The position numbers were made by a program, and so were the translations under genes. A stretch of 64,000 nucleotides of DNA from Karstenula rhodostoma CBS 690.94 (lineage: Eukaryota; Ascomycota; Dothideomycetes; Pleosporales; Didymosphaeriaceae). The notes below the pieces were generated by a model, which saw nothing but the letters and a program-made list of their open reading frames with translations, was not told where the DNA came from and did not search any database. The DNA is taken from positions 1,190,844 to 1,254,843 of the forward strand of contig MU001507.1 of NCBI GenBank assembly GCA_010093485.1. The letters run 5' to 3'. Positions 1 to 64,000 of the stretch are shown piece after piece. Numbering within the stretch: the stretch's first letter is position 1; the number at the start of each line of letters is the position of its first letter.

Positions 1-886
1 CCTAGTCCCCTCGTATTCCCAACGAACCCTGTTTGTGGGGTTCTCCAGTCGATTGCGGCACAGGCACCGACGGCAGCCCGCGCAAGGCGCGCTTAGCGGG
101 GAGGATGCATTCATCTCACTTGAAATGCCGGTCGTTCCCTGGCAATGTCGATCAGACCGCGGGCGTCGGATCGACGTGCTCACGCGCAGGCAGAGACGAT
201 GATGCAACAGTGCGCCAGAGCCGTTCCAATTGACTCCATCGATCTGGCATTGGACGACTTTGCCGGACGTGCCTGAGTCTGTGTAGCTGACAAGGATCCA
301 ACTCCTCGAAAGCGGCCGCTTGTCCACCCAGCGTGGGCTCGGAATAGAAATTCTCCGGCTTCTTTTGTCGTGTAAGCTCACTGCGTACATTGCGGAGAGT
401 CATGTCGGTCAGCGCCAGGCGCGATGCGCTATCTCTTCGTGGGATGTACCCATCGTGGCAATTTCATGTCATCGGTGTCAGTCTTAGGGCCCTACCGACA
501 GGATCGAAAACGGGCTGTCAGCGGTTTCACCGATCAGAGGTCCTTATCGAGTCAGGACGCCACGCCTCCGGGTGATAGGAACGTCTCGACCGTCTATCTG
601 CGTTGCTCGTACGAATGAGAGACACAGCGAATGTTGCCATCAACCGTACTTATTGCAAACAACAGTTCGGCATCATTGACCAAGTTACCAGTGGGGAGTA
701 TCAATGGGGGCAATGCCGCTTTACGCTCGAGAGCATCATGAGGCCCACGGGTCTTTCGCCATGTATTGCTATACGGAGGCTTATCACATCCATTAGCAAG
801 ACCAGCATCGTGGCCTTCAAAACACACTGTCTCTCTCAAAGTCAAAACGTTCGATGTATTACATGCTACGCCCTCCTTTCCTCTCA
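1..886. other. No gene recognised at left edge
   Basis: Only short overlapping open frames without family resemblance occur here. The right part is the 3' flank of the minus-strand dehydrogenase that stops at 887. No repeat or RNA gene was recognised. Confidence 0.5.
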
Positions 887-2252
887 TTACACGCTGTACA
901 ACTTCAACAAAGAACCCAGGCTCTGCTCCTTGCCAGCCTGTTCTAGCAAACTCAAAGCCCCATTCCCTAGATGCAACGGAATCTTCTTATCCCGCGCTTC
1001 TGTTACAGCCGCCTTCAATCCATCGCGATAGCTACTAAGACTGGCTCCTTGCTGTTCCTGTTTTCCCTCCAGGATGTCAATCATCTTTGTACCTTGCTCT
1101 TTGTATTGGGTGCTACCTCCGGCGGCCTCGACACAAAGCTCATAATACTGTGCTAGGGGAACATCGAGATGTTTTGCAAACGATATCCCCTCTGCGGCGG
1201 CACACAGATGAATGCCATTGAGGAGATTGCTGACAAGTTCCAGCTTTGCATTCTTGTCTTCGTCTGAGAGCGGGGCTAAGCTCGCAACGGGCTCAGACGT
1301 CCACAGGCGCACAAGACCGGCATCATCCTGTGCACCGAAGTCCTTGTTTAGGCCGGTGATGTAAAGTTGCTCTGCAATGGAGCACAGTGGCACTGGGAAG
1401 TCGACGAGATTCGCCATCGAGGTGATGATGCCCTGCCTTCCGTCAGTATACCACGCGTTATCCACACCACTTTCGACGTCAGGCACATGGTATACATACT
1501 GTGTCCTTCAGGATAATCGTCACGGCGCTCGCACCCGGGAAGTAATCCTCCTTGAGCGTCCTCACACTGCGGTTCTCGAACATCCAGCTCCACGCCTTCC
1601 CGCCGATGACATGTTCCCTCACATCGTTGCCATTGAGTCCAAGCCGAGCTGCAAACCCAAACGCCTCGCTCACAGATATGATATGAATGGCCGCCAGCAC
1701 CTGATGCACCATCTTCATGTTGGAGCCCGCGCCCACGCCGCCCGCTACAATGAACAGCTTCGACGGCGCAGTCAGCTCATCCAGGAGGAACTTGCCCTTC
1801 TCGAACGCGGCCTCGGACGCGCCCGCCATGATGCTCAGCGTGCCGTCGGCCGCACGGATCGCGCCCCCAGACACGGGCGCATCGATGAAGTAGATGTCGC
1901 CTCTGCCGACGTCCCCCAGCTTCTTCTCCACGCTCTGCGCGTACGAGCTCGGCACCGTGCTCGTGAGGTACAGCACCGAGCCCTTCGGCAGGCTCTTCAC
2001 GATGCCGTCGGAGCCGAAGAGCGCTTGCTCGGCCTGCTGCGCCGTCGCCACCATGCAGATGTAGTATTCCTTGTCCTTTGCCGACTCGGAGAGCGAGGTC
2101 GACGGCGTGCCGCCTGCTTTGGCGAAGCGCTCGAGCGTGGGCGCGTACACGTCAAAGCCGGTTACGGGGTAGCCTTGCTTGACGAGGTGCGTGGCCATGC
2201 CGAAGCCCATGGCTCCGAGGCCGCAGAAGCCGATGGCGGGTTTGGAGGACAT
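887..2252 (-). CDS. NAD-dependent beta-hydroxyacid dehydrogenase (3-hydroxyisobutyrate / L-threonate dehydrogenase type)
   Basis: Two exons, 2252..1500 and 1432..887, separated by a 67-nt intron (1433..1499, GTATGT...CAG); product 432 aa. The N-terminus has the Rossmann dinucleotide motif GFCGLGAMGFGM. It is followed by the family signature DAPVSGG near residue 125 and by the lysine-bearing helix GAGSNMKMVHQVL, where the Lys would be the catalytic base. The usual Asn three residues after this Lys is His here. These motifs define the 6-phosphogluconate / 3-hydroxyisobutyrate dehydrogenase superfamily, which oxidises beta-hydroxyacids with NAD(P)+. The exact substrate cannot be read from the sequence. 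The protein is longer than the roughly 300-aa bacterial enzymes because the all-alpha second domain is extended. I chose the ATG at 2252, directly before the nucleotide-binding strand; an in-frame ATG at 2321 would add 23 residues of low complexity. Confidence 0.85.
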
Positions 2253-3008
2253 AGTGGGTGGTGTTACGCTCCGAAGTCTCTCTGTGTCTGTGTCTGTGTT
2301 TGTTACGGTTGCGGATCGCATCTAACAAGGGTAGATGTGTCGTCTGATATACAGCGGTGTGCTGTTCGTCTTCGCAAGTCGTTACTGCAGCGGTGATATG
2401 CACGAAACCGTTCGATGCTCCTAGTAATGAGGATAACTGAGCATGAGTGAAGACGAGAACAAAACAGAGCTCGTGGCGACAACAGAATCTCAGACAATTC
2501 GGCCAAGTCTCCGAGCAGTCCGAGCAGCTTCTGAACAATACCCGTCTATGTATAGCATCTCTGCCCTGCTTGGGGTTAGGAGCCTCAAACCCCCACCCGC
2601 AACGAGCGCCTCCGACGCCGTCTCGACCCGTTCAACCGCTCAAACGAAGAAATGCCTCTTAGTTCATGCTCTCGCACCGGCAAAAGTGCTGGCAAAACAT
2701 GGCAGCAGGATGCAGATGCCCCGCACTATGACAAAGTGGGATGGAGGGGTAGCTGGACCGGCAAATGTACCAGGTCGGCCGGCTTTTGGCCCAGCTGTTC
2801 CGTTGCCGAGACTAGTCCTGAAAGACACGGGTGATCGCACATGGACGGTGGAGTCAGATTGCTGCAAGAAGATGCTGCATGTATTGCATATTTACATTTA
2901 TCAAACACGAAAAGACCTCCCAGATGCTGATCCAATGCATATCCCAAAAACAGGTCCGAAGACGGCAAAAACCAAACACCATCGCTTTGCTGTGCCATCC
3001 CTACCACC
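2253..3008. other. Intergenic region between dehydrogenase and FAB1
   Basis: This is the promoter side of the dehydrogenase and the 3' flank of FAB1. A TGTGTC-type short repeat lies at about 2279-2300. A plus-strand frame (2443-3156) runs through it but overlaps the FAB1 3' exon and resembles nothing known, so I do not call it. Confidence 0.5.
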
Positions 3009-6000
3009 TCAAATACGCGTTGCAACCTCCGCTTCCTCCATCTCGCCGCCCTCTACCTCCATCATCTGTGCAGAAGCACTGGCCGGGCCTGGCTCCAACA
3101 TAATCGTCTTACGAGTACCTAGGAGGGCCCCTCCTACCACTCTCCCTGAGAATTGATGCCAGCAATTTGGCGCTTGCAAAATGTACTTGTCCATGGCGCT
3201 ACGGAAGCGATTGCGATAGTCCCTAGGCGAAGTAATTGTAGGCTTGTTCTTGCCACGGTCTTTGATCCACGATTCGAGCTTCTTGTCCCATGTGTAGGTG
3301 CGAATGCAGTCTATATCTGTTAGTGTCAAGTTGTTACAGCAGGTGCAAAGTGGGAAGGCGAACCAATGATACCGACGATGATCTCATGGTTTGCATCGTC
3401 GAAGCCGGCCATGAGACTATAGTCCATGACGTTGTTCTGGGACAGGAAGAGCGTATCGTTCCAAACGCTTGCCTTGAGCAACTTCTTCGTATGTTCACGC
3501 ACAAAGATCGGCGTTTCGCTGTAAATGATGTCGACGAGGTTTTCATCGAGCAGGACTTCGTCTCGTTCACCGGTCGATTCGATCTTGCGATTCCGCATAC
3601 TACCTTTAAGATCATATCGCCGATTCGGCTCCCGATCATAGAATAAGTTCTCCATGACGAGCATGTACCAATCGAAATCGCGACCAGTAGGCGTCTTGAT
3701 CTGAACCTGGAACAGACCAAACATCTTTGCGATCACTGATGGCAGACCTTTGAAGAGGTTCTGGTGCGTGAACGCGAAATAGTTTGGTGCAAAGCGGAAG
3801 AAGGCCTGGACCTCGATAGGCGACAGACTCTTGAGCACGAATCGATCATCGAGCGTCTTGAGGAAGATTGACTTCGACTTTCCACCTTTCGAATCCCATT
3901 TGGAGCATCGAGAAAGCGATTCTACGAAGCGATCCGCGACACCGCATTTGCGGCGGAGAGCGTCGAAAGATTGCGCATAGAAAATCTTACACTGCGCTTT
4001 GACCCCGCGATTATTGAAGCCATATCTAATGTTGCTATTCGCCTCGTGGAGCAAGTTGCGTTCGATCGAGGCCTCTAAATTTTCGAGACCGTTACTCCCT
4101 TTCTCAGACGTAACATGGTCACCGCGGAAAGATTGAAGCTGAGTAAGGTAGTGAGGTGCGGAGAGCGCGAGCGCGATGATCGAACTTGGCTCATCCTCTC
4201 GAACAATGATATCAGAGTCTTCCCAAACGTGCTCTATCTGCGCGAATGGATAGTCCAGAGGTGTCCAACCACTTGCCGACCGCTCGGACCAAAAGCTGGT
4301 CAGCATCCTCATCAGGGTGGTCTTTTCGTGCTTCGGTAGCTCTAGAGAGTTTTCCAACTGCGATTCCGTCATAGAAAGAAGATCCGAGTCCGGTAAAGGT
4401 ATATCCTCGGGCGCTATTTCGACGTCACTCAGTTCGTTTTCGAAGTCCGAAGGAGGATGGCTGGGTGTCACAGGTTGGCTTTCAGTACTGGGATGCGCAT
4501 GGGACTCTTTAGGGTACCGTTCTTCCATTGGGGACCCAGAAGCAGGTGTCGCGCCAGTTGCCTCCGTCAAGGTACTGTCTTCGAGTGTACTACTGTCGAT
4601 GCTGATGCGTGCTGGCGAGGGAGGCTCTTCGTCTGATGGGTTGTGTTCTTGCACAGCCTCGTGGACATCCTTGTATACCTCCACAATCGGCTTCGAAGAT
4701 GCTAGTGGGTAAGCACGCGCTTGTCGACTGCGTTCATTACGCCGCTCCCGCATTCGCTCCCTCTGAAATTCTCGTGAGAGCTGTTCAAAATGCTCCGCAA
4801 GCTTGGACACCTTAGATGCTTCCCTCTGGCTTCTGAAGATGGGTATGGAGCGAGGTATCTTCGAAGAGGATTTGGACTGCTTGAATGTGCTAAGAGACAG
4901 TCTATCAGTTATTCGGTCCATCGCTCTTGAAGCATCACCGCCAATCCTTTTGGTGGACTCCAGAGGTTTGCTAGCTGCTGCAATGTGCGGTGGGCTAGGG
5001 TTTTTCGGAATGCCGCCTGGTTGCGATTGGGTTCGAACTAAAGTAGCGGGTCTCGTGTGAGAGCTCGTCTCACGACGAATAGTGTCTACCAGACGGGGTA
5101 TCTTGCTTTCCAGCGGACCACCCGCAGGATAGGAAGGTGTGGGAGATGTGGGCATATTATCGATAGCATCAGCCACCATCTTGTCGATTGGATCCATGCG
5201 CAGCGCGGTAGGTGTGGGCGAACCAGGCCCGTTGGGATCCTGCTCGGGCGATAGCGTCGGAGTTTTGAGGAGCTCCTCATCCGTGGGTACAGGCTGCTCC
5301 GAAAATCTTGAAGACACGGCCAGATCAAGATGTCGCACGTCGTCTCGCTCTAGTGCGTCATACGGTGTTTGAACTGGTAGAAGCTGAACTGGTTTCGATT
5401 CTTCCGGTGCGGATGTGGATTCCAATATCTTTCTTGATTCTCCATCAGTTGGCGCAGTGCTCTGCGAATGATCTTCCTCCACTACCGAATTGAGCATATC
5501 TCGCGCACGCTCAGGTGACATGCTCGAAGGCATGGGTGGTAGTGCGAGGGACTCTCCCTTCTCGTTGATTGCAGGCTCCTCTGCGGTTTCTGACCCCTCC
5601 TCTACAGAAGTTAGCGAGCTTGTAGACTCGTCGCGCTCCAGGAAAAGCTTCTTCAGCTGAAGTGTGGCCAGTCGCCTGATATCTTTTTCTGACGGGAAAT
5701 ACTGTTGCTCGAACTCAGTAAACGTTTCGTCCCATGCAATCGCTTTCTCTTGGATTGCACGTATGGCTCGATTCATAGGAATGATCTCGTAGTATTTCGA
5801 GTTCAGGTACTTGTCTTGGAGCTTTGCTTTCAGCCACTCGTGCTCGTCGCTGGCACGCTTCATCAGTCTGTCAACCTCTGTTCTACAAAGCTCAACTTTC
5901 TCGGGCATGACACTTTCGACGTGAATTCCCTTGATGCGGGCGCGCACAGACACCATAAATTTGTCGAGTCTATCCTCGATTTTTAAGAATTGATCATTCT

Positions 6001-9000
6001 TCAATCGGAGATCGCTGTCCACTGTCCAAGTGACGATAGGGCGGGGTACGGTGACTTCGTACAGGGAGACCGGGTCATACTGAACACGCAGCGCTGCGTT
6101 GTTAAATCCAAAGTACCGGACGTGATCTTTGTGGATATCATGAAGGCAAAAGCCAGCGCGCGGGTGCAACTGGCTGCTCCAGAACGTCAGTTCGAGATAC
6201 TTCGCGAACGAATACTTCCACGTGCTATCCGACATAGGGATCACTTGAGTCTCTTGACCACATATTCTGCAGCAGCTCCACATCAGGATTGTGTTTTGCA
6301 AACCCTTGATCTTGGAAGCATACTTCTGGACAATAACACTCATTTGCCCCTCTCCATGCACGTATTGTCGTGAATGATCCACCATTCTACGGTTACATCC
6401 GTCCACCTCGCAGAGGGAGTTCACTCCGTGACAAATGTCTTCGACATATTGACCTAACGTACAATCTGGAGTGAAACCATCGTCGAAGTCGTGCTCTTGA
6501 TAGAAGTTCAGGGCGATGATGTCTGGCCCAATGCATGGCGTCGAATAGGCAGTGTTGACAACACTGTAGAGTACCGCAATCTTCTGATGATTGAATGGGT
6601 CGAAAAGTTCGACGTTGGTAGCCAGATAAGCCTCCCACTGCCGTTTCTGGGTCTTGTAATTATGCAGGGCCTTTTCGTATTCAGATGCGTGTACGGCGTG
6701 CAAGAATTCACGCACTTGCTTCGACGCTTGATCAACTACTCCGTGCACCATTTCAGGCTGGACCAACTTGAACTTCTGGGGCGTGCCTTCAGTCTCCGTC
6801 TCGGTGTTGGCATACTGATCCCGCAACTGCTTCAAATAGTCGAGTTTCATCTCATACTCGCGAGCTTGGTTGAGCAGGTAAGGCTGCATGAACTTAACAA
6901 AGGGTGATGCAGATAACAGCTTGGTACGGTGATTCTCCACCATTTCGCTGTAAAACGATGGCGCTGGTGCATCTTGTGGGACCTGTAAGACCAATGTGGT
7001 CGTTTGAGTGTTATCGTCAGCGATGAGTGGGTTTTGGATGGAAGTGTGGGCGCTGTCGATGTGGTGTGAGGCTGACGAATCGTTGTTCGAAGCTATTGTT
7101 CCACTGTCCGAGGTGACAGGAATCAAAACGAATTCATCCCGCATCAGGCAGGTCTCAAGCTTGAGATTGTACACTACGTAGCACATGAATTCCGTGATGC
7201 GCTTCAGCTTCGCCAGACTTTTCGCTTCATCTCCTCGGAGGGCTATTGTGCATCCAAGATCCGGTTGGCAACCAGACAGAAAGATGTAGTTGCGTTTGGC
7301 ACCTTTGTGAACATAGGTCTTGACGTCAAAACTTCCGCAACGTCCGAGGCGTAATGGATCAGCCAGTTGATCGACAGAGGACACAGGCCTGGATTGAGTG
7401 CACCGGGCGACCGCGTTCAGGACCGTCTCTTTCACATTGTAGGCGACGGAAATGCCTGCTTTTTCCAGAAATTCTAAAGCGAGGCCAGAAACGTTGCGTT
7501 GAACAAGCAGTACATTGGGCCTGAGAGCCACGATCCGATCCACAAGGTTCTTGAGATACTCTCTTTCTTGGGCAATGACCGGATCCAGGCTCATGAAATG
7601 TGTCTGATGTCTCGCATATTCGACGGAAAATGTGATGATGAGAATCTTTGGGTGGGCGACATTGCGAGGCATGCTTTTGAGAGCAACGTTTTTCGAAAAA
7701 ATGACGCCAGAGACGTACGATGTGTCACGAGGTCTTCCGCCAGGAATCTTCTTAAGTTTGATATAGTGTCGAATGTCAATATCATCACCTCTATGAAGAT
7801 CTGGATTGACGTCATCGGTACACTGTAAGAGTATTGGAACGAGGGCCCTCTCCCAGCTCGAAGCATGCGATATGCCGGCGTCTTGCAACATTTGCTTCAA
7901 CAGTCTGCGGACATGTTCCAGGCTTACTTGATTGAGTTCGATCTGGGGAGCATTTCCCCCTTGCATAGAGGCGCTACGTGTGATTTTGGAGGCAGACGGT
8001 GGCGCAGGAGGAGGTTGTAGTATGGCCGGCTGCGGGCTGGGTGACGTTCCACCAAAGCCAGCACCGAAAGGTTTCAGCAGGCTGTTACTCTTCGACCGTC
8101 GAGGCGAAGGTCTATGTGTAATACTGCTGACGCTAAGATTCCTACGCTTGGAGTGCCGGTTCATTTGACGGCTTGTGATACTCGCAGTGTCTGGGTCTCG
8201 CGCGTGGGCACCACCGAAAGTGCTCCTGTCGGCCCTGCCTTTGTCTTTTCGCATAGCGGCCAGTAGTCCACCCAGCCCTCTTCTCTCGTTGTCCATAGTG
8301 GCATGTGATGATGCGTCGGCCCGCAGAGTCGCAAATATACCGGCCGGCTCATCATCACTGGAACCCTCGTCCGACATGAAAGGGGCGAGATCTGGATCGA
8401 TAATATTATCGCGGTGAAACGCGGGGAGTGTTGATCGATTTCGTGTAAGATCCGTATGATATTGGTGGAAGGGTGCCCTTTCATCATGTCTAACATTGCG
8501 CATGTGTTGATGGTGGTGGCGTTTGTGACTGGACGAACGTGGTCTTCCACTCAATGAACGCAAAGATCGGGAAGAGCTCGGTCTGGGGAGCTGTGGAGCG
8601 ACTTCGATTACGGCAGACCGACGTTTCTTCTCACTGCCCACTTTTCTTGACATGGGAATGCTGATTGTTGGAGTTCCAATTTTGGTGTGGTCGCTTTCTG
8701 ACGGATCAAACTGGTCTACGTCCATTCCATCATCGTCATGTTCATAGAGAGAAGCTTGGTCTCCGTCATCAGTGTACTCGGAAGAATCGTCACCATTCCC
8801 TTGGATTATATCCTCACAAGGTTTGCAAACTCTGACATTCATTGTTTGGCCGAACATCTTGCCAGATACGATGACGGTGCACTTGGAATCGAATATTTGT
8901 CCACAAGTGCGACAGTGGTGCTTACGTCTGAAGGTGGAGAACGCGTCGCCGCAGTTGAAGCAGTCTTTCGCATTTTCGTCTCTCATCCAGTATTCGCGAC

Positions 9001-10168
9001 TAAGCAGTTTTCGTGGTACCTGGGAAGGAGCAACATGCGACAAAGTACTAGACGGCCTGATAGTTGGGCGTTGGACCTCTTCAATATGCGGTACAGCAGG
9101 ACTGCGGACTGTTGTGCTTGTCATGACAGAGCTTAAGCCATCCGAAGAAGACATCCGCGATGGGTGGAAGCCGGGCAGATGAGACGGTCCTACTTGTACC
9201 AATGGTGGACGTTGAGGTGCTGGCGCGAGAACAGGCGTTTGAGCATTGGCAGTAACGTGCGGTACCTCTGTTGCTTGAGAGCCATTACTGGAGAGCTCTT
9301 TCACCGGTTTGTATTGCCTTTCTGATCGAGAAGTGACCCGAGCGAGATCATCACCAACTACGTCGAGCGGGAACGCAGGCCCAGCTTTGTCTCTCACATT
9401 ACTGTCCCCTTCCACAAGCACTATATCATCTTCAGTAGTATCGCTCCCATGCTCCACGAGGTCCACATCATGTTTATGTCGGTAGCTGGCTCGCTCCGAG
9501 CGATAACGCGATGCATCCCTGCTTTTGGGCCCGGAGGCTAGACCGCTCGAAGAACTGTTCTTGGACGCCGCTTCAAGAGGGAAAGTACCGTGCGCTTTGC
9601 TCACAGTGCTGAGAGGGCTATGGGTAAAGGTTTCGTCTTCGCGGGCCGTCTTGCCGGAGTCTATAGTGGAGGTTATTGACGGTCTCGAACGCGTGGTTCC
9701 GAGCGAGGACCTAGATCCATTCAATGAAGGCTTGGCCGATACTGCGGAGATAGAGATATTCGAGTCGCGAGAAGGTGGAAGGGGGTGATCTGGGAACGTC
9801 GGTGCAAGTGGTGACTGTAATCTCGAGGAAGGTACTGAGACCACCACCGGCGAGGAAACAGCAGTCCCGGCGGGGCTCTTTGGGAGAGCTGGCATTTTGC
9901 CTGCCTTGTTCTTCCCACTGATGCCCACGACGGCGCCCTCGTCCAGATGCTCGTGGCCCTGTTCTTTGCCGCCACCCACCGAAGCCTTCAAGCGGCTATA
10001 CAGGCCACTCAGACCGCTCTGAACCATATCGAAGCTTTTGGCATCGTTCGTTACGGACGCGGGTGGGGGGGACGTGAGGTCGTCAAAGATGGTCAGACGC
10101 TCGGAGCGCGACGCCGTGGCATGCAGCTGGTGGAGCGCCCCGGACAGGCGCCGTGGATCATGCGCCAT
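3009..10168 (-). CDS. FAB1: 1-phosphatidylinositol-3-phosphate 5-kinase (Fab1/PIKfyve)
   Basis: Exons 10168..3364 and 3310..3009 with a 53-nt intron; product 2368 aa, close to yeast Fab1. It phosphorylates PI3P to PI(3,5)P2 on endosome and vacuole membranes and so controls vacuole size and membrane recycling. Domains in order: a Ser-rich disordered N-terminus; a FYVE zinc finger at about 391-455 with the ligand motif RKHHCRTCG, which binds PI3P; a chaperonin-like (TCP-1) region at about 740-1100; a Cys/His-rich CHK region at about 1245-1325 (CEVDGC ... CCRICG); a long disordered linker; and the PIP-kinase domain at about 1960-2320. The kinase domain shows RYDLKGS, DYSLMAG and the [13 protein letters not shown] metal-binding segment, plus an activation loop with [16 protein letters not shown]. 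The intron falls inside the codon for the IID aspartate. The 3' splice site has two in-frame options six bases apart; the downstream one restores the family consensus. FAB1 is divergent from the next gene. Confidence 0.95.
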
Positions 10169-10449
10169 GGTGGTTCGTGGCGAGCAGGTCCGCCTGTGAA
10201 TCGCCTAGGATCGCGAGGGGTTGGAGGTGGTGGCAGCAGCAAGTGGATGGCATCGAGTCGCGGCGAGGAGCGTAAGGTTGCATGGCAAAGGTCGTCGATA
10301 GCGTGGGGAGGATGAGGTACGCAGCGTGGCGGCACAGAAAGCTTTCAGCAGTAAGGCACGAAGGCACGAAGGCACATGACGCAAAGCGCGCACCTCCGAA
10401 CGAACTCCGCACCTGATACGCACATCTGGAGGGGTGATGACAAGTTTGC
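10169..10449. promoter_or_regulatory. Divergent promoter region FAB1 / TPP1-like gene
   Basis: About 280 bp separates the FAB1 start (10168, minus) from the proposed start of the TPP1-like gene (10450, plus), so both promoters must lie here or overlap the 5' leaders. No TATA box is evident. A short direct repeat (aaggcacg, three times) lies at 10353-10377. Confidence 0.4.
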
Positions 10450-13400
10450 ATGTTCTTTCTGAGCAAAGCGCTCCCGAGCGACTTGCACCTCAAAACTCGG
10501 CACGCCCGCGTCGCGTCTCGGCAATCGCGACTCATCTATGAGGATTCTGGCAGCTCCTTACGCATTGTCGTGCGAGTCTCCGAGGAGCATGGTGATAATT
10601 GTTTGCGCATAGTGAAGGCACGTATTGCAACTCCGCCTGCTGCATCCTTTACTGACCAGGCAGGTGTCCCACAGCTCGACCCGCTTACTCTTACTGACGG
10701 CGCCGCGTCAATTGAGGCGTCTCTCTCACCCGAGTGTCATAGATCCCTCCGCGATACATTAGTCGCCGTGCGTGTGCGCGAATACGCTCTACGTTACACT
10801 ACACCTGTGTGAAGACATTATTGAATCTGCGCACAAGCTACGACAGATTCGATGCTTTGGAACTGTGGAGTGCAAAGGGGAAGAACAGGACAGAATGTCA
10901 CCGACGGGATCGCCAGGCGAGGAGGCGCGCAATGAGGAGCGTCACCCAGACACGCAAATGGCGTACGGCACCCAGGTGGTGCACCAGTCACAAACACCAA
11001 GCAAAACCACAAGGCACGGGACCGAGCCGACCCACGGGGTTACGGGCGACAATACCGAAATGGCCGACCGTTTACTGGGTCTTCTCAAGCAAAGCGCGGC
11101 CCCTTCGAAAAGTGTCCTCACAAATGAACAGCCCGGAATTGATGTGGGAGGCGTCCCGAGCGGCCCGCGAGCGATGCGTGAAAATCTGCCGAGTTCTGGG
11201 CATTCCAGTGTATCTAACATATTCCCCAGTCCTGCTGCCCATACTGATGCACTAAAGGCACCCTCTACGGGTGGCTTCGCGCGGACCTCGACCAGTCGTA
11301 CATCGAATGCAGGCCTAGCACCACCCGCGGATCGAATGCAATCAACGCGTCTGCCACCTTCTTACCCGCGGGATAATGCATCGGACAAGCCTACAGTATC
11401 CGTGACAACGAACAGTGCTCTGGAAGATCTGGAACCCGACTGGGTGAAAGATACATGTCGGGCCGATGGCTGTGGCAGAGTGCCTGGGCCGCAACAGAAG
11501 TTGTTGTCGAGTTGGCAAAAGCAAAGGGCCGGTACCAATAATCGCTTTCCTCACGCGAATGTACCCATCCACTTGTTCAACGCATTCAAACAATTCAAAC
11601 TGAATGCTGCATCATCTGACTCTGAATCCTCCGACGAAGAGGGCAACCCAGCTTCCACAAACCATTCTTCTGCAGAAGAGAATGTCGCGGACGGCGGTAC
11701 AGAGGACCGTACAGATTCTATAACCCATCTGCTGGCTAAAGAGACTGATGATCTTGCTGATGAAGAGGACGACCTGACATCTTGGTCAAACTCACCTGCC
11801 GCGGAATCCCCAAAAGCACCGTTCAGACCTGGCCCCACCCTGCCTCCTGATTCCAGTCTCCCAGACCAGAGTACAGCAAGTCAAGGGGAGCCTCAAGAGA
11901 CAAGTCCTGTCCAAGAGGCTCAGCGCGTTGCAGTCTTCCAGTCATCCGGCGAAGAAACCACATCTGGGCCTCGCTCTTCGCTGCCCCTAGTCCCTGATGG
12001 GGATGATTCTGATGGGGACATGGAGATGTACCTACCACGCGGATTAGAGGATGGTAATCTGGGCCGCATCATCCTTCCTGCCGCCACAGCAACCGACAGA
12101 GCAGCGATTGTTCTGGTGAAGGAGACACCGTACCCCAAAGAAAAGAATCCAGCTTCCCCCCCCAATGTCATTTTCGCAGCTCAAGCGCAACAGCAAAGCT
12201 CGAGCGGGACTTCTAAAGACACTTCTTCTACATCCATCGTATTCGGCACCTATCACGAACCAAGCTCGTCGACAAAGAGCGTTTCTGGTGATACAGACGC
12301 GGTGCCACTTCAATCAATTGCGCTTGTATCATCTTACAACGGCCACGAGGAAAACGTTGAGCCTGTCGATGCCCGTATGGAAGATGCCAACGATGCGCCA
12401 CCGCAGCCAAGCCCAGGTTTCGAAGGCGAGCGACAGCATGCCAATCCTGCAGTATCGCCATCAAATCCTCTTGGCGACTTGGTTTCAAGTCTTGAACCCG
12501 AGCAACCACGTGTGGAAGATGGAATACCACCGCTCGTGTCACCCGGTTCGAGTCCTATGTCTGGCCAGAGGTCGCATTCAGAACCTGAGTCGAATGGCAT
12601 AGCTCATGCTAAACGAAAGTTTGAGCACTCCCCCTCGAAACCGACTCGTGGTCCATCTAAACGAGGCAAATTTATCAGATACTCCGGTTTTCCTGACAAG
12701 GAACGTGGGGTTTTAGCGGAGTTGGAGGAAACAAGAAAAGCGGACTTTGAGGAGTTCGCACAGAGAGAAAGGACTGCTTCTTTAGCTAGTAACATTCCTG
12801 ACAACAGTGCAGAACCGGGCGCTCAGCCTGCTTCGTCTCAAAGTCCCCAGGAAACCAACCGTGGAAGTAAAAACGGGTTCGAAGACTTGCGAACACGTTC
12901 AATTATCGATATAGACGCTGTGGAGCGCGATGGGCTTGCTGCAACTGGCCACCAGGACGTTGGTATAGACCAAACACACCAACAGTCTCATGGAAGTTCA
13001 CCACGCTCTACTGCTGGTGAGGCGGAGCCCATGGTACCCGTCAGTGGTACAGTAAATATCAACCAGAGTCGAATGCCGAGCCCCACGCCAGCAACAGAAC
13101 TGCCCGAAGACGTTGATATGGACATTGACGACGCCGAGGCTGATGACAGCGATATCGAGACCACTCGAATTGAAAGCGCGGATGCTGACGAAATCATCAG
13201 CGGCCATGCTATGCGCGGCCACGATGGCTCTCACCACGTACAAGGTCGATCACGTACATCCGATACACCTTCAAAGCCAGCACCTCGTGCGGCAACGCCG
13301 AAGGATGTCAGACCGGACATGCCGTCCAGCAAGTCGGAACCAATATTCGAGATGTTCAAGGCCACGTATCCCGCTTACACAGGAGACGTCCGGCATTTTT

Positions 13401-14248
13401 TGGGCCAATGCAAGCAGATGGAGAAGCTTGACGAGCAGGACAAGATGGTGCCAAAGTGGCAATGGGACGATTTTATTATCCGCAATCGAACCGACTACAG
13501 GGAGTACGCGAACCAATGCCTGGATAATGGGGAAGATGCTGAACCCTACTATCGCTTCTACAAAGACAATATCCGTGATACGCTGTATACAGAGGCCATC
13601 ATTAGGAGCAGGAAGACGTTGGCTGCTGCGATTGGAGAGTTGGAAGGCGGAACTGCTGCGAAGGCCACTGCTACGAACGTAAAAGACACCGTTGCGAAGA
13701 TATTCAAATCACCTTCTTCTACCAGAAGTTCTCGCACGGAGAGTTTTGTTGCCAAAAGCTCTACGATCAAGCCGCCCACTGCGAGGGTGCCTATTACAAG
13801 GGCACCTGGAAGGAGCCAGGCTGCAGTGGAAGGATCCATTCCTGTTGCAGATATTCAAAGGAAACCACGGCAGTCGCTCCCGCCAGCCTTTAACAACAAG
13901 TCTGGAGTGGACACAAGCACAGTGCAGAGACCAAGCAAAGAGCGCCCAAGACAGTCCCTTCAAGCATCCTCAAGTAGGGGACTCTCTTCCTTGCCTTCTT
14001 CCAACTCCCTTCATCATTCTACGCCTGCGAAACAATCCAATGGATTGCCGACATCCCACAGCACGTCTACACGGCGTCCATCGGTGCAGCGAACAAGCAG
14101 TGGGTCGCGCGTCTCCACGGAGCCTACTGGCGATCCGTATCGCGACTTTGTTTTCGCGATGGGTCGGGCGAAGTCTTTCACGGGAAGCGATAGTGTACGT
14201 TCGCCCTCGACGCCAAGCTCGGGCGGTAAGAAAAGGAATGGGGGCTGA
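10450..14248 (+). CDS. Probable shelterin subunit, TPP1/Tpz1-like telomere protein
   Basis: Proposed exons are 10450..10806 and 10847..14248, giving 1252 aa; a conservative start inside the long exon is 10895 (1117 aa). The N-terminal exon holds a segment (LTLTDGAASIEASLSPEC) that resembles the OB-fold strand of TPP1/Est3 proteins, which in human TPP1 reads LVSDGTHSVRC. The middle of about 800 residues is acidic, Ser/Pro-rich and disordered. A compact conserved-looking module at about 953-1050 starts PIFEMFKATYPAYTG and contains WQWDDFIIRNRTDY; I associate it with fungal TPP1-type telomere proteins. A basic Ser-rich tail follows. The joining intron would be only 40 nt (GTGTGA...ACAG), short even for fungi, so the exact 5' structure is uncertain. 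If the assignment is right, the protein bridges Pot1 and other shelterin parts at chromosome ends. The function is inferred from recalled family resemblance. Confidence 0.55.
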
Positions 14249-15281
14249 TGTGCACGAGCAGGTCGACTCTGATGCGCAAAAAAAGTGGCCAGAGAATCTA
14301 CACGTCAGGCCAGTCGCAGAAACGAAGAGGAGAGGATACGATGTGCTGGAGTGGAAGGATGGTCTATGAAGGATTCGATGGAGCTCTTGAAGAGCACTGG
14401 GCATGCATCTGCTGGCGTTTTCCTCATCAGGCAAATCGATACCCCATTATTGCGGCCGTGTTCTAAATAAAACAAAGGCTGGTGGATGTTGTTCAATGCG
14501 GTTTTTGCAGCAGCAGCAGCAGCAGTGCATTTCTTCTGCCTGTCCGTGCGTGTAGATCAGACACGTCGTCCTCGTGAACACATGTTAGCCTGGCTGCTGT
14601 TGTTTAAAAAAAAAATTAAAAATCGGCAAAGCATGTGAAAATACGACGGCGAATCAATCTTGCTGGGTGACGGCGCACAGGGAACGGTCCGCGGGCATGG
14701 GGTGCTCACGCGCTTCGTAATGCTTGCTTTGGTTTCGGATCCTGTGTCCTAGAGAGTCCGGGGTCTCGTCTCCCCACGGGGTCGTTGTCCCACTGTTTTG
14801 GGAGCGAGCGGAGCGGTGAGTTGAGAGAAGCGGTGTCGCTTGGAGAGACCAAAGTGTGATGGGTAGGTGTGAAGACACTCACCAAAGGCTTTCGATGCAT
14901 ACAGAATTGCGGCTTCAGTGTGTGTTGGATAGAGCCGTAAAGGTAGATCAGTAACCTTGGAAGCGACGGAGGCACATGCTTCCTGCCATGTGCGCGCGCC
15001 TTACCGTCTTTGTGTGGAGCATCCGGCGTCATTGGCGTCACCCGCACACGCTGTCTGCTGATGCCCACTGCGCAGTGCAACTCTTCCGACGGTCCGTCAC
15101 TCGTAACCGCGCCCCTGCTGCGACTCGCTACCTGCCAATATTGCCGCCCTTGATCTGCTTGACTTCATACTTACGTGTCAAATGCCCTGATCGCAATCCT
15201 GTGCTCGACATCGACACGCTCCCGGCCACCTGCGGCCTCATCCCTCCCACTGCACTTGCGCATGGATCCCTCTCGCTGCCA
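14249..15281. other. Intergenic region with CAG run and A-rich tract
   Basis: Non-coding gap between two plus-strand genes. It holds a (GCA)n run at about 14506-14526 and an A-rich stretch at about 14607-14630, plausibly the 3' UTR end of the upstream gene, followed by the promoter of the lipase gene. No further gene recognised. Confidence 0.5.
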
Positions 15282-18101
15282 ATGTCCTTTGTATCCGACA
15301 CGCTACTCTCTGGCGGTGCACGACTGCATGTAGCAACAGGAGGACACCAAGGCCAACATGCCGGAAAAAGCCAGGGCGGGCGCCTGCATCCTTTGATTCG
15401 GCTTGTGAAAGAGCCATTCGGTGGGTTCGGCCGAGGAAGAGACGCAGACGAGAGCGCGCAGGAAGTCACAGATGAGGAGGCCCGTAAGCAGTTGTTGTAT
15501 CTGCGCCTGCGAGACGTGAGTGTTGGAACAGTTTCTTAGCTTTCACATGCTCATCGTGCACACAGGCCGAATGCTACGACGACTGGAAAGCCGCCGCCGC
15601 CGAACTAGATACCCTCGAAGGCAACGATGCCTGGAAACTCGAAGACGAATCCTCCGAATACGATGCCGAGCTCATCAAAGTTCGATTGGGGGAGCTCGAC
15701 GAGGCCCGCCTGAATTGCGACGTAAAGCGTATGCTGTTCCTCGTCCGGACCACCCTCACGCGCGGCCTTGGCGGCATGGGCGATCTGCGCCTGTACAAGC
15801 ATTCACATGTCGGCACGAAGAAGCTGATAGAGCGATATATCGATTCGGCCGTGCAGACGCTGGCAGCAATCCCAGAAGTGGCGGCCAAGCAGGGGGATAC
15901 ATGTCCCGTCAAACCCCACAGGGTCGCCGAGGAGCTCCTTCGCACCCGCCAATCCTTCGGCCGCACAGCGCTCTTGATGTCTGGTGGAGGCACCTTTGGG
16001 ATGAACCACATTGGCGTAGTCAAATGCCTATGGGAGTTGCGTCTTCTCCCGCGCATCATCTCAGGCGCGTCTGCAGGAAGCATCGTCTGCGCTGTCTTGT
16101 GCTCCAAAAGCGACAATGAGATTCCCGGCGTCTTGTCCGAATTTTGCTACGGCGATTTGAACGTGTTTGAGAAGGCTGGCGAAGAGGAGGGAGTCATTCA
16201 GAAGGTCACGCGCTTTCTCAAATACGGATCGTTGTTTGACATCTCGCATCTGCAAAGAGTCATGAGGCAGATGCTGGGCGACATCACGTTCCAAGAGTCG
16301 TATAATCGGACGCGAAGAATCCTGAACATAACCGTGTCGAGCGCGAGCGTGTATGAGCTCCCGAGGCTTCTTAATTATGTCACGGCGCCGGACGTTATGA
16401 TTTGGTCCGCAGTGTAAGTGCTCATTCGAGGATTGAGATAGTTCTTGAAATTGATTTGCACCACTGAAATCATCGCTGACTACATGCAGATGCGCATCGT
16501 GCTCCGTTCCCCTCGTCTTCTCTGCAGCATCTCTCATGGCCAAAGACCGGAAAACAGGCAGAGAAGTGCCGTGGAATCCTAGCCCCAACGAGGGTTGGAT
16601 TGACGGTTCGGTCGACAACGATCTGCCCATGACACGCCTGGCCGAAATGTTCAACGTCAATCACTTCATCGTATCTCAAGTCAATCCACACGTTGTGCCT
16701 TTTCTTGCCAAAGAAGAACATGATATAGGTCCGGAGGCGCAGCAACAGAATTCTGCATTCTCTGCCGGCCCAAGCTGGATGCACAACATGGCAAGCTTCG
16801 CGAAAGGGGAAGCTCTACATCGCCTCGAAGTGCTTGCGGAGATGGGAGTGTTTCCCAATACCATGACGAAAGTCAGATCTGTCCTAAGCCAGCGATACTC
16901 CGGCGACATTACTATCTTCCCCGCCATCTCCTACGCAAACTTTCCAAAGGTCCTTAGCAACCCAACGACCGATTACATGTTGCGCTGTTTGCTCGCAGGG
17001 CAACAGGCGACTTGGCTTAAGGTCTCCAGGATTCAAAACCACGTTGCTGTAGAGCTCGCCTTGGACGAAGCTGTCAACCAGATCCTTCCTTGCGTACATT
17101 TCAGCAAAAGCCAAGCAGACCTCCGCCTCCTAAACTTCACCCGGCCGGCATCACAAGGCGCAGAGCTACCTCCCACGCATCCGCTCCGAGGACACAAGAG
17201 GGATTCTCATTCCGAGGGCCAAGGCCTCCCTCTTGCGCCGTTCACACCGTTCACAGAAACACCGTCGCCTGGCTTCGACCGAAGGCCGGGATCGCGTGGC
17301 AAAGGACTTACACCGACTGCTTCCAGGCCGTACCTTCCTTCGCAACCTTCAATGAGAAATGCCAAGTCTCCGGGTTTCAACAGAGTAGCCTTCTCCACTG
17401 TAGAAGCAGTTTCATCAACAGATGCCGACGATTCACCCACTGATGCAGACGTTTCCGACAACATAGAATCGGACACCACCGAGATCCTATCCTCGCCATC
17501 GCTATCACACTCGCCTCCTCCAAACCTTGCTGGGCTCCGGCCCTCGGCAAGCCATTTCGGCCTGTTCTTCCCTTCGGTATCGAACCCGCATACCCCAGTT
17601 GCACCCGCGGAGTTGTTCAACAGCCAAAACGGCTTCAGAAATCTGGCGCCCGCCGCGCCAAGTTCCCCTGAGCTGCGCTACAAACGGCTTTTCCATCCAC
17701 CAGCGCAGGCAAGGGAGCCAGAGCCCGCATACAAGCAAGAGATCAAGCGCATACTGCAGCCGCTGAGCAGCATTCCAATCCTAAAACACACGGAGAGTAA
17801 TCCGGAGCATCAGAGGGCTGCAGACACTACACCGACGAAAGCGCCTTCATTGGATGATCGACAAGTAGACGCGTTCGACGCGCCAGGCTTCAGCCCCGTC
17901 AACTCGTGGGCAAGCGCAGCGGCGAGTCCGCTGAACACGCGGGACGGCGCCCAAGAGAAGGAGGAGTCGTACTTTGAGCGGAAGATGCGGGATCTGCACC
18001 GAGGGAATGGAACGCCGCGGTGGGGCAGCCCGACGAGAGGGACTGTGTTGAAAAAGAAAAGAAGTAGAGGCGACATCATGAGCGGTGAGCGTCCTGCTTG
18101 A
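15282..18101 (+). CDS. Patatin-like triacylglycerol lipase (Tgl4/Tgl5 type)
   Basis: Exons 15282..15515, 15566..16413 and 16490..18101; introns of 50 and 76 nt; product 897 aa. The patatin fold carries an oxyanion loop SGGGTFGMNH (about residue 214), the nucleophile elbow GASAGS with catalytic Ser near 247, and the dyad Asp in IDGSVDND near 398. Such enzymes hydrolyse triacylglycerol (and some phospholipids) at lipid droplets. The segment before the patatin domain (CYDDWKAAAAELDTLEGNDAW) is typical of the fungal TGL/PLPL family. The last 350 residues are Ser/Pro-rich and disordered, a likely regulatory tail. The first exon is the least certain part; the ATG at 15282 gives a short leader before the conserved HPLIRLVKEPF. 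A possible donor (GTGAGC) near 18084 could extend the C-terminus through another intron, but the open frame stops at 18101. A second family member lies at 35591-38224. Confidence 0.88.
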
Positions 18102-18632
18102 GCTTCTTCCCGCCACTTACCATCGTTTGCCATTTTCCTTTGTCACATTGCATGAGCGGTGTTTTTGGTCTCCATCGCGCGGTTCATATGATGGATGGAT
18201 GGATGGATGGATGGATGGATGGATGGATGGGGCACAAAGGGTGATACCTTTGCAGCATATACGTATAACGCGGAGTTGGAGTTGGTTGGTTAGACAACAT
18301 GGGGTGAGTAGCGGGGGTGTTTAGCAGCGCGGTACATGCGATACACACCTAAACCTATTGCTATACCTATGCAGATAAAGTGCAAGAATCATGTACATAA
18401 TGGATGGTATGGCCTTTTAAATACAACGAGAGACATGCTCTCATATGGTATGATATGATATGGTCTACTATGCAAGATGCAGCCATCACAAAAGAAAACA
18501 CATTAAACATGACGTTCCAGCCCCAACAGCCCGGACGTCGTAAGACATGGACGCTGCGTGATACGAAAAGCAAGCAAGCAAACACCCATTCCCTTCCGGC
18601 ACGACTCATCCTCTCCCCCCTCCCTCCCTCCC
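18102..18632. other. Intergenic region, convergent 3' flanks
   Basis: Gap between the lipase (+) and the AT-hook gene (-). It contains the ATGG microsatellite and a pyrimidine-rich stretch at about 18610-18640. No gene seen. Confidence 0.5.
18191..18230. repeat. (ATGG)10 microsatellite
   Basis: Ten perfect tandem copies of ATGG, 40 bp, between two convergent genes. Confidence 0.97.
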
Positions 18633-19568
18633 TCACACATCCACCCTCCGCCCCTCCACATCAAACTTTGTCCGAATCTCCGCATCATACCGCTTGTACA
18701 AATCCCACCCGACAACCAGTATGAAAGGCACGCCGACCATGATGGTTGTCACGCGGCGCGCGGCGCCCTTGTACTTGGGCGGCATGCGGCCCTCGTTGAT
18801 GTGGCGCTCGGTAGCGGCTTTCTCGAGGTCTGCGGGCGAGATGGGCTTCGGGCGTGGGGTGGCGGGTTTCGAGGGGTTGAGCGGGTGCGTAGGGAGGGGA
18901 ATCGTGGTTTGTTTTCTGGGGAGGGGGATGGGTTTGGCGGGTGAGGGTGTGGGTCTGGGGTGTAGGGGCGGTGGTGTGGTTGTAGATGAGGGTGTGGGCG
19001 GTTTGTATGTGGGTGTAGGCGTCGGCGATGGTGGGGAGGTGGGTATCGAGGGCTTCGTGGCGGCGGCTGGGATGGGCTGCTCGAATACGACGTTGGCGGC
19101 GCCGCCTGTCGGGAAGACCATCTCCTGCACGGCGGGTGTGGGCGCGGGCGCAGGCTCCTTGGACGGAGGCTTCACGGTGCCCGTCTTGTAGACCTCCTCT
19201 AGTATCCTGCTGGTCGAGGGTGTGATGGGCGTGGGCTTGGTGTCCACATGCGGCGTCTTGACGGCGTGCTCCTCGGTCTTCGCAGGTTTCGCTGGTGCGG
19301 GAGCTTTGGGTACGGAGGGCGTCTTTGGTGCTGGGGCGGCGGCTTTGGTCGCTTTCGTCTTAGGCGTCGCAGTCTTCGTCGCGGTCTTGGGTGCTTTCGC
19401 AACTTTCTTCGGTGCCTCTTCCTTCTTTACTGCCGCTGCCGTCTTCGTGCTCGCTTTCCGCACGCCCTTCGGCTCGACCGCTGGCGTTTCCTCACTGGCC
19501 ACCTTCCTCGGCCGTCCGCGCTTCTTCGGGATGGGTTCGGTAGCGACTGCGGCGTCCATGATGACCAA
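18633..19568 (-). CDS. AT-hook protein with a C-terminal membrane segment, function unknown
   Basis: Single-exon frame of 311 aa; a second ATG three codons in (19559) has the better start context. Residues 14-21 (KKRGRPRK) match the AT-hook core that binds the minor groove of AT-rich DNA. A long Lys/Ala/Pro-rich low-complexity region follows, with a PTPTPT-rich stretch around 180-230. The last 42 residues are different in kind: ARRVTTIMVG followed by a hydrophobic stretch of about 16 residues (VGVPFILVVGW) and a short charged tail, as in a single-pass tail-anchored protein. The protein could tether chromatin to a membrane such as the nuclear envelope. Alternatively the GRPRK motif may be incidental in a basic linker. 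I do not recognise a named family. Confidence 0.7.
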   Translation of the reverse strand: MVIMDAAVATEPIPKKRGRPRKVASEETPAVEPKGVRKASTKTAAAVKKEEAPKKVAKAPKTATKTATPKTKATKAAAPAPKTPSVPKAPAPAKPAKTEEHAVKTPHVDTKPTPITPSTSRILEEVYKTGTVKPPSKEPAPAPTPAVQEMVFPTGGAANVVFEQPIPAAATKPSIPTSPPSPTPTPTYKPPTPSSTTTPPPLHPRPTPSPAKPIPLPRKQTTIPLPTHPLNPSKPATPRPKPISPADLEKAATERHINEGRMPPKYKGAARRVTTIMVGVPFILVVGWDLYKRYDAEIRTKFDVEGRRVDV

Positions 19569-20025
19569 TTGGCGCCGAAAAAGGTAATAAGGATATGCGC
19601 TTAGGTATATGGCAAGCGTGGAGGAAGAGAGAAGTGTGGGGTGACTCGTCGACGCGCAAAAGGAGGTTTGCCGTGGAACGCGTCGTGGGAAATTTTGGGC
19701 GACCAGGGTCGCGACTGGGCGAGTGAGTCGCGGCTGCAGGGCTGGCCGGCGCCGTCATGTGGGGTGCGTTCGGGCGGGGAGAACAGGCATCCAGCCTCAA
19801 ACATCACGTCGGTCAATGGAGGAGTCATAGGCAGGCTGTTCACAAACAGTGATATCATGTTGTTTCATCGTCATGCTCGTGTATGCATTTACATGGTATA
19901 CCGCTCCTTCTCGAAAAATTACATCAGGTATGCTCTAGTTCTAACCAAGCCAAAGCCAATGCTGTCTGTACAGCAAACCGAACTCATGCATCGCCAAAAC
20001 GCCCGCTACATCACTCCATTGGATA
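19569..20025. other. Intergenic region upstream of the AT-hook gene
   Basis: Holds the promoter of the AT-hook gene and the 3' flank of KHA1. Nothing else recognised. Confidence 0.5.
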
Positions 20026-22927
20026 TCACTTGTAGGCCAGCACTCCTGAGACTGCTGATGCGAGACCTGCCTTGACGACCAAGATGCTGGCACCCGACTT
20101 GCTGTCCCAAACCTTCTCTGCAAGCACACCCAGCGTCGCCGCCGCGCTCGATGCGTTCACGGGCTTGACTTCGTCCGCGCTGCTGTCGGAGAGAACAGTG
20201 TTGCGTCCAATGTTTCTACCGAGAATGACCAGGTCTCCGGAATTCTTGGGGTTTTGGCCGACCTCGTTTAGGGCGCGGGCAGTGACATCGTTGAGCGGGT
20301 CTGAGGAAGACACTGTCTCGAAGACCACGCGAGCGGAGAGTTCGGCGGGGACGGATGCACTGAGAGAGGCGAAGAATGTGGCGTCTTGATCACGCGCCGG
20401 GGCCGCAGTCGTGGTGACGACTTCGGCGCCTTTTGCTGCAGACGAAGCCGACGAGTTCGCGTCACCGAAAACCTCGGGTGCGACGTCAAAGCGCACAATG
20501 GTCGCCGTAACCTCTGGCTTCTCGGCGAGCTGCAGAACGAGGCGGAGTGCCGTGCGGTCGTCTTCTCCGCCAAAGAAGGGGAAGAAGATGTGGTGGCTAG
20601 GGTCTGCGATGGGCGCCGTGACATCCTTCTCGCGATTGCTGTGCAGGCTGACGGCGCTGTATGTACGGTGCAGCTTCCCGCGCTCTTTCTTGTCCTTGTT
20701 CTTGCTACCGCCAAAGTTCTTGTTGATGAGCACCGCAACTGGGGCTGCTGACTGCTCGAAAGTTTGGTTGACGAACGTAGTATACGAGGATGCCGCGAGC
20801 TTGTTCTTCGTCCCCTTGTCTTCGATGATGGCCTGCTCAGACATACCTCCCGTCTCGCTCCAAGGGAGCAGAAGGAAGTCGGAGTCGGATGCGCGTGTGC
20901 TGAGCGTGTCGGCGAACGAAGACTCGGGCACGACAACAACTTCGCCGCTGACTGCCAGGTTATGCATCCGGCCAAATGTTCGGAAGATGTTGACCACAGG
21001 ATCGTAAGCCGTGTATTCTTGAGCCTCGGTAACGGCCATGACGGAAGAACCACGATCTGTCAGGTTCAACAGACGCAATCCATATGCCTGCACAGGCCTC
21101 TTGGGTTCCTCGTCCAGGGCATCGCCGACCTTCTTGCTTGTGCTAGTCGATCGTTCCGCAGCCTTTGGATGCGAGATTGCTTTGGACTGCGAGTATGCTC
21201 CGCCGAATAGGGATGCAAATGCCAGAAGGTTGGGCATGCTGTCCAGGCGAAGGTACACGGTAAGATGCTTAATCTTGTTGGAGGAAACCTTGTCGTAGTA
21301 GGCAGCATCGACCACGCTATCCGTCCCGTCAAGGGGCTTGCCCGTATCCCAGTCAATTTCGCCTCGTCTGAATGCCTCAACCTTCTTTTGATACCATGCG
21401 GGATAAAAGAATTGCGTCAACGGCGACGAGAGAAAAGTCGTGATAAGCGCCATTACAACGAAGATGGTGAAGGTCCGCGTGCTCAGGATTTTCGCCTGAA
21501 GACCAATATTCTGCGCGTGTCAGCTCCTGACGATACGAATCTTGTGAGGAGTCGAGTCTTACCAAGACAATCAACTCTACCAAGCCCTTGCAACTCATCA
21601 GCGACCCGATTGCAAAGCATTCCCGCCAGAGCATGCCAGTCCACCGAGCCGCTATCGTCGCGCCAATAAACTTAGAGAAGAAGGCCACGCACACGACCCC
21701 GACAACGTAGGCCCATACGATGCCACTATCCAATAGGCCAATGTTGGTGTTCAGTCCGGAGAGCGTGAAATACAATGGTAGGAACAGGGCTCCAATCAGA
21801 TCCTCAATTTTTTCGGCAACCTTGATGGCAAAACCACCTTCGTGAGGGCAGATCAGGCCAGCCAAAAACGCGCCAAAAATAGGGTGCACACCGATGATTC
21901 CGGTAAAGAAGGAACATGCGAGGCAGAGCAATAGCGTGAGAGCGATCATGCCCTGACTGGGCCCATCTTGCAATGCGCGGTTCTTGCGGAGGATCCAGAT
22001 AAAGGCGGGTCGTACGAGATAGACCAGGAAAAGGATGAACCCAACACAGCATAGTAAGATGTATAGCGCCGTCAGGCCAGCACCGGAATTGACAAGAGCG
22101 ACACAGAGCGCAAGCAAGATCCATCCTAGTTAGCTGCGTTAGCTCTGGGAGCACAAGCAGCGCGGGGCCAACTTACCAACAACATCGTTTCCAACACCCG
22201 CAGACAAGACAATTACGCCTACGGGGGTATCAAGCAATTTCAACTCGGTCAGGATTCGGCACAACACGGGGAAAGCCTTTACAAGTTAGCACACAGCACT
22301 GGCAGGATTCCACCGTGGTACTCACGGTGATGGCCATGGCGACTCCAATGAAGAGCATGTAGACGGGGAAATCTATAGGTACGAGTCCCTCTTCATGCCG
22401 GAACTCGTTGTACAGCCCCACGGCTATGGCGCATCCGAGCCCAAACGGGATTGCCATGCTGACGATGCCGACGTTCAGTGCCACCTTCCAATTGCTGACC
22501 AAGAAGCGCAGGTCGACCTCGAGGCCTATGATGAACAGAAAGAGCACCAGACCAAGGTTGGCAACCAGATTCAACTGGGGCATGGCTGCTTCCGGGAAGA
22601 TGGCGTCTTTGAATCCGGGGATGCGGCCAAAGGCGGTGGGGCCGAGCAATATGCCTCCAATGACCTCTGATATGACACGAGGCTGGCGGAGCTTGTTCAG
22701 AGGCCATTGCAGGGCGCGGCAAAAGAATATGATGATGATGACCTAGAGGGTGTTGGCATCGACATGCAGGGTCAAGAAGGGAAGCTTACCTGGATGATGA
22801 AGAGGATGATGGGGTTCTTCGGGTCGACTTTCACGGGAGAGACGTTTTCGAGCACGCCACCCTGCGGCGTCGCCTTGGTCGCTGACTTGGTCGCCGCCGC
22901 AATAGCGGAAGATATTGTCGACGACAT
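20026..22927 (-). CDS. KHA1: K+/H+ antiporter of the CPA2 family (Kha1)
   Basis: Five exons: 22927..22790, 22742..22326, 22276..22177, 22125..21563 and 21510..20026, with introns of 47, 49, 51 and 52 nt; product 900 aa. The N-terminal half (about residues 30-440) holds about twelve hydrophobic helices with the CPA2 signatures [28 protein letters not shown] and [10 protein letters not shown]. The Asp of the last motif is the expected ion-coordinating residue, and the exon 3/4 junction lies just behind it. The C-terminal half is hydrophilic and contains a universal-stress-like region ([28 protein letters not shown]) as in yeast Kha1. Kha1 exchanges K+ for H+ in Golgi and other internal membranes, supporting cation and pH homeostasis. 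All signature parts are present and the length matches full-length orthologues. Confidence 0.93.
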
Positions 22928-23669
22928 GGCTCGTCCCAAGAATCAGCTCCGGGTCGAAAGGCGGAGCCTTGGAGGTGGTCGGCAGAGGCCCTCGAAAACG
23001 TGGGGGTGGAGTGAACACGCGAGGGGACTACTCCAGGTATTTAACGGACCCTGGAGGTCTAAGTACGGGCTTCCCTGCGTCCAGGCCTGCTGCAGCTGGG
23101 AGCTTTGGCGACTTGGCGAGCGGGAAGCAACCTTCAGGTGACTGCGCTGATGGAGGGGCCGCGTGCGCTGTTTGAACTGCTTTGCGACTAGACGGACTGG
23201 GCGATGAGGCACATATGCCCCCTTCACTTGCATTTGTGGCGCGTCGCGCATGGTCTTTGACGACTGGCCTTTGTGTGGGCGGAGTCCGCCCAGAGAGTCC
23301 GTGATCCTCCCCAGCCTATTCAAACGTGCACTGACCAATCTTTAGCTCCTCCCACACCGCCCGATGCAGGCGCCTAACCCGACTGCTTATGGCGCTCCAC
23401 GCTGCATGGAAACAGGTGGCGGATGCTGCGGTTATTCAAAATCGAAAAGGTGCTGGTCACGGCAAACACTCGTCCCAGAAAACATTCCATCATCATACCA
23501 GCTTGATGCTCGATCTTGCGTGGATAAACGCGCGTAAATACAAGGCCATCGGCGGGACTAGACAAGCGCCCAGCAATACCAACATCACAATGCCGCGCGC
23601 CGGTGCCCTGCTCCTGGTATACCTACCGCCATCAGCGCTGAGCTCCCACGACATGCGACCACCCATTTC
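22928..23669. other. Intergenic region, KHA1 promoter side
   Basis: Gap between two minus-strand genes. Short frames at 22943-23338 and 23389-23841 show no family resemblance; the latter overlaps the 3' exon of the mannosidase on the other strand. No gene called. Confidence 0.5.
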
Positions 23670-26471
23670 TTACCCATCCATGTCACCCGATGCAGGGCTA
23701 GGCGGCAGCTCACCCGTCGCCCAGTCCACTCGGCTGGACCCCAGCACGAAGTCCATTGTGCCTCCATTCGCAAAAACATCGTCCCAGCTTACCCACGCTT
23801 TGTCCCATGGCTCTCCATTCACCTTGAGGCTCTGCACGTAGAACGCCGTGTCCTTGTTTCCGCCCGTTGTTGTGATTGTGAGCGACTTGCCGTTTCCAAG
23901 GCTGATCGAAAGCGAAGGAAACCACGGAGAAAGAACGAGGAACGTGGTTTGACCCGTCATGGGATACAGACCGATCATCTGCCACTATCTCATGTTAGCC
24001 CTGTTCCAAAGCCGCGTCTGGAGAACGCGAAAACGTGGTGTCTGCCCCAGAGAGATCTAGCCGTGACACCACGTTGTACAGGTGGTACAGGTGGTACAGG
24101 TGGTACAGGTCATCGGAGCTGCAGCTGCACAACGCCACTCGGAAATACGATAGAGGGCCCGACTTACGAGGATGTTAGCCTCCATGGCGCCTGCGTCCGA
24201 GTTGCCAGGCAGGCCAGTTGAACCCGAGTTGTAAAGCTTTCCAATCCCACGGCTTCTCTCCACAGTCCTCCACTGAGCGCCTTGGACAAAGTTGTACAGA
24301 TACGGCGTCGTGAAGCTCGGCTCGTTGCCTGCGTTGAAGATGTTGAGCTCCCAGAGCTTGTCGATACGGTCAATGAACTTTTCGTCGCCGCCAATGTACT
24401 TCTTCATCGTGTACACATCGTGGATGGCGTTCAGGCTATACACCCAAGCATTATCCTCGTAGTAGGCGTCGCCCCAGTAGCAGCCACCGCAGGAGAGAGG
24501 ATTTTGTGAAACAAAGGTACCATCTGCTCGGCGGGGCACCATAAACCCGGAATGATTGGTCGAAGAAACAGCAGGATTCCAGTGATTCCGCCAGTTACGA
24601 GACCTGTTGAGGTACGTCGCCTCATCGTCGACTCTTCCCAAGCCTTTGGCTACTTGGTAGAGTCCGAAATCGTTCGTCGAATATTCGACTGCACGAGAAA
24701 CGGCTCTATTGAATGAAGGAGTTATGTAACCATATCTCAGCCAGTCAGGCAGTGCTCCTCTACCTTCCTTGGTCGATGATTCGGGAGACTTTGGGTCGTG
24801 GTTGTTTAGTGGTGTCTTCTCTGCATCGGTCTGTCGGGCGAGTCAGTGATTCTGAAGCTTCTTCAGCAGGAGCGTGCTTCCGGCATTTCTCCTGCGCGCA
24901 AGGCCCTTCCACGAACTCACCTGCATGGCGGAAAATCCATCATCCCAGTTGATCGCACCTCTGACGCCTTTGACGTACGCATCTGCAAGCACATTATCCG
25001 CATTGGATCCGCCTTGGACACGCCCGTTGAAGTTGGACGAGCGGGCATCTGGCATGAAACCATCGTGTCGCCAGATATCGATCAACGACCGGATGAACTC
25101 CTCGTGGGCAACAGGTTCGAGAATATGAAAGAGCGCAGTGTGGCATCTGTGGGTATCCCAAAACGTAAAGATGTCATCGTAGTACGGCTCGCCGCTTGTC
25201 CATCCAGGGTTTTCTCCCGTCTTATTCGAAGGGATCATGACTGAAAGCAACAATTAACACAAACTTGTAACCAGGACGTCTACAATTACTCACACATGCC
25301 AAGCAACGAGCTGTACAAAAGTTGTCTATCTTCGTCACTGCCGCCTTCCACTTGAATTTTGGACAGAATTTGGCTATTCCAAGCGGTCTTTGCCTTGGTT
25401 ATGAGAGATTTCAACGTGGTCTTTGCTTTTATCTCATTGTTAAGATTCTGGCATGCCTTTGCTGAAGAGATGAACGAGATTCCAACCCTGGAAGTCAGTT
25501 TGGCGTTGTTAAAAGTGAAGACACCCCCTAGGCGTTCACTGCCGGAAACCGTAGCCGTGTTATCGTATGATGACAATGTAGTGCCCGTTCCTGTAAAGGT
25601 CTTTGAGCTTACTGGCATCTGGTCAAACTTTCCACAGAAGTACAAAGTCCAATCCGGAGCTGCCAGTTGTCAGTCCTGTTTTCAGTGGGTCCAGATACAA
25701 TGCATTACCCAGGCAGGGTTGTAGGAGACTCACAAAGATTCCAGCCATTGTTGTAGGATCCAGACCCTTCATAATGACCGTCAGAGGAAAGGCTGAAGTT
25801 TCCTCCCGTGTAATGTTGTTCCCAGCCAAGGCCTCTAAAGCTTGGAAGCACGTGGGACACGTCCACGACAATTGTGGACGGACTCCCACTTGGGAAGCTA
25901 TACTGATACAAACCAGCATGGTCAGTCGCCGAAAGCTCAACTGTAACACTGTTGTTCAAGACCGTCTTGTAATAACCGATCTGTCCTTCGTCTGCGGACG
26001 CTCGTCCCTGCGAGAGATCTGCTAACGGATTCGATACATTACCGACAGCTGGCATCTGCGAAACAACGCCGTATTTGGGTGCACCACCTGTGCCTGATTC
26101 GTGGGTCATCGAAAAACCCCACACGTTCCCACTGGCCAAATAGCCAGAGTAAGCGTCTGTGGACCCTGACTGAACATCAGGTCCAAGCTTCGCCATCGCA
26201 AAAGGCGCTATACAGACACATCAGTAATCGATCACAACAAACACGCAAGATCCCGGGATAACTCACAGGCCGCGACTCCTGGAAATCGATTCCCTCCTCC
26301 CGTGGAACCCATGCTACGGTACTATTAGCACTTATACCATTTTACCATTCTTCAGACGTACAAAACATTAACATATTGACTGAAGTCGACTCCAGCAGCC
26401 GCCAATACGGTCTGCATCGTTGTCGTGAAGCACGCAAGGTGCAACGACGTAGAAGAGCCGCGGGAAAACAT
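23670..26471 (-). CDS. Glycoside hydrolase family 92 alpha-mannosidase
   Basis: Seven exons: 26471..26362, 26313..26267, 26207..25734, 25659..25294, 25240..24921, 24830..24168 and 23984..23670; product 764 aa. GH92 enzymes are exo-acting alpha-mannosidases needing calcium. Landmarks: YVNVFMGSTGGGNRFPG near the start, PFAMAKLGPDV, the segment DDIFTFWDTHRCH, GGSNADNVLADAYVKG, the acid-bearing WGDAYYEDNAW at about 563 (Glu as proton donor) and GNSDAGAM at about 652. The N-terminal 27 residues are mildly hydrophobic and may be a signal peptide ending before VDFSQY. Two motif deviations stand out: the family more often has GNDDAG and EGNAW. The last intron (23985..24167, 183 nt) contains a 9-bp tandem repeat. 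Donors and acceptors are canonical and the sum is 765 codons including stop. Bond specificity (alpha-1,2, -1,3 etc.) cannot be assigned. Confidence 0.9.
24073..24110. repeat. 9-bp minisatellite (GTGGTACAG) in a mannosidase intron
   Basis: Three full and one partial copies of GTGGTACAG in tandem, inside the last intron of the GH92 gene. Nine bases is three codons, and the frame stays open on the minus strand through the repeat if the intron is retained. Confidence 0.9.
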
Positions 26472-27901
26472 GATTCGAGGAGCAAGGATAAATTGTCTTG
26501 GCACTGGACCCACAATAGCCTGGTACGGATATGGTAGTGAGAGAGCTTCGGATTTATGGAAATCTTGAATTTTCCAAATACTCGTTTAACGTGGAATTCG
26601 AATGCCTCTATGAGTTTCTCGTTCGAAGAGCTTGGTGTAAAACGGTGTCGCTCGAGTAACAGGAAGTCTATGGGCCGGTTGTGAAGTATAACGTCGAGTA
26701 GTAATCCAAAGCTGTTTTAATTCCGACATGCGGCTCACTTCAACCGTATTAAAGTGTTTACTGCTGTTTGTCTGATGGCTTGATTTCGCGTGGGTGGCGC
26801 ACAACAGTGGTTTGTTGGACGGAGGAACTGCCGTTATGAGATTTGTGTTCAGATATCCAGAAACCACTGACAGAGGAATGGAAAGAGTTGCAAGTTATAC
26901 GACTGGATCGATTGACGTGATACACGACTAGGAATGCTGAAGGACCTGATCGGCTTGCCGTAGATCCGACTACAGTAACATGACCTTGCTGTACTGGGAT
27001 CATTAGGCGTTAGCCTGCTGTCAAACAAGCGGGAAAGACAATCATGGGTGCAGCCTACACCAAGAAGAGCTGAAGCTGTGTGGGGAGATGTGTGAGGGTT
27101 TGGGCACGTGGAGCGACTGTCTCACTCTTGTGGCACACGATATATAACGATCGACGTTGGCACTAAGCTATCTCTTGCGGAACTTCTCCATCGGGGAGAA
27201 ATGTGACCAGGAAAGACTCAAGTCGTAGCGTGGGCCGGGACAAGTAGATCGAAGTCAAGTTGGCGACGTGCCTCGTGAAGCAATCGCACAACCGATAGGA
27301 ACAATACGAAGTAATAGGAACGAAAAACATCAGAGATGTACCGCAATAAGGGTCGTATCTCCATGTGGGTGTGGTGACAGTATAGTGACATGACAGATCG
27401 ACCAATGACATGGTCGTGTTTTGCACGGGGCGATGGCGGAGGACCACAAAAGGCAGGCAACGCTGCACGCCTCAAGCAGGTGCTCCTCGACGTACCACAG
27501 TTCCCCTTGAGAATTGTCGTCCAGGTGGTAGCCCATGTGAGCATTAAGTGGCATATGATTCGGTACGCCGTTCCCCGCCCTCCATCAACGAGCCTCAACA
27601 CCAAGCCAGTGCTTTGTCGCTACGACGAAAACTTTTAGCATTTTCCAACTGTCGCTTCGCTCCAAAGCGGCCTTGCTTTTCTACCTTGTAGGAAATAGCT
27701 CTTCTCATACACTGCCTGCCTAGTACTTTCTACTTCCAAAAACGTTTAGATCGACAATCTCATCGAACCCAGCAATATCTGTCCACTCACACAGTGTTGT
27801 TCCATCGTGCCGTTTTAATGAAGCATACTGGCTTTGGAAGGCAACTTGTCTTTCTAGGTTTAGCACACGCACCGGATCTATCGGCGCAAAAATGCCTGTA
27901 G
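26472..27901. other. Gene-poor region upstream of the GH92 gene
   Basis: Holds the mannosidase promoter and about 1 kb in which I see no gene. Frames of 70-130 aa on the minus strand (for example 27218-27604) are unlike any family. A TATATAA-like box at about 27140 has no identified gene behind it. Confidence 0.45.
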
Positions 27902-28087
27902 TACAGTTATATCTCTACCTGCAGAAGGGGGAACGCGAGGACCTGCGCGCGAGCAGTCGGAAATGCAATGAGGAACAATCCTTTCGCTCCTGAAGTACCC
28001 TGCCATCGTATCTTGGCAGCAGACGGTACACTTGGTGGATTTGGCGGTTATTGGGGCGAGGAAGGCCAGTATGCTTCCCGAACGCAT
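27902..28087 (+). pseudogene. Relic of O6-alkylguanine-DNA alkyltransferase (MGMT/AGT) domain
   Basis: A plus-strand frame from 27902 reads ARAVGNAMRNNPFAPEVPCHR and then ILAADGTLGGFGGYWGEEG. It contains the AGT active-site motif PCHR, whose Cys takes the alkyl group, the RAVGNAMRNNP DNA-recognition-helix segment and the GG-x-GG-W closing segment. The expected upstream part (FQ..V, IP.GKV.TY) is not found: a stop (27899-27901) immediately precedes, and no frame in the preceding 200 bp fits. Downstream, a segment that could correspond to the final helix (KN, LL-like) is in another frame. I read this as a truncated gene with the active-site block preserved. An intron-split functional gene is possible: TGTAG at 27901 could be an acceptor leading to YSYISTC, reminiscent of TTY..IA. 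Confidence 0.55.
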
Positions 28088-28726
28088 GCATATTTTTCGA
28101 TTCGAAAGGCCCACCATTTAGAGACTTCTCAAGAATCGGATAACCCGCACTGAAACCGGAGAACCCTGGAACCTTGGAATACAATCCGCCTACGTATCGC
28201 CTATCCTGGGCTAACACACTGTACTCAGACTTCTGTCCTGCCCAGTACGTTCGTACACGTGACCCTGTCCAAAACCGGGATGGGAAGCGATGCTGCACCA
28301 TGACGCTAACCACTGGCGTCATCATTCGCACTAAGCAACGTTTCCATGTATTCCCGCTGCAGTACGGTTGGTCTAGCCATGTCGTGTTCCCCATGCTGCC
28401 ATACCTCCTACGTCATACGCCGTTAACAAAGCCTGCCACTGTAGCTCTCTTGCATATCATGTCTCTTCGCATTACTGCAACCATCTACACCACGATTACA
28501 TCCTTGTGCTAATCATATCTGATCCACTTGCAGCACCTCACGAATCACAGCGATTTGCACACAACATCTTTCTACTGCAACCGCTAAAACGGCGCCCCCA
28601 AAGTTCCAGCTACCCAACCGCCGCGCCGTCGCTTCTCTCGCCCTCGTCACTGTGCTGTCTGCCATCGAGAAGCAGCGCAAGGCGAAAGCAAACCGGGAAC
28701 AAGAGAGCGACTTCGCGGCGCAAGAT
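28088..28726. other. Region before the DUF1989 gene, containing repeat copy 1
   Basis: Contains the first 58-bp inverted-repeat element and the probable 5' leader or first exon(s) of the DUF1989 gene. An open frame without ATG runs from 28523 into that gene, preceded by a branch-like GCTAATC and a CAG at 28531-28533. An upstream exon is therefore possible but could not be placed. Confidence 0.45.
28173..28230 (+). repeat. 58-bp inverted-repeat element, copy 1
   Basis: Aligns without gaps to copies at 31019-31076 (minus) and 58585-58642 (plus): 50/58 and 46/58 matches by hand count. The right terminus ends GTACTCAGAC. The left terminus has diverged from the consensus GTCTGAGTACAAT. It lies about 85 bp downstream of the alkyltransferase relic. 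Confidence 0.8.
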
Positions 28727-30663
28727 ATGTCGGGCGAACTTCAGACGATACCGGCGCGACATGGTGTGGCTACGTTTGTGCCGAGAGGCAGGACGATCAA
28801 GATCATAAACACGTATGGGCAGCAGGTGGTCAGCACGTGGGCATTTGGATTAGCTGCGCCGCCAGAGGAGGGCGATAATGAGGAGGTAGAGGAAGAGATT
28901 GAGGCTAAGGTGGAAGATTTGGAGAAGGAGTTGAGTAAAGGAGAAGAGCAGGAAGAGGGAGCGAACGACAAAGCAATAGAGGTGGAGGAGACAAAAGACA
29001 AGGTGACAGAGGAAGATGCTACCAAGGTCAGCGATAAAGGTCCAGAAGCAAACAAGGAAGAAGGTTCACCCGAGGAAGAGCAGTCGGACAATCCTGCTAC
29101 CAAGCATGGCGAGGGCGCAGACGACCCTCCCGAGCAAGCGCCCGATGCACCTGAAAACAAAAAGTCCGATGGGAAGAAGCCAGAGAAGCGAACATGGTCT
29201 TCCTACTTGCCTTCCATTCCCTACCGCTCCAAGGGTCAAGCTCAGGGCCAGAACAAGACCGATGCTCAAGCGCAGCAAGACGAGAAAGCCGAGAAAGCGC
29301 AAAACGAGGAAACGTCGAAGAAGTGGTCGTCATATCTCCCTACTGGTAAGGGGTTCTCCAGCTATGTACCCAATGTGAAGATGCCGGATACCCAAGGCGT
29401 AGTGAGCGCGTTCAAAGCGAGCAACAGCTGGGACCCGAACAAGAGCTACGCTGAGCAACTGTATGACTTCTCAAAGACACCCGTTGGTGCAGGTACTTTG
29501 GCTGGTATGCTTGCATTCTCTCCCTTGCCGTCACTTCTAGAGTTACATGACTGACTTTGCATCATCTAGTCGCCAGCGGTTCCGGTACAGCGTCATCCCT
29601 TTACGCTGCCTACAACGCCTACACCCAGATCAACCCTTACAAGAACGGCCAGCCTCCTATGGAGTACCTGTCGCTCCCACACACGCGCGCTGCAACATAC
29701 CGTCTCGTCCCTGAAATCAATGACACGCTCCTGACCAACCTCCGTAACCCCCTCATGACGCTCGTAGAGGACACATCGCCAGGCGCGCATGACACCTTGA
29801 CCGCCGCTTGCGACGCCAACATGTACGCTGCGCTCGGCGTCGACAAGCCTGAAGAGCATGGCAGCTGCGCCGAGAACCTGGTGCTCGCACTCCGCGAGCT
29901 CAATGAAAAGGCCGGCCTCAAAGGCACGAAGGCCATTGGTGCAGACATCACGGTGAACATCGCGCCCACGCCTTTGCATCTCTTCATGAATGCGCCCTTG
30001 CAGCTCGACTCAAGCGCACAATCTGAAGGCTCAGGTGCAAAGGGCGCAAAGGTTTCTATTGAAGCGCCGAAGAGCAAGAAGCGGAGCTACGTCCGTTTCC
30101 GCGCCGAGCGAGATATCGTCGTCGTGCTGAGCGCGTGTCCGAACGAGCTTGGACACCAGAACGGCGGGAGGTGCATGGCAGCCAACTTCATGGTTGAAGA
30201 GCCCGAGGAAGATCCCTCCGCGTCTACGTCATCCGCCAAGAGCAAGAAGGGTGCCCCGAAAAAGCTGGCTGCGAAGAAGAAGGAAGACAAGAAGGAGGAC
30301 AAGAAGGAAGAGGAGAAGAAGCCAATAGGTATGCCAGGACTCAGAGGCGGACCTCAGAAGCCTGCTGCGGTGAAGAAGTCTGCTGAGAGGGCTCCTGACG
30401 ACGACGATGATCCGCCAGAGTCGAGCTTGCCCGAAGAGGCCCCAAAGAAGGAAGAAGTGAAGCGCAAAGCTCTCCCAAAGCAGCAGCAGCAGAAGAAGAA
30501 GCCAGAAGAGGCAACGCCGAAGCCAGAGCCAAAAGGGCAAGATGCCGGGCCAAAGGAAACGCCCAAAGCGGACGAAGCGAAGCCAGAGGAGACACCCAAG
30601 CCCAAGAAGAAGCCGAAGAAGCTCGAACGACGCACCGTCACCCCGAAGAGCGAGGCGTCGTAA
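28727..30663 (+). CDS. DUF1989 (urea carboxylase-associated family) protein with long charged inserts
   Basis: Exons 28727..29504 and 29570..30663, 65-nt intron; product 623 aa from the first ATG. The DUF1989 core is split. Its N-terminal strand-rich part (PARHGVATFVPRGRTIKIINT, QQVVSTWAF) occupies residues 3-45. The rest begins at about 255 (YMSLPHT-like YLSLPHTRAATYRLVPEIND) and ends with CPNELGHQNGGRCMAANF near 430. Bacterial relatives sit beside urea carboxylase; the biochemical role in fungi is not established. About 200 residues between the two halves are acidic (Glu/Asp-rich) then basic, with two copies of a WSSYLP motif. The last 190 residues are Lys/Glu/Pro-rich and also disordered. 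The frame is open upstream of 28727 (to 28523) without ATG, so an additional 5' exon is possible. The start is the least certain part. Confidence 0.8.
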
Positions 30664-31121
30664 TCGATTCTTGCTTCACGCTTTCACTCTGCCTCGTAGC
30701 AAAACAGGCAATGCCGCCGGTGTTCTAGAAGTTGGTTTCCCTGGTCGTTCTCGGCTCACGGCCTTCCAGGCTAAAGTAATACCCTGTCTCATGCAATGTT
30801 TTCCACGATATACGGCTGTTGTTTCCGGGTAATGACGATCGGGAGCTGTGGGGGTTGCGCAGTGCGCTATCGAATGTTGTACTATTATTACTTTGTAGCT
30901 TAATGTTTCTGCCGAATAATCACACGCGACTGCAATGTACACACTAAAGCAGTATTGAACAATGATTTTGACTTTTCAGCGAGCGTGACTATTGACTAGC
31001 TACAGTACTTGCACGAAAGTCTGATTACAGTGCGTTACCCCAGGATAGGCAATACGTAGGCCGATTGTACTCAAACTTTTGCCCTGGTACCCTGAAACTG
31101 AAAAATCCCTGACCCACCCTT
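30664..31121. other. Convergent 3' flanks with repeat copy 2
   Basis: Gap between the DUF1989 gene (+) and the peptide precursor gene (-). It carries the second copy of the 58-bp element at its right end, about 45 bp from the precursor stop codon. No gene. Confidence 0.55.
31019..31076 (-). repeat. 58-bp inverted-repeat element, copy 2
   Basis: Minus-strand copy of the family. It matches copy 1 at 50/58 and copy 3 at 47/58 positions with no gaps. Its termini read GTTTGAGTACAAT and the complement of GTCTGATTACAGT, an imperfect inverted repeat that extends three more bases outward (AAA/TTT). Confidence 0.85.
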
Positions 31122-32793
31122 CTAGTTGCAATCGCCCCTTGGAACACAGGTATACGTCGGACAACCGACATCTACAACCACCGTGCTCGTCGTGCACACG
31201 CTTTTCGTAGCCGTCGGCTTCAAGCTTGGCTTCCCGACCGTCGTGATGGTAACAATCGTCTTCTCGATCTCCCTGACCCCCATCTCCTGCGCCTCGCCTA
31301 CCTTGCAGCTCACCAGGTTATGTGGGCACGTAGGCGGGACGCATGGTGGCACGACGGTCTTGGTGACGGTGGGACATGCGCTAGGTGTTGACGTCGGGAT
31401 GTAATCCGTGACTGTGAGCGTCGGAAGAGTCGTGTGTGTCAGAAGAGTCGTGGGATGTTTCTTGTCATCGTCGCGCTTGCCCCAGCTGATATGCGCCGAG
31501 GACGGCGCGACTGGTGGAAGACCAAAGGAGAAGCTTGGGAAGCCGAGGCCGTACGTGGGCAACTGCGCCTCAGCATCGCGCTTTCCCCATGAGAGGGATG
31601 CAGTTGGCGGAACGAAGGTGATTTGGTCGCTAGGAGTCGGCGCAGGGGGGAAAACTTCCGTGGGACCGTCATCCTCTTGTCGCTTTCCCCACGAGACCCA
31701 TGCTTTGGTGGTGGTCTTTGGGTGCCTTGATGATTTCGACGGTTTTGGCGGCTTGATCGAGGCAGTTGGCTTGCCAAGACCATATGACGGCGCGGTGGCA
31801 TCGTGTTCGCGCTTTCCCCAGCTGAAGGAAACTCGAGGAGGCTGAATACCGATAGAGTTCGGGGGTGTAGGTGCGGGAGCACCCGGGAAGCTGATAGGAC
31901 TATCGGGGTCTTCTGGGTCTTCTGGATCCTCCGGGTCGGGAAACTCGGTAGGTTCAGGCTCCTCCTCTTGCCTCTTGCCCCAGCTAAACGAGACTTGAGG
32001 GGGTTGAATGCCGATGGAGTTTGGGGGGGTGGGCAAAGGCCCAGCGGGGAAGCTGATGGGGTTTTCTGGGTTTTCTGGTTCTTCTGGATCATCTGGAAAG
32101 CCTGGGAAATCCGTGGGTTCCGGGTCCTCGTCTTCTTGTCGCTTATCCCAGCTAACAGATGCGCTAACATAGCCATTCGTCGAGGTCCATGCCGGCGGCC
32201 ACCACGGCCACGGCTTCCTGGTTGTCGCCGGGGGTTGAGGATCCCAGGAGACAAAGTAGGACGGAGAGTCCTCCCTCTTGCCCCAACTAACAGAAGCACT
32301 TACATGGCCGTTGGTAGAAGTCTTAGCCGTAGGCCTGGGTGGCCATGGCTTCTTCGTGGTCTTCGGTGGTTTAGGCCCATCCCATGAGATCGAGTAGCTC
32401 GGGGGGTTCAGAGTGATTACATCCGTTGGGGACGGCAGAGGCTCTTCTGGCTCTTCCGGATCTTCCGGGTCTTCAGGCTCAGGATCTTCAGTAGGCACTG
32501 AAGGCCCATCCCAGCTAATGGTAGCCGATGGTTGACCAAGAGAGATCTGGTCGCTGGGCGTTGGTACAGGGTACTCGGGGGCTTCTGGGTCTTCTGGGTC
32601 ATCGGTCGTCACAGGCAGTGGAGCGTCCCAACTGATCGAATAGTGTGGCGGTCCGATGCTAAACTGAGCTTCAGGCAGGGCAGCAGGGATTGCTTGTATG
32701 CTTTCATAGTCAGTGACGATCTCACACATCCTGAGTGGCTCACCTCGTAAGGAGACCGAGCAAAGCAAGCACGGTGTTCCGCGAAGGCGCCAT
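31122..32793 (-). CDS. Secreted repeat precursor with SWGKR units (Kex2-processed peptide candidate)
   Basis: Exons 32793..32744 and 32700..31122 with a 43-nt intron (GTGAGC...GAAAG, branch-like CTGAC); product 542 aa. The 5' exon was found by frame: it supplies a signal peptide (MAPSRNTVLALLGLLTS, then IQA). The mature part repeats a short core that ends Ser-Trp. Seven units end in a Lys-Arg pair, at residues 159, 204, 260, 314, 357, 391 and 426; six read SWGKR and one SWDKR. Each KR is followed by acidic or Gln residues (ED, QE, EH, DA, DD), as in the KR-EA spacer of alpha-factor. Four more cores (residues about 34-45, 74-88, 114-125 and 164-171) read SWD without KR. Spacers are Pro/Glu/Asp-rich and two blocks (IGIQPP..SFSWGKR) are nearly identical. 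The C-terminus (427-542) has eight Cys and Thr/Val-rich segments. Kex2 cleavage would release peptides of 34-56 residues ending SWG once KR is trimmed. It is not a recognised pheromone; no UstY-type or tyrosinase gene lies nearby. Confidence 0.82.
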
Positions 32794-33875
32794 CGTGGAT
32801 CGTTTTGCTTCTCGGATCGAAAGCGGGCGCTGATCTACATGCACTCAAATCAGCGAGGGCTGTTGATGTTATATGACGTTCGACCGCCGCCATCCATCAG
32901 AATCCCTCAGGTCATGCAACCCACAGTACTATACACCAAATGAAAGATACGAAATACCTGACTCAATTGTGTGCCTCTAGGCTTTCCTTCACGTGCCACA
33001 TATGGAAATTTGCATTTCAATCCATGCAGAGGCAAGCGGTTTCTGTTCCTGGTTCTAGGTCCAACGGTGTATCTCGAGCTGCACTTCAAGAAAGCTTGCT
33101 GCGTGGAAACCATAATTATGCTTGCTCTTCGCTTGATTAGACGACCTATATTTAGTTGTGCGTTCCGAGTACTGACACAAAATGAGAAATTGATTCGACA
33201 AGTGGACACGAATACTCGGAAAATAGAGTACAGGCTGTATATGTAAATTGCTGGATATTTGATGAGACCGCGCGAGCAACCCGGCTGCAGCCGAGAGACG
33301 TCGTGACATGGATGGAGCGTTGGCGAAATGCAGGGCCAGATCGAAGCCCACGCTGCATCCGCGCATCTACAACTTTCTGTCTTTCAAAGAATGCTCTAGA
33401 ACCCCTTAAAGATCGTCTTTGGCAGTATCCTAGTCGAAGAAAGTTTTGCCACGGCATACAGATACCCCATCCAGCATATCGTTCGTATCGTTACTTACAA
33501 CCCCTGCAATAGCATTGTTCAATGGAGCCCAGTTGAAATCAGGTTGGCACCAGCCGACGACCAGTAACTGCGACTGCAATCAGGTTCTAAAAGTATTCAC
33601 AGGCTCGACTTGACAGACCCGGTTGGTTATCAGCTCTCGAGTGGACTATCATATGACCCGGCCGCGCATGTACTGACTCGATATCAGGCAGTAGGTATGC
33701 AGACAGCATGAAGAATCGCGAAAAAAAGGCGATTGAAGGGTAGTCGCTCGTCGTGAAACAGGGTCGCTCGATATCCCTTACCTACTAGCAGACCCTGTGC
33801 TGTCCAGGGTGCAGCTGCGAATCCTATCTGGAGGTGATCGCGTCCCTAAGGCGGCCTTAGAAACGACATCGTGGT
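32794..33875. other. Intergenic region upstream of the peptide precursor
   Basis: About 1.1 kb with the precursor's promoter and the 3' flank of QRI7. Only short unrelated frames are present, and no repeat was noticed. Confidence 0.5.
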
Positions 33876-35388
33876 TCAAGTTGTTCGTTCAACAGGTGGG
33901 GAGAGCAGCAAATCAAGCGGCCACTTGCGTATTGCGCGAATGCTGAGTTTATCCTGATGTCCTGCGTGGAACATTTCTGTACCAGTCCAAGCAATCATCG
34001 CCGCATTGTCCGAACAAAGGTGTGGCGGAGGAATGACAACCAACACATCGCCATACCCGTGCGCAACGAGTTTACAGGCGAGCACATAGCGAAGGTAGTA
34101 ATTGGCGCCCACGCCGCCAGCCACAACAATAGAGTTCGCAGGAGTGGACTGTAGTGCAAGTACAACACGTGCAGCAATGTGCTCGAATGCTGCGCGCATG
34201 GAGAACTCGGCCATGTCTCGCCGTTCCTCCCGGCTGATATCATGAGCCGAACGTTCTACTTTAGTCAACTTGCCGGTCGACTGATCGTGCTCATAGCGAA
34301 CAGCACGTTCGACAGCGGTCATTAGCCCCGAGAAGCTCATTTCCAAGCTCTTGTTCTTCGATCCGCCTCCTGCTTTAGCAAGCGGTTGATTGAAGGCCCA
34401 TCCCCATCTGGACACATTCCGATGTAATTCTTCTTCGTGATTTTTCGGAACGCAATATTCATAACGCGACGCGAAGTCCTGACAGAACTCGCTGGCGCTT
34501 CTGGGCTCGGACGAAGCTACCTGCACAGCCTTGCCTGGCGGAAAGGCAAATCGCTCCAAGAGCGCACCGTACATAGTATTGCCGGCCTCTTGCAACAGCT
34601 CGGGCGGAAGCACAATGCGTGCTATCTTATCTAAACATTCTCCAACCGCAACGTCGGTCGTGCTTCCCAATACCTCGTGGTTGGTAAGAGTAGCCGAATG
34701 TATCAGGAGGGTGTGGCCGCCGGAGGCAAGAACAGACAGGAACGGGAACTTGGGCGCGACATCAATCTCTCCTTCAGTAGTAGGGGGCCCATCTTGCCAG
34801 GCATGCGGGAAGGTTTCGGACGCATCGAGGGCGGCCACCAAGCGTGATGTCAGCGCATGAGCTTGCATATGATGAACGCCGACAAGAGGTATCTACAACA
34901 CATGAGCGTCAGTGCCTCGACGTCGTCCAAGCAACTCTACTCGCCTTCCAAGCCGCAGCGAGGCCCTTTGCTGTGTCGAGTCCAGTGAACAGGTTTGAGC
35001 GCATGCCAGGCCCCCGTGTGACTGAAATGAAATCCGGACGCCTCTTCTTCTCAGGCAACCTTTCGATTGCCTGGGTCACTAGGTTGGCGAGGTTTTCCTG
35101 ATGAGATTCGAGCGCGGCCAACGGGTGAACACCATTGAAGGCAGCATTGTTGGACGTGACCTTCTCGTGGAAATGGAGCTTCGCTACCGTCGTGGCAGGG
35201 TTTTGCAACGTCTTTGTTTCGAGCACTGCTACAGCCGTGTCATCACAAGATGTTTCAATGGCGAGGGTTACGAGATGCCGTGTTAGAATGGCGGGTATTG
35301 GGCGGAAGGCGCCGTGGTTGGCAGACAGGCGCATATGCATCAGCTCACATGTGCGAATGGTCGGTCGGTGTGATGGGGAATGAGGCAA
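33876..35388 (-). CDS. QRI7: Mitochondrial tRNA N6-threonylcarbamoyladenosine synthase subunit (Qri7/TsaD/OSGEPL1)
   Basis: Exons 35388..34945 and 34892..33876; product 486 aa from the first ATG. In-frame ATGs at 35340 and 35334 would give an N-terminus more like a mitochondrial presequence (MRLSANHGAFRP). The enzyme transfers the threonylcarbamoyl group to A37 of ANN-decoding tRNAs. Signatures of the Kae1/TsaD ATPase-like fold are all visible: LAIETSCDDTAVAVLE, the metal ligands in HHMQAHAL, LASGGHTLL, the helix FSGLMTAVERAV, VVAGGVGANYYLR and CSDNAAMIAW. To keep the frame K-IPLVGVHHMQAHAL, the 52-nt intron (34893..34944) must start GC (AAG|GCGAGT) and end TAG, making it a GC-AG intron. The gene is divergent from the lipase gene at 35591, 202 bp away. 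Confidence 0.92.
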
Positions 35389-35590
35389 CTATGCCATCTC
35401 GGATGGATGCTAGACGCGAAGCCGAACTTCGAAGTAAAAAAGGGTGGACCCTGGCCCCTGGGCACGAGCCCTCCGTTCGTGGTACAACCGGTTGGTGACG
35501 TATCTTCCCTCTCAACAACACCCAACTCTCGGCACCGCAGCAAAAGAAGCGCGAATACGATGCAGCAGCCTCCTCCACGCAGCTATTCGT
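35389..35590. promoter_or_regulatory. Bidirectional promoter interval QRI7 / patatin lipase
   Basis: Only 202 bp separates the two start codons, so the upstream signals of both genes must be interleaved here. No TATA element was recognised. Confidence 0.45.
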
Positions 35591-38224
35591 ATGGCTGACT
35601 TTAAGAAAGAAACCGACGGGCCGCAGCCCGACTCCGCCGACGGGTTTGATACGACTCTTTTGCCCGACTTCGACAACGATTTTATAGACGACGACGACTT
35701 CGCCGAATTTGCGAAAGCGCTGCAGGCCCCAGAAACATCGCCGTCGACCGAAGATCTTACGGCACCGCAGCCCGAACCGCAAAGATTCATCACAGCACTC
35801 AACGACTGGAGGCCCATTCACCAGCGTGTGAGAAAGCGAAAGAAACACAACAAGAAGCCGCCGCGCCGGGGCAAGGATGAGACGCGCGAGGGAATCTTCT
35901 ACGAGGTGCTCAAATACCCGCTGCTCATTGTCGTCTTCGGCTGGCTTGCCTTCCTGAGCATCGCCTACGTCCTCACGCGTTTCTACATCTATGCCTACGA
36001 GCGCTCCGTTACATGGCGCGGGCGACGCCAACGCTTGCGACACGAACTGCAGAATGCCAAGTCCTATGAAGATTGGATAAAGGGTGCCAAAGAACTGGAT
36101 GCATACCTGGGCAATGATGCTTGGAAAGAAAAGGCCGACTATGCATACTACGACAGCAAGACGATACACAGGGTCCATCAGCAGATGGTAAGGCTGCGGC
36201 AGAAAGCCGAGGCCGACGAGAATGGAGGCACGAACGAGAAAAAGGCTGCAGAAGAGCTCCGAAGTTTGCTAGAGGCCTGCATCAAGAATAATTTCGCCGG
36301 AATGGAGAACCCTCGATTGTGGTCCGAGTCATACTTTGGTACCAAAAGCCTTCTTCAAGACTTTACCGACGAGTCGGAAAAGTCGCTGTCTTTCCTTCTC
36401 AAATCATCCCAGCTCAGCCAGGAAAGTAAAAGGGCCATGTTTAAGCATTTGAGCACCAACTTCGGACGCACCGCGCTGTGTCTTTCAGGCGGTGCAACCT
36501 TTGCCTACTACCATTTCGGTGTAGCAAAAGCTCTCTTAGATGCAGGACTCATGCCCGAAGTCATCACAGGGACCTCGGGAGGCGCACTTGTCGCGGGTCT
36601 GTTAGGTACTAGGACGGATGATGAGCTGAAGAAGCTGCTTGTGCCTGCTCTGGCAAATCGAATCACAGCATGTCACGACAACTTTTGGGTCTGGTTCAAA
36701 AGATGGCGTCAAACGGGGGCCCGCTTTGATAGTGTCGATTGGGCGAAGCGTTGTGCTTGGTTCACCAGAGGAAGCATGACCTTTAAGGAAGCATATCAGA
36801 GGACTGGTCGCATACTCAACGTTTCCTGCGTTCCAAGTGACCCTCACTCGCCCACGATTCTCGCAAATTACCTGACGGCACCTGACTGTGTGATCTGGTC
36901 AGCGGTGCTTGCCAGCGCAGCAGTACCCGGTATTCTCAATCCTGTCGTCCTGATGAAGAAGAATAAGGACGGCACTCTGGCACCCTATTCTTTCGGTCAC
37001 AAATGGAAAGACGGCAGCCTGCGGACGGATATTCCTCTCAAGGCGCTCAATCTACACTTTAACGTCCGCTTCTCCATTGTCAGTCAAGTGAACCCTCATA
37101 TCAACATATTCTTCTTCTCTTCACGTGGTACCGTTGGTCGACCAGTCACTCATCGTAGAGGACGTGGATGGCGCGGTGGTTTTATCGGATCTGCTCTCGA
37201 GCAATACATCAAGCTTGACCTTCACAAATGGTTAAAAGTACTGCGTCACCTGGAGCTGCTCCCCCGTCCACTTGGACAGGATTGGAGCGAAATCTGGCTG
37301 CAACGCTTCAGTGGTACCATTACCATCTGGCCAAAAACCATTCCGTCAGACTTCATGTACATCTTAACTGACCCCACGCCTGAGCGTATGGCGCGCATGA
37401 TACATGTGGGCCAACAATGCACGTTTCCAACCCTCAAATTTGTCGCTAACCGCGCAAAACTGGAGCATGTTATCCAACAAGGTCGTCGGCAATTCCGCCC
37501 TAGAAGCGGTCATGATGGTGGCTTCGTATCAGTCCTCTCCGAAGACGACCTCCAAAGCCTCCTCAAACGCTCGCAAAATGACTCGTTAGGAAACGCTGCA
37601 GCATACCCCCTCTCCGGGTCCGAATCCTCTTCCAGCGCTGGACCCTCGCGTCCTGGGACGCCCGTCGACCTTCCCCTGGGCTTTTCGTTCTCGACCAAGC
37701 AGAAGCAAGCCCCGCCACACCTGACAACCAAGACCGATCCCGGATCAGGGAACCCCGCGATACCCGGAAGCCCATCCCTTGGCAAACGCCTCTCGGGCTG
37801 GTGGTCCTCACTCTCGCCTCGGGAAGCCGATGCACCGGCTTCCTCTTCTACCAAACTACGGTCCGGCCCCCGCAACAAGCGATCCATCTCCCCACCCGCA
37901 CCCTCGCCACACGCCAACTTACGCCCCAGCTCGATGGTCGAGCTCCGCCCATCGCAGCACGTACTTCAATCCTCAGGTTCCGCGTCGCCCAGTCGGAGCG
38001 GTAGCCTCTTCAAGGAAATCAGGAGACAGAGCCGCGTCTTTGTAGATGACGATTCTGATGATGGCGGGGCTTTGGCTGATTTTGGTGATGCAGAGAAGAG
38101 GTATGATGATAGTAGCGATGAGGCAGGCGACGATGCAGGGCTGGAAGATTATGTGGGCGACGATGAAGATGAGGGCGAGCATGAGGTTCAGAGTGTCGGG
38201 GTGGGGTTGGGGATTGGAGCTTGA
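35591..38224 (+). CDS. Patatin-like phospholipase domain protein (PLPL family TAG lipase)
   Basis: Single exon, 877 aa from ATG 35591; the frame opens further upstream but the family starts near this Met. An acidic N-terminus (TTLLPDFDNDFIDDDDFAEF) is followed by ALNDWRPIHQRVRKRKK and a hydrophobic segment at about 110-135 that anchors the protein in the membrane or lipid droplet. The patatin domain has LCLSGGATFAYYHFG (oxyanion loop, about 300), GTSGGALVAG (nucleophile Ser near 329) and KWKDGSLRTDIP (catalytic Asp near 474). Flanking sequences such as GRILNVSCVPSDPHSPTILA are almost unchanged across filamentous ascomycetes in my recollection. The C-terminal 250 residues are Ser/Pro-rich and end in an acidic stretch. 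It should act on neutral lipids or lysophospholipids. It is distinct from the Tgl4/5-type paralogue at 15282-18101. Confidence 0.93.
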   Translation: MADFKKETDGPQPDSADGFDTTLLPDFDNDFIDDDDFAEFAKALQAPETSPSTEDLTAPQPEPQRFITALNDWRPIHQRVRKRKKHNKKPPRRGKDETREGIFYEVLKYPLLIVVFGWLAFLSIAYVLTRFYIYAYERSVTWRGRRQRLRHELQNAKSYEDWIKGAKELDAYLGNDAWKEKADYAYYDSKTIHRVHQQMVRLRQKAEADENGGTNEKKAAEELRSLLEACIKNNFAGMENPRLWSESYFGTKSLLQDFTDESEKSLSFLLKSSQLSQESKRAMFKHLSTNFGRTALCLSGGATFAYYHFGVAKALLDAGLMPEVITGTSGGALVAGLLGTRTDDELKKLLVPALANRITACHDNFWVWFKRWRQTGARFDSVDWAKRCAWFTRGSMTFKEAYQRTGRILNVSCVPSDPHSPTILANYLTAPDCVIWSAVLASAAVPGILNPVVLMKKNKDGTLAPYSFGHKWKDGSLRTDIPLKALNLHFNVRFSIVSQVNPHINIFFFSSRGTVGRPVTHRRGRGWRGGFIGSALEQYIKLDLHKWLKVLRHLELLPRPLGQDWSEIWLQRFSGTITIWPKTIPSDFMYILTDPTPERMARMIHVGQQCTFPTLKFVANRAKLEHVIQQGRRQFRPRSGHDGGFVSVLSEDDLQSLLKRSQNDSLGNAAAYPLSGSESSSSAGPSRPGTPVDLPLGFSFSTKQKQAPPHLTTKTDPGSGNPAIPGSPSLGKRLSGWWSSLSPREADAPASSSTKLRSGPRNKRSISPPAPSPHANLRPSSMVELRPSQHVLQSSGSASPSRSGSLFKEIRRQSRVFVDDDSDDGGALADFGDAEKRYDDSSDEAGDDAGLEDYVGDDEDEGEHEVQSVGVGLGIGA

Positions 38225-38527
38225 GGGGAAGGCAGTGGAGTGGTCACATGTGAAGTCTTCTATGTTTGTATCATAACTGTTGGTTTAGCGGGTCTGGCAT
38301 AGCACTGGGGAGCGCATTTAGTGAGAGTATTGAACGAGACTGAGAATCCTTTTGCGATATTCGCTACCGTGGGTATCTAGAGTGCCGGAAAATACCGGAA
38401 AATACATCGATGCGCCTTTTGCATCAATTAAAGCCATTCAGGTCCTCTACTCCGTTAAGTCATGTACGCGTGAAACGGCTCGCCGTGAGCGTCTGTATCG
38501 TGTCGCTGTTTGAGGCGACGAGTTCAT
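38225..38527. other. Convergent 3' flanks
   Basis: Short gap between the lipase (+) and the zinc-finger gene (-). A near-direct repeat (ccggaaaata, twice) lies at 38391-38406. Nothing else. Confidence 0.5.
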
Positions 38528-40283
38528 TCAGCCCTGCATTTGATCGTTGTACTGTTGAACCGAAGTTAAGAAATCTTGAAAGTCTTTGTGGCCATCACCC
38601 TCGGTCGCGACCCCATTCATGTCCACGTCCATGCTTTCGAAGCCGATCATGTTCAGATCCATAAGCAGCGGATCCAACGGGGCCTCGTCGATATTGCCAA
38701 AGCCACCTTGCACATCCGTATCCATAGCCTGGTCACCAAAGTAAGGCATCGGCGTCTGCGGCATACTCGGCTCGGTAGAACCGCTCATGGATGTAGGGTC
38801 GAAGTCGTCGAGACCGCCAATCCAGAACTGCTCACCGCGCGCGGCTCCACGTTCCAAGATAGCAGCTTCGCACTCGGCGTCCGTGTAGTTGTGTTCAGCC
38901 TTTACGTGTCGTTTGAGGTCGCGATCCCGTGCGAACCGACTAGGGCAATCGTTGACTAAGCAGGTGATGGGTCGACCGTCATCGTACCCCACGCCGGTGA
39001 GCAAGGTGAGCGCAGAAGGCTCGGGAATAAGGCGTTGCCGAGCCTTTGCGGCCTTTCGGGTAACTTTGCGGTTGGGAAGGCCCAGGTGGTGCGTCCGGAT
39101 ATGCTGCTCGAGTGCCGCTTTGGTCTTCGACAGCTTACCGCATGCATTCTCGCCGTTCCAGCCACTCAAATCGGGGTGCTTAGACTGCTGCATAGCCTCC
39201 GCGGTGCAGGCAAAGCGATATTGATTCTCGTGAACTTGCGACACATGGGCGTTCAAGTTGCCTCTCCGGTTGAACATTTTGCCACACTCCTGATGGGGGC
39301 ACTGGAATAGCTGCTGTTCCTCTTGGCTTGTGTGCACTGCTTTCAAGTGGCTGTTTAAGTTTGACTGGTTACTGAATACCTGACCGCAAGTGGGGCAGGT
39401 CGGCGGATGAATGTCCGTGTGATGGGCTTGCAACTCAGCGGCAGTGGAGAATGATAGAGGCTCTTTCGGGACAGATGCCGTCTCACCATTAACAGACACG
39501 ATTGTTTCGCAGTCAGTGCCAGGCGAGGGACAAAGCATGCAAAAATGGCGGGGCTCCTCCTTTTCACTGTGAGCGCTAGCCATGTGTCGCCGGAGTCCGT
39601 TCTCGGTCTGATAGCCATGCGTGCAAAGTGTTCCTGAATCATCGACAAAAGTGCATGGGTATGCCTTGGTCTCCAGGTGAACAGTTTTGATGTGCGCGTC
39701 GAGAGTCTTCTGCTTCCGGAAAATCTCCTTGCAGGGTGGGTAGCCTGTACAATAAAACTTGGAGTCGTGTACCTCCTTGTGTCGCTGCAGCCGGCCATTC
39801 GACGTGAAGGTCTTGCCGCATCCTTCCCAATCGCATACAAATCTACGTTCGGGCACAGCGTGGAAGTGCGTCAAGTGTCTCTGGAGATGGTCCTTGCGAG
39901 GAAAGTCACGATCACAGCCTTCGTGGGGGCAGGCGAATGGGCGCTCCTTGGTGTGGGTACGCATGTGGGAATCGAGACGGCAGGGCCGGTTGAAGCGTTG
40001 GCCACAGCCTTCGAAATCGCAGACGTAGTTCCATGATCTCTTCGCCTCGCTGTCCGCTCGCTTTTTGCCACTGTCTGTGTAGTTGACCTTTCGGTCTGTG
40101 GAGGCATTGAAGCCCACGCTAGGGTCGTCTTCAACATCGGAAGCATCAGTGGACTCGCTACTTCCCGTTTCTACACAACTGTCAGTGGGTGTCACGCATG
40201 GAACGAACGAAGCGAGTACCAGTGCGGGTCTTCTTGCTCAGAGGTGCATCCCTCGAGTCTGCAACTTTGCGTTTGGCCGCCAT
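38528..40283 (-). CDS. Transcription factor IIIA (C2H2 zinc-finger protein)
   Basis: Exons 40283..40220 and 40170..38528 with a 49-nt intron; product 568 aa starting MAAKRKVADSRD. Nine to ten C2H2-type fingers run from about residue 70 to 445. The first three are classical and linked by TFIIIA-like linkers (CDFEGCGQRFNRPCRL, CPHEGCDRDFPRKDHL, CDWEGCGKTFTSNGRL). The fourth and fifth have altered spacing (CTGYPPCKEIF; CTFVDDSGTLC) and the sixth is broken by an insert of about 45 residues between its Cys and His pairs. The ninth also has a long Cys-Cys loop. TFIIIA binds the internal control region of 5S rRNA genes and recruits TFIIIC and Pol III. The last 110 residues are acidic and Met-rich and could serve activation. 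It is divergent from RPB6 with 273 bp between starts. Confidence 0.88.
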
Positions 40284-40556
40284 TGCTGGGCGGGAATGAT
40301 TGTCAGATGGCACTCGGAACGGCGAACGAGTCGAGCGGCTGGCTACAAAATTCAGTGGAGACAAATCTTGGCATTTCTGCTAGCGTGGTTCGGTCGCAGC
40401 TTCCCAGAGTTTTAGGCCCGTGCTTCGCGAATCTTTGTTCGAGGCATATAGAATCCGCTGAATTCGCACTCATCCCTCTCCGCGCAGATCAACGACGCCC
40501 GAATCCGCCACGGCATCTAGCTGCACTCGAGCGCATAAACTCACACCTTTCCGGCC
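40284..40556. promoter_or_regulatory. Bidirectional promoter interval TFIIIA / RPB6
   Basis: The start codons of TFIIIA (minus) and RPB6 (plus) are 273 bp apart. No TATA box is evident. The pairing would allow co-regulation of a Pol III factor and a subunit shared by Pol I, II and III. Confidence 0.45.
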
Positions 40557-41225
40557 ATGTCTGACTACGGAGGCGACGACGGATACGATGCGGGAGGCTT
40601 CAACGAGTACGGTTTCTCCCAACCTCATCCATGGCAATGCGCGCATGTGCAAAGAGACAGTAGACTGACTGCCTTGCTTCATTAGTGATGGCGGCGTAGA
40701 TGTCTATGACGAGGAGGCAGAGCCCGATGTTTACGACGACGATGGCGCGGACGGCGAGGGCCAGCAAGAAGATCCAGAGACAGAGCACGACCCGGACAAC
40801 ATTGTCGAGAGCGGCGACCCCAGCGCGGCAGCGGCAGCGAAATCCTCGCAAAAGAATACTGTAGCTGCGGAGAAGTCCAAGAAGGTGCCCAACGACCAAC
40901 GCTCGACGACTCCATACATGACCAAGTACGAGAAGGCGCGCATATTGGGAACACGCGCGCTGCAGATCAGGTGCGTCCGCTGCTATCAATAATAGCGTGG
41001 ACTGAGGCTGATATAACTTAGTGGTAACGCGCCCGTCCTCATCGATGTAGAGGGCATGACCGATCCCCTTGAGATTGCTCAGAAGGAATTGCGGGAGAAG
41101 AAGATCCCCTTGGTCGTACGGCGGTATCTTCCGGATGGCTTGTAAGTTTCAGCGGCATCTGCGCGAGAACTGCACTGATACAACATAGCTATGAGGACTG
41201 GACGTGCGAGGAGCTCCTGACGTAG
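40557..41225 (+). CDS. RPB6: RNA polymerases I, II and III subunit RPABC2 (Rpb6/Rpo26)
   Basis: Four exons: 40557..40611, 40700..40970, 41022..41141 and 41189..41225; introns of 88, 51 and 47 nt; product 160 aa, normal for the family. The conserved C-terminal domain reads [22 protein letters not shown], then [18 protein letters not shown] and ends [19 protein letters not shown]. The N-terminal half is the usual acidic tail ([20 protein letters not shown]). The subunit stabilises the clamp/foot region and assembly of all three nuclear RNA polymerases. The first intron is the weakest model: using the TAG at 40697-40699 as acceptor is the option that keeps frame, while the closer CATTAG at about 40684 does not. 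Confidence 0.93.
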
Positions 41226-41714
41226 AGGTGGAGGCGAGACGTATACGGTGCCACGATAAGGTTCTGAGCAATGTTGGTATCTGAACTGCGTATATGCTGT
41301 GGTAATACAGTTATCATGCTCATGCCGTAGAACTAAGGGTTGGACCTGGGGTGCGGATTGCATTTGGCGTGGAGTTTCCATGGAGGTAAAACGGAGCATG
41401 CTCGGCGAATGGCGCAACATTGATCATTAACACATACCCTCCGAGTGAAGACCGAATTTACACACTTCTTTGGTGCATAGCGGGCCTGGAAGCGGATCCG
41501 ATTCTTTTGAGTGATGGATCACTTACCCCAATTTAGGCATGGTGGGGTTCGAGCAGAGGGGAAAGATGCCCCGCGTCTAAACATTGGAGCTCCCAACGTC
41601 ACAGCTGCCCCCGAAACAAAACCAGACAGCGTCCCAAATTACGCCTGCATCCATACAAACCACTCCTCCACCACCATCACGTATCTCTATCGCGCACTCC
41701 GTTCGGCTGTCACC
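41226..41714. other. Intergenic region before S-formylglutathione hydrolase
   Basis: 3' flank of RPB6 and promoter/5' leader of the next plus-strand gene. No gene seen. Confidence 0.5.
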
Positions 41715-42731
41715 ATGTCTTTCGAAACCACAGCTACCATTGCCTCCTTTGGAGGCAAGCTGTTGAAGCTGAAGCATCAGTCGTCCAGCACCGGAACAGA
41801 CATGGCACTAAATCTTTACCTTCCGCCACAAGCTCTTAAATCGGGTGGCAAGGTCCCTGTGCTGTTTTATTTGTCTGGATTGACATGTACCGGCGACAAT
41901 TGTTCCGAGAAGGGTTTCTTCCAGCACGGTGCCAGCCAGAAGGGCCTTGCTGTTGTGTACCCCGATACTAGCCCCAGTATGTTGAGCATGCGCTTGTCCT
42001 GGCTTCGCACCAATCTAAATGTCTAAACAGGGGGTTTGAAAATCGAGGGCGAGGATGACGCGTACGATTTCGGTTCAGGTGCTGGGTTCTACGTCGACGC
42101 AACTAAGGAGCCGTGGAACAAGGGCTACAACATGTACTCGTATATCACGAAGGAGCTCCCAGAAGCTTTGTTCGCGCACTTTAAGGAGCTCGACGGCAGC
42201 CGAGTTAGCATTACTGGTCACAGCATGGGCGGCCACGGTGCCCTTACACTTGTATGGGACTGCTACAATGTATGATCGAGCTAACCACAAGCAGTTCCTC
42301 AAGAACCCCGGGATGTACAAGTCGGTCTCCGCATTCGCACCCATAGCGAACCCTATCAACGCCCCTTGGGGACAGAAAGCGTTCAAGGGCTACTTTGGCG
42401 AGGACCAGCAGCAGAGGTGGAAGGAGCACGACGCAACCGAGCTGGTGAAGCAGTGGAAAGGTCCTCTAGAGGTGCTCATCGACGTGGTTCGTTAGCCTGC
42501 CGTTGCACTGTTCTCTGCAAGGATACGTGCTAATCAAGCTAGGGTACCGGCGACAATTTCTACAAGCAAAAGCAGCTTCTTCCCGAAAACTTCATCGATG
42601 CGGCTAAGCAGGCTGGCAACGACAAGGGCATCAACTTGCGGTTGCAACCCGATTACGACCATAGCTACTATTTCATGGCCACATTTGCAGACGACCACGT
42701 TGCATGGGCGGCGAAGCACTTGGGAGTCTAG
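41715..42731 (+). CDS. S-formylglutathione hydrolase (esterase D)
   Basis: Exons 41715..41976, 42031..42251, 42295..42486 and 42543..42731; introns of 54, 43 and 56 nt; product 287 aa, the standard family length. It hydrolyses S-formylglutathione to glutathione and formate, the second step of glutathione-dependent formaldehyde detoxification in the cytosol. The alpha/beta-hydrolase fold shows [14 protein letters not shown], the oxidation-sensitive Cys context of this family, the nucleophile elbow [10 protein letters not shown] (Ser near 152), the acid region LIDVGTGDNF and the catalytic His in DYDHSYYF. Each intron has a GT...AG pair that restores the frame between conserved segments (SPRGLKIEGE; GALTLFLKNPG; IDVGTGD). 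Confidence 0.95.
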
Positions 42732-43619
42732 TAGGTTGACTGCACGCATGAGAATACCACCTAGTAACCGCTACAGAAGCGACTCAGTAATGAAGGGGAA
42801 GCTTTGAGCAGGCGACTGATCGCCATTGACGGCCAATGTTCATGTACAATATCTCAAATCTTCCAGTTCTCTATGCAGCGTACACTATTGGTGAATAGAA
42901 TACGGTTCCTTCAGTATATCCAAGTTATCGATCACAGCCTACATATTGTGAATGAGCCTAGTTTTACTCAACCAGGGCTGATACGACTGGGCCCGCTTCG
43001 AATCATAGACTTCTCTTCGGCAATGCTAATGCACTCTGTCAAAACCGTCGATCAATGTGAACCACACTTTTCGGCGTGCTGTATTAGCGCTTGGATGTTG
43101 ACAATCCACTGAAGTCTCACAACCAAAAGCAGCGAGCAAAAGCCCGAGTTTTGCAATCCAGAATCAAAAACGATCCATGAGCAAACCTGCGAAGTCGGCA
43201 CGTTCCGTAAATTCAACTGGCACGTGCGCGCATCGACGGTTGGGTTCCACCGGGACTAACCTGGTCCTAACCGCACACAATTGTTTCATTGCGCAGTCAC
43301 CCAACCCAGACCACGTCACGCGAACAAAGACGACGACTTGGTTTCTTCTTCCGGTGGTTGTTGCAACTGCCCCTGCCCACCAGAGACCCTCGACCACCTG
43401 CGACGCAATAATTTCACCCCACCACGGCAGTCCTACTGCCCCGCGCTCCGCTTTCACCGCCCGTCACACCTTTACAATGCAGACAGCGCTCTCGCCAATG
43501 GCCCGGTAGCTCAAAGAAAACAACACCTCACACCACTGTCTCGGCTGCTTGACCTCTGCAAAACTTGTGGCACCCGACCAAAATACTGAGATCGATTTGC
43601 TTCTAGGACGGTGGGGGAC
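42732..43619. other. Intergenic region upstream of LOS1
   Basis: About 0.9 kb of non-coding sequence between two plus-strand genes, with promoter and 5' leader of the exportin gene at its right side. A tRNA box-A-like string at about 43501 lacks the rest of a tRNA. Confidence 0.5.
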
Positions 43620-46600
43620 ATGGAAGCCCAGGTAGGCGGTGTGTGCCCCGCGGTTTTGGACTGCTCTGACTGTTTGCTCTGCTAGGTCGAAAATGCGATC
43701 CAAATCGCCTCCGACCCCACCTCGAGCCAGCAACTGCGCGGGCAGGCCATAGAATACCTCAACCAGCTGCGCACCGAAGGTTCAGCATGGCAAGCGGGCC
43801 TTGCACTGTTCACGCGCGATCCTCGCGCGTCCGAGATCACTCGCCATACCTCGCTCGACCTCGTAAACAACGCCATGCAGGAGCATCGCCTAGATGACCA
43901 GAGCCTATGCTACATCAAGGACACTCTTATGAACTATATTCGGCAGACGTATGCAGCCGGGAGCTCTTCGGCGGATGCGAGCCACATACAGAACAAGCTG
44001 ATGCAAACCATCACCTACCTTTTCGTAGCTCTTTACCCATCCTCATGGCAGTCCTTCTTCGACGACTTTCGTGCGCTCGCTGGCGACCAGGCTATCATTG
44101 GCAGTATCAACTACACGTCAACGTTGCTCTACCTCCGCATGCTGGCTCAAGTACACGACGAGATAGCAGATGTTCTAGTGGCAAGACCAGAAGACGAGAA
44201 GAAGCGCAACACAGAGCTCAAAGATCTGATCCGCCAACGCGATGCTCAAAAGATTTCATTATCGTGGCAAGAAATACTGGCAAAGTGGAGGGAGACAGAC
44301 TTGGGCCTGATAGAGATGTGTCTGAGGACTATCGGTCGTTGGGTCAGCTGGATCGACATCTCGCTTGTGGTCAACGAGAACATGATCATGAATTTTTTGC
44401 AAATGGCAGGCCAACAAGGTATCTCGTCCCCGGAAAGCCCGGAAGGACGAGCCCGAGACGCTGCAATCGATACGTTTTCCGAAATTGTTAGCAAGAAGAT
44501 GGGTCCTGCGGACAAGATACAATTGATTGAAGTCCTCAATCTTGGCTCAGTGGTAGGCCAGCTCATCAGCAGCCCTGCCCTTGCCGACCAGAACACACCC
44601 GACTACGACAATGATCTCGCCGAGACTGTGGCAAAGCTGGTCAACAACATCGTCTTCGACATCGTCAAAATCCTGGAAAAGGACAACAACGACGACCAGA
44701 CCCGCCAGCGTGCGGATGCGCTCATTCAAGCATTCACCCCGTACTTGTTGAGATTTTTTGCGGATCAATACGATGAGGTCTGCTCAACTGTCATTCCTTC
44801 TCTAACCGATCTTCTCACCTTCTTCCGTAAACTGCAGAAGAAGACTGGTGTCTTGCCATCGCAGTACGCGGCCATACTCCCTCCCGTGCTCGAAGCCATA
44901 ATCGCTAAGATGAAGTACGACGAGGCGGTTTCCTGGGGCGAGGAGGGTGAACAGACTGATGAGGCCGAGTTCCAAGATCTACGGAAAAGACTTCATGTCT
45001 TGCAGTTAACAGTGGCAGCTATTGATGAGAACTTCTACATTGATACTCTGAGCCGCGTAGTGAGCGATACGTTCGGTCGGCTGTCCACAGGAGGTCGTTC
45101 CTCATTGGATTGGCGCGACCTGGATCTGGCGCTATACGAGATGTATCTTTTCGGAGAATTGGCGACGCGCAACTCGGGTCTTTACGCTAAGCGTGAGCCA
45201 TCTTCCGAGGCTGCGCAGCGGCTGGTGGGGATGATGAATAGCATGTTGGATGCTGGTAAGTACTCCTTGATTCCAACAAAGAGCGAGTCCTGACATGAAA
45301 CAGACATTGCCAGCTACTCTCACCCTGCCATACAACTGCAGTACATGGAAATTTGCGTTCGGTACTATCAGTTCTTCGAACAGAATTCACAACAAATTCC
45401 CAAGGTGCTCGAAAACTTTGTTCGTCTTACGCACAACAATCACGTCAAGGTTCGCTCGAGGTCTTGGTATTTGTTCCAGCGTCTAGTTCGGCATCTACGG
45501 GCACAGCTTGGCAACGTCTCATACAACATCATCCAGGCCATCGGCGATCTTCTTACCATCAAAGCCGAGCTACCGGAGGATTCCGGGGACGACATGTCAT
45601 CTGATGAGGAAGATCAGTCTGCGGACGCTCTCTTCAATTCCCAATTGTACCTGTTTGAAGCGGTTGGATGCATTGCCTCCTCCAGCACAGTCTCGGCAGA
45701 GAATAAGAAGCTCTATGCGCAGACTATCATGAGTCCGCTCTTCGCCGATTTGGAGCAAACATTGCCACAGGCACAGAACGGCGATGAGCGCTCTATCTTA
45801 CAAATCCATCATATCATCATGGCTATCGGGACGCTCGCACGCGGGTTCTCGGACTGGGTTCCCTCCAGCAACAGCGCACTTCCACAGAGTGAAGTGTCGG
45901 ATGAATTTGCGAAGGCATCAGAAGCTATTCTCATTGCTTTGAAATCTCTCAATTCGTCAAGTACGATCCGCTACGCCGCCCGATTTGCGTTCTCCCGCAT
46001 GATCGCTGTACTTGGCTCGCGAATCCTCCAGGAAATTCCGTCATGGATCGAGGGCCTGCTATCTCTTAGCTCCTCTATGGACGAGATCTCCACTTTCATG
46101 AAAGTCCTCGGTCAGATAATATTCACCTTCAAAACGGAAATTGCCGGTATACTGGACACAGTTCTCACGCCGCTCCTGCAACGTATCTTCACCGCCTTGG
46201 CAATTACCCCCTCCGGCACAGACGACGAAATTCAACTGGCGGAACTTCGTCGGGAATACCTCAACTTCCTATCTGTGGTGCTTGGAAACGGACTCGGCTC
46301 TGTGTTTGTGAGCGATGTCAACCAGGCAACATTCGACAGTATTATCACATCGATCGACACGTTTGCCAGAGACACATCCGATTATCCAACAGCCCGTCTG
46401 GCCCTCTCTGTGCTTATTCGTATGACTTCGGTATGGAGTGGGCCCGATAAAGTAGGACCTGGCGCAAACACGAGCCCGACCACTCCCGCCACAGCATCCA
46501 TTCCCGGGTTCGAGAACTTTGTCATCGAACGCTTCTCGCCGCTCGTGTGGTCCATTCCCGCGTCAGCCGGATTCAATTCGAAAGACGCACAAGCGAAGCA

Positions 46601-46817
46601 AGTGCTCTACGAAGCTGCCAACCTGCAGGCAGAAATTGTGAAGAAGGTTGGCGAGCCCTACGTTGAACGGCTAAGGACAGACCTCTCCGGCATGGGTGTG
46701 AGCGAGGATGTGGTCGACGGATACCTACGAACCCTTGCTGGGGCGTTTGAGGGCGTCGAGAAGTTCAAGGAGTGGCGAATCTTCTTTGCACGGTTTGTGG
46801 GCTCTGCACAAGGCTAG
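43620..46817 (+). CDS. LOS1: Exportin-T (tRNA exportin Los1/Xpot)
   Basis: Exons 43620..43631, 43686..45255 and 45304..46817; introns of 54 and 48 nt; product 1031 aa. The first exon is only four codons (MEAQ) and joins VENAIQIASDP, exactly as in other fungal LOS1 proteins. The protein is an all-helical HEAT-repeat karyopherin. Family landmarks include YLFVALYPSSWQSFFDDF (exportin-1-like domain), KWVSWIDISLVV-like GRWVSWIDISLVVNENM, DLAETVAKLVN, RFFADQYDEVCSTVIP, SSWGEEGEQTDEAEFQDLRKRL and HPAIQLQYMEICVRYYQFF. Los1 carries tRNA from nucleus to cytoplasm with RanGTP and is part of pre-tRNA splicing and nutrient signalling. The length and both ends match full-length orthologues; nothing appears broken. 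Confidence 0.96.
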
Positions 46818-48235
46818 AGGCGAGCGTCGATACATGGGGATCGCGGTGGAGGAGGAAATACCTGATCTGGCGCACTAGCGTTCATGGGGCGGCGGTACTT
46901 TTGCATTGTGGGCGGGCATGGTGGGATTGACCAGCGTTGCATGCGGGGATATACCATTACAAAACTCCGATAGCAGTTTTAGCGGAATAGTGCATTTTGA
47001 TTTACCTACATTTCATGCTCCCGGTACCTTGCCGGCTCGCAATTCACATCTTCCGAGGCTCACGAGTTACTCGCTTCACGTCGCAAGCTTACAGCCGAGA
47101 GAGAATGGTGCATCAAGGCGGTCAGGATCAACGGGCATTATTTCCGCAATGTCCTGTGGTGAACACACAGCGAACCATGCGCGGAGGAGAAGATTGATCC
47201 TGGTCCGGCTGAATCTCGTGTGTTTGGGCGCCCCAGGGTGTTGTCACGACCATGCTCTTGCGAGATAGAGGGCCGAAAACATCATCGACTCGACCGGGGT
47301 GTTTCTTCCGCAGACGAGGAGGCAGCCAATCAGGCAGCAAGGGCAGTCCGAGATTGGGACCGGGGCTGCAGCTGACCAGAGGCCGATCGGCGCATCACTG
47401 CCGATGAATTGCAGAAAGGGAGATTCTGTGCGTGACTGTGAGGGCAGGGTGGAAAGCGCAGGGCGTCGACTGATTGGGTGGAGGCACAGGGCCGAGAGGG
47501 TTGCCACGGCGCCCCCGCGAGCACCTGGGCTTGTCCATTGCTTGTCGCCTTTTCCTGAAGCGACGGGGAGGTGTCGTGTGGGGTTTGCAAAGGTTGGTAT
47601 CCACGTCAGCCATGTGCTGCTCGCGGTGCTTTCCACCTGCCTGTTTCGTGCGTGGTTTCGGGCTTTGAACAGGTCGGAATCTTCAAGACATGGGCCAGCT
47701 GGAGGTGGAGGACATGGCACATCACGCCACGTGGATTCTGTTGTGTACATACTGTGTAGGGTGCGTGAGTTGTGCATCGTGAATCGTGAGAACCGCTGTG
47801 GTGTGGTTCTCGCAGCTGCGGGTCGCGTCGTTGGCCACTCGATCTGCGTCGTTGATCGGCGACGGCACCGGTGACGACGTCTGGGCGAGAGGTCTTCTAG
47901 CCAGTCTTCTAGAAGTCGGGGAAGGCCGGCGGCAGCGGCAGCAGCAGCAGCAGCTGGTTCTCTGTGCGATGCATTGTGCTGTGCGCAGCCACTGGCAGAA
48001 GAGCAAGAAGAAGATAGAAGCCAAGCGCGGCGAGGGCACGGCGAGGCAACGGCGCGATGCGATGCGCTGCGTGAAGGCGGCCCACGGCATCGCCCCCAGC
48101 GCGGCCAATGAGGGCATCTTCTACGGTTGTTCTAGAAAATGATGGCAGAAGCCTCCTGTCGCACTCCACTCCACTCCACCCTCGAGAACCGACGTCGCTG
48201 TCTCTGCCCGCCCGTCCACCGCGCCCGCGCCCGCA

Positions 48236-48270
<35 letters not shown>

Positions 48271-48787
48271 CCCGCGCGCCCGAGCAATGGTCCTCATGGT
48301 CCTCGCGCTGCCGTAGCACACAGCGAGCGCGCGAGCCCCTGCGTCCCACTGAGCTCCCTTTGAGCACCGCCCGCGCCTGCCCCAGTGGTCGCCCTGCACT
48401 TTCCTCCACCACGCTTGCCTGCCGCCGTCGACTCTGCGCACCACAGCAACGTCGTCTCGCCGCGCATTTCGGTGCGTGGCCCCAGCGCAACCTCCAAACC
48501 CGCCGGGATCTCCTGGGAACCTCGTCGTTTCAGGTTAGATCTGTCTTTCCCCACGCCGTCTGCGCCTGGTGCTCAAAGCCATCGCATCTCCAGCTGTCTC
48601 TCGCTCGACGCCCGCCTCAATTGCTCCCGCCACCCCCCTCCCCGCCGCTGCGCTCTGCGTCCTCACCCACCCGTCGCGACCACCTCTCCCCGTTTTGCGC
48701 CCAATATAGACATCCTCCCGATCGAGCGGGAGGCTCCACCCATCGCAAAGACCAGTGCTCGCCGTCGCTGCGCAACGAGTGGAGAAG
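46818..48787. other. Long intergenic region and probable 5' leader of the phosphodiesterase gene
   Basis: About 2 kb. The left half has no features I can support. The right third (about 48130-48780) is rich in C and T with runs of CTCG/CCTCGC (48236-48290), the usual look of a fungal promoter and 5' UTR. It includes open frames of up to 234 aa that are compositional artefacts. Confidence 0.5.
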
Positions 48788-51700
48788 ATGGAGCATGGCG
48801 CCTGCAATGTAATATACATTGACCGTCGCGCCAACGATGAACACGTGCGGAGAGAGACGCTGTCCAGCTCGCTCGTTGCGCGGACTTCGACGGGCAATGT
48901 GCCTCAGGGCTATTTCCCCGGCTCCGCAAAGGCACCCCCGCCCGAAGTCCGCACAAACGTCGAGAGCATCCTCTCTACATTCAACGAAGGTAGGCGCTGT
49001 GCACCTCCGCTGCTCCCCCGCCAAAGCATTGACACAAGCCGACAGTCCATGTCTGCGGTTCCGGCGGGTCATGTCTTGCCAAGATATCCCAGCTTCTCGA
49101 TTCCACCAAAGACTCTGTCCCTACCATAGTGCTCATAGACGTTCCCTACGACGAAGAGCAACGGCTTAAGCGGCTGTCGCGCGAGCCTAGGACACCTTCG
49201 CCGACAGCCACGCGCCTCATTCGAATAGATACCGGCGAGCCCGACGACATCTACGGAATGCATCTGCTTACCCACATATCCTCTGAGATAGCCTCCAAGA
49301 ATCTGTCCAGAATCGTCATTCCTGTGGTAATACTGAGCGGACTGGATCGCGAATGGGCGTCGAATGCCCTGCCTTCCCCTTCAGTTCACGGATCGCAGGT
49401 GCTCACTGACACCGTTCGTCTGGTCAGATATCTTGACGCCGGTGCCGTGGACGTATTGTCGACTCCGTTGTCAAAAGACAGTGTCCACGGGCTCGTAATA
49501 CACGCTTACCGGGTGCACAAAGAGGTCGCGCGAGAAGAGGCCAGTTTCATGACGACGAAACGAAATAGGAAGCTTAGTTGGGTCGGTGTTAGTGTCAGTG
49601 ACCAGAAACCGTATGCATACTTGCGCGAGGCCATGGTTTCGAACTTGATGGGCGGCATCTGCAACCCAGAGACAGTGGGCGAGTCTCTCGAATCAAAGTA
49701 TGACTTCCTGCGCATGGGGTCTCGAGAGTACACTGACAGTTCTAGTGACATCTTTGTGGAAGAGGAGCGCAAAGAAATTATCGCAACGGCGGTCGGCACC
49801 TGGGCGTTTTCGGCGCACGATTTTACCGATGACGAGCTTCTGTACGGCGCTTTGCTCATGTTGAAGCACGCTCTGAAAATGCCCGAAGTGGAAGAATGGG
49901 GCATGACTGATGGTGTGTATACCGAATCACTGTCTGATCACTCGCTAACCACGTTTTCTGTCAGATGAACTGACAATATTCTTGCTCGCCAGTCGCACAG
50001 CTTACAACGAATTCGTGCTCTACCACAACTTCCGCCATGTCGTCGACGTCCTTCAGGCTCTATTTCACTTCTTGGTACAGATAGGCACATTACCGTGGTA
50101 TCCGACTGATACGCCTCGAGTCCAGGCCGCGCCAGAGTCGGCGATTGCGCAGCTACTCAAGCCATTCGACGCACTTACACTCCTGGTGTCTGCTATCGGT
50201 CATGATGTTGGGCATCCCGGTGTCAATAACGCTTTCCTGGTCGCACTCAACGCTCCCCTAGCGCAACTCTACAACGACCGTTCCGTTCTTGAATCGTTCC
50301 ATTGTGCTGCATATTCGCAGATCCTCCGCCGCTACTGGCCCAAAGCGTTCTCGGATGCAGCTATGAGGAAGTTGATGATTAATAGCATCCTCGCGACAGA
50401 CATGGGATTGCACTTTAAGTATATGAGCGATCTCGGCAATCTACAAGAGAGACTCGGACATGACAAAGGCATGATGGACGGTTGGAACGTCAAAGTTCGC
50501 GAGGAGCATAAGGATCTTGCTTGCGGTCTATTGATCAAATGCGCCGATATCAGCAACGTGGTAAGTCCCTTGTTTCTATTGCTGCTATTCCGCTAACAAC
50601 GTGTAGGGACGCAAATTCCAAACAGCCGCTCGTTGGGCAAACATCCTCACCGACGAGTTCAGTAACCAGGGGGTCATGGAACAAGAGCTGGAGATGCCAT
50701 CTTGCCTGTTCGGCGGACCACCGGTACATGACGATATCATCAAGCTTGGAGAGTCGCAAATTGGATTCATAAACATCTTTGCAAGACCTCTCTTTGAAGC
50801 TGTTGCAGATATTCTACCTGCGATGCGCTACGCTGTGGACGAAATTTTGACGAACAAGGGTATTTGGGAGAAGAAGATCAATGATGAGAAGATCAAGATA
50901 AAGAAGCGCCCGACTTTCTCACTAGGGCTCCTCCCTCCTTCTTTCGCTGCCGATTCAACACCAAGCCCTCTCTCCGGTGGTATGCTTGACTCTAAAGCAC
51001 CCCCTTCGGCTCCGCTGCCGACGTCCCAGGTTGGTCGTACGGTACAGAGCTCGACGTGGGTAGTCGAATCGGACGAAGGCGGCCGTCGTGGTTCAGGGGG
51101 CTCCTTTCATGGTGTTTTGCCAAGTTCACGACGATCATCAGGTGTCGACAGAGGCTCGCAGCGGTCTTCCGGTGCTGGCCTTGCAGGTGTTCGTTCCCGG
51201 GAGAACCAAAGTCAATCGCGACGAGGGAGTGGTGATGCAAGCTTGACGGCCATCATAGTAACCCAAACACCAGGTGCGGGAGACACGCCTGAAAACGAGA
51301 CTGGCCAAGATCCGTCGGGCACGTCACCCTCACCGTCGGGCCACCGGAAAGATACAATGTCGCCAAAGAAAGACAAGTATATGCGACCGGTCACGGCGCC
51401 CTCGTCGGCACGACGCAGTCAGGGTAAGATCACAAGCTCACAAGATTCTCTATTCTATCTTGCCCCCCGGCCATTATGCGGTAGTCCTAACTTTGATGCA
51501 GCAACCAACATGTTTCCCGTCCCTCATCCGTCCTCGCAAAGTCACTCCGAGGTAGATCTCTCCGCTACTACGAACGGCAACTATGATGGGTCAAAGATGC
51601 AGACGTGGGAGTCAAATAAGCTCAGCAACGACAGCAACGTGTCTAGGTCTGACGCTTCACGCGACATCCATCGGCGAAGCGAATGGTGGCGACCGGCGCG

Positions 51701-51971
51701 AAAACAGCGCGACCACCGCAATGGCGGCTCGGATACGCCGAAACAGCAGCAATCCGCAATGCTGGACCCCGCCGTCATTAACACGACGCTGGATCCGAAT
51801 TTTCATACATCAACCAGTCCAGGAAAAACCAGTCGGACTGGGAAGTTCAAGAGCTTCTTCAGGAGAAAGTCGGCCAGAGCGGCCGACTCAGAGAAACAGC
51901 TTTCGAGTCATGGAAGCTCTTCTCAACTGCCGACCAGTGACCCTGGAAGATCCGTGAACAGCGATGAATGA
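48788..51971 (+). CDS. PDE2: 3',5'-cyclic nucleotide phosphodiesterase with receiver-like N-terminus (Pde2/PdeH type)
   Basis: Exons 48788..48989, 49046..49912, 49965..50560 and 50607..51971; product 1009 aa. It hydrolyses cAMP and so damps PKA signalling. The catalytic HD domain (about 360-620) has HNFRHVVDV near 381, the metal-binding IGHDVGHPGVNN near 436, ATDMGLHF, the late Asp in CADISNV and a C-terminal Gln/Phe-lined segment (ESQIGFINIFARPLF). The N-terminus (about 68-210) looks like a two-component receiver fold: VHVCGSGG, IVLIDVP (Asp at the phosphorylation position), VIPVVILSG and LDAGAVDVLSTPL, where the normal KP is TP. The C-terminal 380 residues are Ser-rich and disordered. Inside the last exon, 51424..51501 has a perfect intron look (GTAAGA ... 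CTAAC ... GCAG, 78 nt, multiple of three, no stop). If spliced, the protein is 983 aa. Confidence 0.92.
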
Positions 51972-53738
51972 CACCATGGGCTGATTGTTGATTCTACAGC
52001 CCTCACTATCGACGCTCGATCGACACTTCACTTTAGCGATATCCCTGTTCTTGTATCGGATGCACTGCCAGCAAAAGCAAACTTTTCCTTTTTCCGATAA
52101 TGCGTTTGTTCTGCGCAAGACTTTTCCTATATCAAAATCTCTTTGCTTTGGTCTTACACACGATGTTACGGAAGCAACGAAACGCTCCCAACAATGTACT
52201 TTTTACTGGTCAGTATCGTCGACTGCGGCCTTCGGGTGGTTTTTCTCGGCGAAATCTTCTCTTCTGCTTCAATGCTCGCCTCTCATTCGATATACCTCGC
52301 ATTTTCTTCTTGAAGCATGGTTCAAGGATTCCATCGCGTGCAGTCGCTCCGCTTTCATTATGTTGGTAGTCAGGTGGGAATGGTGCAAGTTTAGTCACGC
52401 TACCAGGTGCGTTGTTGCATCCTCGGTTGGCGGTAGTCTGCATGCGCCGTGGGACCTGTTTTGTGTCATTGCAGGTGAGCAAAAGACGAAAAAAGCATGG
52501 CAACATTGATATCTATTTCGGAGCTATTTCAGTTCTGTTACGGTATGGAAAATGCCATGAGGGGTGACGACTCCTTTGTTTCTAATACAATTCGGGGGTT
52601 GCGAGAGGGGATGGCCAGAGGTGAGGAGTCGACTGATGGGATGAAGGCGGTGATTGAGGGCAGCGATGGAGCTGCGTTGTTATGACCGACACTATGTAAT
52701 GAATGTATTTCCAACCAATCCAGCTCAGCGCTCTTCCTTGTCTCCCATTCTTTACGCTACCCCAGATGTACGGACTTGACTATCGGTGATGTGTGGAAGT
52801 CGCCATGCGTAACCTCGGTGCATGTACCGTGGTAGAGTCAAATCTTACCAGGGTGTATATCGAAAAGAAGGCCAGTAGAAGCATCAGGCTGCTGGAACGC
52901 ATGTGTTGGGTTTGGCTCTCTTGTTCGGTTAAGCCTCCACCTCATCAATCGCCCCTGCACTGCGGAGCTGGCACCATGTACATCCTCATCCCGTGATTAT
53001 GATCCTGCTCGCTTTCGCCGTATTCACTGCAGCACGATACGCTCCCGTAGATAGCATGACGTCGATTGCATGCATGGTGCCTCGAGATTGCGATACGATG
53101 CTCGGCGACGCGCAAGCATGTCCTTCGGGCATGTTGACGCTGGCAATAGCAATGACGCTGGCAATAGGCAACGCCTGCGTCGTCGTGTGCTCAAGCACCG
53201 TCTCTGGGAGCGGTGTCCTTTTTTCTCTCGCTCTCGACCATGGAAACCCGTTGCGCAAGTACCTACAGTAGGAGAGGAGGCCCGATGCTAGCGTGCACCT
53301 GGGATCAGGGGTAGGTACACCTCACCCTTGGGCGCGGAAAAGGAGGCTAGCGCGGACCGTGCCCGGTGCAGCATCGTTCCAGACCGAAACGTGCTGGCCG
53401 CCGGTATCACTGGTGAGTAGGTTCCTGGGGTGCCCGGTTTTATCAGAGCGACTTCACGCGATTGTCAGATGTTAGTGGGTGCGGTGGGCTCTCTCCGAGG
53501 CTCATGCGAGGTGCGAGGAGCGAGGAGCGGGATGGGATCCTGTGAGGACCTGTGGGTGGGAGCAGGATTGTGGGTGTTGGCATTGGCACTGGCAGGCGAT
53601 GGTGCATATGTGGGTGAGAGCGAGGGAAGGGGAGGACAGGGGGGATATATAGAGAGGTGGGTTGCGCGCAGGGTCGGTGTGTGCTTCTGTCTCCTTCGTT
53701 GTCAGGGTTTCGGTCCTCGAGGTCGGTCTCTGTGTATA
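51972..53738. other. Intergenic region between phosphodiesterase and FAD oxidoreductase genes
   Basis: About 1.8 kb. Frames of 60-174 aa occur (for example 51985-52509 and 52993-53271) but none resembles a family or has intron support. The right end holds a TATA-like box for the next gene. Confidence 0.5.
53644..53652 (+). promoter_or_regulatory. TATA-like box of the FAD oxidoreductase gene
   Basis: GATATATAG lies about 90 bp upstream of the oxidoreductase start codon, a fitting distance for a fungal TATA element. Confidence 0.4.
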
Positions 53739-55555
53739 ATGCATACTATGCGTCGAGCTGCTGTTTGCGCTGCGATGGTGGCGTTGGGAGTGGCTGGTGT
53801 GAGTGCGGATACGTGCGCGAGCGTTGCGTCGTCGTCGTCGATCCATATCAAGAAACGGTTTGATATTGGGTATGCTAGTATGTGGCCCCCGTTGTCGCCT
53901 CTCTGCTCGTTTCGATAAGGAATGAAATGGCAATGTTCGAATTTGGCCTAGGCAGCACTGACTCTCTTTTGCAGCCGAACAAGCAAACTATTGGAGTGAG
54001 TAAACCACCGAATACAACCTGGAGATGTGTTCATGGCGGAAGAAAAACGGGGTTTTCGCTTGGAATAGTCACGCATGAAGCGTCAGACCCTAATGGTTTG
54101 CATCCAACTGACGTGATCATTGAAAAGGCACAGCATGCGGGGCCATGAAGCCGACTTGCCAACTATACCCTACGACGGCACAAGAAGTCGCTGCTATCGT
54201 GCGCATTCTCAATGCCAACAACGAAAACTTCGCCGTGAAAAGCGGAGGACACAACCCCAACCAAGGCTTCTCGAGTATCGATGGTGGCCCATTGATCTCA
54301 ACCCGAGAACTGAACGAGGTGATCTACGATGCTGGAAACGGCGTTGTACGTGTCGGACCTGGCAATGATTGGGAGGACGTTATCGGAGCATTGGACGGCA
54401 CCGGTGTGACGGTCGTCGGAGGGCGGATCGGCGACGTCGGGGTTGGCGGGTAAGCTTGCGATGTGAAAGCCTGGATCAACTTGCTGACATCGAGTAGGCT
54501 CGTACTTGGTGGCGGACTGAGCTTTTTGTCGACTCAATACGGCTGGGTCGCCAACAACGTTGTGGAGTATGAGATTGTACTGGCAAATGCATCGATCGTG
54601 ACGGCGTCGGAGAGCCACAACGCGGACCTATGGAAGGCTTTGAAGGGCGGCATCAACAACTACGGGATCGTGACGGCCTATACTTTAAAGGCGCATCCAC
54701 AGGGACAAGTAGGCGTTCGTCATTTCGATTACCCTGACTCTTGTACTGACTCTTTCACAGGTCTGGGGCGGTAACATCGCCTACACCGCAGACAAATCCG
54801 CCGAGATCCTAGCTGCGGTACGAGGCTTTACAGAGTATTACCCCGACGACAAAGCTGGAATCATCATGACGGCCGAGGTGACGCAGTATGGGGTGCTCGA
54901 TATCTGGTTGATGTTCCTGTTCTATGACGGACCAACTCCCCCAGCCGGCGTGTTCGACAACTTCACCGCCATCGCACACTTGAGTGATGACACCAAGTCC
55001 CGAAGCTACTCAGACCTGTTGACGCATAACAACTTTGGCGTCATCAAAACAGAGATGTACACAATCGCGACTGAAACGATTCCGCTACCGAGTGTCGACG
55101 TGGGTGCTGGATTTCTAGGGGCCATGTATGATAACTGGAGGAACGCTACCGAGTCGGTGATTGATGCTGCAGGGCTCGTTGGGTCGATCGCATTTCAACC
55201 ACTCCCCAAGAGGGTTGCTCGCAAGGCAAAGGAGGCCGGTGGAGACCTGCTCGATCTGGATGATGACATTGACCGCATCGTTCTTGAGTTTGACTTGTCG
55301 TGGTTGTCGAAGGTTGACAGCAACAGGATGGACGTTGCGACGCAGAAGCTGTACACGGGGTCCAAGGACTTGGTGGAGCAGTATCAGGCAAGCGGGAAGC
55401 TGGCGGAAGCCTACTTGCCGCTGTTCGCAAACGACGCGTATTACCGGCAAGATTATTTTGGAAGGCTGAGGACTGCGGAATTTGCGCGAAGGGTCCGCGA
55501 TGGGGTTGATCCGTCTGGGTTCTTTGCAAGCCGCACGGGAGGTTGGAAACCCTGA
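53739..55555 (+). CDS. Secreted FAD-binding (PCMH/berberine-bridge type) oxidoreductase
   Basis: Exons 53739..53877, 53975..53995, 54134..54449, 54498..54708 and 54761..55555; product 493 aa. The second exon is only 21 nt and was placed by frame and splice signals, giving YATEQANYWTCGAMKP. The first exon carries a signal peptide (RAAVCAAMVALGVAGVSA); the in-frame ATG at 53748 is an equal start. The FAD-binding domain shows AVKSGGHNPNQGFSSIDGG near residue 88, where the His is the usual covalent FAD ligand, GGRIGDVGVGGLVLGGGLSFLS, where the second-ligand Cys is absent, and YGWVANNVVEYEIV. The BBE-type C-terminus ends with DAYYRQDYFGRL and PSGFF. Relatives oxidise sugars, alkaloids or secondary-metabolite intermediates with O2; the substrate is unknown. 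No biosynthetic cluster surrounds it. Confidence 0.9.
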
Positions 55556-55913
55556 GTGCCGGTGCAAGGGGATTCGGCAGGCGAGCGAACGCCTGCAGGT
55601 CCGTAGTAATAACTTTAATTATGTCTCAGCATGCATCTTTTATCGATTGTGAGGGCTCGGATGCCGATAGCGAGGCTTGAGCGAGGCTATGTAAGTCGCC
55701 GTCCGCTTTGGCGGGGTCGGGGTTGCGTGAACGGCTGGGCTCGAGATGACGGTCACTGGCATCGCGTCGTGCCTGGAAGCCTGGAAATGCTGGCGGCCCG
55801 CGTGGAGACACACCCGGGAGCTTAGAATAGCGCTGCCGCGTGTGCGAAGCAGTCATTCATGTCTGGGAGGGAGGGGAGGGCTTCTGGTTATTCGTGCCAG
55901 CCGGGCGGCTTGG

Positions 55914-56078
55914 CTCACGCTCACGCTCACGCTCACGCTCACACCACCGTCGAGGGTCAACCGTCGAGCTTCAACGGCGCACCGCACCGTCTGCTGCGGG
56001 GCAAGAGGGCCTTGTGCGTGTGCCTCTCCAGCGTCGTCGCCCTCGCCGTCGCCCTCGCCGTCGCCCTCGTCCTCGCCG
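55914..56078. repeat. Low-complexity hexanucleotide-type repeats
   Basis: Two blocks: four to five copies of CTCACG (55914-55942) and several imperfect copies of CGTCGCCCTCGC (56034-56078). They are simple-sequence tracts with no coding role. Confidence 0.7.
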
Positions 56079-56781
56079 TCTCCCCACCAAGCGCTACATG
56101 TTGCGTCGTGATTCGAACGAAGCACGTGCGGCGCGACCCCAACGTCGACCGCGCCGTCTCCACGGCCGTCGATCTGTTTCGAAACAGCCGCTCCACCGTT
56201 ACGCTGCGCTTAGCAAGGCGACAAGGCAACGAGGCGACGAGGCTCTGCTCCGTGAGCCGTTGACGCTGTCATGGGTCGTCGCTATTCTGCTCCCCTCCAG
56301 CGTCCCTACGCTCTGGCTCCCGTGCCATGCTTCCAGAATGCTTGCTTACCACGGACGCCAGAGACTCGCTGCAGGTCCGCTCTGCAGTGCTCAGCCCTAC
56401 CGCATATGGGACCATGCCCTGTTCGTGGCCGCCAGCCCTGTCTGTAGCGACCCTATCACCCCGGGGTGCGACTAAGCGCCCACCCCTCTCACGCCTGCAC
56501 TCACTGCGCAAAATTAGAATAGGTGCGCCCAGCCGCACAGCAAAACATCCTCAAACAGGCGCTTCTCTCTCCCCCGGCTCTCTCCCTTGTTCCGCATACG
56601 GAACGGCTCAGACACCTGCCAGGCCGCTTTGTGGACCACTCCACGTCTTTTGGGAGAGGCGCCAATGCCATGACCGCAGTTTCACCATCATCTGGCGAGT
56701 ACTCGAACGAATCCCTGTGTCAGATAATTCTCCGGGCGGCCTGTGTGGCCTTTGTTTAGGTGCACACAACGGCTGCCGCTC

Positions 56782-56789
56782 TGATATAA
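56782..56789 (+). promoter_or_regulatory. TATA-like box upstream of the Myb/SANT gene
   Basis: GATATAAA about 250 bp upstream of the ATG, followed by a long TC-rich leader. Confidence 0.35.
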
Positions 56790-57031
56790 AGTCGCCCCGT
56801 GCCTTAGCTTGGAGGCTCTTCAGATACCCAACCCAAACACACAAAAGCTCCTATTCCTTCGTTTCCTTGCTGTCTCGACTGTCTCCTACCTTTCGTTCCA
56901 GCATCACTTTCGTTCCCCTATCCTAATCCTAATACCCATCTCCTCTCGCTTCACCCTCTCGGTCACGCCTCCCCCATTCGCTGTCTCCTCCTCCATCTAT
57001 ATCTATTCCTCTCTCGTTTTTGTCTTTCTCC

Positions 57032-57836
57032 ATGATTGCAAACATGCCAAAGGCTGAAAGAGTCTCGTCGGTTAACCGCATTTCCGTCTCCACTGCATCG
57101 GCTGCGGGAGGCGGAGCGCGGAGTGCCGCGTGGTCTCAGAGCGACGATGAGACCTTGATCAAGGCACGCGCTCAAGGAATGAACTGGAACCAAATCTCCC
57201 CCAAGCACTTCCCTTCAAAATCTGCGAATGCTTGCCGCAAGAGGCACGAGCGCTTGATGGAGAAGCAGAATGCTGAGCAGTGGGATGGAGTCAGGCTAGA
57301 TGTCCTGGCCGAGGCCTACATGGAGGTTCGAAGTGAAATGTGGCGGATCTTGGGTGCCAAAGTAAACGAAAAATGGCAACTCGTCGAACAAAAGGTATGT
57401 CCAAAAACATGCCTCAAGCTTTCGATCAATTGAAACGCTCAATTCTCTGTTTTCGCAATCACGCTCGATGAGCTAACTTGTTGCATAGTGCATGGAGAAG
57501 GGATTGAAGAACCTCACGCAAGCGTCCCGCCAGGCGCAGAGGAAGCAGGGTACATACGAGATCAGCCATGATGACAGTGGAGTTGGCGTTTCTGACCTGG
57601 AAGAAGAGCCGAACGAGAACCCTTCGCCAGTGCTGACGGACACTTCCAACCATTTGCCTATGGTCTACCACCACCAGCAGCCCACGACCTTCCACCACCA
57701 GCATACGCGCGTGCCTTCTATCCACTCGATTCTGCAGCACCCGCAACACCCTCAGCATCCGCAGTCTATGTTGCAGCACCAAACCATGGGTCAGCCAACC
57801 ATGGGGTATACCTCCGCCTACCAACCACAGCATTAG
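57032..57836 (+). CDS. Myb/SANT-domain DNA-binding protein
   Basis: Exons 57032..57394 and 57489..57836 with a 94-nt intron; product 236 aa. A second ATG four codons in (57044) is an alternative start. Residues about 33-80 form a single Myb/SANT repeat: AAWSQSDDETLIKARAQGMN, WNQIS, HFPSKSANACRKRHERLM, with the regularly spaced Trp and the basic recognition helix typical of fungal Myb-like regulators. The following helix (RLDVLAEAYMEVRSEMWRILG) continues to a second Trp-containing segment. The C-terminal third is Gln/His/Pro-rich (HPQ tandem repeats, HHQQ runs), a likely disordered activation or interaction region. The target genes are unknown. The long pyrimidine-rich leader suggests strong or regulated transcription. 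Confidence 0.87.
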
Positions 57837-59374
57837 GTGCCATTGCTACGTCCTCGGGCCCTTTTTTTCTCTTTCTCGTTTCCAGTGGCTTCGGCTGTTT
57901 TCGAATATTTCCTCTTTTGTTTTTTCCGTCGACCTTCACGACCTCACGATCCCTCCATCGCTTTCTTGAAATACCTTGTACTACCACTACCACGCTCCTT
58001 GAAGGGACGAACCAGCATGATGGCAAACTCGGATCCATCCTTACCAAGTACACGCACGCCTAGAGATTGTGCTAGGCTTTTTTCTTTTTTCTCTCTCTCT
58101 TTTTTTTTAATCATCTCTCTATTCACATTTTGTTTCTCGTGTCTCCTTACTTGTAATCAGGCATGAACTTCCACAGACATTCGTTGTTTTCAGCATTACA
58201 AAGGGACGCACGCATAGCACTGGACAGGGGCATGGTATTCGGCGTTTCACTTCGCATCACTTTCATTAAAAGAGATATCACGAGAGGTGGCGCAGGGTAG
58301 GGCGCAGGAGCGCGTTCTAGATTTTTTGTATCTACATTTCCTAGCTTTCGTTATTTTCGACTATCTCTTTGGTCTCGAATTTCTATATTTCTTTATTTCC
58401 TTATCACTGGCATCACCTGCATCGGAGAGGAGTAAGCGTGTTTTCTGCATCATGATTGATATCGACATTACAGATGGGCCTCGTTGGCAAGGCCTGGTTG
58501 GCTCAGTGATACCCAGGTGGAGGAGATGGAGGAGAGCTAATGGAAAGGCGTTCAGCACGTTTCGAGTACAGTACTGAGACAGAAGTCTGAGTACAATCAG
58601 CCTACGTACCGCCTACACTGGGGTTACACATTGTGCTCAGACTGTTGTACTGGTGGCGTAGCAAAATGCTCATTTGATTATTTTTGGCTCTTTCAAGTTC
58701 GCACAACGAATCAGAGTGATGGGTGGGTCCACTCAACACTACATACAGCCTTTTCAAGTTGCGTGCAGTCTTGTCTAACTACAATAGTGCACTCCTCACA
58801 CTACAGGGGCTCTGGCATAGAAGCAATGGACAGACATGTCATCGTCCCTATGCTTTTTGTCATATGCAGCTTACATTAGGCCCATGATCTGTGCGCGCAT
58901 TGTATCTCGGAGGCCGCCCATTCGACTCCCATGTGTACCTGCATACTGCATAAGCCCACAAATGGCGACCCGTGGCCAACTTGTCCACCGGTCAGTCTAC
59001 TGCAAGTTCCCCTCAAGTCGCACAGCAGGAGGCTTCGCTGCCCTCCCCCATCAGCAGAGCCTCCTCGGACTGGTCAGACGCCATCCAGCTACCCCTCCTC
59101 CGGTCCTGAAGCATCACAATTCAATAAAGTCGTGCATGCACGAGTCCAGCAGCACTCGCACGTTGGCCGTGCCGCAAAAGCCGCAGTGTGCACCCCGCGT
59201 TAAAAATAGTGTCTCACCCGAGGAAAACGCACCCCACGATCGCGGGTCGATCTCGGGCTACGTCCAGAGGGGCTTAGTTTGGCCGTTTTGCGTATCGATG
59301 ACCTAACCAGTCGACTTTGGCCAGTGTGCACCGCCTCCAGCGCCCTTTGTGACCATGGAAGGAGCACACGAGCA
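57837..59374. other. Intergenic region with repeat copy 3
   Basis: About 1.5 kb. T-rich 3' flank of the Myb gene (a long CT/T tract at about 58078-58110), then repeat copy 3, then the sirtuin promoter. A short tRNA-like box-A string at about 58495 is not part of a tRNA. No gene called. Confidence 0.5.
58585..58642 (+). repeat. 58-bp inverted-repeat element, copy 3 (best preserved termini)
   Basis: The left end GTCTGAGTACAAT and the right end ATTGTGCTCAGAC are reverse complements at 12 of 13 positions. It matches copies 1 and 2 at 46/58 and 47/58 positions without gaps. No coding capacity. It resembles a very small MITE or a terminal-repeat remnant. Confidence 0.85.
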
Positions 59375-60582
59375 ATGCCCCCCGTTCGTGCCCCTCTCTT
59401 GCGCATCCCGTATACCTCCCCGCTGCCCGCACCCACCATAATCCCCGCCAGCGCAGGCACAGCCTCGGGCGCTATTGCTGCCCTCGCAGAATTCCTTGGC
59501 CGTTCCGAGCCGAAGGATGGGAGGACGCTGCTGCTCACGGGCGCGGGCATATCCGTCGCCTCGGGCCTGGCCGACTACAGAGGCACCAAGGGGACCTACA
59601 CGCTGAACAAGACGTACCGCCCCATCTACTACAATGAGTTCTGCGAGAACCACGAGATGCGCAAGCGATACTGGGCGAGGAGCTTCCTGGGGTGGACAAA
59701 CATGCTGAGGGCGCGGCCGAACGCGGGACACGAGGCCGTCGCAAAGCTCGGAGAGCTGGGCATCGTGGCGAGTGTCATCACGCAGAGTACGTCCAACCCC
59801 ACTTTCGTGCTGTCACGATACCGTTTCCGGGCCCGAAGAAACCTGTAGTAGGATGCTTGGAAGTGGAATGCTGACCCCCACTAGACGTCGACAGCTTCCA
59901 CCCAAACGCGCACCCCTCGCTACCCACCATTGAGCTCCACGGCTACCTCCGCACCCTGACTTGCCTCACCTGCAAGAGCTCCTACTCTCGGAACGACTTC
60001 CAAACCGATCTTGCGCGTCTGAACCCCGCCTGGGCCGCCTTCCTACAAGAGGTGCTCGCCACCGGCGCCCTCGACACCGAGAACCCAGACGAGCGGCGAA
60101 AGCGCGGGTTGAAGTCCAATCCCGACGGCGACGTCGACATCCCCGGCGCCCCGTACACGACATTCAGATACCCCGCGTGTCCTACGTGTCTCGAGAAAGG
60201 AGAGCACGCCGTGGGTGTGGACCACGATGGTGGGTGGAAGGAAGGAAGCACGGGAGGCGTGCTGAAGCCCAGTGTGGTCATGTTCGGCGAGAGTATTCCA
60301 CCCGAGAGAAAAAATGCGGCCGAGCAGGCCGTCAATGATGCGGAGAGGATACTAGTCGTAGGAAGCAGCTTGGCTACGTACTCTGCATGGCGCTTGGTAA
60401 AACACGCAAAGGAACTGAACATGCCGATTGGGATACTGAACATAGGTGGAGTGCGAGGTGAAGATACTTTCTTCGCGGATGTGCAAGAAGGAAACACCGG
60501 GCGGCACGCGGTCAGGTGCAGTGAGAGCGCGGATGTGGTGCTGCCGGAGGTCGTCAAGATGCTGGAGGGCAGTAAAATATAG
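59375..60582 (+). CDS. Sirtuin, NAD-dependent protein deacylase (SIRT4-like, probably mitochondrial)
   Basis: Exons 59375..59786 and 59885..60582 with a 98-nt intron; product 369 aa. The Rossmann part starts TLLLTGAGISVASGLADYRG at about residue 50. The NAD/catalytic motif is TQNVDSFHPNAHP at about 136-146, a variant of the common TQNVDxLHxxAG. The catalytic His is in ELHGYL near 155, and zinc is held by two CxxC pairs (CLTC near 162, CPTC near 236) separated by an unusually long insert that includes GDVDIPGAPYTTF. KPSVVMFGESIP and VVGSSLATYSAWRL follow. The N-terminus (MPPVRAPLLRIPYT) lacks acidic residues and would suit mitochondrial import. The spacing resembles SIRT4-type class II sirtuins. 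The acyl group it removes cannot be told from sequence. Confidence 0.9.
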
Positions 60583-61897
60583 GCCGTGCTGATGTTGACG
60601 CACGAACGTGTATTGCATGTATGTATAACTTCGAGTCTTCGGAAAGGCTGATAGATTCAAAAGGTCCCAATGAAGACTCGTTACACGCTTTGTGTACAGG
60701 CTTCGATGCTATTTTTATATCCCCAGGGTGTTCAATGCTCCTTGCCTGTTCATAACAGATACGTACTTCGATAGCAGGCCTGTGTACGAGCCAGGTGCTA
60801 CCCCGCGAATAGGGAATATCCTATTCTACAGCTTTCGGCATATCCCATGGATGCGAATCTGGAAGAGGAGACATTGTCGGGTCCGATGTCCAGTCACGAG
60901 CAGAAGCGCGGGGAAAGGGGTTTCACGTTCATGAAGCCGAGGATCTACAAATCCCTGGTCCTTGTTCGCTAAGCAAAAGCGGCTCGGTAGAACAGATATC
61001 GCCTGAACCTATCTCGGTAACAGAAGACGGCGATTCAATGCAGAATGCAGCATGGTTTGCACGCTATCGTCCAGAGACATTCCATCCACTTTTGTTTCGC
61101 ACGACGCACTCCGGGGCTTTCGATCATAGCCAACACCACGGCGTCAGTAGCTGTGCATCGCACTTACATTCTGACTGGACTGTGGATGTGTTTATAACAA
61201 GCTTCGCGGTTCAGACCAGACGAAATTGGCTGTCGACATGCGACTCGCGTGGTTGCCCCCGTACTACCTGTGATCGCCAGGCACACCATCTGCAACCGAA
61301 CAAACAGGTCTTCACCGATTTTGGAACATCCTTGCACTACCAAGGACTTATGGCGTCCATATAACGCCCCGCATGAATCAATCACTTGGCCATCCACCCA
61401 ACACAATAGTCATTTCATCCGAGATTTGTTGTGCGAAGCAAGTTAGTGCCCCTGTCCCCGTATTAACCCGGTCCAATCCCCTGTGCACGTACGCGATAAC
61501 AGATAGACCGCACGATTCGAACCAAAATACGCGTAACGAGCGTGCTTGCATACAATCTGCTCTTCGTAGTCGTGGAATACCTTGAGATATGGTAGTCGTG
61601 GAATATCTTGAGATATGGTAGTCGTGGTTCAATGTCCTCCGCAGCATGTAGCATCCAGGAAGGCTCCTTCGGCCGCGACTACTGCCTTCTTCAGATACTC
61701 CTGCTTGGCCTCAGCGCACAGCATCTGTTAGCGTACGCAGCCTCGTCCCTAAAGGCGATCCTCCGTTCTTAGTACTACCATGGGTATATTGTATAAGTAT
61801 TACAGTTTCTCCGTCCACTATCTGCAGGCCTGCGACACGGACGTTCGCCTCCTCTTCGTTGATCATTTTCTCGGTTCCGAGGCTCACACTCTGCACG
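60583..61897. other. Intergenic region upstream of the beta-glucosidase gene
   Basis: About 1.3 kb. It contains an imperfect palindrome (AATAGGGAATATCCTATT, about 60808-60825), the 26-bp tandem repeat and the GH3 promoter with a TATA-like stretch at about 61787-61798. No gene called. Confidence 0.5.
61566..61627. repeat. 26-bp tandem repeat, 2.4 copies
   Basis: Two 26-bp units (61566-61591 and 61592-61617) differ at one position (C/T), followed by a 10-bp partial third. It lies about 270 bp upstream of the GH3 start codon. Confidence 0.93.
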
Positions 61898-64000
61898 ATG
61901 GTCCTAACTGTTCTACTGTCTTTATCTTCACTCGCGGCGGGTGCGGTTATCGAGAAGCGCGCAGCGCCAGCCGGTTTTGTTGCTCTCCCCTCATACCCAG
62001 CACCGCATGGCGGATGGGTTCCGGAATGGAGCGACAGTTTCCAAAAGGCCGCACAAGTCGTAGCAGGCCTGACTTTGGCTGAGAAGACGAACCTTACTTC
62101 TGGGTCTGGTATCTTTATGGGACGATGTGTCGGCAACACGGGCAGTGCATTAAGAGTTGGCATCCCGCAACTTTGTCTCCAAGACGGTCCGCTGGGCGTC
62201 CGTAATACCGACCACAACACGGCATTTCCGGCTGGTATCACGATTGGCGCCACTTTCGACAAAGATCTTATGCGCCGTCGTGGTGAGGCGCTGGGTGAAG
62301 AGTTCCGAGGAAAGGGCGTCAACGTCTACCTAGGGCCGTCTGTAGGGCCTCTTGGCAGGAAGCCCTTGGGAGGAAGGAACTGGGAGGGCTTCGGATCGGA
62401 TCCTGTGCTTCAGGCGTACGGCGCTGCCCTGACCGTCGAGGGTGTTCAAAGCAAAGGTGTCATCGCCACGATCAAGCACTGGATCGGAAACGAACAGGAG
62501 AAGTACAGGATGTACAGCATTATTCAGGACGGTATCTCCTCGAATATCGACGACAGAACTTTGCATGAGCTTTATGCCTGGCCATTTGCTGAAGCTGTCC
62601 GTTCTGGCGTTGGCTCGGCAATGGTTGCTTACAATGCGGTGAGTGACTTTCTGTTCCGACGAACCGCCATCTACTTGGAGATCAGAGTAGAGAGGTCATT
62701 CTAAGCAGTGCGAAAGCGTACGCAACTTTAAATTCAGCCTTGAATCATTGGAACTCATACCCAACGTTCCGTGTGGTTGCTGATAGGTGTTCTAGGTCAA
62801 TGGGTCAGCATGCTCGCAAAACAGCTACCTTATCAACAACATCCTCAAAGACGAGCTTGGCTTCCAAGGCTTCCTCATGTCGGACTGGTTAGCTCAGATT
62901 TCCGGTGTACCCTCTGCTCTTGCCGGACTAGACATGTCCATGCCTGGCGATATCCACACGGTTCCTCTCGTCACTGCCCAGTCTTACTGGATGTACGAGT
63001 ACTCGAGAGCTATCCTGAATGGCTCTGTTCCTGTTGACCGATTGGATGACTCTGTTACCCGCATTCTTGCAGCATATTATCAGATGGGGCAAGACAAGAA
63101 CTATCCTGAGCCCAACTTCTCCGCAAACACACTGGATGCCGAAGGACCTCTTTACCCTGGGGCTGAACCCGGTTCACCCAGAGGAATTGTCAACAAATTT
63201 GTGGACGTCCAGGGAAATCATGCAGTCGTTGCAAAGGAAGTAGCTCGCGATGCTATCACTCTGCTAAAGAACGTCAACGGCACCTTGCCGTTATCGCTCA
63301 AGGCAAACCTCAAAGTCTTTGGAACAGATGCGGAGAAGAACCCCGATGGGATTAATTCCTGTGCAGATCAAGGGTGCAATAAAGGCACACTCGGCATGGG
63401 TTGGGGTAGCGGCTCCGCTCGCTATCCGTACATGGACTCGCCCATTGACGGTCTCAAATCTCGTGGCGCCAACTACTCCTTCTACAACAGCGATTCTTTT
63501 CCTTCAAATTCGAATCCTTCGCCGAACGATGTCGCACTAGTGTTCGTTACTGCGGACGCAGGAGAGAACTACATCACAGTCGAGAACAACAACGGAGATC
63601 GTGATAGCTCTAAGCTGAACTTGTGGCACAATGGCGATAAATTGGTCAAGGACGTTGCTGCTAAGTATTCCAACGTCGTGGTCATCGTGCACACTGTGGG
63701 CCCTGTACTCTTGGAGCAATGGATCGATCTCCCTTCCGTCAAAGCCGTTCTCTTCGCACATTTGCCGGGCCAAGAAGCCGGCGACAGCTTGATGCAAGTC
63801 CTCTACGGTGACGTCTCGCCGTCAGGCCATCTCCCGTACACAGTCCCGAAGTCGGAGAACGACTACCCCAAGAGTGTATCATTGGTATGTCAACACCTCA
63901 ATGGAATCACAGACAACGCTGACCAGTTTCTCCACTACAGGTTAGCGATGTCGTTCTAGCTCAGCCACAGGACACATTCACAGAAGGTCTATACGTTGAC
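61898..64000 (+). CDS. Secreted GH3 beta-glucosidase, cut by the right edge
   Basis: Exons 61898..62638, 62796..63884 and 63941..beyond 64000; introns of 157 and 56 nt; 630 residues visible. The signal peptide [17 protein letters not shown] is followed by IEKR, a possible Kex2 site. The catalytic (beta/alpha)8 part has [31 protein letters not shown] (substrate-binding Arg/Asp region), KHWIGNEQE and GFLMSDWLA near residue 277, whose Asp is the family nucleophile. The second domain ([58 protein letters not shown]) is present up to the last intron, so only the fibronectin-III-like end is missing from the window. The enzyme releases glucose from cellobiose and other beta-glucosides outside the cell. 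Confidence 0.93.

Follow-up and report, generated by a model that had tools for sequence, protein, structure and literature searches.

Introduction

The Kex2-processed repeat proteins (KEPs) are an established class of fungal precursors (PMC6339444, Le Marquer 2019; PMC7329392, Umemura 2020), widespread in fungi and with functions that are largely unknown (PMC9769878). In the documented KEPs the repeats are compacted in clusters (Le Marquer et al., PMC6339444), and 22% of the KEPs in Umemura's survey have a UstYa neighbour (PMC7329392). Two proteins of Ustilago maydis show what such processing can yield. Rep1 carries repeats of 34-55 aa that are split by Kex2 sites and give rise to peptides forming amyloid-like fibrils, and Hum3 has 17 repeats of 31-36 aa, 14 of them with putative Kex2 motifs between, followed by a hydrophobin domain (PMC4617103); hydrophobins carry eight Cys (PMC2253510). 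Expression in P. pastoris allowed the detection of peptides from Coprinopsis cinerea KEPs, for example QYKAPSW and forms with pyro-Q (PMC9769878). Among mating pheromones, those of the Pleosporales end in PYG[L/M]P[I/V]G and those of other Dothideomycetes carry two Cys (PMC6339444).

In this work we have analysed a gene that lies in a 64,000-nucleotide stretch of the genome of Karstenula rhodostoma CBS 690.94 (Pleosporales, Didymosphaeriaceae), called here the window, on contig C16. An earlier note, made from the letters of the window, had pointed to a secretory protein with SWGKR repeats as a candidate precursor of Kex2-released peptides. Its observation is confirmed here, and its interpretation is supported in part.

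Results

The precursor gene, read from the DNA, is a two-exon gene of the minus strand (31122-32793, ATG at 32793), which after splicing encodes a protein of 542 aa (Table 1). The database protein P0001 (P171DRAFT_435466 of K. rhodostoma CBS 690.94, annotated as a hypothetical protein) is identical to this translation (100% coverage, 100% identity, equal length), so the deposited gene model has the same splice, in agreement with the small first exon and 43-nt intron proposed in the earlier note. The N terminus, MAPSRNTVLALLGLLTSIQA, is signal-peptide-like, and a start of this kind recurs in 10 of 27 relatives (P0003, P0004, P0011, P0012, P0015, P0017, P0018, P0020, P0024 and P0037), located in P0018 inside a longer protein model. 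Many of the relatives lacking such a start are fragments or have odd start models. The models of P0002 and P0007 begin inside the apparent intron (MIGEIATDCESIQAIP and MLGIVTDLESIRAIP; the unspliced frame of the window reads MCEIVTDYESIQAIP), so that the apparent lack of a signal peptide may be confined to the models.

Table 1. Positions of the precursor gene, its predicted products and the second, short precursor gene (window positions unless a contig is given)
Feature	Position	Strand	Evidence
Exon 1, carrying ATG and the greater part of the likely signal peptide (MAPSRNTVLALLGLLTS, then IQA)	32744..32793	-	DNA reading; identical P0001; similar start in 10/27 relatives
Intron, 43 nt, GTGAGC...CTGAC...AAAG	32701..32743	-	DNA reading; used by deposited protein model
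Exon 2, including stop codon 31122-31124	31122..32700	-	DNA reading
Predicted N-terminal fragment, residues 21-159, ending in first SWGKR (32274-32288)	32274..32690	-	sequence layout
Three uncut SWD cores inside N-terminal fragment	32625-32633, 32508-32516, 32379-32387	-	sequence layout
Predicted Kex2 fragment 160-204, uncut SWD at 32241-32249, end SWDKR 32139-32153	32139..32273	-	sequence layout
Predicted Kex2 fragment 205-260, end SWGKR 31971-31985	31971..32138	-	sequence layout
Predicted Kex2 fragment 261-314, end SWGKR 31809-31823	31809..31970	-	sequence layout
Predicted Kex2 fragment 315-357, end SWGKR 31680-31694	31680..31808	-	sequence layout
Predicted Kex2 fragment 358-391, end SWGKR 31578-31592	31578..31679	-	sequence layout
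Predicted Kex2 fragment 392-426, start DAEAQ (Ste13-like XA dipeptides), end SWGKR 31473-31487	31473..31577	-	sequence layout
C-terminal Cys-rich part, 116 aa, residues 427-542	31125..31472	-	sequence layout, alignment, structure model
Four-Cys module 1, residues 459-482, C-x10-C-x4-C-x6-C	31305..31376	-	sequence
Four-Cys module 2, residues 519-541, C-x10-C-x4-C-x5-C	31128..31196	-	sequence
Short KEP gene, 172 aa by our splicing, MQYRLISVIAVGAFFVNVSG...	G000:C5:1187513-1188095 (L006:4514-5096)	+	DNA reading

The spliced protein holds eleven SW cores, namely six SWGKR (residues 155, 256, 310, 353, 387 and 422), one SWDKR (residue 200) and four SWD without KR (residues 40, 79, 122 and 168), and eight Cys within residues 459-541. 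Every KR of the protein (7/7) sits in SWxKR, and the residues right after the seven sites are, in order, E, Q, Q, E, Q, D and D. The earlier note had given all these counts correctly, with an acidic or Gln residue behind each KR. A chance origin of the repeat is ruled out by 10,000 shuffles of the protein beyond residue 20, in which SWGKR never appeared and SWxKR appeared at most once, against 6 and 7 observed. Across the seven motifs Ser is encoded by AGT, AGC, TCG or TCA and Arg by AGG, CGA or CGC; since the codons vary while the residues stay, the motif is kept at the protein level and is not simply the result of fresh DNA duplications.

The KR sites bound six fragments of 34-56 aa, or 32-54 aa once KR is taken off; the former lengths are those given in the earlier note, which had all of these fragments end in SWG, and this does not hold for fragment 160-204, which ends in SWD and contains two SW cores. 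The first predicted cut leaves a 137-aa N-terminal piece ending in SWG, and the last one a 116-aa tail. KEP repeats are defined by at least three units between KR, RR or KK sites, and here seven KR enclose six fragments ending in SWG or SWD. By a rough rule the repeats make up 18 x 7 / 542 = 23% of the protein, with only part of the seven cores having the full register described below; the Le Marquer pipeline asks repeats to fill at least 15% (PMC6339444). The variable spacers could make the protein fail the Umemura tandem-repeat score of over 0.6. P0001 has no Pfam match at E up to 1, sequence searches of NCBIfam and PDB yielded nothing usable (one NCBIfam row, for P0012, E 0.58, far under the cut-off), and Rfam and tRNA scans of the 64-kb window found nothing.

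One search (7998 candidates scored) returned 27 proteins including the window's own, and an alignment search returned 15, of which only P0037 was new; the long-type set thus comprises 28 proteins, several being fragments. The genera named besides Karstenula are Paraphaeosphaeria, Kalmusia, Paraconiothyrium, Didymosphaeria, Bimuria, Melanomma, Neocucurbitaria, Byssothecium, Periconia, Lophiotrema and Delitschia, all of which we take to belong to the Pleosporales. In the 27 proteins, 164 of 196 KR dipeptides occur as W-x-KR, and the next residue is Q, E or D at 157 of these 164 sites; P0027 has no KR.

Conservation was counted as the aligned cells in which a relative matches the window protein, with gaps set aside, in an alignment of 25 of the 28 long proteins (the fragments P0023, P0026 and P0027 were left out), in which the repeats lower alignment certainty as compared with an ordinary protein. 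In the ten close orthologues (P0002-P0011), W is kept in 99/101 cells, the Ser before it in 95/101, K in 62/63, R in 63/63 and Cys in 76/77, while the core as a whole reaches 1092/1373 (80%), the spacer 1285/1691 (76%, plus 309 gap cells) and the remainder of the tail 722/992 (73%). Loss of the KR sites in orthologues had been named beforehand as an observation that would tell against the earlier note's reading, and the K and R counts show these sites to be retained. Over all 24 relatives the figures are 211/215 for W, 129/143 for K, 134/136 for R and 184/186 for Cys, with 59% identity in the core and 58% in the spacer. It is therefore the Trp and the cut site that are best kept, and the residues ahead of them stand barely above the spacer by identity. 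Individual sites do differ: in the ten close orthologues the second site reads SWGKR (6), SWNKR (3) or TWNKR (1), Trp is lost and KR kept in P0005 (VQDKR) and P0006 (RGGKR), P0009 has one SWVRR, and P0011 a gap behind one SWG. Some sites read WGKEKR or WGRD, for which different peptide ends are expected.

Many cores also share a longer register. In its commonest form the core spans about 17 residues, P-x-[DN]-x-I-x-[IL]-[GQ]-P-P-x-x-[ST]-[VI]-S-W-G; the remaining cores keep just the terminal hydrophobic residue, Ser and Trp-Gly, and the spacers between them vary and have a high content of Pro, Asp and Glu. When 185 cut cores, 100 W[DE] cores and 46 cores of the short precursors described below are aligned on Trp, the commonest residues are largely alike: Pro at -15, Asp/Asn at -13, Ile at -11, Leu/Ile at -9, Pro at -6, Val/Ile at -2 and Ser/Thr at -1 (a typical cut core is PTPPNSIGIQPPQVSFSWGKR, a typical uncut one PTPSDQISLGQPSATISWD and a typical short one PDTIELGKPSTVVTWGK). 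Four marks, namely a hydrophobic residue at both -11 and -2, I/L/V at -9 and Pro at -6, occur together in 78/165 cut, 64/93 uncut and 36/47 short cores, against 18 of the 15495 positions in the long proteins that are not Trp; every cut core (165/165) is hydrophobic at -2. In the window protein 5 of the 11 cores have all four (residues 40, 79, 122, 256 and 310) and the core at 387 has three, and those at 155, 168, 200, 353 and 422 keep the Ser-Trp end without the register. The earlier note's account of the core is incomplete in this respect, as this longer register, placed ahead of numerous cores, is found again in a second type of precursor.

The 28 long proteins contain 95 W[DE] cores without a dibasic site close behind. 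Where the window protein has its four SWD, Asp follows Trp in 33/37 aligned cells of the ten close orthologues and none of these has KR, and in the 23 proteins that have both kinds of core the uncut ones come ahead of the cut ones in 601/691 pairs, a value reached by 0/5000 permutations (550/574 pairs without P0024). This conservation of Asp, together with the mostly N-terminal placing of the uncut cores, leads us to reject the idea, put forward in the earlier note, that the SWD units may be decaying copies. In P0024 (Delitschia confertaspora), cut and uncut cores alternate, and WDKR is found at 5/12 of its W-x-KR sites. As regards the other dibasic sites of the 28 long proteins, Pro follows 19/50 KK and 12/22 RK, versus 5/199 KR. 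A Pro right after a dibasic site should block Kex2.

A search of the K. rhodostoma genome with the whole window protein led to one further locus, which lies on contig C5 (E 2.7e-4) and encodes a short precursor (Table 1). It has six cores; KR follows five of them (three as WGKEKR), and the sixth is a GWGKQ placed at the stop codon. No identical K. rhodostoma protein is among the database matches listed, so the gene seems to be unannotated or modelled otherwise. Nine database relatives, among them hypothetical proteins of Bipolaris oryzae, B. sorokiniana and B. zeicola, all terminate within three residues of a Trp (9/9); five end exactly in TWS (P0028, P0030, P0031, P0033 and P0035), the others in TW, TWGK or TWGKE, some perhaps through contig ends. 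A precursor that stops right after its last core would fit a mature peptide ending close to the Trp. These short KEPs share with the long family the register P..D.I.LG.PS..[VI].W[GS]K, and differ from it in their size (96-194 aa, some maybe fragments) and in having neither Cys tail nor long acidic spacers. With a profile that includes W-G-K-R, 10/10 short proteins score 14.5-50.7 bits (best of 2000 shuffles, 9.5). Once W-G-K-R is left out, 2/10 beat the best shuffle with the cut-core profile (8.0 and 7.9 bits, against 7.7) and 2/10 with the uncut-core profile (9.6 each, against 8.5), and the K. rhodostoma short protein scores below 0. Common descent of the two families is, on these sequence scores, likely, not proven. 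Two more genome searches, in which the best candidates were scored, found no third gene of either kind; a place on contig C14 (P0012 match, E 0.109) has no Trp repeat in its plus-strand frames.

The genome has one match for a Kex2-type enzyme (P_proprotein), three for the Ste13 type (DPPIV_N, one of them partial and with stops), one place with a STE2 receptor gene, and no match for the amidating-enzyme domain PF03712, which is likewise at zero in the control genomes. A peptidylglycine amidating monooxygenase would be expected if the -Gly-Lys-Arg ends marked a neuropeptide-like precursor of C-terminally amidated peptides. Beside the precursor gene, a DUF1989 domain extends over two overlapping frames (28523-30663, plus strand), probably one intron-bearing gene, and a TsaD-type tRNA threonylcarbamoyltransferase gene in two frames (33876-35388, minus strand) lies upstream.

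The tail of the window protein is formed by two four-Cys modules. The pattern in the tails overall is C-x7..15-C-x4-C-x3..9-C. Distant relatives (P0012, P0014, P0016, P0017, P0018 and P0037) have three such modules and a related fourth, with 16 Cys in, for example, P0012, P0014, P0016 and P0017. A genome search with the P0012 tail, in which the best candidates were scored, returned the window gene only. Hydrophobins have eight Cys with CC doublets. P0001 has no CC doublet, so its tail is not a hydrophobin; that candidate is rejected on this count, and the tail is likewise without a Pfam match at E up to 1. The structure model has a mean pLDDT of 40.3, with 492/542 residues below 50, and shows two hairpins in the Cys tail with stretches of pLDDT around 80. 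Such a low-confidence model is weakly compatible with a disordered precursor.

Discussion

Our results indicate that the window gene probably encodes a secreted precursor of the KEP class, as judged from its layout and its predicted processing. We propose that the signal peptide would route the precursor into the secretory pathway, that Kex2 would cleave behind each W-x-Lys-Arg, and that Kex1 would remove the terminal Lys-Arg. The expected output would be the 137-aa N-terminal piece, with its uncut SWD array and an SWG end, six shorter peptides (32-54 aa) with SWG at the end of five and SWD at the end of one, and the 116-aa tail of two four-Cys modules; an N-terminal Gln, where present, may be converted to pyroglutamate. 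Several observations argue against this assignment: with 95 W[DE] cores, many copies of the core would have no cut there; long variable spacers are untypical of documented KEPs; Trp is lost beside a retained KR in P0005 and P0006, and SWVRR or a gap stands at single sites of P0009 and P0011; sites such as WGKEKR or WGRD would give other peptide ends; and by identity the core barely exceeds the spacer in conservation.

What could be the function of these peptides? Ranked from the likeliest down, the candidates would be a secreted ligand, a surface coat and an intact protein. We tentatively favour a secreted ligand, either a signal or an effector, that would be recognised through its Trp end. 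The core is found in short precursors that have neither the long spacers nor the tail, which favours recognition of a specific sequence. The conservation of the uncut SW[DE] arrays suggests in turn that the core may be of use even without release.

A surface-active coat of the wall, as with Rep1 and Hum3 of Ustilago, is possible and in our view less likely. It would share Kex2 processing with the secreted ligand and differ from it in function, the 32-54 aa peptides assembling on hyphae with the Cys tail at the surface. The size range of the peptides is close to that of the Rep1 and Hum3 repeats, and the six smaller peptides, at a predicted 32-54 aa, fall near the Kex2 peptides of Rep1 (about 35-53 aa). 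In five of the six, moreover, hydrophilicity is lower over the last 18 residues than elsewhere in the peptide (for instance GRAVY -0.37 vs -1.64). However, this order is reversed in peptide 315-357 (-1.25 in the last 18 residues vs -0.93), and core GRAVY is below 0 in five of six, so the ends are not strongly hydrophobic. The absence of CC doublets and of a Pfam match in the Cys tail also speaks against a coat, as does the occurrence of the core in the short precursors, which points to a specific sequence and not to bulk amphipathicity.

We consider it unlikely that the product is an intact wall or extracellular protein, whose Lys-Arg would never be cut in vivo or from whose long propeptide only the Cys tail would be freed. 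The uncut arrays would suit such a protein, and Cys is no less conserved than W, K and R, but the retention of Lys (62/63) and Arg (63/63) behind Trp would hardly be expected if cutting were irrelevant, and nor would an acidic or Gln residue after 157/164 sites.

It is very improbable that the gene encodes an alpha-type mating pheromone of K. rhodostoma or a relative of one. The KEP layout, the Ste13-like leaders (at least 39/164 sites are followed by XA or XP) and the STE2 receptor gene would agree with a pheromone, and so would the fact that no PYGxPxG array was found in the genome (0 exact and 21 one-mismatch places, 4/21 read, a result that does not imply absence of the gene). Nevertheless, the units carry neither PYG[L/M]P[I/V]G nor a two-Cys core, and at most sites the next residue is acidic or Gln, without an XA or XP dipeptide. 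Least probable of all, and rejected here, is a dikaritin-type RiPP precursor with cores cyclised by UstYa enzymes: a signal peptide with KR repeats is indeed the layout of such precursors (PMC7329392), but none of the 59 UstYa (DUF3328) matches (exon pieces) in the genome is on contig C16 and a scan of seven neighbouring frames returned DUF1989, TsaD, patatin-like lipase, glycosyl hydrolase 92 and zinc finger, in agreement with the earlier note, which had seen no RiPP-modifying enzymes nearby. The peptides, if released, are most likely linear.

Returning to the secreted ligand, we suggest more speculatively that there is an unnamed family of Trp-ended peptide ligands in the Pleosporales, derived in one genome from two unlike precursors. 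In the long one the core would be presented both as an N-terminal array that is never cut and as released copies, so that a single gene would provide a multivalent binder and free peptides. Conservation of the cut sites, the Trp end and the uncut array extends over a dozen named genera. The minimal short relative in the same genome offers a defined peptide for synthesis and testing, with which simple assays could separate a secreted ligand from a surface coat.

The earlier note had not recognised the repeat from any described family, and our literature searches agree, with no paper on an SWGKR- or WGKR-type repeat in fungal proteins among the titles and abstract openings covered. The core is absent from the motifs named in the sections of PMC6339444 and PMC7329392 that our analysis covered, as is the string WGKR from both main texts; some members of the family may already stand, unnamed, in the supplementary lists of these two papers, and type G-9 of PMC7329392 is a candidate by its genus list only.

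How does the locus compare with the known systems? Like the surveyed KEPs, the window protein has a signal-peptide-like start and units split by KR, and like most of them it is without a UstYa neighbour (PMC7329392); unlike them, it has units of varied length, long acidic spacers, uncut cores ahead of most of the cut ones and a Cys tail. With the ascomycete alpha-pheromone precursors it shares KR repeats and some Ste13-like dipeptides, and its short relatives have the last copy at the precursor end, whereas PYGxPxG and the two-Cys core are missing. KEP 490115 of Coprinopsis cinerea sets a precedent for pyro-Gln and for KEP peptides with a Trp end; the resemblance lies in the predicted Ser-Trp-type ends (there QYKAPSW) and in an N-terminal Gln, which in that system was found as pyroglutamate; it is a likeness by layout only, and KEP 490115 is a basidiomycete protein with seven-residue peptides, an RR site and a Ste13 motif (PMC9769878). 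Finally, Hum3 and Rep1 of U. maydis have Kex2-separated repeats of similar length, but the tail of Hum3 is a hydrophobin domain, while that of the window protein consists of two C-x10-C-x4-C-x5/6-C modules without CC doublets.
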